A stretch of 64,000 nucleotides of DNA from Nitrososphaerota archaeon. GTDB taxonomy: Archaea; Thermoproteota; Nitrososphaeria; Nitrososphaerales; Gagatemarchaeaceae. The notes under the pieces are model-generated. The model did not search any database. It was not told the DNA's origin and was given only the letters and a program-made list of their open reading frames with translations. Location of the stretch: assembly GCA_016200045.1 (NCBI GenBank), contig JACQFN010000002.1, forward strand, positions 226,473 to 290,472. Reading direction: 5' to 3'. Below, in pieces: positions 1 to 64,000 of this stretch. The position numbers and the translations under genes are program-made. The first letter of the stretch is position 1. Each line of letters opens with the position of its first letter.

Positions 1-1286
1 GGACAAAGGACGCCAGGTCGCTTCTAGCGCAGATGGATGAGAGGGGAGACTTCGAGGAGGTGGTCGACGCCCTGAACCTGCGGGATACCCTCGGCAAGAA
101 CCTGCCCGACCTGAGCGGCGGGGAGCTGCAGCGGGTGGCGGTGGCCGCGGCCGCCCTCAAGGAAGCAGATCTCTACCTCTTCGACGAGCCTTCGTCGTAC
201 AACGACGTCTACCAGAGGCTCGCCGTCTCCAGGCTCATAACCGACCTGGCTGCGAAGGGAAAGGCGGTCCTCGTTGTCGAGCACGACATCGCCTTCCTCG
301 ACTACGTCGCAGACTACGTCCAGATAATCTACGGGGAGCCGGGAGCTTATGGGATAGTGTCGGGGCTCTACTCCGCGAGGACTGGGATCAACTCCCTCCT
401 TGACGGGTACCTCCCCCAGGAGAACGTAAGGTTCAGGGACCAACCGGTTTCTTTCGGCCAGAGGGCGGCAGGGGAGGTGGTCGAGAGCGAGTACGAGCTC
501 GCAAAGTACACTGGCATCGGGAAGTCGTACGAAGGGTTCGACCTGAAGGTGGCTGAGGGTGTGATCACTCAGGGGAGCATCCTGGGGGTGGTGGGAGCGA
601 ACGCGCTCGGCAAGACGACGTTCCTCAAGATCATAGCCGGAGAGGAGAAGCCTGACAAGGGGAAGGTCTCGCTCAATGCGAGGGTCGCTTACAAGCCCCA
701 GTACCTGTCCGCCAGCCAAGAGGGGACGGTGGACGAGTACTTCACGACCGGGCTCGGTGCGAAGTACAGCGACGCAATCCTGCAGGACACCCTTGCGGGC
801 CCGTTGAAGATGGAGAAGCTGCTGGCGAGGAACATGAAGGAGCTGAGCGGAGGGGAGCTGCAGAAGGTTGCGATCGTGGCTACGATGGCCCAGGAGGCGG
901 AGGTATACGCGCTGGACGAGCCTTCCGCTTTCCTCGACGTGGAGGACAGGTTCGTGGTCGCGAAGGCTGTGAACAGGATGGTGAAGGCGAGGGGAAGGGC
1001 CGCCGTGATCATCGACCACGACCTGCAGGTCATCGACATCGTCTCCGACAGGCTGATGGTCTTCGGGGGGAGGCCCGGGGTCTCCGGGGAAGCGACGGCC
1101 CCCCTCCCGAAGGAGGAAGGGATGAACGCTTTCCTGAAACAGGTCGGCCTCACTTACCGGAGGGACGTGAACACAGGGAGACCGAGGGTCAACAAGCCGG
1201 GGAGTAAGCTCGACAGGGAGCAGAAGGAGAGGGGCTCCTACTACTACGTCTACCGGCAGGCGGAAGAGACCCCTGAGGCTGATTAG
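1..1286 (+). CDS. ABCE1/Rli1-type ribosome-recycling ATPase (5' end outside window)
   Basis: Two ABC nucleotide-binding domains with LSGGELQRVAVAAAALKEADLYLFDEPSSYND and LSGGELQKVAIVATMAQEAEVYALDEPSAFLD; Walker A GVVGANALGKTTF; RLI-type hinge. Confidence 0.93.
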   Translation, partial: TKDARSLLAQMDERGDFEEVVDALNLRDTLGKNLPDLSGGELQRVAVAAAALKEADLYLFDEPSSYNDVYQRLAVSRLITDLAAKGKAVLVVEHDIAFLDYVADYVQIIYGEPGAYGIVSGLYSARTGINSLLDGYLPQENVRFRDQPVSFGQRAAGEVVESEYELAKYTGIGKSYEGFDLKVAEGVITQGSILGVVGANALGKTTFLKIIAGEEKPDKGKVSLNARVAYKPQYLSASQEGTVDEYFTTGLGAKYSDAILQDTLAGPLKMEKLLARNMKELSGGELQKVAIVATMAQEAEVYALDEPSAFLDVEDRFVVAKAVNRMVKARGRAAVIIDHDLQVIDIVSDRLMVFGGRPGVSGEATAPLPKEEGMNAFLKQVGLTYRRDVNTGRPRVNKPGSKLDREQKERGSYYYVYRQAEETPEAD

Positions 1287-1362
1287 ACAGGTCCTGGAAA
1301 AGGCAGGGCTCCCACGTGAAGGCGCGGCGACCGGGGTCGACGTCGTAGGGGACATCGCAATC

Positions 1363-2091
1363 GTGAGGCTCCCGGACCTGAAGGCTGCGGAGAGGAGGAA
1401 GTTCGCACGGGAACTGATCAGCGAGGTCGAGAACGTCGCGGCCGTCTTCGACCAGGAGGGAGTGATCAGGGGGGAGTTCAGGCTCAGGACCCTGAAGCAT
1501 CTTGCGGGCGAAAGGAGGACCCTCACCGTGCACAGGGAGAACGGGTGCGCGTTCAAGGTCGACGTCGCGCGCTGCTACTTCTCCCCCAGGCTGTCGACGG
1601 AGAGGCTCCGGATAACGGAAGGGTCGAAGGAGGGGGAAAGGGTCCTCAACATGTTCGCCGGGGTGGGACCGTTTTCGATCCCCCTCGCGAAGATGAAACA
1701 CGCGCGCGTGACAAGCTGCGAGCTCAACAAATACGCGGCCAAGCTTCACGAGGAGAACGACCTGATGAACAAGGTCGCGGACAGGATACTAGTGGTGAAC
1801 GCGGACGTCGCGAAGTGGGCCGCCGCCTCGGCCGGGAAGTACGACCGGGTCCTGATGCCGCATCCTTCCCAGTCACATAGGTTCCTGTCGACCGCCCTTT
1901 CGGTGACGAAGAGGAAGGGGACGATCCACTATTACCGACACGTCCTTGCCAGGGACGAGGAGGAGGGAAAAGAGCAGATCGGCGAGGAGCTGAAGCGACT
2001 CTTGCCTGCCGGCGCGAGCTTTCGGGCCAGGAAGGTGAGGGACGTCGGGCCGAGGTGGCTGGAGATGGCTGCCGACATCCGCGTGAGCTAG
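1363..2091 (+). CDS. tRNA (guanine37-N1)-methyltransferase, Trm5/TYW2-like
   Basis: VLNMFAGVGPFSIPLAK SAM motif, CELNKYAAKLHEENDLMN, IHYYRH C-terminus. The homologous frame (GVDVVGDIAIV) continues upstream of the ORF-track GTG, so the true start is probably upstream. Confidence 0.85.
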   Translation: MRLPDLKAAERRKFARELISEVENVAAVFDQEGVIRGEFRLRTLKHLAGERRTLTVHRENGCAFKVDVARCYFSPRLSTERLRITEGSKEGERVLNMFAGVGPFSIPLAKMKHARVTSCELNKYAAKLHEENDLMNKVADRILVVNADVAKWAAASAGKYDRVLMPHPSQSHRFLSTALSVTKRKGTIHYYRHVLARDEEEGKEQIGEELKRLLPAGASFRARKVRDVGPRWLEMAADIRVS

Positions 2092-3485
2092 AACGGAAGG
2101 TTCTGGCTGTACCTGTAGAGGTGTATCAGAACACCGAAGGTCACCAGCACGGCGCCGACGTCGAAAAGAGTCAGGCTGTCGAACGGAAGCGGGTTGGTCT
2201 GCGCGACTTTCGCGGCGTCCGCGGCGGCCCCTGCCGCAGCAGCCAGCCCGTTGAATGCCACTTGTGCTAGGATGAGGAGAACGAAGAGGAAGTAGACCCA
2301 CTTCCTCGTGAGCAGAGGGGCCGTTGGGGCGACGGCTTTCCTGACCCTCTCCTTCGCCTTCAGGTACCTCAGGAATGCGTAGGTGAGGACGAACGAGAGG
2401 ACCGTGACCCCAATCATAGATCCGAAGTACAGGTCTGGCGGGACCAGAAGACGGTCCAGCGTCGGGAGGGACGCGTCCGGGTTGATGTAGAAACCCCAGG
2501 CTGTCGTGATGAGTATTTGGGCGATGCTTGTGATGCCCAGAGCAGTAAAGAATGGCCTGTCCTTCCAGTTGAGCTTCTTCGAGGTGTCAACGAAGGGGAT
2601 GACCAGAGCCATCAGGAATAGTAAGCCGGGCATCAGACCTCCCATGACGAACTTGTCGAACTCTGTTCTCAGGAGAGCGTAGAGCCCTGTGAGGTACCAT
2701 TCTGGGATTGTGAGAGCCCCAACGGTGGGGTCGTACTGGGTACTGACAGGAACAGGGAAGAAGGCTGCGATGATGAATATCGCCCCCACTACCGTGGAGA
2801 CCACCGGGATGTCGAATACCATGTATCGCGGGAAGTGAATGAAGACCAGGATCAGCATGACCATCGGAAGGATGAAAACGTGCGCGGAGTACAGGCGGAG
2901 CACGAAGTCGGTGAAGCCCGCCCCGAATGTCGCCAGCCTTAGCGGCCCTCCTATGACCGGGGGAGCGTTGGTGAGGCCCGAACCGATCTCTATTGCCAGG
3001 CCGGCCCTCTGGTTGAATATCAGGTCGTATCCGGTGTAGGCCTCTACCCCGGTGATTATTCCAAGGATGATTCCTGTCACCCAGAGGACCTCGTTCTTGA
3101 TCTTGAACCTTCCGCTGAAGTACTGGTAGTACATGTGCAAGATGGCAAGGAGGACCATGGCGTTTGAGGCGGTGTAGTGGATGTTCCTCAGCAGCCATCC
3201 GTAGGGGACCACGTCGTTGATCTTCTGGACGCTGGAGAACGCGCAGGTCAGGCTCCCGCACCCCGTGAGTGTCGGCTGATAGTAGATCATCAGGAGCCCT
3301 CCCGTAATTCCGAGCACCAGGAACACGATCCCGGTGAGTACCCCCAGGTAGCCCAGGGGGCTTACGAACCTCTTGGGGAAGGTGTACTGGACGCCGATGT
3401 ACACAGTCCTTTCGAGCCCGTCTACAAGCCAGCGGTACAGCTTCACGACGAGGTTCCTGTTCGAGTCGTCCGTCTTCTGCGCCAT
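2088..3485 (-). CDS. cytochrome b (b6-like, bc complex) membrane subunit
   Basis: Multi-TM; GYLGVLTGIVFLVLGITGGLLMIYY, HYTASNAMVLLAILHMYYQYF, IPEWYLTGLYALLRTEF (PEWY motif). Confidence 0.93.
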   Translation of the reverse strand: MAQKTDDSNRNLVVKLYRWLVDGLERTVYIGVQYTFPKRFVSPLGYLGVLTGIVFLVLGITGGLLMIYYQPTLTGCGSLTCAFSSVQKINDVVPYGWLLRNIHYTASNAMVLLAILHMYYQYFSGRFKIKNEVLWVTGIILGIITGVEAYTGYDLIFNQRAGLAIEIGSGLTNAPPVIGGPLRLATFGAGFTDFVLRLYSAHVFILPMVMLILVFIHFPRYMVFDIPVVSTVVGAIFIIAAFFPVPVSTQYDPTVGALTIPEWYLTGLYALLRTEFDKFVMGGLMPGLLFLMALVIPFVDTSKKLNWKDRPFFTALGITSIAQILITTAWGFYINPDASLPTLDRLLVPPDLYFGSMIGVTVLSFVLTYAFLRYLKAKERVRKAVAPTAPLLTRKWVYFLFVLLILAQVAFNGLAAAAGAAADAAKVAQTNPLPFDSLTLFDVGAVLVTFGVLIHLYRYSQNLPF

Positions 3486-3488
3486 CGT

Positions 3489-4367
3489 CTAGGACCCTCC
3501 CAGAGCAGCCGGCTTGATGTAGTTGCGATAGCTCAGGTAGTCGCGCCCGTATCCTAGGACGCCGTTGTGCTCGACGTCCCAGAGGGGAATCTCGACGTTG
3601 AGGTCGCCGTTCGGGTCTGCCGTGAGGGTAAGCATCGGAATCGCGTTGGTGGGTGCATCCTGTTGAGCAGCCGGCCCGTATTTCGCGAGCCCCTCCGGGA
3701 CCTCGTAGATGCTCCCGTGGCAGGGGCATTCGTACTGCTGATGTGCCGGGTCAGGGTTGTAGTTCGGGCTGCACCACAGGTGAACGCACACCTTGCTGAA
3801 TGCGACAAAGGCAGATGCGTTCTTGGTATCTCCGCCCAGCGCGCCCGCGGGGAGGCGGATCAGTTCATACTTCACGAAAGTGTCGGGATTCTGCGCGTCG
3901 AGGGTTGCGTCCCCCGATGACGGGTAGGTAATGACCCAGTGGGAGTCAGGGGGGAAGGTGTTCAGGTCGTTGACGTTGACGACCTGCCCCGCGGCGGCGC
4001 CGTAGACTGACTTCGCATCGATTACGACCTTCTGACGCTTGTAGGAGCCCGCGTTCCCGACCGACGAGGAGAGGAACGACCCCCACGGGACGAACGGGAC
4101 GATGGAAAGCACCGCTGCGATAGTGACAAGGGCCTTGACGAAGTTCCTCCTCCCAACCATTTGGGGAGGCGGAGGTCTGGTGGCAGGTGCAGCGACGGTC
4201 GGAGTCGGCCTCGGCGCAGGGGAAACGACTGCCCTTGGGGGGACGGCGGCAGACACTTGCGGCTTCTGCTGCGTGACCTGGACTTGCGTAATCGGATGGG
4301 CGACCTTCTTCTCTTCGCTTGAAGTGTTCGACTCGGTGGAAGTCTTCTCTTTGGCCTCCTCCACCAT
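3489..4367 (-). CDS. Rieske [2Fe-2S] protein
   Basis: CVHLWC...CPCHGSIY Rieske ligand boxes; RRNFVK Tat-like motif before a hydrophobic helix; adjacent to cytochrome b. Confidence 0.92.
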   Translation of the reverse strand: MVEEAKEKTSTESNTSSEEKKVAHPITQVQVTQQKPQVSAAVPPRAVVSPAPRPTPTVAAPATRPPPPQMVGRRNFVKALVTIAAVLSIVPFVPWGSFLSSSVGNAGSYKRQKVVIDAKSVYGAAAGQVVNVNDLNTFPPDSHWVITYPSSGDATLDAQNPDTFVKYELIRLPAGALGGDTKNASAFVAFSKVCVHLWCSPNYNPDPAHQQYECPCHGSIYEVPEGLAKYGPAAQQDAPTNAIPMLTLTADPNGDLNVEIPLWDVEHNGVLGYGRDYLSYRNYIKPAALGGS

Positions 4368-4485
4368 CTATTGTCGGCGCGGAGGGGTGCGGGGGCGGTT
4401 TTTAACCTTCGTTTGAGCAAAAAGAACTATCGAAAACCCAAAACGACTTTATAGCCAGTCGCGGGCGGCACCAAACTAGAAGGAA

Positions 4486-4920
4486 ATGAGCGGTCAGAAA
4501 ACGAAACCAGTCGTCGGCCTCATTGTCGCGGTATTGATTTTGGCCGCGGTCGGGGCGGTCGGCTACTATCAGTTCGAGGTCGCGCCACGTCTGGCCACTT
4601 CTTCGACGTCCGCCCAGGCCGCTTGCACTCCCTCGACCTGCGTGAATATCACCATCCCTGCGGGCGCAGGAACGTGTTCCCCGGCGCCTTGCGGCTTCAG
4701 TCCTGCGAAGGTGGTCGTGGTCATCGGGCAGAACGGCACGGTCTTCTGGAAGAACGACGACTCGGCGCACCACACGGTCACGGGTGCAGGCTCGTTCGGG
4801 AGCCCCGACATGGGGCTGAATGCCGTTTACTCCTATCATTTCACTGTCGCGGGGAACTACAGCTACGTGTGCAACTACCACCCCTGGATGAGGGCGTCGG
4901 TGCTCGCGAAGGCGCCGTAG
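4486..4920 (+). CDS. membrane-anchored cupredoxin (plastocyanin-like blue copper protein)
   Basis: N-terminal TM helix; NGTVFWKNDDSAHHTVT...YSYVCNYHPWMRASV copper ligands H/C/H/M. Confidence 0.9.
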   Translation: MSGQKTKPVVGLIVAVLILAAVGAVGYYQFEVAPRLATSSTSAQAACTPSTCVNITIPAGAGTCSPAPCGFSPAKVVVVIGQNGTVFWKNDDSAHHTVTGAGSFGSPDMGLNAVYSYHFTVAGNYSYVCNYHPWMRASVLAKAP

Positions 4921-4961
4921 TCTGGCAACACGAAAATAGAGTCCCGGCTGTCCCTCTACGG

Positions 4962-6410
4962 TTGAAGAAGGTAGCTGACCCAACAGCCCTGGAAGCCCTG
5001 TCTCGCGACGCGGGGATGATTCAGGAGACCCCGAAGGCCGCCTACTACGCGGAGACCGAATCAGACATCGTGGAGGTGGTCGGAAGAGCGAAGGAAGCAG
5101 GGGTTCCGATAACCCCCAGAGGTGGAGGCACGGCGATCCCGAGCCAGTCAATAGGAAAGGGGTTCATCCTCCTTCAAAACAGGACGAAGGTGGACCTGAC
5201 CGGGCCTTCGTCATTCGACTGCGAGCCAGCCGTCGTGAAGTCCGAATTGAACGCGACCTTACGATCGGCGGGGTTGTGGTTCCCCGTCGACCCTTCCAGC
5301 TACCGGAGCTGCACCGTCGGAGGGATGGTGGCCAACAACTCGTCTGGAACGAGGACCCTCAAACACGGCTCAACGATCGACTACGTAGCCTCGATGCGGG
5401 TCGTCTTCCCTGAGACTGGTCCCGCGTTGATTGCCCCGATAGGCATCGAAGCTGCACTCTCCGGTAGCGAGCCAGCAAGGAAGGTCGCGGAGCTCTTGCT
5501 CGACTCATCAGCAGAGATTGAGGCGGAGGTCCCTCAGGTGTCCAAGAATTCGTGCGGATACAGGCTGGAAAGGGTGATCCACGGCGGAGTCTTGGACCTC
5601 CCGAAGCTGTTCGTCGGGTCCGAGGGGACGTTGGGGATAATCTCGCAGTTGTCATTAGCGGCCAGGGCGAAGAGGCCGTCAGCAGCCCTCCTGGTCCTTG
5701 AAACATCTCTCGCCGAGCTTGACAAGATGGCCTACGAGCTCAGGCGTCTCCGCCCGTCAGCGATCGAGCTCGTCGACAAGTCAGTCTTTTCCAAGACGGG
5801 ACGCTCGAAAAGGTTGGCCCCGTACTCGAGGTCTGAGGATCCGTACCTAGTCCTCTGCGAGATAGAAGGTGAAGGAGAGAGAGGTCCCGAAGAAGAACTC
5901 GCGAGGGTCGCCGCGTCGAGTGTGGAGGGGTTCGAACCCTTGGTGTTGACGGACCCGGGCGACGTAGCCTCGGCTTGGGACGTCAGAAACGAGACTCTCA
6001 CGATCGCGGGAGAGTTCCGCTCGGGGGGGCGAATCCTGCTTCCCGGGGTGGAGGACCTTACGGTCGCCCCAGAACGCCTGGGGGAGCTACTCAAGTTCAT
6101 CCTCGATCAATTCGAGCGCAGAGGACTGGAGTACATCTCTTACGGTCACGCGGGGGACGCCAACCTGCACCTGAGACCGATGCTCGACCCGGGATCCAGA
6201 GGAGACCTGGGGGTTTTGAACGAAATGATGGAAGAATGCTTCGAGAAAGTGTGGAAGATGAAGGGCACGATCACCGGCGAGCACGGGGACGGCATGCTCC
6301 GGGCGTCCTACGTCGCGAGGCAGTATCCGCGGACGCACTCCTTGATGAAGGAAATCCGGCGCCTCTTCGACCCCAAAGGGATGCTCAACCCGAACGTGAA
6401 GATTGTCTGA
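4962..6410 (+). CDS. FAD-binding oxidase, GlcD/D-lactate dehydrogenase family
   Basis: PITPRGGGTAIPSQSIG, YRSCTVGGMVANNSSGTRTLKHGST, GHAGDANLHLRPM, GEHGDG. TTG start at 4962 inferred; the ORF track is open further upstream. Confidence 0.9.
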   Translation: MKKVADPTALEALSRDAGMIQETPKAAYYAETESDIVEVVGRAKEAGVPITPRGGGTAIPSQSIGKGFILLQNRTKVDLTGPSSFDCEPAVVKSELNATLRSAGLWFPVDPSSYRSCTVGGMVANNSSGTRTLKHGSTIDYVASMRVVFPETGPALIAPIGIEAALSGSEPARKVAELLLDSSAEIEAEVPQVSKNSCGYRLERVIHGGVLDLPKLFVGSEGTLGIISQLSLAARAKRPSAALLVLETSLAELDKMAYELRRLRPSAIELVDKSVFSKTGRSKRLAPYSRSEDPYLVLCEIEGEGERGPEEELARVAASSVEGFEPLVLTDPGDVASAWDVRNETLTIAGEFRSGGRILLPGVEDLTVAPERLGELLKFILDQFERRGLEYISYGHAGDANLHLRPMLDPGSRGDLGVLNEMMEECFEKVWKMKGTITGEHGDGMLRASYVARQYPRTHSLMKEIRRLFDPKGMLNPNVKIV

Positions 6411-6966
6411 CGAGGGCCCTCGCGAGGAGCTTCGCGACCCTAATCGGCTCAGGTATCGATCCTTGATGGGTAAACAGGTCGACGACGGCCTTCGCCTCCG
6501 GAAGTGAGATTCCCGACATCCTTGCGAACACGGAATGGCCTGAGCCTAGCTTGAGCCTCTTCCTCTCGCCGAGTGCCCTGTACGCCTTCAGTTTGCGCTC
6601 TGCCTCCAGCGGAAAGCGGCGCCGGATCGAGCTCTCTATCCCCGATGTTTCCTTGTAGGTCAGGCAGACGACGGGGAGGCGAGTGCGCTGCGAGAGACGG
6701 TCGACGTCGACGATGTTGTAGAGGCTCAGGATGCACCCGGAGACAAGCATCACGTTGATGTCGTTCCGTCTGAGTTTGCTGTGAAGACGGGCGATCGAAG
6801 AAGTCGCGTCGTCTCCTCCAACCTCAGTCTGCCCGTACTCCACTCCGTCGACGACCAAGTCCCCCCTCATGACGACCCCCGCGAGAGCCGACCTACGTTG
6901 AGTCGCCCTGAAGCTCTCCGCCACACCCAGCGCCCGTATTCCAGGCTTGTTCAAGTGGAGGCGCAA
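6385..6966 (-). CDS. DUF99 family protein
   Basis: GIRALGVAESF...GVVMRGDLVVDGV...RNDINVMLVSGCILSLYNIVD...LPVVCLTYKE matches the DUF99 pattern. Confidence 0.85.
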   Translation of the reverse strand: MRLHLNKPGIRALGVAESFRATQRRSALAGVVMRGDLVVDGVEYGQTEVGGDDATSSIARLHSKLRRNDINVMLVSGCILSLYNIVDVDRLSQRTRLPVVCLTYKETSGIESSIRRRFPLEAERKLKAYRALGERKRLKLGSGHSVFARMSGISLPEAKAVVDLFTHQGSIPEPIRVAKLLARALVRQSSRSG

Positions 6967-7024
6967 TTGCCCTCGTTCCTTCCGGACGTTCCATCCTTTT
7001 AACGTCTGAACGAGCAGTGAAGGT

Positions 7025-7426
7025 GTGGCAAGGATTTACAGCCTGAAGGCAGGGTCTGTTCTGCCTGATTCGGTCCTTACCTTGGCGAAAGAGGGCGGGG
7101 TCAAGACTGCTTCGGTAGAAGCCCTAGGCGGGGTCAGGTCGCTGAAACTGGCCTACTTCAACCACGCCAAGAGGACGTACGAGCAGCACACTTTCCGCGA
7201 GTTCCTGGAGGTCGCCAGCCTCGTAGGGAACATCACGCTCAGGGACGGGAAGCCCTTCCTACACGCCCACGGCACGTTCGGCAGGAGGGACATGACGGCG
7301 ATAGCCGGACACTTGGTCAGTGCGAAAGTCTTCCCCCTCTTAGAAGTCGTGATGTCGCCTACGTCGAACCGGGCGCTGCGCAAGTTCGACGACGAGACCG
7401 GTCTTAACATGATCTACCGAACGTGA
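7025..7426 (+). CDS. PPC/DUF296 domain protein
   Basis: GGVRSLKLAYF...LVGNITLRDGKPFLHAHGTFGRRDMTAIAGHL; GNI + HxH pattern of PPC domains. Confidence 0.88.
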   Translation: MARIYSLKAGSVLPDSVLTLAKEGGVKTASVEALGGVRSLKLAYFNHAKRTYEQHTFREFLEVASLVGNITLRDGKPFLHAHGTFGRRDMTAIAGHLVSAKVFPLLEVVMSPTSNRALRKFDDETGLNMIYRT

Positions 7427-7596
7427 AGTCGACAAGGCGAGAAGTGAGGCTCAGACAAATGCCTTTTTACTTCATGAGTTTGACCAAGTCGTAACTCTGA
7501 GTCATCACGGCCTCGGACCGACGACAAGCCGCCTCGGTAAAAAGGATTCTTCGCGGACTCACGAGTCTTTCAGAATGGAGCAAAACGATATATGAG

Positions 7597-8055
7597 TTGG
7601 ATTGCCCTGAAGACAGTCCATTGCCTTTCTGTCAGAACTGCGGAAAGGAAGTTCTCGAAAACGACAGGTTCTGCCTCAACTGCGGAAGGAGTCTTCAGGG
7701 CGCGACCTCGTCCGCTCCCCCCAACCAACCCAGCCCCTTGCCCCCAAGCGCCCCTTCATCGAGGGAAAAGAGGGGAAGAAGCGCGTGGGGGGCTGCTCTT
7801 CTGAACTTCTTCATCCCGGGTTCTGGGTATGTCTACGTCGGAGCCGGGAGAGATTCACGCATGGTGATCTTCGGATTCCTGTTGATCCTCGCCCTCGCAG
7901 TGACGTTCTACGCAGGCGTCATCGGGACATTTGTCAGCCCAGCCGCTAGTGGGTCGTCGGAGCCCCTCTGGGTCAGTGAAATTTCAATCCTGTACCTCAT
8001 AGTCCCCTTCGCCCTTGCTTACGACGGCTTCCACAGGGCCCGGGGCGCCTCATGA
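7597..8055 (+). CDS. zinc-ribbon membrane protein
   Basis: FCQNCGKEVLENDRFCLNCGRSL zinc ribbon followed by hydrophobic helices. Confidence 0.75.
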   Translation: MDCPEDSPLPFCQNCGKEVLENDRFCLNCGRSLQGATSSAPPNQPSPLPPSAPSSREKRGRSAWGAALLNFFIPGSGYVYVGAGRDSRMVIFGFLLILALAVTFYAGVIGTFVSPAASGSSEPLWVSEISILYLIVPFALAYDGFHRARGAS

Positions 8056-9251
8056 ACTTCTGCCCTTCGTGCGGGGAGCCATGCGAGCCCGCCCAGAACT
8101 TCTGCAAGAGGTGCCGGTACGAGCTACGGGCCAGAGCCGCCACGGAGGAGGCCGTCCGGTTGCCGGCACCCGTCTACGCGATGGAGGGAGCCTCCTTGTA
8201 CGTGATGGATGACTGGGGAGTGACGAGAGTGAGCACCAGGGGAAACGCTTCGGCCGTCATCCTGTTACTCGTTGCGTTTTCGACGGGCATCGCGGCAGTA
8301 CTCTATGACCTGACGAGGACCTATGCCCCCGGGATAGTCCTCTTCCTAATCCTCGCCCCGGTTGCTGACACTCTGAGATACCGCAGGCTGAGGTCCGTAA
8401 TCTCCCTCCCAAGAGAGTCGATGCTCCGGCTCAGAGGGTCGTGGTTCGTCCCCTGGGCGGGGTTGACATACATGACGGTCAAGGGAAGGCGAATCAGGTT
8501 CATGACGAACAGCTGGAGGTCGGCCACGATAGATCCGTCGGACATACCCTCAGTTGCAGCGAAGGGGGCCTCAGCCCTCGGAAGGCGCTTCTTTTCTTAT
8601 CCCGAAGGCCGCAGGGTTCTGGGGTCTGGCCTCAGGCGGTTCTGGACTCTCGTCATCATCATCTTCGTCCTGGACCAGGCCCTCCTCGTCGGGGCCGCGG
8701 TCACGCCCTTCTTCCCTGGGGAGAAGGAGGCCTATCTCACGCTGACGAACTCCCAGCAGCAGGGGATCGCGAGCCTTCCTCCCATCCTCCAGCTCGCGGC
8801 CATTTTCTCCAACAACGCGCAGGTCGCGCTGCTGACCCTGATTCCCGGGCTGGGTCTCTTCACGTTCGCGGCTTCGACCTATAACACTGGGAGGGTTATC
8901 CAGGTCATCGCGGACCGTGACAACGTCTCGTCACCCGCGATCCTGTTCATCCTGTTTCTGCTTCCGCACTCCTGGGTCGAGGAGCTCAGCTACCCTCTCG
9001 CCGCCGCCCTGTCGCTGTATTACCTGACGGAGTGGCGCCGACCGTCCTTCAGGGAGTTCTCCGACGTCTGGAAGCGGAGCAGGCTCAGCGTAGCCACCGG
9101 GCTAATCGCCGTCACTCTCGCCTTTGCGGCCGCCCTCGAAGTGACCGAACCGTTGCTCGGTGCATCCGCTCTCCTGCTGTGGGGCATGGTCTTTGTCGCA
9201 GTTGCGGTCGTCCGTTCCCGGTCGGAGCGGTTCAAAAGGCTCTTCTCGTGA
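8052..9251 (+). CDS. zinc-ribbon plus SpoIIM/DUF95-like multi-TM membrane protein
   Basis: FCPSCGEPCEPAQNFCKRC zinc ribbon; C-terminal FSNNAQVALLTLIPGLGLFTF...LPHSWVEELSYPLAAALSLYYL resembles SpoIIM. Confidence 0.75.
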   Translation: MNFCPSCGEPCEPAQNFCKRCRYELRARAATEEAVRLPAPVYAMEGASLYVMDDWGVTRVSTRGNASAVILLLVAFSTGIAAVLYDLTRTYAPGIVLFLILAPVADTLRYRRLRSVISLPRESMLRLRGSWFVPWAGLTYMTVKGRRIRFMTNSWRSATIDPSDIPSVAAKGASALGRRFFSYPEGRRVLGSGLRRFWTLVIIIFVLDQALLVGAAVTPFFPGEKEAYLTLTNSQQQGIASLPPILQLAAIFSNNAQVALLTLIPGLGLFTFAASTYNTGRVIQVIADRDNVSSPAILFILFLLPHSWVEELSYPLAAALSLYYLTEWRRPSFREFSDVWKRSRLSVATGLIAVTLAFAAALEVTEPLLGASALLLWGMVFVAVAVVRSRSERFKRLFS

Positions 9252-9256
9252 AGTAG

Positions 9257-10189
9257 TCAAGACCGGGCAAGCGGGAGCTGGAGGATCGTGATCAGACCGG
9301 GTTTCGCGCTCGCGACCCTTTCGATCGCGTTAACGACCAGGGCGACCGTCGCCGAGTCCCCGAATACGCCCTTCTCGAACCTGAGCTTGATTGTAGGGTC
9401 CCCCCTGACCTCGACGACGTCAAAGTCAGCCGAGGTCGTCGACATCTCGAGGTCCAGCCTTATCGAGCAGGCGCCCACCTTGCCCTCCACGAACTGCCTG
9501 ACCCCGAGTACGTAGTCTTCAGATCCCAGGACAGGAAAGATTCCTTCCTTGGAGTCGTCAAAGGTGCCTCCCAGCGAACGCGCGATAAGATGGGCGGACT
9601 CCACCAGCCCGACATGTCCCAGCGTCCCCTGTGCTGCTTCTCTTTCGAACTTCGCCCTCGTCAGACCGACCCCCGCCTTTGACTGGAGCTGCCTCCGTCT
9701 TTTTCCCACGTCGACGCTCCGGACAACGTGGATGTTCGTCGGCCCGTTTGAAGCTGAGGCGACGACTGCGGGGACCCAGTCCATGACGAACCCAGGGTTG
9801 ACCCCGACCCCTACGACGCTCACGTCGTTATCCTTCGCAAGCCTGTCCAGGTTCTCAGCCTGGGTGCCGCCAGCGTGGAGCGGAAACGCCATCTCCTCGG
9901 AAGTGGTTACGACGTCAAGCCCGAGACCGACCGCGAGGACGACATCTGGAAGGAGGTCGGCCATCCTCGACTTCGTCGAGAAGACCGCCACATCCGCAGC
10001 ACCCGCTGCGAGCCCCGCCAGGGTCTGTTGGACCCTGACCCCGAGAGGCAGGCCGGTGAGCTCCGCAACTGTCTTCCCCGCCTTTCCAGTGTCCGTGTCT
10101 ATGACCGCGACGACATCGTGGGACCTCTCGACCAGCCTCCTCAATATCTCGGTCCCAATCGCCCCCAAGCCGAAGAGGACCACCTTCAA
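9257..10189 (-). CDS. NAD(P)-dependent dehydrogenase, DapB/2,4-diaminopentanoate dehydrogenase-like
   Basis: MKVVLFGLGAIGTEILRRL Rossmann motif; VVGVGVNPGFVMDWVPAVV typical of this family. Confidence 0.72.
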   Translation of the reverse strand: MKVVLFGLGAIGTEILRRLVERSHDVVAVIDTDTGKAGKTVAELTGLPLGVRVQQTLAGLAAGAADVAVFSTKSRMADLLPDVVLAVGLGLDVVTTSEEMAFPLHAGGTQAENLDRLAKDNDVSVVGVGVNPGFVMDWVPAVVASASNGPTNIHVVRSVDVGKRRRQLQSKAGVGLTRAKFEREAAQGTLGHVGLVESAHLIARSLGGTFDDSKEGIFPVLGSEDYVLGVRQFVEGKVGACSIRLDLEMSTTSADFDVVEVRGDPTIKLRFEKGVFGDSATVALVVNAIERVASAKPGLITILQLPLARS

Positions 10190-10237
10190 GTGGGCGTCTT
10201 CTTTCGTCCGCGGTCTTATAATCGATGCGGGGAGCCG

Positions 10238-10831
10238 CTATCGAAGCTCTAGGAACTCCGCAAACTGGGAGAGGTTGGAGGAGAAGTCGGCCAGCGTGTG
10301 TACCGGGACTATCGCCGCGCCATTCACGAACCTGACCTGGTCGTCCCTCAGGGAGACTATCACTATTGCCATGGGTTCGATTGCATCGAGCGTCAGCCTC
10401 AAGCGATCCGCCCTGCGCCCCTGAGCCTCGGCCGCCTTTCTGAGTGCAGACGGACTCCCGCCCGCCCCCCACTGCTTGCAGTCCACCAGAAGGGCCACGC
10501 CATCCCTGCGCGCGAGCAGGTCTATCTGTCCCGGGGGTTTCCGGAGCAGGATGTTCTGCCTGACGTCGAACCCGACCGAGCGAAGGATTCCGCCGCAGAA
10601 CGACTCGAACCCCTTCCAGTCAACGAACTTGGCGACGATGTCGGCAGGGGTCCCCATCCTGCAGGCGACGATCGCTCTCAGGGTGACAGGGTCGAGGTCG
10701 GCTCCGCGTGGGCCGAGGTCAAAGGTTGCCCGCACAACTTCCTCTTCGAAGGACGCGGAAGTGGAGCTGCCTTCGATCAGCGACTGAAGCCGGCTTTCTG
10801 AAGGAGGGCGGCGGAACCCGCTGGGCGCCAT
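10238..10831 (-). CDS. restriction-endonuclease-fold protein (Mrr-like)
   Basis: FESFCGGILRSVGFDVRQNILLRKPPGQIDLLARRDGVALLVDCKQW; D...D-x-K catalytic pattern. Confidence 0.7.
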   Translation of the reverse strand: MAPSGFRRPPSESRLQSLIEGSSTSASFEEEVVRATFDLGPRGADLDPVTLRAIVACRMGTPADIVAKFVDWKGFESFCGGILRSVGFDVRQNILLRKPPGQIDLLARRDGVALLVDCKQWGAGGSPSALRKAAEAQGRRADRLRLTLDAIEPMAIVIVSLRDDQVRFVNGAAIVPVHTLADFSSNLSQFAEFLELR

Positions 10832-10941
10832 CAAAGTGCTACAAGCGGCCTCGGTAATTAACGGAGACGTCGCTGCCGACAACGGGCGACAGGGGGAGAC
10901 TGCGGATTCCTCACTCGTGCAGGCCCCATCGCGCCTGGCGA

Positions 10942-11947
10942 CTACTTGCCGACAGGCTTTCCCTTCACGAAGTCTTCTGCGTAGTGGCACGCCACCAGGT
11001 GTCCGGGGACCACGTCACCTCTTAGCGGCGGGTCCTCCCGTTTGCATAGGTCGGTCGCGTACGGGCATCTCGTGTGGAACCGGCACCCCGGAGGGATGTT
11101 GGACGCGCTCGCAATCTCCCCCGTGATAGGTATCTCTCTCTCGGCAAGCTTGTGGGCCAAGTCCGGCCTGGGGGCGGCGACCAGCAGCGCCTGCGTGTAC
11201 GGGTGGAGGGGCTGGTTGACCACAGATTCCGTGGGGCCCATCTCCACGATTCTTCCCAGATACATCACGCAGATCTTGTCCGAAATGTACCTAGCTACGG
11301 CCAGGTCGTGAGTGATGAAGAGCATGGTCAGGTTGAATTCGCCCTTGAGCCTGAGCAGGAGGTTCAGGACCCCCGCGCGGATGGATACGTCCAGCATGGA
11401 GACCGGCTCATCCGCGAGGATGAAGCTGGGAGTCTGGGCGAGCGCCCTGGCTATCGCGACCCCGCTGCCTCTGCCCTCCGCTCAGCTCATGCGGGTAACG
11501 CTCGATAAACTCCTCGGGTGGCTCGAGCTCGACGGACTTCAGGACGGAGAGGACTATCCCCTCCCGTTCCGCCTCCGACGTTCCGATGTGGTAGGTCATG
11601 AGGGGCTCGGAGACAATCTGGCGGACGCTCATCCTCGGGTTCAGGGAGTCGTAGGGGTCCTGGAAGACCACCTGCATCTTCCTTCTTACCTGCTTGAGTT
11701 TCCTCTGCGAGACCTTCGTGATGTCGACACCGTCGAACACAATCTTTCCGTCGGAGACGTCCAGGAGGCGGAGGACCATCCGACCGGTCGTCGTCTTCCC
11801 GCACCCGGACTCCCCTACCATAGCGAAGACCTCCCCCTTCGGAATCTCGAAGGAAATCCCGTCTACCGCACTGACCCTCGTCTTCGACCTCGAAAGGAAT
11901 CTCTTTTCCACTTCGAAGTATTTCCTGAGGTTCTCTACAGACAGCAT
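10942..11947 (-). pseudogene. oligopeptide ABC transporter ATP-binding protein OppF, frame broken
   Basis: ORF 11408..12043 (MLSVENLRKYFEVEK...YPHELSGGQRQR) loses frame; continuation VAIARALAQTPSFILADEPVSMLDVSIRAG is in the frame of 10942..11397. One extra base in the CCCC run at 11460-11463 explains it. Confidence 0.85.
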
Positions 11948-11964
11948 CGGGCCAGCTTCCAAAA

Positions 11965-12918
11965 TCAGATTTCTCCCGCAAAGTGACAGAGGGCAAAGTG
12001 CTTCGGGGAAACTTCGATCATCGGGGGGTCCACGGTCGAGCACTTCTCCTTATAGTACGGGCATCTGGGGTGGAACCTGCACGCGCTGGGCGGGGTCAGC
12101 AGGTCGGGAGGGTTTCCCTTGATCGCCTCCAGATGCTTCTTCTCCCCCGATACGCTCGGGAACGCCGAAAGCAGCCCCCTCGTGTAGGGGTGGGCCGGGC
12201 GCGAGAAGATGTCCTCGCTGGTCCCGAATTCCACTATCTTCCCAGCGTACATTATGGCTACCCTGTCGCAGATCTCGGAGATGACGGAGAGGTCGTGGCT
12301 GATCAGTATCATCGCGACCTTGGACTGGACCCTCTTCATCAGCTTCAGAACCTGCGCCTGGACGATCACGTCGAGGGCGGTCGTCGGCTCGTCCGCGACC
12401 AGGAGGTCCGGGTTGTTGGCCATCGCCATCGAGATCATCGCTCTTTGCTTCATCCCCCCGCTGAGCTCGTGAGGATACCTGTCCGCGTTCCCCGGGTCGA
12501 CTCCGACGCTCTGGAGGAGCTGCCTTGCTCTGTCGAACGCCTTTGCCTTCGAGACGTCCTCGTGCGTCCTGATCGCCTCGACTATCTGGCCCCCTATCGT
12601 CTGCACGGGGTTGAAGGCGTTCAGCGAACCCTGGAAGGCGATGGAGATGTCTTTCCACCTTACCTTTCTCATCTCTGCCTCGGACATTTTCATGATGTCC
12701 TTGCCGTTGAGCCTGACCTCGCCGGACACGACCCTCCCGGGCTTCGGGATCAGCCTCATCAGGGCGAGGGCAGTCGTGGTCTTCCCGCAACCTGACTCCC
12801 CGGCTATCCCGAGGGCTTCTCCCTCGTTGGCGGTAAAGGAGATGTCGTCGACCGCCTTCACGCTCCCCCTCACTGTCTCAAAGTAGACTCTGAGTCCCTT
12901 TACCTCCAGGATTGCCAA
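11965..12918 (-). CDS. oligopeptide ABC transporter ATP-binding protein OppD
   Basis: GESGCGKTTTALALMRLI, YPHELSGGMKQRAMISMAMANNPDLLVADEPTTALDV, C-terminal CRFHPRCPY. Confidence 0.94.
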   Translation of the reverse strand: MAILEVKGLRVYFETVRGSVKAVDDISFTANEGEALGIAGESGCGKTTTALALMRLIPKPGRVVSGEVRLNGKDIMKMSEAEMRKVRWKDISIAFQGSLNAFNPVQTIGGQIVEAIRTHEDVSKAKAFDRARQLLQSVGVDPGNADRYPHELSGGMKQRAMISMAMANNPDLLVADEPTTALDVIVQAQVLKLMKRVQSKVAMILISHDLSVISEICDRVAIMYAGKIVEFGTSEDIFSRPAHPYTRGLLSAFPSVSGEKKHLEAIKGNPPDLLTPPSACRFHPRCPYYKEKCSTVDPPMIEVSPKHFALCHFAGEI

Positions 12919-12922
12919 GCAG

Positions 12923-14500
12923 TTACCTCCTCCGGAGCCTGGGATTGAGTATGGAGTCCATCGCGTACCCTACGAAGAGGAAGCCCGAACTCAGGAGGGC
13001 GGTCAGGATCCCCGGTGGAAGGATCCACCACCAGGCCCTGAAGTTGTGAACGAAGGCGGCATTCGTCATGTACCCCCAGTCGACTATCGTCGCGTCGCCG
13101 AGGCCGAGGAAGGTAATTGCAGTTAGGGTGATTATCGCACCGGGGATGAACAGGACCAGCTGTGTGAACGCGATAGGCGAGACGTTCGGTAACATGTGCC
13201 TGAGGAGTATGCGTCCCGTGGAAGCGCCCGAAGCCCTCGCTGCGTCAACGAACGCCCTCGACTTCAGGCCGATTACTATTGATCTGATTATCCTTGCTAT
13301 CGTGGGCCAACCAAGTATGGCGATGATCCATGTAATCGTTGTGATGCTCGGCCTCAGAAGAACGGAGAGGACTATCAGGAAAGGGAGGAACGGGAGCACG
13401 AGAACGAAGTCGGCGATCCGCATCAGGAACTCGTCGAGGACCCCGCCGATGTACCCGGCGACTATCCCCACGGCGAGGCCCAAGGCGACCCCCAGGGAGG
13501 CAGAGAGCACCCCGACGTACAGGGCCCACCGCGTACCGTAGACCAGCTGCGTGAAGATGTCCCTCCCAAGCTGGTCAGTCCCCAGGAGCCCGGAAGCGTC
13601 CCCGTCGATCTTGACCTGCAGGCCGGTGAGTGTGAATTTGGCGCCTTCGGTCGAGGCCAGGCCTGGACGAATGGCCATTCCCATCTTCACTTCGTAGGTC
13701 CCGTGAGTCGCGAAGATCCGCTTCGCCGCGTTCGCGGTCGAGTCCCCGAACCAGACGGTCTTTGTCAGCGGGCTTACCAGGTATGAATCGATGGTGTAGC
13801 TCGGGGCGGTCAGGTTCGATGACGAGAAGCCCCCGCCTCCGTTCTGGATGGTGCTGTACTTGTTCACGCTGTCCCAGATTCTGTATTCTGTGTGGTTGGG
13901 GTTGATGATGGAAAGCGCGAACCGATAACCTACCGTGGAAGACTTCTGCAGGGTAATGTTGAACGGGACCCTGAACCTGGGGGGCGGGGGGTAGGAGTAC
14001 TCGACGGACCGGACGAGGCTGACTCCGATCGTCCCGCTGAAGGACGTGGTCTTTTGGAAGCTGACCAGGATTGCTCCCGTGCTGCCTGTCTTCGAATAGG
14101 CCACCGAAAGACTCCCGAGGTCGGTGGTAGCGTTCCTGATCGACCAAGACTCCCCCGATGGACCCGCCACTGGTTCAGACAGCGAAAGGTTCTGGCCGCT
14201 CACGAAAGCCAAGACTCTGAAAGATTCGAAGGTCTGTTGGCTTGACAGGAAGGTGTCCTAGAAGAGTGTCGTGTCGGGGGAGAGGTTGGGATTGAATATC
14301 GTGAACCAGGAAGGGCTCGACGAAGCCGCGCTAATGCCGGTCGAGCTGTAGGGGTTGTAGGGGGTGAGGAGAGGGGCCGCGGCGGCAAGGACCACGAAAA
14401 ACCCAAGCATTGCAAAGCCTAGGATCCCCATCTTGCTCCTGCGGTATAGCCTCCAGAAGTTCCTGATTCGGCCGGACCCCCTCGCTTCAGCCGTGGTCAG
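12923..14500 (-). pseudogene. oligopeptide ABC transporter permease OppC with one in-frame TAG
   Basis: N-terminal TRRSK-type/TM1 segment (RNFWRLYRRSKMGILGFAMLGFFVVLAAAAPLLTPYNPY...PNLSPDTTLF) ends at TAG 14260..14258; the same frame continues DTFLSSQQTFESFRVLAFVSGQ into permease core GLLGTDQLGRDIFTQLVYGTR. Confidence 0.82.
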
Positions 14501-15477
14501 ACTCGCACCCTCGGGTCAAGCAGGGCGTACATCACGTCTGCCGCAAAGTTCCCGATTATCGTCGCGAATGCGATCAGGTAAAACAGGACGTTCATCGTGG
14601 GGAAGTCGGCGTTCACCGCCGAGTTCAGGAGATAGATCCCGATCCCCTGCCAGGAGAAGACTGTCTCGGTGATGACGGCCCCTCCAAAGATGCCTGAGAG
14701 GCTGAGGGCCACTATCGTCACGAGAGGGAGGGTGGCGTTACGAAGGGCATGCCTGAAGATCACAGCGCGCTCTGTGAGCCCCTTCGCCCTTGCGGTGAGG
14801 ATGTAGTCCTCGGTCATGATGTCGATCAGGACGCTCCTCATGGTGAGGAGGGTCCCCCCGAACAGGAAAATGACCAGCGTCGCCACCGGGAGGACAGCGT
14901 GCCAGGCGACGTTCAGCGAATACCCGATGAAGTCGGTCGGGGCGTTGACGTCGGCGACCCCCCCTAGCGGGAAGAGGTTCAGGGTATACCCGAAGACGTA
15001 GATCAGGATGATTCCTATCCAGAACGTGGGGACGCTCTGCGTGACCAGGCTCGTCGAGAGGGTGGTTATGTCGAACTTTGAGCCTCTCTTGCTCCCCGCG
15101 TAGGTGCCAAGGACGACCCCTATGACCAGCTCGATGACCGTGGCGGTCCCGAGGAGTGCTAGTGTGTTCGGGAGGCGCCTTGCGATTTCGTCCACGACCG
15201 GCCTCTGGCTAACGAAGCTGGTGAAGTGCGGGTTCGATATGAAGTTGAACGTGAAGGTGTTGTACACCGTGTCTGCGAACTGGACCCAGTAGGGCTTGTC
15301 CAAGCCGTAGAACCTGATGTACTCCTGGAGCTGCGCGGCGCTCTTCACGTTGCCGCTGAGGAACTGGAGGGGGCCCCCAGGAATGAGCTCGAACAGCCAG
15401 AAGTTGAAAGAGGCGATCAGAAGAAGCAGAATGACGGTATAAAGCGTCCTTCGGGCGATGTATCGCGCTAGGGTCAA
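14497..15477 (-). CDS. oligopeptide ABC transporter permease OppB
   Basis: ARYIARRTLYTVILLLLIASFNFWLFELIPGGP...ILTARAKGLTERAVIFRHALRNATLPLVT. Confidence 0.93.
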   Translation of the reverse strand: MTLARYIARRTLYTVILLLLIASFNFWLFELIPGGPLQFLSGNVKSAAQLQEYIRFYGLDKPYWVQFADTVYNTFTFNFISNPHFTSFVSQRPVVDEIARRLPNTLALLGTATVIELVIGVVLGTYAGSKRGSKFDITTLSTSLVTQSVPTFWIGIILIYVFGYTLNLFPLGGVADVNAPTDFIGYSLNVAWHAVLPVATLVIFLFGGTLLTMRSVLIDIMTEDYILTARAKGLTERAVIFRHALRNATLPLVTIVALSLSGIFGGAVITETVFSWQGIGIYLLNSAVNADFPTMNVLFYLIAFATIIGNFAADVMYALLDPRVRV

Positions 15478-15517
15478 GGGACGACCCTGAGAAGAAATGG
15501 GGAGACGAACCTATGCG

Positions 15518-17890
15518 CTAGGTTCGTCTTCTAGTTGCGACGTAGCCTCCGACTGCTCCAATTATCAGTGTCACTATCGCGACTACTGAAATTGTGGTGT
15601 AGTCAGGCGCTGCAGCCGCTCCTTGAGAAGTGGTGGTAACTACACTAGTGTTGATCTGAGTGGTGACCTGAGTGGTCGTCTGGGTCGTGGGCGGCGGTGC
15701 CGCTACGACCATGAACGCTTCCTGCTGTTGGACAGTCTGTCCCCTGGTGACGTTCACAGGGTTGCCGTTGAGGTCGTTGACGGTTACTGTAGTGAAGTTG
15801 TAGACGAAGACGTTCGTCCTCTGGTAGGTCCCGACAGGCAGGTCCGCGAAGACCGACAGCGTCCCTCCCGGCGCCGGATACCCGGTGCCGGAGTAGATTG
15901 TCTGGTCCTGCGCGAAGGCCGTGGCGCCGGTCGTGTCCCTGATCACCGTTGTGACATTCATCGGGAGCCTGATGTTTCCTGATGGAAGGGTGATTGAAAG
16001 TGGTTGCCCCTGCGTTACTGTCGGAAGGACAGGTGGGGTCGACGCGCCGGATAGCCAGTAGTTCTTATTGAGGTCCATTACGATGTACTGACCTGGCTGG
16101 TACTTCTCGAACATCAGCGGGCCTGATCCGATCAGCTCTCCCGTGACTTCGGGATGCACCGATGCCCAGTCGTTGGCGTGTAGTGGATCGTGCTTCTCCC
16201 AGATGTGCTGTGGCAGTATAGGTAGTGCGACGAGGATCTGCTGGAGCCTCCAGTAAGAGGGAGACTTCAGGGTGATTTGCACTTCCGTGGAGTTGACGGC
16301 CGTGGCGCTCGCAATGTCCGGGGCGAAGGTGCTTGCTGCGCCCACCGTCTGGTTCCAAAGCCAGGCGCTGTAGGCGTAGTCCGCAGCCGTGACAGGCACA
16401 CCGTCGTGGAAGGTCATTCCCTGCCTGAGGTTGACGGTGACCACCTGTCCTCCGCCCGACGAGTTCGTGCTCCACCAGTCCGCCGCCCACGGGATGATTC
16501 CCGCAGGGTTCGAAGGATCTGGCGCAGCAGCCGAATCGAAGACGGCCTCTGGCGACCCGCCGACAACGTAGGCCTCCCAAACGCTCAATGTGATGCCCAT
16601 GAGTATCGGGTTGAACTTGTCGAGGTCCCCGAGGAGGTCAGCCGTTATGGTGCCGCCCGCCTGTCTCCCGGCGAGGCTCATGTTGACGAATGTGTAGTCG
16701 TTGAACACGCCCTGGTTCGCTAGGTTCACGGAACCTTCCCACTGTTGGCCGCCGAAGTGGTTGTTGTAGGCGTTGATGACCACCCATGTGTATATCGGGA
16801 CGACGTACGCCTGGTCGGCGATGATCGTCTGTGCGTCCCACGCTGCGTTCTGGATGGTCGTCTTGTTGTTCGAGCCGTGGACCACTTCGACCGCAGCGTC
16901 AAGCGCTGCGTCGTGGACTCTGAGGAAGTTTGGTCCCCACGTCACGGGCGACGGGGTCACAAGAACATCCTGTGTGGAGTCGAAGGTGGTGTACAGCAGG
17001 CCGTCCAGGTCGACCGGAGGCGGGAAGAGGAATCCCGCGGTCGCCGCGACGTAGTTGGGCGGGTTGGAGTAGTACAGGTTGTTGAAGATCTGGGTCCTTG
17101 ACATAATGGTTGAAACTACTGGAATGTCAGCGGCCGAAGTCGCCGCGTTGGTAGCCATCTGTTGGGCGAAATATGTCCTGCCAGGGTCTGTCCTGGTCTG
17201 GATCTGGACTGTGCAGGGTACGGTGTAGCCCGACGCGGAGCACGGAGTTCCCAGCGACCCTGGTCCTCCGCCTCCCCACGCCAAGACACGTCCGTTGGGG
17301 TCAGTCTATGTGTGGGCGCCTGCGTCGTGGACCCAGCCGCCGTTGGTCAGCTCCATGGCCGCCTCGGCGTTGCTGTAGTCATAGGTTGTGACGTTCGGGT
17401 TGTACCAGTTCCCGTAGAAGGGCGGGACCATTGTGTTCATGGGGATGGCGTACCCCTGGTAGGCGGTCGCGACCACATCGTCTCTGTCAACAAGGTGGGA
17501 CATCGCCTTTCTGAAAGCGGTGTCATTGGTCGGCCAGACCTGTTGGTTCATCGCGAGGAAGAAGACCCCGGCCTGCGGGGTCGTGTTGACGGTGACGTTG
17601 GCCGCTTGGAGCTCCGGAATCCTCGAGGGGTCGACGGTCCAGTCCCCAATGAAGGCGTCTCCGTGCTCGACCTGGAGCGACTGCACGTTTGCGTCCTCGA
17701 CCACGTTGAAGACGACCTTGTCCGCGTAGGGCCCGGATATCCCCGAGACCCCTCCAGATGCCTTAACGGTTGGGGAAGCTGAAAATAGAATTATTGCAGT
17801 TGGCATTGCAAGAAGTAGCAAGATGGTAAAAGATGCTAGTCTAGTTGAGAATCGCTTGGTTTTCTTCATCGAATGTTTCATGAGCCCCAC
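15518..17890 (-). pseudogene. oligopeptide-binding protein OppA (SBP family 5) with one in-frame TAG
   Basis: ORFs 17306..17890 and 15518..17284 share one frame and are separated only by TAG (17308..17306) plus 7 codons. SBP_bac_5 features; signal anchor at N-terminus, Thr-rich linker and C-terminal TM helix. Confidence 0.85.
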
Positions 17891-17905
17891 GTTATAAAAG
17901 CAATT

Positions 17906-18172
17906 CTACCAGCATTGTTCTCTCATGGCTTGCCTTCTGATGGCGTACCCGACTACCGCCAGTCCAGCTCCGATGAAAACGATCAGGACGACCGCTGAAT
18001 TAACCGCCCCCGCGTCCGTTGCGGCAAGCCCGAGGGCGAGCTCGAAAAGCGAGAGTACGAGGAGTATGGTCAGGACCGTGAAGAGTATCCTCGCCAGGAA
18101 AGGGTCGATGTTCATGGACTCGAGGGCGCTTCGCGGGGCATGTACTCTTTCGTATTCACTCGGCAGAGGCAC
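17906..18172 (-). CDS. small membrane protein, unknown function
   Basis: Two predicted TM helices; upstream of oppA. Confidence 0.5.
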   Translation of the reverse strand: MPLPSEYERVHAPRSALESMNIDPFLARILFTVLTILLVLSLFELALGLAATDAGAVNSAVVLIVFIGAGLAVVGYAIRRQAMREQCW

Positions 18173-18400
18173 CGGTCGTGGGAATCACGTGGCTCTAACG
18201 CCAACTGAGTCTCCCGGCTCATCTCCGTTCTTAGGGGGCGTCGCCAGATAAACACCTTCCGCCCGAATGATACAAATTGACTTCGCGGAGTACACCATTA
18301 CCGTGCTTAGCGGCCCCCGCGGCAATTCGCGGCCAATCGGCGCGGGGAGGTTTATCTTCGCAGAGAAAACCAAATTCGTAGGAAAGTGAAGTGACGCGGT

Positions 18401-18673
18401 TTACTTCAGTAGCTGCCCGACTGTCGCAGAAAGCACCAGGCCCCGGTATGTCACTCTGTACTTCTTCTCGCGAGTCTGGTTCGAAATCGGTTCTATCAGG
18501 CCCTGCGCCCTTAGCTCTGCGAGTGCCCTGCTAACGTGGCTGACGTGCTTGTTCTCGACCGAGGCAAGCTCGGTTGGCGTCATCGGAGCCTTCGTGAGCC
18601 TAGCTAGAACCTTGCTCCTTACCTCGCTGCTGACGACGAAATTTGCTACGACCCCGAGGCCCTCGAAAGACAT
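18401..18673 (-). CDS. winged-helix transcriptional regulator
   Basis: SSEVRSKVLARLTKAPMTPTELASVENKHVSHVSRALAELRAQGLIEPI wHTH pattern. Confidence 0.8.
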   Translation of the reverse strand: MSFEGLGVVANFVVSSEVRSKVLARLTKAPMTPTELASVENKHVSHVSRALAELRAQGLIEPISNQTREKKYRVTYRGLVLSATVGQLLK

Positions 18674-18846
18674 CAGGTAGCGTGCTGTGGCCTCCGAGTT
18701 ATATTAGGATTATTACCATGTCTCATTGAGTTCGGAAATGTCCAAAACTGTTCTCTCGATGAGAGGCCTCCTGTGGTGAAACGACCGCGCGGATTGGGGT
18801 GACCCCCAGGGATGGCCTACGTGAGAGGCAGCCCATCCTCAACGGT

Positions 18847-19200
18847 CTACGGGCCTACTTCTTGAATTGGCGGAGGCCTGCGGGGCCTCAGCCCGGTAAG
18901 GACGAAGTAGACGTTCGATATGACGAGCGCCGCGGCTAGTACTTGGACCCAATCAAGGGTCGGAGGGCTGACCAGAGGTATGTTCGCCCCAAGAATGGTG
19001 AATGTCGAAACGAATGGAAAGTAGGTGGCGCTGGGGACAAAGTGCTCGAGCCTCGCGTAGGCGGCTCTGTCGGCAAGGTCGCCGAGGACCAGGACGATGG
19101 CAAGAATTAGGATGGCGTCTAGGAGGGTCATCTTCAGCAAGTTCCTGGCCATTGCCTCGGCGCTCTCGGGCGCCTTAAGATAAAGTATCCATGCGGCCAA
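18847..19200 (-). CDS. small membrane protein, unknown function
   Basis: Several hydrophobic helices. Confidence 0.5.
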   Translation of the reverse strand: MAAWILYLKAPESAEAMARNLLKMTLLDAILILAIVLVLGDLADRAAYARLEHFVPSATYFPFVSTFTILGANIPLVSPPTLDWVQVLAAALVISNVYFVLTGLRPRRPPPIQEVGP

Positions 19201-19234
19201 AGATTAAACACGCCACCCGGAGAACGGCCGCGCT

Positions 19235-19759
19235 ATGCGGCTGCCGGGCAGGAGGGCATCTGTCTACGGGGTCGGGTTTGTGCTCTTCTTGGTAGTCTTC
19301 GCATTCATCTTGCTCACCTATACGCGGAGGGTCGACGGGGTGAGCATGCTGCCGACGTTTGAGGAGGGCGACCTCGTCGGGGTACAGACTGTCTCGATCA
19401 ACGACGTGCATGTCGGGGACATCATCGTCTACGGCCCCCCGTGCTCTCGAGGACCTTCGATCATCCACAGGGTGGTTGCGAGCGAAGCGGAGGGCCTCAT
19501 CACTCAGGGGGACGACAGGCGGACCAACCCCGGGACTGACCAGACCCTCGGCATCGCCACGGGCCCGATCACGCAGGAGTGCCTCGTAGGCAAGGTCGTT
19601 GTTGCGGTCCCGTATGTGGAGAGGCTTGCTTCGCTCCCTTATGGCGCTAACTACATTCTTGCCAGCTTGATCTTGCTGGTGCTAATCATCACCGAGGTTC
19701 AGGGGAGAAGGGGTCCGAAGAAGGTCAACGACACGGTCGCCGCCCCAGAACCAAAGTGA
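19235..19759 (+). CDS. signal peptidase I (S26 family)
   Basis: VDGVSMLPTFEEGDLVGVQ (catalytic Ser box), VGDIIVYGPP, IIHRVVASE, TQGDDRRTNPGTDQ. Confidence 0.88.
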   Translation: MRLPGRRASVYGVGFVLFLVVFAFILLTYTRRVDGVSMLPTFEEGDLVGVQTVSINDVHVGDIIVYGPPCSRGPSIIHRVVASEAEGLITQGDDRRTNPGTDQTLGIATGPITQECLVGKVVVAVPYVERLASLPYGANYILASLILLVLIITEVQGRRGPKKVNDTVAAPEPK

Positions 19760-19864
19760 CCCCAACGGGCAGTCCTCTCTCTCTGAGATCAGAAGACGAG
19801 AACTTTGGGACCTGGCGTACGACGTGTAATGTGTAAATAACATAGGGATGCCGTCGGCCGTCGA

Positions 19865-20134
19865 ATGGGCCTGGGAGCGTCTGGCGCCGTGGCTGTCATC
19901 TCCATCTTTGCTGTGGCATTCTTCTTCATAGTCCCGGTCGTCTATACCCCCACCCCTCCCCCGAACCAGTTGGCGTTCATCGGCCCGGTTCCGAATTACC
20001 AGTCCATCAGCTGCGTTGTCCTTGGCCTAGGGTCAGGCCTTTGGCGGACGTACAGCTTCCAGTCGCAGGGCACGAGTTATTTGGAGTGGTCATACCAGTG
20101 GTCATATACTCTGGGCTGCTACCCGCCATCGTAG
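19865..20134 (+). CDS. small secreted/membrane-anchored protein, unknown
   Basis: N-terminal hydrophobic helix then Pro/Tyr/Ser-rich tail. Confidence 0.4.
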   Translation: MGLGASGAVAVISIFAVAFFFIVPVVYTPTPPPNQLAFIGPVPNYQSISCVVLGLGSGLWRTYSFQSQGTSYLEWSYQWSYTLGCYPPS

Positions 20135-20166
20135 CGAGGCCACCAGCCTCTGTCTGACGACCCCCC

Positions 20167-20185
20167 TTATATACTCCTTATATAG
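20167..20185 (+). promoter_or_regulatory. tandem TATA-like elements upstream of the TBP gene
   Basis: TTATATAC (20167-20174) and TTATATAG (20178-20185); the second lies about 28 nt upstream of the TTG start at 20209. Confidence 0.6.
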
Positions 20186-20208
20186 CGAAGGGATTTCCCG
20201 TCGGCGAA

Positions 20209-20766
20209 TTGCCCCAGACAAAAGCCATTGTAAGCATCGAGAACGTAGTAGCTTCTGCGTCGATAAACCAGACCGTAGATCTCAACCTGATTACGAAGAA
20301 CTTCGTAACCGTCGAGTACCACCCCGACCAGTTCCCTGGCCTCGTCTTCAGGCTCAGGAACCCGAAGACGGCGACCCTGATCTTCAGCTCCGGGAAGATG
20401 GTCTGCACAGGTGCGAAGTCGGAGGAACAGGCGAGGAAGGCAGTCGAGGAGGTCGTCCGCCAGCTCAAGAAGGGGAAGATTCCAATCAGAAACGAGGCAG
20501 TGGTCGAAATCCAGAACATAGTCGCGTCTGCGAGCCTGGGGGGCAAGGTTCACCTGGAGGAGGCGGCAAGGGTCCTCCCGAAGTCCATGTACGAGCCCGA
20601 GCAGTTTCCCGGCCTGATTCACAGGATGGCGGACCCGAAGACCGTGATCTTGTTGTTCGCGTCGGGCAAGCTGGTCTGCACCGGCGCCAAGAAAGAGAGC
20701 GAGGTCTACAGAGCAGTGAACAACCTGCACGTGACCCTGGAAGAAAAGAACCTGATGGTCTACTAA
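20209..20766 (+). CDS. tbp: TATA-box-binding protein
   Basis: Two direct repeats: IENVVASASIN...EYHPDQFPGLVFRLRNPKTATLIFSSGKMVCTGAKSEE and IQNIVASASLG...EYEPEQFPGLIHRM...LFASGKLVCTGAKKE. Confidence 0.97.
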   Translation: MPQTKAIVSIENVVASASINQTVDLNLITKNFVTVEYHPDQFPGLVFRLRNPKTATLIFSSGKMVCTGAKSEEQARKAVEEVVRQLKKGKIPIRNEAVVEIQNIVASASLGGKVHLEEAARVLPKSMYEPEQFPGLIHRMADPKTVILLFASGKLVCTGAKKESEVYRAVNNLHVTLEEKNLMVY

Positions 20767-21377
20767 CGGCCGCCGACGGTCTTGGTGATAGCCTTCAAGT
20801 TATCGCCGCTTATCAGTTCCATCGAATGCAGCGTGTCCGCGAGCTCTAGAGCGTCAGTCACCGAGTGCAAGGCGATCCCGTTCTTGCTCAGCCTCTCCCT
20901 AGCGCCCTGGAGCCTGTCGATGAATACGAAAGCGTGCTTGACTGAGCCACCCTCGCGTTCCACCGCCTCTGCCGAACCTAGAATCGTCTTCCCAGTCGAA
21001 GCGAGGTCGTCGATTACGGCCACGTTCCAGCCTGGTCTCACTTCCCCCTCCACGCTCCGCTCGTCCGCCCTTCCGACGCTTCTCGCGTAGGCAAGGGGCT
21101 TGTTCATCGCCAGGGCGACCGGAGACGCGATCGCGAGCCCTGCCACAGGGACGGTGAACATCGAGTCGACCTTCGGGGCCTTGCTGGAGACAAGCCCGGA
21201 CATCGCTTCGACAACGAGCTTGAAGAGACCCGGGTAGCTGGGAATCCCCCTGAGGTTGACATAGTACGAACTCTCAGAGCCGTCTGGGAGCGTGAACGTT
21301 CCGAACTGCAGGGCCCCCGCCTTGACCAGCCCCTCGGAGAGTTCCCTCAGCCTCGCGTCCCGCTTTTTCCAGCTCAT
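20763..21377 (-). CDS. pyrE: orotate phosphoribosyltransferase
   Basis: FTLPDGSESSYYVNLRGIPSYP, GLAIASPVALAMNKPLAYAR, VAVIDDLASTGKTILGSAEA PRPP motif. Confidence 0.9.
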   Translation of the reverse strand: MSWKKRDARLRELSEGLVKAGALQFGTFTLPDGSESSYYVNLRGIPSYPGLFKLVVEAMSGLVSSKAPKVDSMFTVPVAGLAIASPVALAMNKPLAYARSVGRADERSVEGEVRPGWNVAVIDDLASTGKTILGSAEAVEREGGSVKHAFVFIDRLQGARERLSKNGIALHSVTDALELADTLHSMELISGDNLKAITKTVGGR

Positions 21378-21399
21378 GCGACGCGCGCCCCGCTTCGAG

Positions 21400-21409
21400 C
21401 TTATAAAAC
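21400..21409. promoter_or_regulatory. candidate shared bidirectional TATA element (CTTATAAAAC)
   Basis: Centre about 27 nt from the pyrE start (21377, -) and about 28 nt from the start of the + strand ORF (21432). Confidence 0.5.
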
Positions 21410-21431
21410 AACTTGGCGGCCGATTTGATGC

Positions 21432-22523
21432 TTGCCAGAACTCTGGATACCCTATGGAAATGTCGAGACACTTGTCACTTTGCAGGCTGAAAACCTCGGG
21501 ACAGTCGTGCAGGCAGAAGCCCAGCCGCGCAATGACTCGGTCGACCTTCCTGAACTGGCACGTCGTGCCTCCGCTGTCTTCGTCTGCGACACGCGACCCG
21601 CAACAGTCGAAGTCCTGATGGAACTCTCCCGGTCAATCAGCGCTGCTGAGACCCTGAAGGTCTTCGCCTCCGTCCCGCGCAAGGTCGAGGCGGCATCCCC
21701 CGACCTCAGGGGGAGGGTCCGCACCCTCGGCCCACCCATTCCAATCGACGGAGGGGTGGCGTTTGCCGACGAACTGAATGAACCAGGGGAAAAGCTGTTC
21801 ATCGGTACGGCTGCCCCCGACCCTCTCTACGGGATCTCAGACACCAGGGTCGAGGCGTGCCACAACTGGGTCGCGGGGTCCAAGGCTGAGGCCGCGCGGG
21901 CGAGGAAGGAGACGGAGCCGACCCCGTTCGAGAAGACCGAGTCGTACAAGGTCATGCAGGACCTCGCGGCGAAGGTCAGGGACGCGAGGTACTTCAGCGT
22001 CGTACCTCGTGGAGGAAAAGCTGCGGCCGTCCTCGACGGCCCCCCTTTCGACGTAATGAGGAGGGGATTCCAGCGCACGAAGGTCTCTCCGGGGAGGGCG
22101 ATCATCGTAGGGGCGGGCGGGAAGGGGTACGACGACACCCTGTCGGGAGCGCTTAGGTCGGTGTGGGGGACCCTCCAGGGAGTGAGGAAGTCGGGTCAGG
22201 TCCTCTTGGCAGCGGAGTGTTCGGAGGGGCTGGGGTCCACCGCCCTGGAGATGCTGGCGACCGGGAGGCTTGTCAGCGAGGGGAAGCAGAAGAGGGCGTA
22301 CGTGGACGGCCTCGAGGAGGTCTTCTACCTCGGTAAGCTGAAGGAAGACTACGAGGTCCTTCTCCTTTCTGGACTCCCCGAAACGTACGCCAAGGGAAGC
22401 CTAGCGCTGACCACCGCGAGGGGGTCGGGAGAGGCCGTGGGCAGATTGCTCAACAAGATCGGCCGAACCTCAAAGGTGAACGTCGTCCCCCGCGCACCAG
22501 AGGCAAGGGTCGAATCAGGGTAG
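21432..22523 (+). CDS. DUF2088/LarA-like protein
   Basis: N-terminal ELWIPYGNVETLVTLQAENLG; GGKGYDDTLSGALRSVWGTLQGVRKSGQVLLAAECSEGLGS resembles LarA-like proteins. Confidence 0.55.
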   Translation: MPELWIPYGNVETLVTLQAENLGTVVQAEAQPRNDSVDLPELARRASAVFVCDTRPATVEVLMELSRSISAAETLKVFASVPRKVEAASPDLRGRVRTLGPPIPIDGGVAFADELNEPGEKLFIGTAAPDPLYGISDTRVEACHNWVAGSKAEAARARKETEPTPFEKTESYKVMQDLAAKVRDARYFSVVPRGGKAAAVLDGPPFDVMRRGFQRTKVSPGRAIIVGAGGKGYDDTLSGALRSVWGTLQGVRKSGQVLLAAECSEGLGSTALEMLATGRLVSEGKQKRAYVDGLEEVFYLGKLKEDYEVLLLSGLPETYAKGSLALTTARGSGEAVGRLLNKIGRTSKVNVVPRAPEARVESG

Positions 22524-23660
22524 TGGGAAAGTCAAGAAGTTCTGCGGCAACGGGAGGCACGCGAAAGCGAGGGCGATGACGCCAAGATAGAGCCACTTCC
22601 TTCTCCGAGAGACCCCTGATACTTCATCCCGGAGCTGAAGCGAAGGCGGCCTACCGGCGAGCAGGAGGACCACCACCGCAATGGCCCAGTAGTTGATGAT
22701 GTACGAGGACGCGACCGTAGGGGTGTCGATAGACAGCAGCAAGAAGACGCAGAGGTAGGTCGCCAAACGGGACGACCGAGCCCCCCAGGCGGCTGTCGAT
22801 ATCAGACCCCCGTCGAAGCTGGCCATCGGTAGGAGCCCGACAAACGTGAGGAGGAACCCCACGGTCGCGGCGTCCCCTATGGGAGAGAACCTCGCGTAAG
22901 CCGGCGCCGACTGGGAAGTGAAGGGGGACAGGACGAAGTCGATGGCATACTGGGTCGCCGACGGGTTGATCTGGCAGACGGAGAAGGCGGACAGCACGCA
23001 CCTCCCCTGTTGAAGGGGGAGGGCGGACCTCACCCAAAAGAACTCGCCGGCGATGTAGAAGGTGACCGAGATGAGGAAGGCAAGGATGGGTCCCCAGATC
23101 AGGATGTCGAAGAGCTTATCGCGGTTCACGGCGGGTCCCCTTTGGGCCGTTATGGGCCCGAACGCAGGGAAGAGGGGGGTGACGTCCGGGATGCCGGGGA
23201 TCAGATATGAGATGACGCCAGCCCCCCTTTCTTTCCTTGAAGCATACCTGTGCCCGGCTTCATGGCCGACCAATATCGCGGTCACTCCCCCGGCGTAGAT
23301 CAGGAACACCTGGTATCCCGGGTAGCCAGGAGCGAACTCCCCGTAGACCGTTCGCTCCAGAATCCCGAAGATGATTATCGAAACGAGCGACACGAGCCCG
23401 AGAATCAGCGGGATCGATGAAGGCTTCCTCGGGCCCTCGGCCTTCTGTCTCAAGGTCAACGCGCACTCCTCCTTCGGACCGGCGAGGAACGCGGAGAAGC
23501 CGGTCCCTTCGAGCTTGGAGAGCAGGTCCACGAAACCCTGCTTTGAAGCCGGGCCGTAGGTGACCTTGTACTCGACCTCCCCGTCGGGGAGGATGAATGC
23601 GTCCTTGACGTCGAAAGCTGAACGGACCAGACGGTCGACGTCTGCCGGAAGGACGGACAA
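22515..23660 (-). CDS. site-2-protease-like M50 metalloprotease
   Basis: VTAILVGHEAGHRYASRKERG (HExxH), LLPMASFDGGLI; multi-TM. Confidence 0.82.
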   Translation of the reverse strand: MSVLPADVDRLVRSAFDVKDAFILPDGEVEYKVTYGPASKQGFVDLLSKLEGTGFSAFLAGPKEECALTLRQKAEGPRKPSSIPLILGLVSLVSIIIFGILERTVYGEFAPGYPGYQVFLIYAGGVTAILVGHEAGHRYASRKERGAGVISYLIPGIPDVTPLFPAFGPITAQRGPAVNRDKLFDILIWGPILAFLISVTFYIAGEFFWVRSALPLQQGRCVLSAFSVCQINPSATQYAIDFVLSPFTSQSAPAYARFSPIGDAATVGFLLTFVGLLPMASFDGGLISTAAWGARSSRLATYLCVFLLLSIDTPTVASSYIINYWAIAVVVLLLAGRPPSLQLRDEVSGVSRRRKWLYLGVIALAFACLPLPQNFLTFPLP

Positions 23661-23745
23661 GCCCAGGGCGCTCCCCGAGGCGCGATAATAAACGGTCGCG
23701 AAGGCTCAGCAAAACTTAACCCGACGCACGGAAAAGGAGGGGTGC

Positions 23746-24249
23746 ATGCAGAAGGCAGTGGTGTCGCGTATAGGCCAGTACGAGATCAGGCTCTGCGACA
23801 GGGAAGACATCCCGGCGGTGATCGAAATAAACGCGGAGACACTCCCGGAGCACTACTCCGACTACTTCTACTTTGAGATTCTGGCAGAGTTCCCTGACAC
23901 CTTCCTAGTCGCAGAGCTTGGTGGCAAGGTCGTCGGGTACGTCATGTGCAGGATCGAATACGGCTTCTCGCACGTAAAGAGACTGGGGCTCGCGCGAAAG
24001 GGGCACGTGGTCTCCATAGCGGTCCTTGAGGCGCACAGAGGGAAGGGAATCGGAACGGGGCTGATCAGGGGCGCTGAGGAAGGGGTCGCAAGGAAGTCGG
24101 GGACGGAGATGTATCTCGAGGTGCGGGTAAAGAACACGAGCGCCATAAGCCTCTACGAGATGCTCGGGTACAAGCCCTCCGGTCGAATGGATTCATACTA
24201 TCGCGACGGCGAAGCAGCCCTGCTGATGGCCGCGCAGATCGGACAATGA
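23746..24249 (+). CDS. GNAT acetyltransferase, RimI-like
   Basis: VVSIAVLEAHRGKGIGTGLI, LEVRVKNTSAISLYEMLGYKPSGRMDSYYRDGEAALLM. Confidence 0.92.
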   Translation: MQKAVVSRIGQYEIRLCDREDIPAVIEINAETLPEHYSDYFYFEILAEFPDTFLVAELGGKVVGYVMCRIEYGFSHVKRLGLARKGHVVSIAVLEAHRGKGIGTGLIRGAEEGVARKSGTEMYLEVRVKNTSAISLYEMLGYKPSGRMDSYYRDGEAALLMAAQIGQ

Positions 24250-25916
24250 GAAGTAGCTCGAAGTTCGCGGACCTCGCGCAGACCCTTGAGGCTGTCAGGG
24301 GGACAAGGAGCAAGAACCAGAAGGTGGACGCGTTTGCGGCCTACCTGTCAAAGCTCGACGCGGATGACGCTGAAGAAGCGGCCAGGATGGCGGTCGGGAC
24401 GTCGTCGGAGAGAGGGAGCAAAGACGAAGTCCAGGTCGGATACTCGACAGTCTTCACGGTCCTCAAGGGAATCACGGGAGCATCCTCCGACGACGTTTCG
24501 AAGACATACCTGAAGTACGGGGACCTCGGGGAGGTGGCAGAGGAACTCCTCAGGGCGAAGAGGGAAAGGCCCCTCTTTGAGGAACCCCTCACTATTGCCG
24601 GTGTCAGCGACTCCTTCGGAAGGCTCCGCTCCGCGAAAGGCAAAGGGTCGGGCGCGACGAGAGAGGCGCTCGTAAAGTCACTTCTTCTGCGCGCGACCCC
24701 ATTGGAAGGGAAGTACATAGTGAAGGTCATGACCAGAGAGATGAGGACGGGGCTCGTATCGGGGATGATGGAGGGCGCAATCGCCGCCGCCTTCGGGTCA
24801 AGCAAGGAAGAAACGGCCAAGGCCCACATGCTTCTCGGGGACGTCGGCCTCCTGGCAAAGGCCGCCTCGAGAAAACAGCTCGGCTCCGTTAGGATGGAGC
24901 CCTTCAGGCCGGTGAACTTCATGCTGGCTGAACCGCTGGCAAGCGCCGAAGAGGTAGCGTCGCACTTCGGAGAGGCGGCCTACGCTGAATACAAGTATGA
25001 CGGTGTGAGGGCGCAGGTTCACAAGAAGGGGGATGAGGTAAGGGTCTACTCCCGCAGGCTGGAGGACATCTCGGCTTTCTTCCCCGAAGTCACCCGAGGG
25101 GCGGCAGGTTCGGCATACGACTTCATCTTGGACGGGGAGATAGTCCCCTATTCTGGCGGAAAGCCGCTCCCCTTCCAGCTCCTTCAGAGGAGGCTGCGAA
25201 GGATGGTGAACTTCTCGGAAGCCGCGAAGAACGCGCCCGTCGAATACTTCGCATTCGACCTCCTGTATGAAGGTGACCGCGAGGTAGTCGAGCTCACCCT
25301 GCGAGAACGCAGGAAGTTGCTGGACCAAGTCAGAGCTGGAACAACCCTGCGGACGGCCGAGTCCTCGACCGTCGAAGGGGCAGGCGAAATCTCGAAACTG
25401 TTCAGGAAGAGCCGCGATCTTGGGTACGAGGGACTGGTCCTGAAGTCTCCCGGGAGCCAGTACACTATGGGGAAGCGCGGTTCAGCATGGGTCAAGATGA
25501 AGGAAGAGCTCGACACGATCGACGCCGTGATCGTCGCAGCAGAATATGGCCACGGAAAGAGGGCGGGGGTGATATCCGATTACACGTTTGCCGTTCGGGA
25601 CGGGGATGAGCTGAAGACCATTGGCAAGGCCTACAGCGGCCTTACCGACGCCGAGATAGATGAAATGACGGCTCGGATGAAGGAGATCACGGTTCACGAC
25701 TACGGCTACACGAGGAAGGTCAAGCCCGAGGTCGTCATAGAGGTCGCGTTCGACAGCATCCAAAGGAGCGACAGGCACGACAGCGGCTACGCCCTTCGGT
25801 TCCCGAGGATCAAGAGAATCAGGGCGGACAAGTCCGTCGGCCAGGCGGACACGATCGAGAAGGTCGAAAAGACATTCGCCGGCCAGAGGCTGAAGGTCGA
25901 CAGGGCCTCTGGCTAA
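24246..25916 (+). CDS. lig: ATP-dependent DNA ligase
   Basis: AEYKYDGVRAQVHKKGDEVRVYSRRLEDI (KYDG active site), EGLVLKSPGSQYTMGKRGSAWVKMK. Confidence 0.97.
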   Translation: MRSSSKFADLAQTLEAVRGTRSKNQKVDAFAAYLSKLDADDAEEAARMAVGTSSERGSKDEVQVGYSTVFTVLKGITGASSDDVSKTYLKYGDLGEVAEELLRAKRERPLFEEPLTIAGVSDSFGRLRSAKGKGSGATREALVKSLLLRATPLEGKYIVKVMTREMRTGLVSGMMEGAIAAAFGSSKEETAKAHMLLGDVGLLAKAASRKQLGSVRMEPFRPVNFMLAEPLASAEEVASHFGEAAYAEYKYDGVRAQVHKKGDEVRVYSRRLEDISAFFPEVTRGAAGSAYDFILDGEIVPYSGGKPLPFQLLQRRLRRMVNFSEAAKNAPVEYFAFDLLYEGDREVVELTLRERRKLLDQVRAGTTLRTAESSTVEGAGEISKLFRKSRDLGYEGLVLKSPGSQYTMGKRGSAWVKMKEELDTIDAVIVAAEYGHGKRAGVISDYTFAVRDGDELKTIGKAYSGLTDAEIDEMTARMKEITVHDYGYTRKVKPEVVIEVAFDSIQRSDRHDSGYALRFPRIKRIRADKSVGQADTIEKVEKTFAGQRLKVDRASG

Positions 25917-25920
25917 CTGA

Positions 25921-25930
25921 CTCTTATATG
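25921..25930 (+). promoter_or_regulatory. TATA-like element (CTCTTATATG)
   Basis: About 28 nt upstream of the 25954 start. Confidence 0.45.
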
Positions 25931-25953
25931 CGGCACAAAGGTCGTCTGACCGG

Positions 25954-26571
25954 TTGCTCGCGCAGCTCCTCATCGGAATATCGTTCTCGATGGCATCATA
26001 CCAGGACGTCAAAGACAGGGCCGTGCACGACATAGTCTGGATCCCCGCGCTTTTGGGAGCCCTGTACGTGATCTACTCGGAGTTTTCGACGCCCGGCCCC
26101 GACCTGGAGTTGCAGCTGTTCAAGCTGGGGCTAATCGGAGGGATCGCACTCCTCTTCGTCTACTTCGGGGCGGTCGGGCAGGCCGACGGGATCGCCCTCG
26201 CGTTTGTCGCGGCTGACCCGTACCGGTATTCTCCGGTCCTGCCTCTTGCCGCGGCCGCCGTGGTCGCCCTCGCGCACATAGGGTACGAGATAGTCGTTGG
26301 GAACGCGCCCGGGCCAAGAACCATAACCATCGAAAGGTTCCTCAGAGAGCAGAAGTGGATACCCCGCGCAATCTTGAAGGACGGGTCGAGGGTGGAGGTC
26401 GACAGCGACGTGAATGTCGCGAGAGACGAAGTCGAGGCGAAGCAACAGCCCGGGACACTCGTCGAGGTGAAGTACGGGGTGCCCACCGTGGCGTATCTGG
26501 GGGTCGGATACGTAGCCTATCTTGTCTATCTGGTGGCATTCAACCAGGCCACACTGTTTTCTCTTGCCTGA
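25954..26571 (+). CDS. A24-type prepilin/preflagellin peptidase
   Basis: SMASYQDVKDRAVHDIVWIP and FGAVGQADGIALAF (two Asp motifs, multi-TM). Confidence 0.75.
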   Translation: MLAQLLIGISFSMASYQDVKDRAVHDIVWIPALLGALYVIYSEFSTPGPDLELQLFKLGLIGGIALLFVYFGAVGQADGIALAFVAADPYRYSPVLPLAAAAVVALAHIGYEIVVGNAPGPRTITIERFLREQKWIPRAILKDGSRVEVDSDVNVARDEVEAKQQPGTLVEVKYGVPTVAYLGVGYVAYLVYLVAFNQATLFSLA

Positions 26572-26619
26572 AGCCGAGATGCTAGGTTAAATGCTCACCG
26601 GGATCGTAGCGGAAGTCTG

Positions 26620-27207
26620 ATGGCCTTCCTGGTTCTGGAGGGATTCTCGGGGAGCGGCAAGACCACCCTGGCCAAGCGGCTGCAGAAACGGGGTTGGATG
26701 AGGCTGCAGGAGTCCGCGCACATCCTCCCGCAGGATGTGCCGGTCGCCGACAGGGGGGACACCTACTCAGATTTCAGCCTCCTCGGCGCGACGCTCGCCT
26801 ATTCCTCCACGATCTCAAGGTCTAGGGGTAGGAGGAACCTTGTCTCTGAAGGATACCTTCCTTCCGACTTGGCCTACGCGAAGATAAGGTACGAGCTGAA
26901 GAAGAGCCTGGCGTATCCTGCAATGATGACCATCTGCAAGAGCGTGCTGGCTGACCCTACGATGAGGCCGGACCTCTACGTGCTCCTGACCGCTGGACAC
27001 GGAACGCTCTCGGGCAGGCAGGCGGAGAAGGAGAATCGCGACAGGAACCCTTCGATGTTCTTCAGGGAAAGGTACTACACAGCCCTTCGCGAGATTCACC
27101 AGGAGCTCGGAGAGACGGAACAGGAAGAGGTGCGGACGGACTCAGACCCAGACATCGCTACGGAGTCGATTCTCGAGAAACTCAGTCACAGGAAGATGGG
27201 TGCCTAG
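26620..27207 (+). CDS. P-loop nucleoside/thymidylate kinase-like protein
   Basis: FLVLEGFSGSGKTTLAKRL Walker A; LVSEGYLPSDLAY. Confidence 0.65.
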   Translation: MAFLVLEGFSGSGKTTLAKRLQKRGWMRLQESAHILPQDVPVADRGDTYSDFSLLGATLAYSSTISRSRGRRNLVSEGYLPSDLAYAKIRYELKKSLAYPAMMTICKSVLADPTMRPDLYVLLTAGHGTLSGRQAEKENRDRNPSMFFRERYYTALREIHQELGETEQEEVRTDSDPDIATESILEKLSHRKMGA

Positions 27208-28040
27208 TGGAAGGCGCACCACGATGGGAGGAGGTCTTGACCGACGCCACACTCCGGGTCCAGGATGCGACCTCGCGGATCGTCAGCGACGGGGACAGGG
27301 CGAAGAAGCTAGGCGTCGGTGCGTCTGGGGACAAGACCCTTCTCGCCGACAGGGAGGCCGAGAAAGCGATGTTGAACGCGCTGAGCGGTCTCCGCGGGCT
27401 CAGGGTCTTGAGCGAGGAGGCCGGAGAAGTAGGCGACCCGAGGTCGCAACTGGCAGCCATAGTCGACCCCCTCGATGGTTCCGCGAATTTCATGAGAGGG
27501 GTTCCGTTCTATTGCACTTCGGTCGCAGTGGCAACCGGGAATTCACTTGATTCCGTGAACTTCGGCATCATCAGGAACCTAGTCAACGGCGACGTCTACA
27601 TGGCCGGCAAGGGAAGCGGGGCGACAAAGAACGGGTCGCGAATAAGGACGTCGTCCACTGCGAAGGCGTCCGAATCCGTGGTCGGGATAGACCTGAGCAG
27701 GGCGACGCCAGAGCTGGTCTCGGAGCTGCAGCCTTTGATATCCGGAGTGAATAGGAGCGTCCACTTCGGTGCGAACGCGCTCGAGCTGTGCTACCTTGCG
27801 GAGGGGAAGCTAGACGCCTTCGTCGACGTCCGGGGGAGAATCAGGGTGACAGACATCGCGGCCGGGTTCCTGATCGCTGCAGAGGCCGGGGCGTCGATAT
27901 GGTCTTCACCAGGCCCGGGGGACCGTCTCAGGCTAGACCTGACCGAGAAGTTCAGCATGGTGGGGTCGAGCAATCCAACCCTGCACGAGGAGGTAATGCG
28001 CCTCTGCGGGCGGCAGACGGTTTGGGAGAAAGGGACGTAG
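27207..28040 (+). CDS. inositol monophosphatase/FBPase family phosphatase
   Basis: LSEEAGE, IVDPLDGSANFMRGVPFYCTSVAVA, RVTDIAAGFLIAAEAGA. Confidence 0.93.
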   Translation: MEGAPRWEEVLTDATLRVQDATSRIVSDGDRAKKLGVGASGDKTLLADREAEKAMLNALSGLRGLRVLSEEAGEVGDPRSQLAAIVDPLDGSANFMRGVPFYCTSVAVATGNSLDSVNFGIIRNLVNGDVYMAGKGSGATKNGSRIRTSSTAKASESVVGIDLSRATPELVSELQPLISGVNRSVHFGANALELCYLAEGKLDAFVDVRGRIRVTDIAAGFLIAAEAGASIWSSPGPGDRLRLDLTEKFSMVGSSNPTLHEEVMRLCGRQTVWEKGT

Positions 28041-28089
28041 AGGCTGCGCGAGTATCGTGCCTTTGTCCTTTGGGCCGGGGTGAGGGTCC

Positions 28090-29019
28090 CTACGCTGGTT
28101 CGGTGTCGATGTACAATGCTAAGTTCTCGCTGTACCATCCTATGACCCTGTCGAGCGCATCCTCTGTCTTCGTTTGAGGTCGCCAGCCAGTGGCCTTCCG
28201 AAGCTTCAACGAGTCCCCCACGCTGCAGGCGACGCCGCCTCCGATTGGTCCTTTCGCGAAAGTCACCTTGCCTCTGCCCAACTTCGAAAGGACGAGGTCT
28301 GCCAGTTCTTTGATTCTAAGGGGTACCCCGGACGCTACGTTGTAGATTCCCTCTCCCCGGGTTTCGAGTGACGCGACGAAAGCGCGGGCGACGTCCTTGA
28401 CGTCCAGATAGTCCCGGACCTGGCCTCCGTCCCCGTGGATGACGATATCCCCTCCCTTCAGGCCGCGGACGATGAACGTTGCCGCAGCCGAGCCCGGCCG
28501 GTACGGACGCTGCCATTCGCCGAAGGTGTTGAATACGCGGAGGATGGAACAAGACATTCCTGGATTCGCCCTCGCTTGAGCGAGAACATGGCCTTCAGCG
28601 AGGAGCTTGCCTTCGCCGTAGCTCGTCGCAGGCTTGCAGGGACTCTCCTCATTCGCGCCTTTCAAGCTGGTCTCCCCATAGACCTCAGCGCTGCTGGCAA
28701 AGATGAACTGGCTGACTCCAGACCTGGACGAGGCGGATAGAAGCAGCCTCGTCCCCTCGGCGTCGGCGAATGTTGGACGGGGGTCATCTCCGTCCCGCGG
28801 GTCGCGGAGGACCCTGCCAGCGAGGTGGACGACTCCTTCGGTGTCCCGGGTTGCAGCTTCGACGTCGTTTGAGGAAGAGAGCTCGCCTTTGATCCAGTCC
28901 ACCCCGGTCGTCCTAGGAGGGTTGTGGTCCAGCACGCGGACGGTGTGGCCACTGCCGACGAGGCTCGCGGTCACGTGCGTGCCGATGAAACCGGACCCGC
29001 CTGTCACAAGCACCCTCAA
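28090..29019 (-). CDS. NAD-dependent sugar epimerase/dehydratase (GalE-like SDR)
   Basis: VLVTGGSGFIGTHVTASLV, FASSAEVYGE, SYGEGKLLAE (YxxxK). Confidence 0.93.
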   Translation of the reverse strand: MRVLVTGGSGFIGTHVTASLVGSGHTVRVLDHNPPRTTGVDWIKGELSSSNDVEAATRDTEGVVHLAGRVLRDPRDGDDPRPTFADAEGTRLLLSASSRSGVSQFIFASSAEVYGETSLKGANEESPCKPATSYGEGKLLAEGHVLAQARANPGMSCSILRVFNTFGEWQRPYRPGSAAATFIVRGLKGGDIVIHGDGGQVRDYLDVKDVARAFVASLETRGEGIYNVASGVPLRIKELADLVLSKLGRGKVTFAKGPIGGGVACSVGDSLKLRKATGWRPQTKTEDALDRVIGWYSENLALYIDTEPA

Positions 29020-29107
29020 CGCGCGATGACCGAACCTCCGGTAATTGTTGGTCCGTCAGCGCTGAGGAGGTTGGGCGAGTCCAACTGGTGAACGGTCCCT
29101 ATCCTGC

Positions 29108-30136
29108 CTACGCACCGTAAAGGGCAGAAATCAGAGATGTAATCTCCCGACGACCGAGCCAGGGGCCCGACTCGGAAGAATACCCCCTCCCTCCACCTTT
29201 CCCGGCCGATGCATCCCCCCTGCCCCGAGAGAACTGCGGCGGAATGACGTAGAACTGCCCTTTCTCCCTCGCCCTCGCGGCCTCCCCCACGGTCATGAGC
29301 TCTTCGTGCATCTTTTCGCCGGGCCTCATCCCGGTCGTCTGGACCTTGATCTTGGCTGGGTCCATCCCGAACCGCTTCGAGAAGTACTCCAGGCTTGCCC
29401 TCGCCAGCTCGCCTATCTTCACCTTTGGCATCTTGAGAATGAACGTCTCGCCCGGAGCCGCCTGTCTGCCGGCCTCGAGGACGAGCTTCGAAGCCTCCGA
29501 TGGAAGCATGATGAACCTTGTCATCTTCGGGTCGGTCACTGTCATCCTCCCTTCGTGCCTGACCTGCTGCTGGAATATCTTGAGCACCGAGCCCCGACTG
29601 CCGAGGACGTTCCCGAACCTGACGCTGCAGAATACGCAATCCTTGAAGATCCGGTTTCCGTTGACCGTCAGCTTCTCCGCCAGCAGCTTCGTCGCCCCCA
29701 TGGTGCTTATCGGGTTGACGGCCTTGTCGGTGCTGACGAAGACGAAACGTCTTACGCCGTTCCGATTGGCGTGATTCATCACGTTCTGCGTGCCGATGAT
29801 GTTGGTCGAGATGGCCTCCGAGGGGTTCTCCTCGCAGAAGTTCACGTGCTTCAGCGCGGCAGCGTGGAAGATGACGTCGCAACCCATTGTGGCACTGTTC
29901 ACCGAGTCCGGGTCGCGGACGTCGCCGAGCCTGAACGTTACCCGGCGGTTACCTCCGAATGTTGTCTTCGCGTCGAAGAGGCCGTTCTCATCGTTGCTCA
30001 TGAGCCGGACCTCCTTCGGCTCATGGGTCAGTGCGTCCTTCGCCAGCTCAAGCCCAATCGACCCCGTCCCGCCGGTCACCAATATCACTGAGCCCCTGTA
30101 GATGTCCTTCCTGGGGGCCTTCGCCTTGCTCTTCAT
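29108..30136 (-). CDS. UDP-N-acetylglucosamine 4,6-dehydratase/CapD-like polysaccharide biosynthesis protein
   Basis: VILVTGGTGSIGLELAKDAL, HAAALKHVNFCEENPSEAI, VSTDKAVNPISTMGATKLLAE. Confidence 0.92.
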   Translation of the reverse strand: MKSKAKAPRKDIYRGSVILVTGGTGSIGLELAKDALTHEPKEVRLMSNDENGLFDAKTTFGGNRRVTFRLGDVRDPDSVNSATMGCDVIFHAAALKHVNFCEENPSEAISTNIIGTQNVMNHANRNGVRRFVFVSTDKAVNPISTMGATKLLAEKLTVNGNRIFKDCVFCSVRFGNVLGSRGSVLKIFQQQVRHEGRMTVTDPKMTRFIMLPSEASKLVLEAGRQAAPGETFILKMPKVKIGELARASLEYFSKRFGMDPAKIKVQTTGMRPGEKMHEELMTVGEAARAREKGQFYVIPPQFSRGRGDASAGKGGGRGYSSESGPWLGRREITSLISALYGA

Positions 30137-30226
30137 GGTCGGAGATTGCGTGCGTCGGGTCGGGCCGTCTTTAAGTAAACGTTTTCCCGAAATGTCACGC
30201 GTACATCGAAATCAAGCCCATTGGCG

Positions 30227-31063
30227 TCAAGACGTCAGGGGACCTGGCTCCGCGAGGAGTCTCCTGTGAAGGAGGCCCAGGACGAGAAGTCCTGTCGCTA
30301 TGACGAGGACAAACCAGTTGGTCAGTATGACTCCCAGCGGATAGCTGGACGTGAAGTAGCTGATGTATATCGGCATCTCATAAGGGACGAAGAGAAGTGT
30401 GGCCAACTCATAGATCACTATCACTGGAGCAGAGAAGAAGGTGATCGTCTTCCTTAGAGCCGTAGAAATCCCCTCCTCCAACCAATAGACGAGCATTCCA
30501 AGTGACATCAGTCCGAACATGGCAATTATCGTCTCGCCGATAGCAATCGGGTCGCCGAAGAACGGCTCAAGGATCGGGGCGACGGGATGGCGGGGCCATT
30601 TCCAGAAGTTGTCAATGAGAAAGTCGGAGAACAGAAAGGCGGGGGGTACGTCCCACGGCTGAGTTCCCTCTATTATCCCGTCGATTGTCGAGATTGCGAT
30701 AAGCGTCAACCCAATGGCCACGCTCAGGAGGACTGCATCCTTGACGAATCGCGGCACCCTCACCGAGATCTCTCTGCTCCTCGGAACCCGAGGAGAGAGC
30801 GCGGAGATCAGGAAAAGAAGCGCCGTCAACGCCGCAAAACCCATCGCCAAGTCCACGTACGACTGGGATATCCAGGGAAGTATGTTGAACCAATAAAATT
30901 GATTCACATAGGCCTCGGTGTAGCTGACGTTACCGTAGGGATTGTATTCGGGGATGGTCGCCGGAACCGACGTCACCGACCATAGAATGACAAACGCAAG
31001 AGATAGGGCAGACGAGATTAGAAGGAAGACCTCCATGGGTGGCTTGAGGTATCGGTCGCTCAC
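30227..31063 (-). CDS. multi-TM membrane protein, unknown
   Basis: Seven or more hydrophobic segments; no recognised motif. Confidence 0.6.
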   Translation of the reverse strand: MSDRYLKPPMEVFLLISSALSLAFVILWSVTSVPATIPEYNPYGNVSYTEAYVNQFYWFNILPWISQSYVDLAMGFAALTALLFLISALSPRVPRSREISVRVPRFVKDAVLLSVAIGLTLIAISTIDGIIEGTQPWDVPPAFLFSDFLIDNFWKWPRHPVAPILEPFFGDPIAIGETIIAMFGLMSLGMLVYWLEEGISTALRKTITFFSAPVIVIYELATLLFVPYEMPIYISYFTSSYPLGVILTNWFVLVIATGLLVLGLLHRRLLAEPGPLTS

Positions 31064-31215
31064 TTCCCTCGTCAGCGCATCAAGGTATTTAGAACTAATC
31101 GGTGCGGTCGGCGATGCTGTGCAGTTTCCCGAAGTGACGGGCGTTGAATCATCTGACGGTTCTCGAAAGGCGGGATACGATTTTAACGACGCGAGAGACG
31201 GCCCAGAACACGGAT

Positions 31216-32355
31216 ATGCAAAGCAGACCCAAGAAGGTCGTCATGCTGCTTTCGAACCCCGCGACCTATGACGCCAGGCCCCTGAAGGAGGCCCACACAC
31301 TTGCCGCGGCCGGTTACTCGGTGACGATCCTGGCATGGGACAGGGACCTCGAGACTCGCCGTGATTCAGTCTACTCCGACGGGTTGAAGGTCAAGAGAAT
31401 GAGGCTATTCGCAGGCCACGGGACCCCAGTCTTCACAGTTCCACGCCTCTTCGTGTTTTACGCGTGGTGCCTAGTACACCTGGTCTTCACGAGGTTCGAC
31501 CTTGTGCACTGCCACGACGTAGACACTCTTCCTGCCGGGTTTGCCGCGAAGGCCGTCAAGCTCGGAAGGCCGAGGCTGGCCTACGACATGCACGACCTGC
31601 CTGAAAGTTTCCTCCGTTTTTTCCCGCTGACCGGACTCACTCAAGGGATCTTCTTGGCGTCGGCAAGGAAGTTGTCGGACCTCTTAGTTGTCACGAATGA
31701 CCGCTACGTCGAATACCTGGGGGGGCGGGGGTTCGACCGGAAGAAGATCGTAGTGGTGATGAACGCCCAGCCTGCCCAGGAGGGGCGGCTGAAGAAGCGC
31801 GAGGGGAGTGGCCTGAAGGTACTATACTACGGTTGGATGGGGAGGGAAAGGGGAGTGCACTTGTTGGTCGACGCCATGAAGGGTACGAAGGACGTGACCC
31901 TGACCCTGGCAGGGCGAGGAGAGCTCGAAGGGGAGCTCAGAGGAGTCAGCAGGTCGAACCCCAACATCAAGTTCCTTGGATGGCTCACCGTGAAGGAGTT
32001 GCGTCCTCTCATCTACGAAGCCGACGTCCTGCCCTCCCTCTACGAGCCGCGCTCAGAAAACGTCCAGATATCTACACCGGGGAAGCTTCTGACCTCCATG
32101 TCCCTGGGAATCCCTTCGCTTGTCTCGGCGGGTAGCTACCAGGAAGAGCTGGTCAGGAGATACGGCTGCGGCCTCGTGGTCGAGTGGGGGAACTTGGAGG
32201 CGCTTACAGATGCTCTGCAGACTCTTTGTGCCGATCGAGAGCTTTACAACACGATGGCGAAGGCGGCCTACGACGCCTTCCGTTCTTCGTTCGTCTGGGA
32301 GGTGATGGAGGCGAGGCTCCGCGACGGATACTCAGAGGTCCTGGAGAGGCGCTAG
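31216..32355 (+). CDS. GT4-family glycosyltransferase
   Basis: FDLVHCHDVDTLPAGFAA...LKVLYYGWMGRERGVHLLVDAM...IKFLGWLTVKELRPLIYEADV. ATG at 31216 preferred. Confidence 0.9.
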   Translation: MQSRPKKVVMLLSNPATYDARPLKEAHTLAAAGYSVTILAWDRDLETRRDSVYSDGLKVKRMRLFAGHGTPVFTVPRLFVFYAWCLVHLVFTRFDLVHCHDVDTLPAGFAAKAVKLGRPRLAYDMHDLPESFLRFFPLTGLTQGIFLASARKLSDLLVVTNDRYVEYLGGRGFDRKKIVVVMNAQPAQEGRLKKREGSGLKVLYYGWMGRERGVHLLVDAMKGTKDVTLTLAGRGELEGELRGVSRSNPNIKFLGWLTVKELRPLIYEADVLPSLYEPRSENVQISTPGKLLTSMSLGIPSLVSAGSYQEELVRRYGCGLVVEWGNLEALTDALQTLCADRELYNTMAKAAYDAFRSSFVWEVMEARLRDGYSEVLERR

Positions 32356-32436
32356 GGCTCTGCGTTGCGCCTTTCGAAGAGGGAGTCCGAGAGTTTCGGG
32401 GGTGCGAAGAATCAGGCATGAGTCAGAAAATGGCAG

Positions 32437-33621
32437 GTGGCAGGGGCGATGAGTGAGATTTGGAACGGAAGGGTCTTGGAGGTAGTTCCCTACGTCAGAC
32501 GGTTCATCGGTGACCAGGTCAAGTACGTAGGCAGGAGGGTTTCAGGGGTGGACATCCTGCACCCAGCCCCGCGTCTCTCTGGGATAGCGGCGTCGCTCCC
32601 CGGCATCGCCGTCAGGTACAATTTCTTCAGGCCCAGGCAAGGCTTGGGGGTGGGCAAGACTGTGGGGGCGAGTTACCTCGCCACGCCTTTGAGGAGCCTG
32701 CGGAAGAGAAGCTACTCGTCCGCGGCTAAGAGCGCCGTGAAAGCAGTTTCACGCTCAGGCCTGCAGTTCGACATTGTCCACGCCCACTTCCTGGGGATCT
32801 GTGGACACCTGGGTGCTGCAGTAAAGACGAGTGCCGGGAAACCGCTCGTCGTGACCGCCTATGGAGGAGACGCCTACGCAACACCCTACAGGGACCAGTT
32901 CAGCATGGAGCTGGCAACGGGCATCATCTCGAAGGCGGACCGACTAATCGCAGTCAGCAGGTCAGTTTCAGAAAAGCTGGTCGAGTTGGGGGCGTCCGAA
33001 GCGTCGGTCAGGACGATTCCCAACGGGGTGGACCTCTCAACCTTCAAGCCAGGCGACAGGAAAGAGGCCAGAAACGCGCTCGGGCTCGACCAAGACAAGA
33101 AGATCCTCCTCACGGTGGCAAATCTCGTGAAGGTAAAGGGGCACGAGTATCTTCTGGAGGCGATGGCCGAGGTTCGACGGGGACGGGGCGACGTGATTCT
33201 GATTCTGGCCGGCGGAGGAGTCCTGAGGAGCAAGCTCGAAAAGAAGGCCGCAGACCTGGGCCTGAACAAGAGCGTCGTCTTCCTGGGAGACAGGCCGCAC
33301 AGCGAGATTCCGAAGTGGGTTAGCGCCTGCGACCTTTTCGTTCTTCCGAGCCTCAACGAAGGGCTTCCGACGGTCCTAGCCGAAGTGATGGCCTGCGGCA
33401 GGCCGATAGTGGCGACAAGGGTCGGAGGGATTCCGGAGGTCGTGACCGGGGACGGGCTCGGGTTGCTCGTCGAGAAGGGGGACAGCCGGGCCCTTGCCTC
33501 CGCGATAGTCGGGGGCTTGGAGAAGGCCTGGGACCAGAACCTGATGCTCGAAGCCGCCAGCAGGTACGGGTGGGACTCGATTGCCGGCAGAATCGTTAAA
33601 GTCTACCAAGAGCTGTCGTAA
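32437..33621 (+). CDS. GT4-family glycosyltransferase
   Basis: FDIVHAHFLGICGHLGAAVKT, TIPNGVDLSTFKPGDR, LLTVANLVKVKGHEYLLEAM, LPSLNEGLPTVLAEVMACGRPIVAT. Confidence 0.95.
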   Translation: MAGAMSEIWNGRVLEVVPYVRRFIGDQVKYVGRRVSGVDILHPAPRLSGIAASLPGIAVRYNFFRPRQGLGVGKTVGASYLATPLRSLRKRSYSSAAKSAVKAVSRSGLQFDIVHAHFLGICGHLGAAVKTSAGKPLVVTAYGGDAYATPYRDQFSMELATGIISKADRLIAVSRSVSEKLVELGASEASVRTIPNGVDLSTFKPGDRKEARNALGLDQDKKILLTVANLVKVKGHEYLLEAMAEVRRGRGDVILILAGGGVLRSKLEKKAADLGLNKSVVFLGDRPHSEIPKWVSACDLFVLPSLNEGLPTVLAEVMACGRPIVATRVGGIPEVVTGDGLGLLVEKGDSRALASAIVGGLEKAWDQNLMLEAASRYGWDSIAGRIVKVYQELS

Positions 33622-33744
33622 ACGGTCTGGCGCCCCGGGTGCTCATCGACGGAATCCGTTAGTTGAGACGTCCCCATCGGACCCGCCAGCAGGTCGATGC
33701 CACGCAAAAGTTTATTCGCAATCGGGATTTCACCCAGCAAATTC

Positions 33745-35055
33745 ATGCAGAAGGTCTGCGTAATCGGTCTGGGGTACGTGGGCCTGCCTACAGCTTGCGC
33801 ATTCGCACGGTCGGGGGTGGTGACTGTCGGGGTCGACTCGAAGAGGGACATAGTTGACGGGGTGAACCGGGGGAGCAGTTACCTTGTCGAAAAGGGAGTG
33901 GCAGACGCCGTCCGAGAGGAGGTCGCAAGGGGGAGGCTGAGCGCTACTTCGGATGTTGCCAAGGCCGTTTCAGACTCCGACGCCGTCATGATCGCGGTGC
34001 AGACGCCGCACAGGGACGGGACAGTGGTCCTGGATTTCCTCGAGGCTGCATGCGAACAGGTCGCTTCTTCGCTAAGAGACGGGACCGTCGTGATAGTAGA
34101 ATCCTCCGTCCCCCCTGGAACCTGCGAGAGGAGGATCCTTCCGATATTCGGGCGACACGGGAAGCGCGACGGCACAGAGTTCCACTTCGCCTACTGCCCA
34201 GAGAGGGTCTCTCCCGGGAACTCTTTGGAGGAGTTCGTCATGAACGACAGGCTCATCGGCGCGGACGACGAAAAGAGCCGCGACAGGGCCCTGACGGTCA
34301 TGAAGTCGGCGGTGAAGGGGAAGCTGTTCGCCACCGACGTGATAACCGCGGAGACGACGAAGCTGGTCGAAAATGCCGCAAGGTTCGTATACATCGCGTT
34401 CGCGAACGACCTCGCCCTGATCAGCGCCAAGCTCGGGGTGGACGTCCAAGAGGTGATCAAGCTCGCAAACACTCATCCCAGGGTGAAGATCCTGAACCCC
34501 GGACCGGGGGTCGGGGGACCCTGCCTCGAGAAAGATTCGTACTTGCTTCTTAACGGGCTGGGAAAGGGTCAGAAGGAGGGCGCAACCATCAGGACGGCAG
34601 CGTCCGTCAACGGCGGGATGCTCGACGAGGTCCTGAGGCTAGCGGGTGCGGGAAAGGAGCTCAAGGAGGGGAGCAAGGTCGCGGTCCTCGGGACTTCATA
34701 CAAGCCCGGGGTGGGCGACCCGAGAAACAGCCCATCTGAGCCGGTGATCAAGTCGCTCCTGAAGATGGGCTACAGGGTGAGCGCGTACGACCCCTACTGC
34801 GAGGAGGGGTTCGGCGCCAAACTTGCAGGAAGCGTCCACTCCGCCCTGGAGGGCGCTGCTTGCGCAATCCTGCTGGTGGCGCACGACAGTTTCAGGGTCC
34901 TGGACTTCGGCGACGCCGCGGGGAGGATGGCACCGGGACCTGTCATAGTCGACGCGGCTGGGATAACAAAGGCGACGGATGTGCGATCGAAATCATACAG
35001 GCTTCGGAGGCTGGGAGACGGCAGACGCCTGTCACCAGATGACGGCCGGCTCTGA
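33745..35055 (+). CDS. UDP-N-acetyl-D-mannosaminuronate/UDP-sugar 6-dehydrogenase
   Basis: KVCVIGLGYVGLPTACAFARSG, YCPERVSPGNSLEEF, GPGVGGPCLEKDSYLL, VAVLGTSYKPGVGDPRNSPS. Confidence 0.95.
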   Translation: MQKVCVIGLGYVGLPTACAFARSGVVTVGVDSKRDIVDGVNRGSSYLVEKGVADAVREEVARGRLSATSDVAKAVSDSDAVMIAVQTPHRDGTVVLDFLEAACEQVASSLRDGTVVIVESSVPPGTCERRILPIFGRHGKRDGTEFHFAYCPERVSPGNSLEEFVMNDRLIGADDEKSRDRALTVMKSAVKGKLFATDVITAETTKLVENAARFVYIAFANDLALISAKLGVDVQEVIKLANTHPRVKILNPGPGVGGPCLEKDSYLLLNGLGKGQKEGATIRTAASVNGGMLDEVLRLAGAGKELKEGSKVAVLGTSYKPGVGDPRNSPSEPVIKSLLKMGYRVSAYDPYCEEGFGAKLAGSVHSALEGAACAILLVAHDSFRVLDFGDAAGRMAPGPVIVDAAGITKATDVRSKSYRLRRLGDGRRLSPDDGRL

Positions 35056-35063
35056 AGGACGGG

Positions 35064-36149
35064 GTGACTGAGCGCTTGAGGACAGCGGTTGTCCTCGGGA
35101 CTAGGCCCGAAATCATCAAGCTCTCTCCCGTCATCAGGGGCCTGAAGGAAGCCGGGAGCGATTTCTTCGTGCTCCACACGGGCCAGCACTACTCTCGCAA
35201 CATGGACAGGGTCTTCTTCGAGAACCTCAAGCTGGACCCCCCTGCACTCAACCTGAGGGCGGGTTCGGGGAGCCACGCCGAGGAGACGGGGAAGATGCTG
35301 GTCGGGATAGAAAAGGCCCTCCTTCAGGAGAAAGCCACAGGGGTCTTGGTCGAAGGGGACACAAATACGGTCCTGGCAGGCGCGCTCGCGGCCGCGAAGC
35401 TCCACCTGAGGGTGGGGCACGTCGAGGCAGGGCTCCGCAGCGGAGACATGCGAATGCCAGAGGAAGTCAACAGGATCGTTGCAGATCACATATCTGACGC
35501 GCTCTTCGCCCCGACCGAGAACTCGAAGAAGAACCTCCTCCGCGAAGGAATCGGGACCAGCAGAATCTCCGTGACGGGGAACACGATAGTGGACGCGGTA
35601 AAGCAGAACCTCGAGATCGCGAAACGGTCCGGGGGTGAATCCCGGCCTAAGGAAAAGACAGGGTACATCCTGGCCACGATCCACAGACAGGAAAACGTGG
35701 ACGACGGGAAAGTCCTTGCAGACATCGTAAAGGGGTTAGGGCTTGCCGCGGCACGTTTGGGCATGACGGTGCTGTACCCGGCCCACCCCCGCGCGAAGAA
35801 GGCGCTTCACAGATACAGAGTCAGGGTCGACCCGAAGCTGATCCAGATTACCGACCCTGTCGACTACCTCAACTTCCTTCGCTTGGAGAGCGGGGCTCGG
35901 CTGATACTCACGGATTCGGGAGGCGTACAAGAAGAGGCGTGCATACTGGGGGTGCCTTGTGTCACATTGAGAAACAACACGGAACGTCCGGAGACGATAG
36001 AAGTGGGCGCCAATGTGCTTGCTGGAACCGTTCCAAAAGTCATAGTGGCGAACGCCCGGATGATGCTTGAGAGGAAGCGGAGTTGGAGAAACCCATTTGG
36101 AGACGGGAAGGCAGGGACTAGAATAGCGAAAGCTTGGACCGCATCCTGA
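35064..36149 (+). CDS. wecB: UDP-N-acetylglucosamine 2-epimerase
   Basis: VVLGTRPEIIKLSPVI, FVLHTGQHYSRNMD, HVEAGLRSGDMRMPEEVNR, TDSGGVQEEACILGVPCVTLRNNTERPET. Confidence 0.96.
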   Translation: MTERLRTAVVLGTRPEIIKLSPVIRGLKEAGSDFFVLHTGQHYSRNMDRVFFENLKLDPPALNLRAGSGSHAEETGKMLVGIEKALLQEKATGVLVEGDTNTVLAGALAAAKLHLRVGHVEAGLRSGDMRMPEEVNRIVADHISDALFAPTENSKKNLLREGIGTSRISVTGNTIVDAVKQNLEIAKRSGGESRPKEKTGYILATIHRQENVDDGKVLADIVKGLGLAAARLGMTVLYPAHPRAKKALHRYRVRVDPKLIQITDPVDYLNFLRLESGARLILTDSGGVQEEACILGVPCVTLRNNTERPETIEVGANVLAGTVPKVIVANARMMLERKRSWRNPFGDGKAGTRIAKAWTAS

Positions 36150-36358
36150 AAGCTGAATCGTAATCGGACGAGTCAATGGCGAAGCTGATTGAAAAATCGA
36201 TGGAAACCCTGAAACACCTTTTTGCACGGGCATGATTGGTGGTCCAATGACTCCACCCGGAAATGCTACCTTGGCAAATCCAGAAATCACTACCACCAGC
36301 AAGCCAATAGGGAGAATTCAGAATGACCTCAATCGACAAAAAAACCAACAGAACCCAT

Positions 36359-37088
36359 TGAATCCTCAAGTGGCCTACGCAAGTCGCTTGCCCAGACAAG
36401 CCGTCCTTCAAGGTGAACCGCTGGGCGTGGCTGAGACAAATCGCCTTCTCTCTGTTCTAATTGACGAGAACCTATCGCATGTTCGAAGCGGGGTTCTACG
36501 TCAACACGTTGACGGGGGATGTGCTTGAATAACTCGAAGGAGGAGGTTCAGGTGTGAATCCCGCTCCGCTGCAACGGCAAGCAGTCAGGAGGGTTCTCAA
36601 CGCCGGATGCGGCGAAGACCTCTACGGCACCGACAGACTCGACCTCCACGAGACCAAAGCAACCACGAAAGTGTGCAACATGGAGCTCGGGCTTCCCTAC
36701 GAAGACGCCACCTTCGACGAGATCCTCTCTCAGTGCTCCATCGAGCACATGAGGAACCCCGGGGGCCCTGATGGCGGAGTTCGCCCGCGTGATGAAGCCC
36801 GAAGGCCTGCTCACGGTGGTAACTGACAACGCTCGCTACTGGCACTTCTTCTGGGGCATTTCAGGGAAAGAGGAATACCACGGCTCCCACCCCGACGACC
36901 AGCACTTCGCCATCTACCAGCCCTACCATCTGAGAAACCACTTCGAGAGGGCGGGCTTCAAGGTGGACGGCTATGACTATGTCCCCTACGCTGGGCATGG
37001 CCAGAAGAAGATAGACTCGCTGTTGAGGCTCTTAGGACGGGAGTCCGCTCTGCCAAGGGTCAAAAAGACGTGGGGAAGGAAGGCTTGA
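36359..37088 (+). pseudogene. degenerate class I SAM-dependent methyltransferase
   Basis: One frame reads DKPSFKVNRWAWLRQIAFSLF*LTRTYRMFEAGFYVNTLTGDVLE*...VRRVLNAGCGEDLYGTDRLDLHE...SQCSIEHMRNPG with TAA at 36458 and 36530; an extra G at 36761-36765 then shifts into MAEFARVMKPEGLLTVVTDN.... Left boundary uncertain. Confidence 0.7.
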
Positions 37089-37255
37089 GACAATCAATCC
37101 CTCTTGGCTTCACGCATCGGCTCGACCTTCGGCCTGACCTCAATCAGGGAAGAGTAACGGAGCCCCTCCGCCCCGTCCGAAGACCTTCTTGCTCAGCGGA
37201 CTTTGCCGCGTCGTCGCCTGTGACGATGTGGTGGCGGCCCCGATAGGAAATGGAA

Positions 37256-37876
37256 TCATGAACGACGACGGAACTCTGGCTGTGTGGCGTTGACCTTCGT
37301 TCGAGGATTCTGCGACGCCCCCACCAAGACATCTATCTTCGTTATTATTCCCTCCACCCCCTCCTCTGAGCTGACGAGAACTGCCGGCAGGACCTGGAAG
37401 AGCGATATGAGGGCATCTACCGGCGTATCCCTCCCCACCACCGCGAAGGCTGGAAGGACATGTGCTCTGACCTTCTGTTCCAATACGGCGGAAGGGTCCT
37501 CCGAAGACGCGACGAGGTCCATGATTTGGCCCTCAGAAATGGTACCAACCATCTTCCGCCGGGCCATTACGGGCATTTGTGAGATGGAATTTTTCTTCAT
37601 GATTGCAACGCAACCCGAGAGCTTTTCGTCATCTTGAACTCCTATGACGGGCGAAGTCATTACATCTTGGGCCTTCTTGCCGATTGTGGCCAAGCTGGAG
37701 TTCAACACCGACGAGAGGGCCTTCAGAGTGCTGAACGTCGGGTCCACTGTGCCGGCTTCGAGCTTGGCAACGATGGACTGGCTGACGCCAGCTAGCCTAG
37801 CCAGTTCGGCTTGTGTGTGTCCGACCTGCACTCTGATCTTCTTGAGTTGTTTCGGGTCAATCAATTGAATTGACAA
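37256..37876 (-). CDS. XRE-family HTH regulator with C-terminal CBS-domain pair
   Basis: LKKIRVQVGHTQAELARLAGVSQSIVAKLEAGTVDPTFSTLKALSSVL HTH; AQDVMTSPVIGVQDDEKLSGCVAIMKKNSISQMPVM + second CBS repeat. Confidence 0.9.
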   Translation of the reverse strand: MSIQLIDPKQLKKIRVQVGHTQAELARLAGVSQSIVAKLEAGTVDPTFSTLKALSSVLNSSLATIGKKAQDVMTSPVIGVQDDEKLSGCVAIMKKNSISQMPVMARRKMVGTISEGQIMDLVASSEDPSAVLEQKVRAHVLPAFAVVGRDTPVDALISLFQVLPAVLVSSEEGVEGIITKIDVLVGASQNPRTKVNATQPEFRRRS

Positions 37877-37894
37877 TATTCCTCTATGAATATT
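37875..37894. promoter_or_regulatory. perfect inverted repeat AATATTC-N6-GAATATT in the HTH-CBS/metK divergent intergenic region
   Basis: Arms 37875-37881 and 37888-37894; overlaps the annotated start of the HTH-CBS gene; TATA-like GTATTTAAG lies nearby at about 37907-37915. Confidence 0.55.
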
Positions 37895-37979
37895 CGGCTC
37901 AAGAACGTATTTAAGCCATTACTAGGCACAGCGTCGGGATGTTCCAAACGCTCCATTTGCAGGCAACCTGGGTCTTCGA

Positions 37980-39140
37980 ATGAGCCGACGACATCTCTTC
38001 ACTTCCGAGAGCGTAGCCGAGGGTCATCCTGACAAATGTGCGGACCAGATTTCTGACGCTGTACTCGATGACATACTGTCGAAAGACAAGAACGCGAGGG
38101 TAGACTGTGAAACACTCATCATGCAAGGAACGGTGATTGTGACGGGCCAAATCACGACTTCGGCGTACGTCAACATAAAGCAGATCGTGAGGGACGTCCT
38201 CCGTGATATCGGCTTCAACAACAGCAAGGACGGACTTGACTGGGAGACCTGCGGCGTGTTGGTCTCAATCGAGGAACAGTCCCCTGACATCTTGATGGGC
38301 GTCAATAGGGCCCCTGAAGAGATGGGAGCGGGAGACCAAGGAATGATGTTCGGATACGCTACGGCGGAAACTCCTCAGTTCATGCCCCTCCCTATAACAC
38401 TAGCACACAGAATCGTCTCTAGGTTGGCCCAGGTCAGGAAGGAAGGAGAACTTCCATACCTCCGCCCAGACGGAAAGTCCCAAGTGACCATAGAGTACGA
38501 AGACGGCCGGCCGCTGAGGGTCGACACGGTGGTGGTCGCCGCGCAGCATCAAGAGGACGCATCCATGAAGCGCGTGGCTGACGACATTGTCAGCAAGGTG
38601 GTCAAGGAGGTCGTTCCGAAGGAGCTGATTGACACCGACACAAGATTCCTCGTCAATTCGACGGGGCGGTTCGTCATCGGAGGAACCCTCGCGGACTCGG
38701 GTCTGACGGGAAGGAAGATAATCGTCGACACCTATGGTGGGGTCGCTTCGCACGGCGGGGGATGCTTCTCTGGCAAGGACCCGACGAAGGTGGACCGTTC
38801 CGGAAGCTACATGGCGAGATACATCGCCAAGAACGTCGTCGCCGCCGGATTGGCCGGCAAGTGCCAGGTGCAAATAGCCTATGCGATAGGTGTCGCCAAC
38901 CCGGTCTCGTTCATGGTCGACACTTTTGGCACCGGGAGGGTCTCGGACGAGGTCATTGCTGAGACTGCGAGACAGACCTTCGACATGCGCCCCGGCATGA
39001 TAATCAAGAATCTCAACCTTCTGCGGCCATTATACAGGAAGACGGCGTGTTACGGCCACTTCGGCAGGGAAGAACCCGAGTTTACCTGGGAGCGGAAAGA
39101 CATGGTCGAGCCGCTCAGGAGGGCAACTGGTCTCGCTTGA
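37980..39140 (+). CDS. metK: S-adenosylmethionine synthetase, bacterial/eukaryotic type
   Basis: [65 protein letters not shown]: hallmark bacterial MetK motifs. Confidence 0.97.
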
Positions 39141-39166
39141 ACAACCAGTCCGCCTTGACGGAGGGG

Positions 39167-40177
39167 ATGGGTATCGGAATGCAACTAACTGGGAGGTTCG
39201 CATGGCCAAGGAGCCTCATCATTGCGGCAAGGAACTACACTCGGGAAACGACCGGAGAGAACCTCGAAGCCCTCGCTTCCGCAAGGCGGTCTGCGGCAGC
39301 GGATGTTATTGGACTTCAGTCGAAGCTGGGAGTGGATTATCTAACGGACGGAGGGGTTGGAGTCTTCGACGTTTTCGCGCCATACCTCAACAGGTTGAGA
39401 GGGGTCAAGGAGACGGGAAACATAGACAAATATCCGGGCACTCGTAACTCCTATTACCACATACCGATTGTGGATGGCAGGCTAGGCAGAGAAAATTCCA
39501 TGGGGGAGGAGTATCTGCACACTTCGCAGTACCCCGAAGGAACCAGGAAGAAGGCGATCCTACCGTCTCCGGCGGCCTTCGCCCTCGCTTCAGAGAACTC
39601 CCATTACGGGAGCCTCGAAGAATTGATCTTGGATTTCTCGGAGATATTGAGAGAAGACATCTTGGACCTAGGATCGAGAGGCTACGACTACATACAGCTC
39701 AGTGATGGTTTCTTGGCAAACCAGAGGTTCAAACACAGAATCAGCAGGGGTCTGGTCAAATCGCTTCTGGATGGACTTAGGGTGGCCTTCGACGGGTTTC
39801 GAGGCAGATCGGCGTTCTATCTTCATTCGGGTGACGCGTCGGGCGTTCTTTCGGACCTCCTGCATTCAGAAGTGACAGACATCGGATTCGATTTCAATAC
39901 TCCGCTCGAAAACCTTGATGGGATCACCGTAACCAAGAACATGATCTTGGGGCTTCAGAATTCAACGCGGAAGTTACCGCGAACCCTTCTGCCAAAGGAA
40001 GCAGAGGCCCTCTCTGGACGAGCGAGAGATGCAATATCGGCACTTGGGATCGGGAGTGGAGCCCAAGTCTACCTTTGCCCCAGCCAGGACTTCGACGGTC
40101 TGCAGACCTTCCCTCAAGCACTTAGCCGAATGCTCAACCTTGCAGAGGCGGTCCGTATGCTGAGGGTGCCCTCATGA
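39167..40177 (+). CDS. MetE/UROD-fold protein, likely MetE N-terminal-domain-like
   Basis: LTDGGVGVFDVFAPYLNRL, LEELILDFSEILREDILDLGSRGYDYIQLSDG; in an operon with two further MetE-like proteins; HxC position reads LHSGD. Confidence 0.72.
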   Translation: MGIGMQLTGRFAWPRSLIIAARNYTRETTGENLEALASARRSAAADVIGLQSKLGVDYLTDGGVGVFDVFAPYLNRLRGVKETGNIDKYPGTRNSYYHIPIVDGRLGRENSMGEEYLHTSQYPEGTRKKAILPSPAAFALASENSHYGSLEELILDFSEILREDILDLGSRGYDYIQLSDGFLANQRFKHRISRGLVKSLLDGLRVAFDGFRGRSAFYLHSGDASGVLSDLLHSEVTDIGFDFNTPLENLDGITVTKNMILGLQNSTRKLPRTLLPKEAEALSGRARDAISALGIGSGAQVYLCPSQDFDGLQTFPQALSRMLNLAEAVRMLRVPS

Positions 40178-41439
40178 ACGACCCTCTACTCTGTACGATG
40201 GACATAGGGAGCGGCTCCCGCGACCCCGGCCTTACCCACCTTCTTACCAACAGAGAAATCACCCAGGGGCAGACAGCGCGCGTGAGTTCTTTCGTCAGCG
40301 CTGTCGACAACGAGATGCTTCCGGATTACTTCAGGCTGATAAGCAGCCCCTTCCCAGCGCGGTTCGAGGCAGCCGAGAATTTTCTAACGAAACTCGCGGT
40401 CCGGTTCCTCGAGAAGCTGGGCTACCACTGGGCCTTCGACCTGGAATGGCCTAGGACGGAGATGGTTGACTGGGAGAGCGCAGATGTCGGAGGGATGACG
40501 AAGTCCGAGGAGTGGCAACACTCGTACGGCTACAGGTTCTGGAAGCCGTCTGAGATTACCAGTGAAATCAGTTACGCCAATTCGGACAGACACGTCCAAG
40601 AACTTGAAAGGGTGTCGAAGTTTGCGAAAAGAGAAGTTCGCTTCCCGATTACAGACCCGCATTGCGAAATCCACGCGAACGACAACATGTACTACTACGG
40701 CAAGGCACTGGAAACGGAACAGGACGAAGCCAGCGCAGGTCTCAGGGGGGACCACGAGGCCACCCTGGAGTTCGCGAGACAGGTCACTGTCAAGAGGGTA
40801 AGGGAGTTATCGAGCCACGTGGCCTCGCAGAAGAGAGTAGCCATCCAATACGACAACTTCCTGGTCACGAGCGAGGAAAAGGAGTTCGACAAGAAGTACC
40901 TTGAGAGAGCAAGACTGGACTCCCCGTCCTACATTCAAGCTCTAAGGGAGATTACCCCGAACCTGCCGAACGTTCGCTATTTCATTCACAACTGCCTCCA
41001 GGACTACTCGCTCTATGTCCCCTACATTCTCGAGGTCCCTAACTTGGAGAAGTTTTGTTTCGAAATGGCGAGCCATGACAGTGAGAGGCTCGGGACCACA
41101 GATGAACAAAGGAAGGGACCGGGCTTCGAATCGCTCAAACAATTCAAAGAATATGGCCTGAAGGCGAATCAGTCAGTCGGCGTTGGAGTCGCTTCCACAT
41201 ACGAGGGTGCGAAGCCCCCTGCGCCAGAGCTCGTCAGGGACAGAATTCTCTACGCCATCAAAGTGCTCGAGGACCCATGGAAGGTACAACCTGTTTTGGA
41301 CTGTGGACAGAGGAACCTTAGCCTCAAAGCCATGTACGAAATCGGACTCAACGTGCACAAGGGACGCGACCTTGCCCTGAAAGTGATTGAGAAGGAGCAC
41401 GGGATTGACGTTACTCCGTTCACGACCGGAGGCGAATAG
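40174..41439 (+). CDS. divergent MetE-like (cobalamin-independent methionine synthase fold) protein
   Basis: YFIHNCLQDYS (HxC-like) and VQPVLDCGQRNLSLKAMYE (late Zn-ligand Cys motif also seen in the next gene). Confidence 0.65.
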   Translation: MNDPLLCTMDIGSGSRDPGLTHLLTNREITQGQTARVSSFVSAVDNEMLPDYFRLISSPFPARFEAAENFLTKLAVRFLEKLGYHWAFDLEWPRTEMVDWESADVGGMTKSEEWQHSYGYRFWKPSEITSEISYANSDRHVQELERVSKFAKREVRFPITDPHCEIHANDNMYYYGKALETEQDEASAGLRGDHEATLEFARQVTVKRVRELSSHVASQKRVAIQYDNFLVTSEEKEFDKKYLERARLDSPSYIQALREITPNLPNVRYFIHNCLQDYSLYVPYILEVPNLEKFCFEMASHDSERLGTTDEQRKGPGFESLKQFKEYGLKANQSVGVGVASTYEGAKPPAPELVRDRILYAIKVLEDPWKVQPVLDCGQRNLSLKAMYEIGLNVHKGRDLALKVIEKEHGIDVTPFTTGGE

Positions 41440-41442
41440 CGC

Positions 41443-42732
41443 TTGCACGCTCCCAAGACGACAGTCATAGGGAGTTACCCCATCGTAGCCAGCGAGGCCG
41501 AGGTGCAGCACTACGAGCTCAAGCGAACGGCGGAGCCGGGGATGGAGTCCATCTTCAGTCCCTTCCTCAAGACAGCGGAACGGGCATTCAAGGATCAGAT
41601 CAGCGCGGGGATCGAAGTCCCATCCACGGGACAGACTTCATACGACTACCTCAACCTCTTCCTTGACCCTGTCAAAGTGGCGGGGGTCGCCTCTAACGGG
41701 TCAGGAAGGAAGGTCTCTGGTGACCTTAGGAGATTGGAGCCCCTGAGGCTGGAAGAGGTAAGGTACGTCTACGAATTGATTGACTCGGTCCAGCTGGACG
41801 GGAGGAAGGAGAGACTGCTTGAGCTGAAGGAGCCCATCACCGACCCATACACCCTTGCCACAGGAGTACAGAATGAAACGGGCAAGGATACCAGAGAGCT
41901 GACCTTTGACATACTGAAGAACATAGTGATCCCTGAAGCGAAGAGCATGGAGCCATATGTCGACTTCTACCAGTTCGATGCGCCTCGATATTCGACGATT
42001 TCCGCTAGGCCCGATTACCTTCGCCGGATATTCGAGGAGTTGAAAACCGAGCTCGACAAACCCATAGTGTTGCACGTTTGCGGCGATACGTCTCGGATTT
42101 TCGAAGAGTTGGTAAAGTTCCCGGTAGACATCCTCAGTCTTGACTTCACCCTGACGCCGAAGCTAATCGAGGTCGCATCAAGGATCAGCTACGACCAGAC
42201 CCTCGGGGTCGGGATTGCAAAGACCGAGCCCAGGGTCGAAAGCGTGGGAGAGATGAAGGCACTACTGGAGGATGTGAGGAAGAAATTGGGCGAAGACAGG
42301 CTCCACTTCGTGCACCCTGCGTGCGGGCAGAGGAATCTGCCTCTCGGGGCGGCTTATCAAAAGGATGTGAACATAACTCTCGCGAGGGACGAGGTCTTCT
42401 ACGGCGAAGGGAGGGTCCCGTCTGAATTGGCAGTGCGTGCGGAGAAGTTGAGGCCATCGGGCTATGATCCGCAGGGCAAGTTCAGGATCCTCGTGGACAG
42501 GGACTCAGGACAGATAGTAGTCACCCTCGTGGACTACGGGAACGTGCCATTACGCAGCATAAGAGGCAATTATGCAGAGAGGATCCTCCACAAGATAATC
42601 CGTGAAGGAATGTTTCAAAGCAACCAGAGCGGGACGATGCACCTAGTTTACGTTGCACTCGAGCTCGCAAAAGCCGAAGCTGCGTTGCACAACGCCATAC
42701 AATACAGACAGGACCAGCCGTTAATCCTCTGA
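41443..42732 (+). CDS. MetE-like methionine synthase catalytic protein with C-terminal extension
   Basis: TTVIGSYPIVASEAEV, IVLHVCGDTSRIFEELV (HxC), LHFVHPACGQRNLPLGAAY. Confidence 0.82.
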   Translation: MHAPKTTVIGSYPIVASEAEVQHYELKRTAEPGMESIFSPFLKTAERAFKDQISAGIEVPSTGQTSYDYLNLFLDPVKVAGVASNGSGRKVSGDLRRLEPLRLEEVRYVYELIDSVQLDGRKERLLELKEPITDPYTLATGVQNETGKDTRELTFDILKNIVIPEAKSMEPYVDFYQFDAPRYSTISARPDYLRRIFEELKTELDKPIVLHVCGDTSRIFEELVKFPVDILSLDFTLTPKLIEVASRISYDQTLGVGIAKTEPRVESVGEMKALLEDVRKKLGEDRLHFVHPACGQRNLPLGAAYQKDVNITLARDEVFYGEGRVPSELAVRAEKLRPSGYDPQGKFRILVDRDSGQIVVTLVDYGNVPLRSIRGNYAERILHKIIREGMFQSNQSGTMHLVYVALELAKAEAALHNAIQYRQDQPLIL

Positions 42733-43580
42733 GTGGCGGTGGCGTGCACTTTGGTCATGCTCAGCACCCTCTTGGAGAACTCTGACTTTGTGCAAACGAT
42801 TGAATTGTGGCCTCCAAGCTTCAACTTTGAAGGATCCGCGCTTTCAATCAAGAGCCAGTTCGAATGGCTCTCCGAAAGGATGGAAATCCTCGGGAGGTAC
42901 TTCGATGCATTCCATGTGGCCGACCTCAAGAACCTGAAAAGGAGGTACCTGGACCCTGTGATGACCTCAGTCTACATCAAGGGGAAGTATCCTTGGCTGG
43001 AGGTAGTTCCCACCATCTCAGCGAGGGACAGGAATAGGAAGACCCTATATGGCGCGATAGCATCAGCCTTGCATTCCGGGATAGAGAACTTGATCGCGGT
43101 CTGGGGCGACAGGTTCTCGACGGGGGAATCCGCGTATTCGGGCAACGTATATGACATCAGCGGAGTCTCGCAGCTTGTCGAAATCGCCAGAGAAGTCCAG
43201 CGGATGACCACGACGCGAGACCTCTGTGTGCTTACCCCGATTGACCTCACGAGAGCTCGAGATGAGAAATACTTGGCCCTGGCAAGAGGACGAGAGAAGT
43301 CGTCCTCAGATGTCTTCGTCTCGCAGGTCTTTCTGGGAGAACCCGAGAGGTACCTAGAGATGATCGACAGGGTGAGAGCCGACGGAATCAGGTCTCCCAT
43401 CCTCCACAACGTATTCCCATTACTGGGCTACGAAGACGCGCTTGATATTTCGGTTCACTTTCGGGGATGCAGATGGCCAAGGATTTCAGGGAGACCCTCT
43501 ACGACAACAGAGGGAAGGTAGACGGAATCTACGTTTCGTCTAGAGGGGAGCCAGAATTGGCGATAAGGGTCGTCCAGTGA
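42733..43580 (+). CDS. methylenetetrahydrofolate reductase (MetF)-like protein, 3' frame discontinuity
   Basis: TIELWPPSFNFEG, VVPTISARDRNRKTLYGAIASALHSGIENLIAVWGDRF. After HFRG the coding-like continuation MQMAKDFRETLYDNRGKVDGIYVSSRGEPELAIRVVQ* is in another frame; one missing G in the run 43463-43466 would join them. Confidence 0.78.
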
Positions 43581-43847
43581 CCCCGGGAAGGGCAACAACT
43601 TTCACCGATGGGCGATGGGCAGAGCCGCTAGGCCCGCGGCGACCAAAACGCTCTTGGTTTCGTGGGAGCGGCATCGCAACAAGAATCCCGCCCGTCCTGG
43701 GAATGGCAGGCCGCGCGCGCAGTCGTCGAGATTTGGACGGACTTCATTTGAAAATGACCCGCTTTTGCGGCGCAACGCCAATCGCGGGACACGAGAAGGG
43801 GTGCGCATGGTTCATAGCTTAAGTGGCCGCTGAGTCAACCGCTTCGC

Positions 43848-45401
43848 ATGAAACAGGGGCGGTCCTCGGTGCCTTTGGAGGACCCACTGCCCCGCCGGGA
43901 AATTGAAACTAAGAGTGCAGGCAAGAGCCCCGACTCGCTCCGAGTGGGCGTGCGTTCCACCGGTCTTGTGGTATTCGGCGGGAAGATCTTCAGTGCATTC
44001 ACGGGGCTAATCTTCATTGTGATGGTAGCAAGGTGGCTGGCTCCTTCGCAGCTGGGGCTCTGGGAGGTCGTCATCGACCTGTTCACTTTCGCCTCCTACC
44101 CTGTGGGGGTGGTAGCCTACTGGGCCATCCGGGACGTCTCGAGGGGGAAGCCGGTGGGGAAGACAGCAATGGTCATGGGGACGGCCCTGAGCGGAGTCGG
44201 ACTTGTCATCTACTTCGCGTTTGCAATCCCCACCCACTCGGCGCTGGGAACTCCGCTTCTTCCGTTCCTGCTCGGAGCCCTGCTGGTCCCTCTCGGCTAC
44301 TGGAGCGCGGCCACGAGCGCCATTGTGCAGGCGTACCGCCCCGCAACCGCCGGTTACACTGTGGTGGCCTCTGAGGCGGCCAAGCTGCTTGTCGCGTATC
44401 CTGCTCTCTATGTGTACAAGACGGGGATAGAAGGGGTGATGCTGGCCCTGATAGTTTCCTACTTCATCCAGTCGGCGCTGGGAACGTATTTCGTAAGGGG
44501 TGTGCTCGTCGGCCAAATTAGGGTCTCAGAGGCGAGGAGGTGGGCGAGCGCGGCGTGGCTCCCGGCGATCAGTTACCTTCCGCTCGTGGCCGGGGTCGCC
44601 GACACGTACGTGGCCTCGCTCGCGTTCGGGACCGAGATCGCGGGAATCTATCAAGCTGCGTTCACGGTGGCATCGGTGGTGGGATATTCCTCGGCCCTCG
44701 CTTTTTCGCTTTACCCGCTGATGCTCCGGGGAGGAGACGAGAGGCTCCCGGCCGTGACCATCGAGTTTTCGCTACTGTTCAGCATCCCAATGGCTGTCGG
44801 CGGGATAGTCCTTGCGTCCCCGATCCTGTTCCTTCTGGGGTCGAAGTACCTGCCGGGGAGCCTCGAGCTCGCCATCCTATCGGTGATGTTCGTCTTTGTC
44901 ACGGCATCGTACATCGTCGACCAGACGCTTCTGGGAACCGAGGATGTGGACGCAGAAGGGAGCAGGGGATTCTCAAAGCTGGTCCACAGCAGCCTGCTCT
45001 TCGTCCCGTTGGTCAACATCGGGTCGGTGGCGGTGTACCTGGGGAGCATGTACGCGGTCCTCTGGTTCGCCTCCCGGGGATATCCGCAGTCCGTGCAGGT
45101 CTCCCTGTGGGCGGCCGCCCAACTGGGGACCACGCTCGTCTTCCTTGTCGTGAAGTCCATTCGCGCGAGGCGGTACGCGAGGCTCAGGCCGGGCTTGAGC
45201 GTAGCATACTATGCGACCTCGGCCGCGGTAATGGGGCTCGTCGTGTCACAGCTATCGGGCGCCTTCCTCGACAGGAGCGCCGACACCCCCGTCTATGGCC
45301 TGCAACTCTCGCTCATTGTTGGTGCCGGTGCCGTAACATACTTCGGACTGGTCTACGCCCTCGACAAGAGGTTCAGGTCGCTGGCTCGTCGCGTCCTCTG
45401 A
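43848..45401 (+). CDS. Wzx/RfbX-type polysaccharide flippase
   Basis: Multi-TM; VVFGGKIFSAFTGLIFIVMVARWLAPSQLGLWEVVIDLFTFASYP typical of the PST/Wzx family. Confidence 0.85.
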   Translation: MKQGRSSVPLEDPLPRREIETKSAGKSPDSLRVGVRSTGLVVFGGKIFSAFTGLIFIVMVARWLAPSQLGLWEVVIDLFTFASYPVGVVAYWAIRDVSRGKPVGKTAMVMGTALSGVGLVIYFAFAIPTHSALGTPLLPFLLGALLVPLGYWSAATSAIVQAYRPATAGYTVVASEAAKLLVAYPALYVYKTGIEGVMLALIVSYFIQSALGTYFVRGVLVGQIRVSEARRWASAAWLPAISYLPLVAGVADTYVASLAFGTEIAGIYQAAFTVASVVGYSSALAFSLYPLMLRGGDERLPAVTIEFSLLFSIPMAVGGIVLASPILFLLGSKYLPGSLELAILSVMFVFVTASYIVDQTLLGTEDVDAEGSRGFSKLVHSSLLFVPLVNIGSVAVYLGSMYAVLWFASRGYPQSVQVSLWAAAQLGTTLVFLVVKSIRARRYARLRPGLSVAYYATSAAVMGLVVSQLSGAFLDRSADTPVYGLQLSLIVGAGAVTYFGLVYALDKRFRSLARRVL

Positions 45402-45685
45402 AAGAGGCGGACAGGTCTACTGGGCGCTCCCTTCTTCTCGCCCATCTGCGACCCGGCGGGAGGGCTCGAAGGGACGTCTGGAATGTCTGCGATCGGCTCG
45501 GGGGGCGGGGTCGTCGCCATCGTGTATCCTATCCATGCGAGGATGCCGAAAAGAAGCGCGATCCCGAGGAACGCCGTGACCTCCAGCGTCGCGCCGGGGA
45601 AGTACCAGAGAAGGAGACCGTAGATGACTATCCCCAAGATGCTGCCGAGGAAGATTGCCCACCCAAGGGCTTTGTCGCTCGCCAT
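45353..45685 (-). CDS. small membrane protein
   Basis: Two TM helices then a Pro-rich cytoplasmic tail; overlaps the flippase 3' end. Confidence 0.45.
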   Translation of the reverse strand: MASDKALGWAIFLGSILGIVIYGLLLWYFPGATLEVTAFLGIALLFGILAWIGYTMATTPPPEPIADIPDVPSSPPAGSQMGEKKGAPSRPVRLFQRTRRASDLNLLSRA

Positions 45686-45788
45686 CAGATGCCTCTGCCA
45701 CCCTGAAGTCTCGATTTAACGCTTGCCCCAGTCGCGGCAACATATTCCGTGCCGCTCTGGTTGGTGCTGTTCGGGTGATGGTACGGAG

Positions 45789-47114
45789 CTAGGCCTTCGC
45801 GACTGCCTTCTCGACTTGTCCTTTCTGAGTGATTTCCCTGACTATGCCTGCCGCTACAGTGGAGGCCATGTCACGCAGAGCGAACCTTCCAAGTTCAGGA
45901 TATTCCTTGAAGGTCTCGAGGACTATCGGTCTCAAGGGTTGGATCTTCACGATTGCAGAGTCCCCGGTCTTGATTGTCTTGGGCTTCTCCTCAGTCGGCT
46001 GGCCCGTTCTGGGGTCGATCTTCGCGACTATCTCCGATATTGTCGCCGCTACTTGGGCGGTGTGGGCGTGCAGCACCGGGGTGTATCCGGGGGCGATTGC
46101 CGTCGGATGGTAGACTACTATGATCTGCGCCTGGAACTCCTTTGCTATCGTCGCGGGGTCACTGCTAGGGCCCAGGACCGAGCCTCTTCGGAAGTCCGAC
46201 TTCGACACTCCTCTGAGGTTGAACCCGATGTTGTCCCCCGCCATCGCCTCCTGCATAGCCGTGTGGTGGGTCTCGATCGACTTCACCTCTGCCGTCAGCC
46301 CTTCGGGCATAATTGATACGCTGTCTCCGACCTTGATCTTGCCTGTTTCCACCCTCCCCACCGGGACCGTTCCGACGCCCGTGATCGTGTAGACGTCCTG
46401 GACCGGAAGCCTCAGAGGCTTTTCGATGGGCTTCGGGGGCTCGACGAACTGGTCGAGTGCCTCCAGGAGAATCGGCCCCTTGTACCACGGCATGTTCGTG
46501 GACTTCTTGACCTCGTTCTCCCCCGTCCATCCGGATATCGGGATGATGTTGATCTTCGTGATGTTGTAGCCCACTGTCTTGAGCAGGTTCTCGACGTCCT
46601 GCTTCGCCTCGTTGAACCTCTGCTCGGAGTACTTCACAGTCTGGTCGTCCATCTTGTTGATGCAGACCACCAGCTGGGTGACTCCGAGGGTCCTCAGAAG
46701 GAACGCGTGCTCCCTTGCCTGTCCGCCGGGGCCGATTGCGACGTCCTCCTCACCCTTCTTCGCCGAGACGACCAGCACAGCCGCGTCGGCTTCCGAGGCG
46801 CCCGTGATCATGTTCTTGATGAAGTCCCTGTGGCCAGGCGCGTCGATGAGCGTGTAGAAGTATTTCGGCGTCTCGAACCTCTGGAATGCGAGGTCTATGG
46901 TGACTCCCCTCTCCCTTTCGTCCTTCAACTGGTCGAGGACCCAGGCGTACTTGAAGGAGTCGCCTGCCCCCGTCTTCTCCGATTCCTTTGCGAATTCCTC
47001 GATCATCCTCTGGTCGACGACTCCCAGGTCGTAGAGGAAGTGACCCATGGACGTGCTCTTGCCGTGGTCCACGTGGCCGCAAACTATCAGGTTCAGGTGG
47101 GGCTTATTCGCCAT
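45789..47114 (-). CDS. translation elongation factor EF-1alpha
   Basis: LIVCGHVDHGKSTSMGHFLYDLG, DAPGHRDFIKNMITGASEADAAVLVVSA, CINKMDD. Confidence 0.98.
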   Translation of the reverse strand: MANKPHLNLIVCGHVDHGKSTSMGHFLYDLGVVDQRMIEEFAKESEKTGAGDSFKYAWVLDQLKDERERGVTIDLAFQRFETPKYFYTLIDAPGHRDFIKNMITGASEADAAVLVVSAKKGEEDVAIGPGGQAREHAFLLRTLGVTQLVVCINKMDDQTVKYSEQRFNEAKQDVENLLKTVGYNITKINIIPISGWTGENEVKKSTNMPWYKGPILLEALDQFVEPPKPIEKPLRLPVQDVYTITGVGTVPVGRVETGKIKVGDSVSIMPEGLTAEVKSIETHHTAMQEAMAGDNIGFNLRGVSKSDFRRGSVLGPSSDPATIAKEFQAQIIVVYHPTAIAPGYTPVLHAHTAQVAATISEIVAKIDPRTGQPTEEKPKTIKTGDSAIVKIQPLRPIVLETFKEYPELGRFALRDMASTVAAGIVREITQKGQVEKAVAKA

Positions 47115-47152
47115 GCTAGCGCACTGATTACGAAAAACGACCTCCCCCGACC

Positions 47153-47161
47153 GTATATAAG
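47153..47161 (-). promoter_or_regulatory. TATA box of EF-1alpha (CTTATATAC on - strand)
   Basis: About 40 nt upstream of the 47114 start. Confidence 0.6.
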
Positions 47162-47277
47162 CGTAGTGGGGGATGAGAGGAATTCAGGATGGAAATCTCG
47201 TCGGCCGAGTAGATTCTCTTTTGCGTGAGGGGCTGAGGCACCCTGGGCCATTTGGAAAAAAGAGAGGGGAGGTCGGT

Positions 47278-47775
47278 CTATGGTATCGTAGCACCGGCTT
47301 GGATGTACTGGGTGCTGAAGGATATTCCAGACGTCCCGACCAGAGCGGAGTATTCTGCGACGACGTCGAGCTTGATGCTAGAGTAGAGGATGACGAATCC
47401 TTTCATGGTGGTGATGACACCTACGCTGCCTACGGCTTTCGATATGACTGCTGTGATCTCCCTGCAATCAAGGCGCATTGCTGCGTCAGGGTCCAGCCTG
47501 GCCGCCAAGATGACGTACGGGTTAGGTACCGCATGAATGACCTGGGGGTTCGTGATCGTTGAACTTTGGGACTCAAGGGTCGCCATGACGAACTTCTTCC
47601 ATATCAGGGCGTTCTGCTGGGCATAGCTGGGGTTGTGAATGTTGATGTCGGTGTTGTAGACGCCAGACACGATTCCGATGGAAGAGGCCGCGGAAGGTGC
47701 GAGGTTGCAAACGAACTTCACGGCGTACCTGTAGGGGAATTGGGTAGTCGACAATCCAGGGTTAGCTGCAATCAC
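47278..47775 (-). CDS. secreted/membrane-anchored protein, unknown
   Basis: Same frame reads RKFYAVLATLVLIAATTLTVIAANPG upstream of the ORF-track start (signal anchor); remainder hydrophilic, no known motif. Confidence 0.55.
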   Translation of the reverse strand: MIAANPGLSTTQFPYRYAVKFVCNLAPSAASSIGIVSGVYNTDINIHNPSYAQQNALIWKKFVMATLESQSSTITNPQVIHAVPNPYVILAARLDPDAAMRLDCREITAVISKAVGSVGVITTMKGFVILYSSIKLDVVAEYSALVGTSGISFSTQYIQAGATIP

Positions 47776-48054
47776 GGTTAGGGTGGTGGCAGCTATGAGG
47801 ACGAGGGTCGCGAGAACCGCATAAAATTTTCGAGTTCGCAGGACTTGCGTACTGCTTTACCTCGCCATTGGAGTCCATGTCCGTTAGTTAAGGGTTCGCG
47901 GCATGAAGTCCCCTGTACGGATGTGTCCATAGTGGCGGGGGACCGCCCAGTCATTGCGGCAGTCAAAGGCGCGGGCGTCGAGCTGAAATCAGCTGGGGAG
48001 AAGAAAATAGTCGGCCTCATCGGCCGAGCCGGGGGGTTTTCCCCCCAATATGGC

Positions 48055-48264
48055 TCAGTTCGTCGATGACAGATAGCTCCAGAGGATTACCGCCACAAGC
48101 ATCACCGTTGAACCGGCGAAGCCAGTGATCAGCGCTCCGGCGGCTTCCTGGCTAAGGCCAAGGCTCATGAAGAACGTGTACACAGGAGCCCTGACGAGCC
48201 ATGCGAAGAAGCCTAGAGCGTACCCTAGGAGCCAGAAACCGATTAGTATGGTTTTTCTTCCCAT
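48055..48264 (-). CDS. small membrane protein (2 TM)
   Basis: MGRKTILIGFWLLGYALGFFAWLVRAPVYTFF...GSTVMLVAVILWSYL. Confidence 0.5.
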   Translation of the reverse strand: MGRKTILIGFWLLGYALGFFAWLVRAPVYTFFMSLGLSQEAAGALITGFAGSTVMLVAVILWSYLSSTN

Positions 48265-48344
48265 GTCGTATCGATGCGTGATATCGGTCCCAGAATCGGT
48301 AAATGGGGTGAGGATAGTATTCCTTGATATTCGGGTTGAATACT

Positions 48345-48599
48345 TTACACGAATATTCCGGCCATGGACAGCGCGTAGGTCGTCACGACGCTGCTGAGCA
48401 TCCCCAACAGAGCGAACACGACCCCGTCGCGGACCAGACCCCGGTCCTTCTTGTATTCGTCGCTGACGCATGCGCTCATGAGAGCGCCGAACTCGGACAT
48501 AGGGTCCCGGGGCATTCCCGACAGTGAAAATACCCTCTGCAGATAATTAACGCTTGCGAACCCGGGCTCCCCAGGGGTTTTTCCCGGACGGCTTGTCAA
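48345..48599 (-). CDS. small membrane protein
   Basis: C-terminal hydrophobic helix GVVFALLGMLSSVVTTYALSMAGIFV. Confidence 0.4.
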   Translation of the reverse strand: MTSRPGKTPGEPGFASVNYLQRVFSLSGMPRDPMSEFGALMSACVSDEYKKDRGLVRDGVVFALLGMLSSVVTTYALSMAGIFV

Positions 48600-49768
48600 C
48601 TTTCCGCGACCAAGCCGAGCGTTATTATACCTCGCAGAAACTCACGGTTCGGCAAGGCCTACCCTTGCCATCGAGTTTTGTCGCAAAACTGAACACTGCC
48701 TCCAACGTTTTCACCTTCAGGGATTTCATACTGCTTCCAAGAAGAAGCGAGGCCGAGCCGAGAGACATAGGGCTGAAGACGAAGCTGACGAGGAACATCT
48801 CGGTCGAGCTCCCTCTGGTCTCGTCCCCGATGGACACCGTGACCGAGTGGAGGCTCGCGCTGGAAATGGCCAGGCTGGGTGGAGCGGGGGCGATTCACCG
48901 CAACATGTCTACCGACGCCCAGGTGGAACAGGTCAAGAAAGTGAAGGCATCCCGGACCGCTACAATCAGCAGGGACTCGAAGGGCAGGCCGCTGGTGGGG
49001 GCCTCGGTCTCGCCCCTCGACCCCGAGAGATGCAGGGCCCTGGACAGGGTGGCAGACTTCTTGGTGGCGGACGTCGCGCACTTCCACAATTCGAAGATAA
49101 TCGGGGCGGCCAAGAAGGTCCTCCCCGACCTGAGCTCGGACTTCATTGCAGGAAACGTGGGGGCGAAAAAGGCGGTCGAGGACATAGTCGACGAGCTTCC
49201 GAGGGTCGACGGCTTCAGGGCAGGGATCGGGTCGGGCTCGATATGCATCACTTCGGAGGTCACCCGGGTCGGGGCACCGACGCTCTTCGCGGTCGCAGAA
49301 GTGGCGAGCGGGGTCGCGGACAGGGGGCTGGACTTGCCGGTGATCGCCGACGGAGGGATAAGGGGGCCCGGGGACGCGGCGCTCGCGATAGCGGCCGGGG
49401 CGTCAACGGCGATGCTAGGGTCCATGCTTGCCGGGACCGATGAGTCGCCGACAAAAGTCATCTTGAGGAACGGTAAGAAGTTCAAGACGCACAGGGGCAT
49501 GGCGAGCGCAGCGGCGAGGAAGGTCAGGTTCGCAATCGACAGGTACTCCGTCCCGGCGAAGGGTCTGGACGAAGGCGTCGAGGCGTACGTCCCCTACGTC
49601 GGGAGCGCGGAGGGGGTCATCGAAAGGATGCAGAACGGGCTTCGGGCGGCGTTCGGGTATGCCGGCGCGCGGAGCCTCCGTGACATGTGGAAGGTGGCCT
49701 CGTTCGGGGTGATGACTCCCATCGGTGCAGGGGAGCTGGGGGCACATTCGCTGGAGATCAAGAAGTGA
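48554..49768 (+). CDS. IMP dehydrogenase/GMP reductase family protein lacking CBS domains
   Basis: FTFRDFILLPRRSE, LVSSPMDTVTEWRLALEMARLGGAGAIHRNM, AGIGSGSICITSEV, VIADGGIRGPGDAALAIAAGAS. True start probably inside the track ORF. Confidence 0.92.
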   Translation: MRTRAPQGFFPDGLSTFRDQAERYYTSQKLTVRQGLPLPSSFVAKLNTASNVFTFRDFILLPRRSEAEPRDIGLKTKLTRNISVELPLVSSPMDTVTEWRLALEMARLGGAGAIHRNMSTDAQVEQVKKVKASRTATISRDSKGRPLVGASVSPLDPERCRALDRVADFLVADVAHFHNSKIIGAAKKVLPDLSSDFIAGNVGAKKAVEDIVDELPRVDGFRAGIGSGSICITSEVTRVGAPTLFAVAEVASGVADRGLDLPVIADGGIRGPGDAALAIAAGASTAMLGSMLAGTDESPTKVILRNGKKFKTHRGMASAAARKVRFAIDRYSVPAKGLDEGVEAYVPYVGSAEGVIERMQNGLRAAFGYAGARSLRDMWKVASFGVMTPIGAGELGAHSLEIKK

Positions 49769-51321
49769 TACCCACTGAACGCGAAGAGCTGAAGGGCGGG
49801 GTGGCCGTCCTCGACTTCGGGGGCCAGTACGCGCATCTCATCTGCCGGAGGGTCAGAGCGCTCGGGGTGTATTCGGCCCTGCTCCCGCACGACACGCCCG
49901 TCGGGGACCTGGAAGCGGCTCGGGTCGCCGGGGTGGTCCTTTCTGGGGGACCGGCCAGCGTCTACGCGGGGGGGGCGCCCATGCCCGACCCGGCACTGTT
50001 CGAGTCAGGGATACCCGTCCTAGGGATATGCTACGGCTACCAGTTGCTGGTCAGGGCGCACGGAGGGGACGTCCTGAAGGCGGACAAGAGGGAGTACGGG
50101 CGGTCGAGCGTCAGAGTCCTCGAGCGGGGCGGGCTCTTCAAGGGGGTCGACAAGGACGAACTCGTCTGCTGGATGAGCCACACCGACTCTGCGACCAGGA
50201 TCCCGTCCACAATGCAGGTGCTGGCGTCGAGCGACAATTCCCCGTTCGCAGCGGTGAGAACCGCAGACGGGCGGCAGTTCGGCGTGCAGTTCCACCCCGA
50301 AGTCTCCCACACCGAAGGAGGCCAGGCGATGCTTTCCAATTTCGTCTTCGACGTCTGCCATGCCGAAAGGAAGTGGAGCATAGAAGGATTCCTGAAGCGA
50401 TCGGTCGCCTCGCTCGCGAGCCTCGAAGGGAGGGTCCTGTGCGCGGTTTCGGGTGGTGTCGACTCATCTGTCACGGCCGCCCTGCTTCAGCGAGCGATCG
50501 GTCCCCGGCTTCACTGCGTGTTCATCGACACTGGCCTTCTGAGGTCCGGGGAGGCTGATGCGGTCAGGCAGTTCCTTTCGGAAGACCTGGGGGTGAACGT
50601 TACCTTCATCGACGCGTCGCGAAGGTTCCTCGACGCGCTCGCGGGTCTCTCAGACCCGGAGGAGAAGAGAAGGGTCGTCGGGCGCGCCTTCGCGGACGAA
50701 TTCGAAGCCTTCGCCTCCGCGGAAGGTCCCTTCCAGCACCTTGCGCAGGGGACGCTCTACCCCGACGTGATCGAAAGCGGGAGGTCGACCGGGCCCGCCT
50801 CGGTCATAAAGACGCATCACAACGTAGGAGGGCTCCCCTCCGGGCTGTCGATGAAGGTCGTCGAGCCCCTCCGGGAACTCTACAAGGACGAGGTCAGGGC
50901 CCTCGGGGCTCTCCTCGGACTCCCTCAGAACGTCCTCCGGCGCCACCCGTTCCCGGGTCCAGGCCTTTCGGTAAGGGTCGTTGGGGAAGTGACGGCGGAG
51001 AAGCTGGCCGCGTGCAAGGAGGCAAGCAGGGTCGTCGAGGAGGTGCTCCAGGAAGAAGGGCTCTACGGGAAGGTCTGGCAGGCCTTCGCCTACGTGGGGG
51101 ACGACCGGGTCACCGGGGTCCTCGGGGACGAGAGGAGGGTCGGTCTCCAGGTCACCGTTAAGGTGGTGGAGTCGGTCGACGCGATGACCGCAGACTGGGC
51201 CAAGCTCCCGGCCGAAGTCCTGGAGAAGATCTCCAGCAGGATCACGAACGAAGTTGAGGGGGTGGTGAGCGTCGCCTACGCCATATCGTCGAAGCCGCCC
51301 GCCACGATCGAGCCGCAGTGA
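49765..51321 (+). CDS. guaA: GMP synthase (glutamine-hydrolysing)
   Basis: VAVLDFGGQYAHLICRRVR, GVVLSGGPASVYAGGAP, LGICYGYQLL, CAVSGGVDSSVTAALLQRAIG, RHPFPGPGLSVRVVGEVT. GTG start at 49765 inferred. Confidence 0.97.
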   Translation: MIPTEREELKGGVAVLDFGGQYAHLICRRVRALGVYSALLPHDTPVGDLEAARVAGVVLSGGPASVYAGGAPMPDPALFESGIPVLGICYGYQLLVRAHGGDVLKADKREYGRSSVRVLERGGLFKGVDKDELVCWMSHTDSATRIPSTMQVLASSDNSPFAAVRTADGRQFGVQFHPEVSHTEGGQAMLSNFVFDVCHAERKWSIEGFLKRSVASLASLEGRVLCAVSGGVDSSVTAALLQRAIGPRLHCVFIDTGLLRSGEADAVRQFLSEDLGVNVTFIDASRRFLDALAGLSDPEEKRRVVGRAFADEFEAFASAEGPFQHLAQGTLYPDVIESGRSTGPASVIKTHHNVGGLPSGLSMKVVEPLRELYKDEVRALGALLGLPQNVLRRHPFPGPGLSVRVVGEVTAEKLAACKEASRVVEEVLQEEGLYGKVWQAFAYVGDDRVTGVLGDERRVGLQVTVKVVESVDAMTADWAKLPAEVLEKISSRITNEVEGVVSVAYAISSKPPATIEPQ

Positions 51322-51322
51322 G

Positions 51323-52303
51323 ATGCCCATGATCGGGCCGAGGACGAACCTTGCGGAGCTCCACGTGCACCTCGGGGGATCGGTCGACCCTGCAGTGCTG
51401 TGGGAGATCGCCCACGCGCAGGGGATCAGGCTCCCCACCAAGAACTACTGGAAGTTCGTGGACCTGGTCACGGTGACCCCGAGGAGAGTGAAGTCCTTCC
51501 GCGAATACCTGGACCTGTTCAGGTGGACCGAGCTCATACAGTCGAGCCCGACCGCGGTGGAACGCTCCGTGTACCAGACCATAGCGGGTGCCTACAGGAA
51601 GAACAACATCACCCTGCTGGAGCTCCGGTTCAACCCGATGAAGAGGAACAGGGGCGGGGAACAAGACCTCGACCATATCATGATGGCGGCCGCGAGGGGG
51701 CTGGACAGGGCCGAGCTCGAGTACCCGGTCAAGACGGGACTCATCGTCTGCCTCGACAGGGGGTTCGCCTACGGATTGAACGAAATCCTAGTGGAGAAGG
51801 CCATCCGGTACGCACGGCGCGGGGTCGTGGGGATCGACATGGCGGGTCCCGACAGGGCTGGGTTCAGGTATGAGAGGTATTCGCAGCTGTTTAGGCGGGC
51901 GAGGAGGGAGGGCCTTGGGCTCACTGTCCACGCGGGGGAGGACGAGGGGCCCGAATCGGTCAGGGATGTCGTCGAGCACCTGGAACCGGACAGGATCGGG
52001 CACGGGGTCAGGGGAGCGGAGGACGAGAAGATGCTCGACCTAGTCGCGGACAGGGGAGTGGTCCTCGAGGTCTGCCCCACGTCGAACCTCAACACCAGGG
52101 TCCTGAAGGGGAAGTCAGACCTGGGGAGGGTGTTCAGGGCGCTGAAGTCGCACGGGGTGAAGTTCACGATAAACTCGGACGGCCCCGAGATGCTGAGGAC
52201 CAACCTAAGGAACGAGATGCGGTTCCTCCTGGACAACGGGATACTTGAGGAGAGAGACCTCGCAGAGGCGAACAAGAACGCCTTCGGCGCGACGTTCCTC
52301 TGA
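51323..52303 (+). CDS. adenosine deaminase family protein
   Basis: LAELHVHLGGSVDPAVLWEIA, LTVHAGEDEGPESV, RIGHGVRGAEDEKML, EVCPTSNLNTRV, FTINSDGPEM. Confidence 0.92.
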   Translation: MPMIGPRTNLAELHVHLGGSVDPAVLWEIAHAQGIRLPTKNYWKFVDLVTVTPRRVKSFREYLDLFRWTELIQSSPTAVERSVYQTIAGAYRKNNITLLELRFNPMKRNRGGEQDLDHIMMAAARGLDRAELEYPVKTGLIVCLDRGFAYGLNEILVEKAIRYARRGVVGIDMAGPDRAGFRYERYSQLFRRARREGLGLTVHAGEDEGPESVRDVVEHLEPDRIGHGVRGAEDEKMLDLVADRGVVLEVCPTSNLNTRVLKGKSDLGRVFRALKSHGVKFTINSDGPEMLRTNLRNEMRFLLDNGILEERDLAEANKNAFGATFL

Positions 52304-52342
52304 CGCAAAGGTTTGAAAGGGTACGCGCCGGGTGGGCGAGAG

Positions 52343-53068
52343 ATGCAGGCGGTGGAGAAGCAGGTAGAGCTCGGCGAGTTCAGGGTGAACTACGCGTCCG
52401 CCGGGAACGGCGCGCCTGTCCTCATGCTTCACGGCAGCGACCACAGGGAAAGCTGGAAGGTCTGGGACCCGATGCTCGGGCTCGCGGACACGTATGGGCT
52501 GGTCATCCCCGACCTGGTCGGGTACGGGAGGTCGTCGGCGCCTCTGGAGACCCCCGACCACAGGGCGCAGGCCCAGGTCATTGGGGACCTGCTCGACAAG
52601 CTCGGGATCAAGACGGCTGACGTCGTAGGGGCAGGGTGGGGGGGGCAGGTGGGCCTCGAGCTGGCGCTACACAGGCCTGAAGCGGTCAGGTCGGTGGTGC
52701 TCATCGCGGCCGCGTATGACAAGGAGCAGCTCAGGCCTCTGCAGAAGATGAGGAAGCCGACGCTGATCGTTTACGCCGAGGACGACATGGTGACGCAGCT
52801 GAAGGCCGGCTACCTCCTCAGAGACGCGATCGGGACATCGAGGCTGGAGGTCTTGGACGCCGTAGCGAAGGACCCCTCGCATGACTTCACAATGTCGCAC
52901 AAGCTTCAGAAGTTCAGGCCAGGGCAGGTCCTGCAGCTAATCAGGCTCTTCCTCTCCAAGCCACAGGAGATGGTCTCCGAGCCGCCCGAGCTGGAGAACG
53001 AACTCAAAGGGATGGCGCTGAGAAAGGAGGACGAACCTAAGGAGACAGACTCTAGCGGGACGCCATAG
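52343..53068 (+). CDS. alpha/beta hydrolase
   Basis: VLMLHGSDHRESWKVWDPML, VVGAGWGGQVGLELALHRPEAVRSVVLIAAAY; catalytic DPSHDF region. Confidence 0.85.
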   Translation: MQAVEKQVELGEFRVNYASAGNGAPVLMLHGSDHRESWKVWDPMLGLADTYGLVIPDLVGYGRSSAPLETPDHRAQAQVIGDLLDKLGIKTADVVGAGWGGQVGLELALHRPEAVRSVVLIAAAYDKEQLRPLQKMRKPTLIVYAEDDMVTQLKAGYLLRDAIGTSRLEVLDAVAKDPSHDFTMSHKLQKFRPGQVLQLIRLFLSKPQEMVSEPPELENELKGMALRKEDEPKETDSSGTP

Positions 53069-53663
53069 CGACCCGCTCCTGCTCGTTCTTCTTCTTCACG
53101 GAATGGCTGTTCGCATCCCCCTTGGCCGCGAGCATGATCTCGTCCGCGAGGACCTCTTCGACGCTCTTCGATGACGAGAACGCCGACTCCCTGACCCCTT
53201 CCGACATGAACCTCAGAGCGAGGTCTATCCTGCGGACCGGCGAGATGTCGACCGACTGGTGGTAGACGACCCCTCCGTAGCTCAGCCTCGTGGTGTCTTC
53301 GTTCGGGGACGCGTTCTCGACCGCCTTGACGAGCTGCTGGATTGGGTTCTGCCCCGTCTTCAGCTCGATTATCACGAACGCAGTCTTCACGATGTTGAGC
53401 GCGCGTTGCTTCTTTCCTCCCATCCTGCCGGTGTTCTTCGCGTACTTCTTCCCGAAGTGGCTCATCTGGTTGACGAGCCTCTCCACTATGTTCACCCTCG
53501 TCTTGCCGAACTTCTTGTGCTCGTGCCGGCCCCCTGAGTGTGGGACTAATATGGGCCTGAGGCTGATGACAGTCTGCAGACCGGGGTCCCCGATGGTGAC
53601 GCCGGTGAAGTCCCATCTCCCCCAGAGGAGGAGGTTCGGATACTCGAGGGACTGCCGACTCAT
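53052..53663 (-). CDS. rps7: ribosomal protein uS7
   Basis: [43 protein letters not shown]...[24 protein letters not shown]. Confidence 0.96.
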
Positions 53664-55624
53664 CTTCTCGGCTTCTCCTTCCTGCCGTAGACCAGCTCGT
53701 TGAGTGAAACCCCATTGACCTTGAAGACCTGCCAGCGGACCCCGGGGATGTCCCCCATCGCCCTCTTCATCGAGCCGCCGATTCCCTGGACAATCACTTC
53801 GTCGTGCTCGTCAACGAAGTTCAGGGAGCCGTCGCCGGGGAGGAACGCTGTGACCTGCTTTCCGTTCTTGACGATCTGCAAACGGACGCAGTTCCCGGTG
53901 AGAATCCCGTTTGCGAAGAAATTGTGGCTCGCATCGGAAATCGTGATGTCCTGTAGCCTCAGAGCTTCGGTCTTCACGACATCTACTACTTCATCCCAGA
54001 CCAGGCCGGCGGGGAGGTTCTTCGTAGCCTCGTCCTTCCATTCCGCAAAGCCTTCTCCTTTGGCGGTCGTGTTGAGCAGATCTGGATTCTGGACTCCATG
54101 CCACATCCATCGGTTCACGTTAGCAGTGTTTATCCAAACATACCCTTCCCTCCTGAGCGTCTCGGCGATTTCTCGATACGAAAGCCGACTGGCCCGAAGA
54201 ACTTGGGCCCTTGCATACGCCTTTACCGTCGCCTCCATTCTAGCGACCTTAAGGGACAAGAAGTGGAAAGCGTACCTGGCGAGGGCTTCCTTCCTGGGAG
54301 AATACGCATAGCCGATTCGGCCATACAGGGCCATTAGGCTCCGATGATTCGAGGCGATAGAGAGCCTGATCTTGAGCGAACGACTTCCGTCTTTGCGGAT
54401 AACCGAGGGTCTGATTCTGACGTTTGAGACTTGCACCCCGAATTCGTTCAGGATTTCCTGAATGTCGTTCACCAACTCGACGCCGCTGTCGACCAGGTCC
54501 TCCCTCTTGCTCACCTCGAAGGTCGGGGACCGGAAAGTCGGACCTCTGAATCCAGGTTTCTCAAGCTCGCTCCCGAAGTAGGCGGCGAGGAACTCTTTCT
54601 TTACCCAGTTGGGACCGTTCCGCACCCATTCAGGCAATCTGTACGGCACCGAGGCCCTTGCCCCTTCGGGGACTCCCAGAGCCCTGAGAAGCGTGAACAG
54701 AGCGATTGAAGTGACTGCGACGAGGTTGTAAGATCCTGAGATGATGCGGGCCCCGGCGGCGGTATTGACCACGCTGGTAGAGGACCCTTCATACATAGGA
54801 GAGGCATGGAAACCCAGGGCCTCTACATCCGCCGCAACGATCTTCAGGTCCTCAGGTGTGCCCGAGCCGACAATCTTCCCAGCGAATCCTGTCCCTGCCT
54901 TGCCATAGCTCATGTGACCGTCCCCGTATATGTGTCCAGCTAGCCTTACCAGAGAAGGAAGCGAAGTGGAATCATACCTGAGAGGCAAGAGTCCCTTTTC
55001 CTTCAGCGTCGAGACTATCCGCTCGCCGTTGGAGTTCTTCGGGACAGACGCGAATACCTGGGCTTCTTCGAGGAAGACCTCTTTCGAAGATTCTCGCTTG
55101 AGGGGGTCGGACGGAAGTACAGCTACCTTTGCCCCCGGCCTCAGTTCCCTCGCGTCGACAATCTTGCCGTCAGAGTAGACTGGATGGTCCCCGCTCATCT
55201 TCAGCCGCCGCCCCGATTGAGTGACGATTTCGTACGAGTCAGACTTCGCAGCTTCCATTCTGTCGAGTTCGAAGGCGTCTACTAGCTTCGTGGACCCGAC
55301 AGTAAAGTTGTTTGTGTCCAAGTAGGCAACAGAAGGCCACGAGTCGGCCGCAACAATCTCCCCCATGGTGACGTATGTACCGTCTGCGAGAATGACCCTT
55401 GTGTCTGGCGATACGCACTTCCGGATCGCCGAGTTCGGCTGCTTCGACTCGATCCCGACCTTCTCCAGTACGATCCCCCTGGCCTGGGGAGACCCCTCGA
55501 GCGGGTCCGACTTGTAGTCGAGCCCCAGCTTGGCCCTCTTGTACCACTTGTTCGACCAGCGGAGCTTCTGCCTCTTCATCGTAATCTGTCTGGCGGCGAA
55601 TTCTCCGCGAGGGGAGTGTGGCAT
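53660..55624 (-). CDS. rps12: ribosomal protein uS12 containing an in-frame intein
   Basis: N-extein ...[28 protein letters not shown] and C-extein [76 protein letters not shown] together form a complete uS12. Confidence 0.97.
53891..55417 (-). mobile_element. intein (509 aa) with LAGLIDADG homing endonuclease inserted in uS12
   Basis: Cys1 [22 protein letters not shown] (block A), [21 protein letters not shown] (block B), [16 protein letters not shown] and [15 protein letters not shown] (DOD motifs), [15 protein letters not shown] (blocks F/G); internal [18 protein letters not shown]...NVNRWMW. Confidence 0.96.
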
Positions 55625-55650
55625 TCTTGGAAATCACCCTTTCCAGAGTC

Positions 55651-55657
55651 TATAAAA
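55651..55657 (-). promoter_or_regulatory. TATA-like element upstream of rps12
   Basis: TTTTATA on the - strand about 30 nt upstream of the 55624 start; lies in the gap after nusA. Confidence 0.4.
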
Positions 55658-55660
55658 CCG

Positions 55661-56101
55661 TTACAGCTCGCTTGTTATCTGGACGCTGGTTATGTCGAAG
55701 TAGCGTTTGAGAAGCATCCGCAGCTTCTCGGCGTGCCTCCCCCCGACGCCGAGGACAGCCCCCTTCTTCCGGGGGTCCACGATGACGACCACCGATTTTG
55801 TTCCGTCGAGCCTGTCGGAGACCCTGACCTCTTGGACGTGCTTCCCGAGTGCGTTCCTTACGAGCCCCTCGACGTCTCCCGCCTCCTCCACGACCTCGAC
55901 CGGCCTCCTCACCGCCCTCTCGATCTTCTTGACGGACATCCCCTCCTTCCCGATCGCCAGGCCCATCTGCCCTTTTTGCACGATGAATATGAAGCGGTTC
56001 AGCTTCTCGTCGACGACGCAGTCTTTCGCCGTCGCCCCGGTCATTCCCTGGAACATCGACATCAGGGAGAGTTGCTCCGAAGTGAGTTTGATCTCAGCCA
56101 A
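55661..56101 (-). CDS. NusA-like KH-domain transcription/RNA-binding protein
   Basis: FIVQKGQMGLAIGKEGMSVKKIERAVRRPVEVVEEAGDVEGLVRNALG...GAVLGVGGRHAEKLRMLLKRYF KH motifs. Confidence 0.93.
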   Translation of the reverse strand: MAEIKLTSEQLSLMSMFQGMTGATAKDCVVDEKLNRFIFIVQKGQMGLAIGKEGMSVKKIERAVRRPVEVVEEAGDVEGLVRNALGKHVQEVRVSDRLDGTKSVVVIVDPRKKGAVLGVGGRHAEKLRMLLKRYFDITSVQITSEL

Positions 56102-56108
56102 CTTCCGC

Positions 56109-56417
56109 TCACCGCTGCAGCTGCTTCACGTCCGCCTCGGTGACGGACTTCAACGCCAAGGTCGAGACCTTGTACGGCCTCCCGACGAGCCGGGCGAGCT
56201 CCGCCGATGTCATCTGGAGTTCGACCACCGAGACGTTGTTCTTCTCGGCCTCCGCCCTGAGCCTCGCGTCGATAGCCTTCGGGACCGAGCGGGTCAGCAG
56301 GAGCGCCTTGCTCCCTTTCATCGCGGCCAGACTCTCCTTAGCCCCAAGGGCTGACTTTCCACCCCTCATCCCCTCCTTGAGGATCTTTGACAGCGCCGTA
56401 GAGTCGACCAAGTTCAC
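56109..56417 (-). CDS. rpl30e: ribosomal protein L30e/L7Ae family
   Basis: KILKEGMRGGKSALGAKESLAAMKGSKALLLTRSVPK; position between rpoA and nusA. Confidence 0.88.
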   Translation of the reverse strand: MNLVDSTALSKILKEGMRGGKSALGAKESLAAMKGSKALLLTRSVPKAIDARLRAEAEKNNVSVVELQMTSAELARLVGRPYKVSTLALKSVTEADVKQLQR

Positions 56418-56418
56418 A

Positions 56419-59400
56419 TCAGCTCATGTACAGGTCGATCATCCCGGTCCCGACCGGTATCGGGAGCCCGACGATGACGTTCTCTGTGACTCCTTTGAGG
56501 TCCTCAGTCTCCCCCTTTACCGCCGCTTCGGCGAGGGTGGGGACGGTGATCTCGAACGCGGCGCGCGCGAGGACGCTGCTCTTCGAGCCTGCGATCCCGT
56601 GCCTTCCTATCTGCTGGATGTACCCCTTCGACGTCATCAGGTCAGACACCAAGAAGATGTGCCTGATGTCGACTTCGAGCCCCTGCTCGTCGAGGGTGCT
56701 CATGACCTCCCTTACCAGGGTCGCGCGGGCTGCCTCGATCCCGAGGACCTGCGCCACTTCATGGACGTTATTGGTGTACACCCGCGTCGGGTCGACCCCC
56801 TGAACCGCGATGACCTTCCCGAAGTTCGAGCCCGCAGTCTGGATGAACCACTCGTCCCCTTCCTTCACCACTGTGACCCGCGTTATCCCCGGTATCCCCT
56901 TCAGCTTCATGTTCAGTATCTTGTTCCTCATCGTGAACAGGGTGGAGAGGTCGGCGTTCTCCATGTTGACGTGGATGACCTTCCCGCTCTTGTCCCTCTG
57001 CACGTTCCGCTTCCCGGTCTCCACCACCTTTGCGATTTCGTCCGCGTTCGTGTCCCTGTCGGACGTCATGTCAGGGCTGAGGTGCAGCTTGATCCCCTCC
57101 GTGGGGTCGACCTCGCTGTAGCTAACCACGTTCCCGACCTTCGTGAAGAGTATTTCCTTCGCGACTTTCACCGCCTTCTCGTTCGAAGAGGCGTACTCCT
57201 TGGTCAGGTAGATGTCCATCGAGGGGGTCGCCGGAATCTTCCTGGCGTCTACCAGTTCCATCAGCCTCGGGAGCCCGAGCGTGACGTCCCTCTCTCTCAC
57301 CCCTGCGAAGTGGAACGTCCGGAGGGTCATCTGAGTGCCAGGCTCACCTATCGACTGAGCCGCGACTATCCCCGACGCCTCCCCGGGCTCTACCCTCGAG
57401 TAGTCGAGCGCGTCGTAGACCGCCTGCAGCGAGTCCTTGGCCCCCTCCTCGGTAAGGTGGGAACCGGAAAGCTTCTCACGGAGCTCTCTCGCGAGCCGCT
57501 CGTTGAGCAGGGGCTGGTACTTCTTGAGGAGCGACTCCACGGTCTCGGCATCGAGCCTCACCTTCGACTTGTTCAGGGTCTCCTCGGTCTCCAGGAGCCT
57601 GTCGAGGTTGATCGGCCTTCCGTGGTCGCTCTTGGCAGGGTCGACCCCGTCCTCGCCGTAGAGGAACTGGATGATGTGCCCGTGAGGGTCCCTGACCGTC
57701 AGGTCATACTCTACCTTCAGGTGCTCCAGGGCGTTGACGAGCCTCCTCTGCATGTAGCCGCTCTGCTGCGTCCTCACGGCGGTGTCGACGAGCCCTTCCC
57801 TTCCGCCCATGGCGTGGAAGAAGAACTCTGTCGGGGAGAGCCCGTCGCGGTAGTTGCTCCTTACGAACCCCTTTGCCTCTGGGGACGGGTCGTTCCACGG
57901 GAAGTGGCTCAGCGCCCTTCCCTTCATGCCCTTCTGGATCCTCTTTCCCCTGACGGACTGCTGGCCCAGCGCCGCGGTCATCTGGCCTACGTTGAGGCTC
58001 GACCCTCTTGCCCCGGTCCTGGCCATGATCATCCCCGAGTTCTCCGCGGGGAAGGAGCGGTCTGCGATCCTGCCGGCCTTGTCCCTCGCGCGGGCGAGCT
58101 CGTTGACGATGTAAGCTTCAAGGGAATCCTCGGGCGAGAGGCCCCTCGTCAGCTGCAGGGTCCCTGCCTTGTACTTCTTGATCAGCTCGAAGACGCTGTT
58201 GTAGGCCTCGTCCAGGGCGTCCTCGATCCCCTTCTTCGCCTCTGCCGACAGCTCCAGCTCGTTGAAGCCGTACGTGAAGCCCCTCCTGGTCAGGAAGGTC
58301 TTCAGCACGCTCAGGACGGAGTTGAGGAACTTCCGCGCCTCCTCGTTGCCGTAGTCCTTCGCGATGCGGTGCAGGAGGCTGTCCGGCTCCTCCGCCCCGA
58401 TGACCGCCTTGTCTACCACCCCGGAGATCAGCTCCCCGTCCTTGATCACCACGTCGTTGGAGACCCCGGACCTCGACGACTTCGCCCACTTCGAGGTGAG
58501 GACGTAGTTCATCCCCTTCGGGAGAAATAGAGTGAATAGTTGCTTGCCGGTGTACATTGGATGGGCCCCCTTGGTGTGCGGCTCCGGGAGGTCGCCGTCG
58601 AAATTCCCGACAAGGGCGAGGTTGGAGAACTCGCCTGGGGTGAGGAGGGTCTCGTCCCTGGTCAGCATGAAAGCCCCGGTGATGAAGTCCCGGATGCCGC
58701 CTATGATGGGGCCGCCATAGCGCGGGGTGATGATTTGGTCCTGTACCTTCATCAGCATCAGGGCCTCGGAGCGGGACTCCTCGCTCTGGGGGACATGGAG
58801 GTTCATCTCGTCTCCGTCGAAGTCGGCGTTGTAAGGAGGGCAGACGGATGGATGGAGCCTGAAGGTCCTGTAGGGGAGGACGCGGACGAAGTGGGCCATC
58901 ACCGACATCCTGTGAAGTGACGGCTGCCTGTTGAACAGGACGACGTCGCCGTCGGTGAGGTGCCTTTCCACTATGTATCCGTTGGCGAGCGAGTCGGCCA
59001 GGGCCTTTCTGTCGCTCGCGAAGTCAAGCCTGATCTTGACCCCGTCCGGCCTGATGACGTAGTTCGCACCTGGGTGCTCGAACGGGCCCTGGTTCACCAG
59101 GGTCTTCAGGTTCTCCAGGTTCCAAGGCGAGACCTTCTCCGGTATCGTGAGCTTCTTGGCCACTTCGAACGGGACCCCTACCTCCCCGATGTCCAGGTTG
59201 GGGTCGGGGCTGATCACTGTCCTGCTCGAAAAGTCGACCCGCTTACCCGACAGCGACCCTCTGAACCTCCCCTCCTTCCCCTTGAGCCTCTGGCTGAGGG
59301 TCTTCAGGGGCCTCCCCGAACGATGGTGGGCCTGCGGAATTCCCGAGACCTCGTTGTCGAAATATGTGGTAACGTGATAGTGGAGCAGGTCGACGAGGTC

Positions 59401-60204
59401 CTGGACGATCAGGTGCGGGGTCCCAGACTCCTTGCTCTCCTTCACGCGCTGGTTGACCCTGAGTATGTCGACCACCTTGTGGGTCAGGTCGTCCTCGGAG
59501 CGGATCCCCGACTCGAGGGTTATGGAGGGCCTGACCGTCAGTGGGGGGACAGGTAGGACCTGCAGGATGAACCACTCCGGACGTGCGGCTGCGTGGTTGA
59601 ACCCGAGAAGCGCCAGGTCTTCGTTGTTGACTCTCTCGAGCCTCTCCCTGATGGCGACGGGTAGGAGCCTGGTCGCCCCGCCTTCTTCAGTGATCTCGTG
59701 GAAAATGGTCGGCTTCGTAAACTCGATCTGGTACTGCTGCTTCCCGCAGTGCGGGCAGAGCTTGACCTTCTTCGCCTTTGTGTAGATCTCCTTGGCGGTG
59801 GTCTCGACGATGGTCGGGGTAAAGTCCGTCTTTCCTGTGAGCTTGGTCCTGTACGCATCCAGCTCCTGCTGCGTGAGGAGTATCCTCCCGCAGGTCCTGC
59901 AGGTGCTCTGGATCAGCTTGTTGATCTCGTCGACGAAGGCGATGTGGAGGACCGGTTCTGCCAGCTCTATGTGTCCGAAGTGCCCCGGGCATCTCCCGGC
60001 TGTGCTGCCGCAGGTCCCGCACTTTTGTCCGGGCTCCAGTGTCCCCAGCCTGCTGTCCATCAGACCCCCCTGGACGGGCATCCCGTCCTCGTCGTAGGTC
60101 TCAGGCTGGGTTATCTCTGCCACGGAATATCTGCGCACTTCGCTCGGGGAGAAGACCGCAAAGTCGATCCCGCGGATCGTCTTGAGAGCCTGTTCCATCG
60201 ACAC
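56419..60204 (-). CDS. rpoA: DNA-directed RNA polymerase subunit A, unsplit (A' + A'' fused)
   Basis: 1261 aa containing [16 protein letters not shown] (A' catalytic) and the A'' C-terminal region ([32 protein letters not shown]) in one ORF. Confidence 0.97.
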   Translation of the reverse strand: [1261 protein letters not shown]

Positions 60205-60208
60205 TCTT

Positions 60209-63200
60209 CTACACCTTGTCCTTCAACTTGAGCCTCGGCGCTATGTTCAGACTCATCATCTCCTGAAGCAGGAGCTTGAACGCGTATGCGACGACCACCG
60301 TGGAAATCTTTGCCTGGTCTCCGTCGACCTTGCACGTGTACCTGCGTTGCTTGGCGTCGTAGTAGGCGATGAGCCCGCACTTCTCGCAAACATAGATCTC
60401 GGTCTTGTCCGCCTCGTCCAGGAGCCTGTCCTTCAGCACCATCGAAGCCCCGTACGCGATGAGGCAATCCCTCTCCATTTCCCCGAACCTGAGCCCTCCG
60501 CCCCTCGCTCTTCCTTCCGTGGGCTGCTTCGTCAGCATCTGTACCTGCCCTCTCGCCCTCGCGTGTATCTTGTCGGCGACCATGTGGTGGAGCTTCTGGT
60601 AGTACACGACCCCCACGAAGACGTCGGTCGCGAACTTCTTCCCGGTCTTCCCGTCGTACATGACCTCCCTCCCCGTCGCCTCGAACCCCTTCGACTTCAG
60701 GACCTTCTCCAGCTCCTCCGTGCTCTCCCCTGCGAACGCCGAGCCGTCGACCGGGGTCCCCCTAAGCGCGCCGGCCTTCCCTGCGATCGACTCGATGAAC
60801 TGCCCTACCGTCATCCTCGACGGGAAGGCGTGCGGGTTGATTATCACGTCCGGGACTATTCCTTCCGCAGTGTAGGGCATGTCCTCTTGGGGGACCACCA
60901 GGCCGATGACCCCCTTCTGGCCGTGCCTTGACGCGAACTTGTCACCGATCTCGGGGACCCTCATGTCCCTGACCCTGACCTTGAACATCTTGCCCCCCTC
61001 CACGTTTTCCGTCATGAAGATGGAGTCGACAACCCCCGATTCAGACGGCCTGACCGCCACTGAGGTGTCCCTCCTATAGGGCCCCTTGATCTCGAACTCC
61101 TTGTACTCCTCCATGAACCTAGGCGGGCTGGTCTTGCCGATGACAACGTCCCCGCCCGTTACCTGCGACTCGTCGGAGACGACCCCGTCCCCTTCGAGGA
61201 GCCTGTAGAACTTCTCTCCCCTGTACCCGCGTATGTTGGATTCGGCGGCCGGGACTTCGAAGCTATCCCTCATCCCGCCCAGATACTGCTTTGATTCCCC
61301 CTCGTACAGCCTGTAGAAGAACGACCGCGCGAGGCCTCTCTCGACGCTCGACTTGTTCATTATGATGGCGTCCTCGATGTTGTACCCTTCGAACGAGAGC
61401 ACTGCGACGACGCAGTTCTGCCCGAGCGGCCTCTCGTCAATCTTGAGCAGGTCGAGGGTCCTGGTCCGGACCACGGGCGCCTGCGGGCTCACGAGGAGGT
61501 GCTGCCTGACGTGCGGCGAAATTGGGTACGTGGGGGACGAGAACCCTAGGCTCTGCTTTGCCATGGCGGACTCGTACGTGTTCCTCGGGGACTGGTTGTG
61601 CTCCGGGTACGGGATGATCGAGGCGGCAATCCCGAACATCGAGGCTGCGAAAAGCTCCATGTGGGTGTTCTTGGTGGAGACGTCCTCGTTGTCCATCGCG
61701 ACCAGTAGGTTCTCCTCCTCGTTGGCGTCGATCAGCTCCATGACACCCTGCTCGACGAGGTCCCTCCAGGACACCTGCCCATTTTTCACCTTCTCGATGA
61801 GGTCCGGGGTGAGCGTCGAGCGGCCTCCCTCGATCACTATGAGCGGCCTCAGGACCCTTCCTGAGCTGAGGCTGATGTACAGCCTCGGGTATGCCTTGTC
61901 GTTGACTGGGGAGACGTAGAGCACGCTCGCGCTCGGGTTGATCTGCCCCTCGCGCCTCAGTTTTCTGAAGGCCTTCGCGAGCCGCTCTCCGTCGTCCACG
62001 TAACCGATGAACCTGCCGTCCATGAATATCCTGCAACCGTCGATCTGTGTCTTGTCCTCAACGTCCCTGATCTGCTTCGCGCCGAGCTCCCAGAGCTTCT
62101 CCTCCACTTCGGTGGACGGGACGCTGACCGAGATGATTGCGGAGAGGGCGAGGTTCTTGACGAGGCCGCAGTTCACCCCTTCAGGGGTCTCGGAGGGGCA
62201 GATCCTCCCGAAGTGGGTCGCGTGGAGGTCCCTTGCCTCGAAGTTGGGCTGGCTCCTGCTCAGCGGGGACTGGACCCGCCTGAGGTGGCTGAGTGTGCTG
62301 AGGTAGTTCGTCCTGTCGAGGAGCTGAGTGACCCCGACCTTCCCGCGCCCCCAATTCCCTGTGGCTATGGCGTTGTTGAGCTTGTCCGTGATGATCCCCG
62401 TCCTGATTGCGGCCCCGACGACGTTTCCGCCCCGCTTCTGCCCGGTCCTCTCGAGCTGGTACTTCATGTCCCGGACCAGGTTCCTGAAAGCAGTCCTGTA
62501 GAGGTCGGCGAGCATCTGGCCTGCGAATTTTATCACCTTGTTGCCGTAGTGGTCCTTGTCGTCGGACTCGATCCACCCGAGCCTGAGCTCGAGGAGCTTG
62601 CACACCGCCTCCCCCATGAACATGGCCTTGTCGTACCTCTTGTCGTCGGTCTTCCCGAGATGGGGGAGGAGGCCCCAGTCGAGCATCGACTGCGCCCGCT
62701 TCACCCTGAACTCTTCGAGCATGCCGTGGGCGACCCGGTTCCCTATGTACACGAGGGAGTCCTTGTCGGTCGGCGCCTCGCTCGCCTTGTCAAACGATAC
62801 CTCCAGCAGGTCCTGGATCTCCGCCTTCGGGGACACTGCGTCCGCTATGTCCTTGTCCGACTTTATGCCGAGGGCTCGCATGACGATGACGAAAGGAAGG
62901 TCGACGGGGCAGCTCGGGACCTTCACGTTGATCGCTCCGTCCTGCTTCAGGGTCAGCTCCATCTTCGACCTGTAGCCCACGACTGAGGAGTATACCCTCG
63001 ACTTGTAGGTGGTCGACCCGGAGAGCTTCTCCGCGTCCACGAGGATCTTGTTCGGGGACAGGTCTTCCAGCCCGACTATCACCCTCTCGGCCCCGTTGAT
63101 TATGAAATATCCGCCCGGGTCGTTGGGGTCTTCACCCGAGTCGATGAGCTCCTCGCGCGAGCGGTTCGAGAGCTGCCAGAGCTCAGACTTCACCATCACC

Positions 63201-63422
63201 GGTAGGTCCCCTTGGGGAGCCCAGGGTTACGCGGCCGAACTTGATCTTGTACGGGGTGCTCACAGTTTCGACCTCGACCTCTCCGATCTCGTCGACGATA
63301 TTCTGAAGCCCTCTGGAGGCGAAGTCGTTGTAGCTGTTCAGGTGCTGCCGTGCGACCCCTTCTCGTTCTAGGAGGTCCCTGAGGATGACCCAGACGTTGG
63401 ACTGCTGCGCCTGCTTGTTCAT
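60209..63422 (-). CDS. rpoB: DNA-directed RNA polymerase subunit B, reading frame disrupted near N-terminus
   Basis: ORF 63183..63422 (MNKQAQQSNVWVILRDLLEREGVARQHLNSYNDFASRGLQNIVDEIG...YKIKFGRVTLGSPR) and ORF 60209..63199 (GDLPVMVKSELWQLSNRSREELIDSGEDPNDPGGYFIINGAERVIVGLED...) are the two parts of one RpoB in different frames. Confidence 0.93.
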
Positions 63423-63423
63423 T

Positions 63424-63748
63424 CTAGCTCTCCACCACGTACCTGTAGTATGTGCTGGAGCCAGCCGTTTCGCTCCTCCGGGTTATCCTCACGAAATCTC
63501 CGGGCCTCGCCCCTATCTCCTTCGCGATGGGGTCGGTCATGAGCATGAAAGGGAACTGTCTGGGAGTGGAATTGAACCTGCCCTGGACCTGCGCTGCTTC
63601 CTCCTTGGTCAGAAGCTCGTGCTTTGGAATCAGGAAATGAGTGCTGATCTTGAAAGGGGGGACCTCGTCCTCCTTGACCTTCTTCTTTCTGACGACCTTC
63701 TTGGTCGTCGAAGTAGACTTCGCCGGCGCTAAGCCGAGCTACCCCCAT
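63424..63748 (-). CDS. rpoH: DNA-directed RNA polymerase subunit H; start uncertain
   Basis: Manual - strand reading: KISTHFLIPKHELLTKEEAAQVQGRFNSTPRQFPFMLMTDPIAKEIGARPGDFVRITRRSETAGSSTYYRYVVES*. Immediately precedes rpoB. No ATG/GTG/TTG found in this frame. Confidence 0.85.
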
Positions 63749-63916
63749 TTACAATAAACAGTAAGTCACTTGCACAATACACTGCGCAGGGCCCCGTTGA
63801 AAGGCGAAAGGTATCACATATTTAGAGATTGCTGAGAGGGGTTCTGTCAAGTCCTCGGCGGTTCAGGGGTCATCTTGTCCCTGTCAAGATTCGGCGGATG
63901 GGTCTAGTTGATTCCC

Positions 63917-64000
63917 TCATATTACTTTCAGAGTGGCCAACGTGCCCAGAACGGAGAAGATGCCTACGGTTAGCTGTCCCACTGTGCTAAGTCTTCTGTT
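63917..64000 (-). CDS. 3' end of a possible membrane protein (partial)
   Basis: - strand frame entering from the window edge: NRRLSTVGQLTVGIFSVLGTLATLKVI*. Confidence 0.3.
   Translation of the reverse strand, partial: NRRLSTVGQLTVGIFSVLGTLATLKVI

Follow-up and report, generated by a model that had tools for sequence, protein, structure and literature searches.

A predicted class 1 intein with a LAGLIDADG-type endonuclease in archaeal ribosomal protein uS12

According to a survey as quoted in PMC5784728, more than 60% of known prokaryotic inteins reside in replication, recombination and repair proteins. The intein described here, which interrupts ribosomal protein uS12, shares its layout with archaeal RtcB inteins (NF038162), namely a Hint domain, two LAGLIDADG motifs, an HTH region and a C-terminal Hint part, and the NF038162 model matches it at 280 bits. 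RtcB inteins nonetheless occupy a different host protein and site and form a separate tree branch, and the RtcB intein of the same genome is 27% identical to that of uS12. The nearest relatives outside uS12 are inteins of RNA polymerase A' (RpoA') from Woesearchaeota and Diapherotrites and of Pus10. These end in HNFFANGFLT(G/K)N or LVSN, likewise without the usual penultimate His, but differ in host gene and insertion site. Natural inteins lacking this His, including an RNA polymerase A' intein, have been demonstrated to splice. The closest relatives also include inteins of Aenigmatarchaeota in a gene read as the tRNA pseudouridine synthase Pus10 (L120-L123) and an intein of G626 (L164) whose Cys1 adjoins the CxxxCxxC cluster motif of a radical SAM protein (AmrS / pyruvate formate-lyase activase-like). 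Among solved structures, the TliVMA intein and PI-PfuI, which combine a Hint domain with a two-motif LAGLIDADG domain, have the closest folds, although sequence identity is about 16% over the fold alignment and the hosts differ. The catalytic pair of PI-PfuI is Asp/Glu.

The window, meaning the whole 64,000-nucleotide stretch that was analyzed, belongs to genome G000 (97% complete, 1.54 Mb). Its uS12 gene, at 53660-55624 on the minus strand, is an uninterrupted ORF of 654 aa, and both ORF ends matched TIGR00982 (uS12_E_A; E=1.1e-64) in a family-model search. Features of the gene are as follows.

55418-55624, minus strand: uS12 N-extein (MPHSPRG...KQPNSAIRK), from uS12 models and empty-allele alignment
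53891-55417, minus strand: intein of 509 aa, Cys1 to Asn509, from TIGR01445, TIGR01443 and PF14890; boundaries identical in 20 complete copies
55181-55195, minus strand: splicing block B, SGDHP (intein residues 75-79); His78 invariant in 20/20 complete copies
54914-54946, minus strand: LAGLIDADG motif 1 (catalytic Asp166); Asp in 18/20, lost in G318 and G425
54554-54592, minus strand: LAGLIDADG motif 2 (Glu284); Glu in 18/20, lost in G318 and G425
54092-54235, minus strand: HTH-like region between the endonuclease and the C-terminal splicing part; helices in the predicted structure, weak Pfam HTH_32 match, deleted in G318 and G425
53891-53962, minus strand: splicing blocks F and G; Asp490, His498 and Asn509 invariant in 20/20, penultimate Gly or Ser in all
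53660-53890, minus strand: uS12 C-extein, beginning with Cys+1 and including the stop codon, from uS12 models and empty-allele alignment

An earlier note had read a 509-aa intein in uS12 at 53891-55417, and intein-family models bear this out with exact coordinates. The insert comprises precursor residues 70-578; TIGR01445 (intein N-terminus) matches its start at 37.9 bits against a cut-off of 24.5, TIGR01443 (intein C-terminus) matches its end at 24.1 against 15.6, and PF14890 (Intein_splicing) exceeds its cut-off. The site had been placed in the PNSA loop; it is indeed beside that tetrapeptide, but not within it, the junction falling between Lys and Cys of uS12 three residues past PNSA (PNSAIRK/C, slash marking the boundary). 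The insert is in frame and, as had been claimed, its excision restores uS12, since the exteins, once joined, can be aligned with intein-free uS12 alleles. G000 was searched family by family for further genes, and an intein-free second rps12, which the earlier note had named as grounds for refutation, was not found in a PF00164 search of the 1.54-Mb genome. Archaeal introns also bear LAGLIDADG enzymes, and an endonuclease-encoding intron removed from RNA, rather than a protein-level element, might be considered. Such an intron is extremely improbable given a frame that is open and in phase across the whole insert in all copies, with Hint splicing blocks at both ends and a Hint fold.

Cys1, His78, Asn509 and Cys+1 are present in all 20 complete copies, confirming the earlier reading of both nucleophiles and block B. 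The insert thereby has a nucleophile at residue 1, a block B His, a C-terminal Asn and a +1 nucleophile, as expected of a class 1 intein, and empty uS12 alleles share the Cys that serves as Cys+1. Blocks F/G of the window copy include LQDITI and the intein C-terminus reads ...LTGN. The penultimate His, which is usual but not obligatory, is replaced by Gly or Ser in 20/20 complete copies (Gly in the window), and block B of the window intein has Ser at the usual Thr position. DnaE inteins in which Ser or Ala replaces the block-C1 His have been described (PMC5874633). The missing His and the block B Ser could slow splicing. The same two departures would also suit a Hint domain that is dead or only cleaves, in a genome where another gene supplies uS12. 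However, Gly or Ser is common to all 20 copies, those with a dead endonuclease included; the latter could hardly persist without splicing; and no other uS12 gene was found in G000. We consequently regard loss of splicing as very unlikely and retain the reading of a probably splicing-competent intein.

The second DOD motif, FLAAYFGSE, has Glu in place of Asp as its presumed catalytic acid, and this Glu is kept in 18/20 complete copies. Structure prediction of the intein (AlphaFold, 12 homologues) gave a model with pLDDT 92.7 and pTM 0.90, whose best Foldseek matches were the TliVMA intein and PI-PfuI, followed by PI-SceI, free-standing LAGLIDADG enzymes (I-AniI, I-SceI, I-DmoI) and mini-intein Hint domains. 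The Hint fold is evident from Foldseek matches to mini-inteins, among them Mtu RecA and Ssp DnaB, and from PF14890, and the LAGLIDADG fold from Foldseek matches of the predicted structure. A phmmer search of the intein against PDB sequences yielded nothing significant, matches coming solely from the fold search. Pfam LAGLIDADG models, including LAGLIDADG_3, were below significance for the window copy, and assignment of the endonuclease therefore rests on motifs and fold. The two DOD motifs and internal HTH reported earlier stand: both motifs are acidic, the second with Glu, and an HTH-like region is modelled, with a weak HTH_32 match. Collectively, these data support an intein whose endonuclease has a LAGLIDADG-type fold, together with an HTH region and a full set of splicing residues.

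An insertion at the identical uS12 site was found in 22 genomes, 20 of which give complete intein copies with an identical codon boundary. Eight occupied genomes belong to the window's Nitrososphaerales family, six to a second Thermoproteota family (G117, G226, G184, G318, G425 and a partial copy in G463, with at least 17 genomes empty), four to the order of the 'Crenarchaeota 13_1_40CM_3_52_10' MAG (G465, G1220, G1223, G1232), two to Aenigmatarchaeota (G464, G540) and two to the phylum of a Woesearchaeota MAG (G992, G1108). The comparison of empty and occupied rps12 genes proposed in the earlier note was carried out by searching relatives with the precursor; it gave 7 occupied versus 24 empty uS12 genes, the empty ones mostly of the same genus, and an eighth occupied gene was found later. 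In that first search, the six other occupied precursors share 57-67% identity with the one in the window, and most congeners in the window's family have an empty uS12. The best matches listed for the phylum of a Heimdallarchaeota MAG (227 genomes) included no uS12 insertion, and no relative turned up among viral contigs scanned with the intein alignment. The intein-bearing gene of G026 (L024, 1124-1163) is complete except that, directly upstream, uS12 lacks its first 46 residues, which a local assembly error might explain.

Because the window derives from a draft assembly of 25 contigs, the intein gene might have been joined to rps12 in silico by chimeric assembly or binning, a refutation already named in the earlier note. 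We reject a chimera, to which we assign almost no probability, because 22 genomes share the insertion at one codon boundary, among them G117 (2,077,567 bases) and G184, each a single-contig chromosome. Flanking gene order is also kept, with the block uS7-uS12-NusA-L30e-RpoA found in both occupied and empty members of the window's family. G153, with an empty uS12, is likewise a single contig, of 2,374,137 bases.

Nineteen of the 20 complete uS12 inteins form one clade (support 97/97). The G1108 intein alone groups with RpoA' inteins (92/86, tree with 20 copies), which suggests a possible second invasion of the same uS12 site. A strict single origin, in keeping with the one clade obtained with 15 copies, was thus abandoned. 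G000 groups with G027 in the intein tree of the window's family. In the host tree, built from uS7, uS12 exteins, NusA, L30e and RpoA, G027 instead pairs with G024, and intein and host data sets reject each other's topology (AU p below 1e-50). Intein presence on a 23-tip host tree implies at least six changes. In the order containing G465, compared exteins are 100% identical, yet the inteins are of two types just 51% identical. Patchy presence among relatives and conflict with the host tree are the marks of a homing intein and, as judged from sequence, the uS12 inteins are evidently a homing, horizontally moving family. Third-position GC is 0.66 in the intein versus 0.87 in its exteins; the intein therefore does not have the codon usage of its host gene. 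Co-conversion was considered for the sequence CCRVQ, seen in occupied G024 and G033 only, and was set aside as too thin to claim.

Both catalytic acids are gone from G318 and G425 (GDG to SSG, SE to GA), as is the HTH region, and the remaining 449-aa inteins retain an open frame and all splicing residues. Such decay is what would be expected late in the life of a homing endonuclease whose host gene is essential, because splicing stays compulsory while cutting does not. In closer pairs, dN/dS was approximately 0.04-0.16 for splicing parts and 0.08-0.20 for the endonuclease part, rough values because many dS are near saturation; synonymous sites within the window's own family are near saturation, and dN/dS there was given little weight.

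G000 is rich in inteins, with hosts assigned by reading as an AtpA-type ATPase, RadA, MCM, RtcB, ribonucleotide reductase and CDC48 (L083, L084, L085, L087, L088, L090, L092), and the same set includes a 2-oxoacid:ferredoxin oxidoreductase beta subunit with an insert at WCPG/CGDFG. Another apparent intein (L089, G000:C19:168393) lies in an aromatic-amino-acid ammonia-lyase-like (HutH-type) gene, its host also named by reading. It splits the Ala-Ser-Gly triad, the usual source of the MIO cofactor, between Ala and Ser (GSLGA/C...HN/SGDL), and the MIO serine would accordingly be the +1 Ser. In G031 (L010), the archaeal peptide chain release factor aRF1 has two intein-like inserts, making it a second translation protein in the window's family to serve as host. 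RpoA of G027 (L149) and G034 (L147) is interrupted by approximately 1-1.5 kb near residues 957-989, probably by further inteins.

We propose that the sole uS12 gene found in G000 very probably carries a self-splicing, homing class 1 intein with an embedded LAGLIDADG endonuclease and HTH region. By the standard class 1 route, an acyl shift at Cys1 would begin self-splicing of the precursor, followed by transfer to Cys+1, a conserved native Cys of uS12; Asn509 would then cyclize without the penultimate His and normal uS12 would be released. That uS12 natively offers a conserved Cys as Cys+1 may be why this site was usable. The endonuclease would cut intein-less rps12 alleles at the conserved site, and repair of the cut gene would copy the intein in. 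Once fixed, the intein would make splicing compulsory, because every ribosome needs uS12, and the endonuclease might decay. It is unlikely that splicing is conditional, with Cys1/Cys+1 and the atypical penultimate Gly/Ser making it sensitive to, for example, temperature or redox state. If so, the intein would be a switch on ribosome production and not a pure parasite.

The earlier note knew of no well-characterized uS12 intein, and the open-access literature likewise gave no report of one, or of an intein in any ribosomal protein. An earlier mention in the supplementary table of a survey is possible, and novelty accordingly means 'not found' rather than 'proved absent'. The mechanism is already known; a universal ribosomal protein as host appears new. 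As uS12 adjoins the decoding centre, an intein clade at this position means that the ribosome itself is open to such parasitism. Carrier cells should, on the sequence evidence, rely on protein splicing for every ribosome, with one intein produced per uS12 and 509 of the 654 precursor residues (approximately 78%) discarded. The uS12 intein would thus provide a natural test of how fast and how complete splicing is required to be, and the whole homing cycle, with empty, active and decayed states, is visible in one essential gene.
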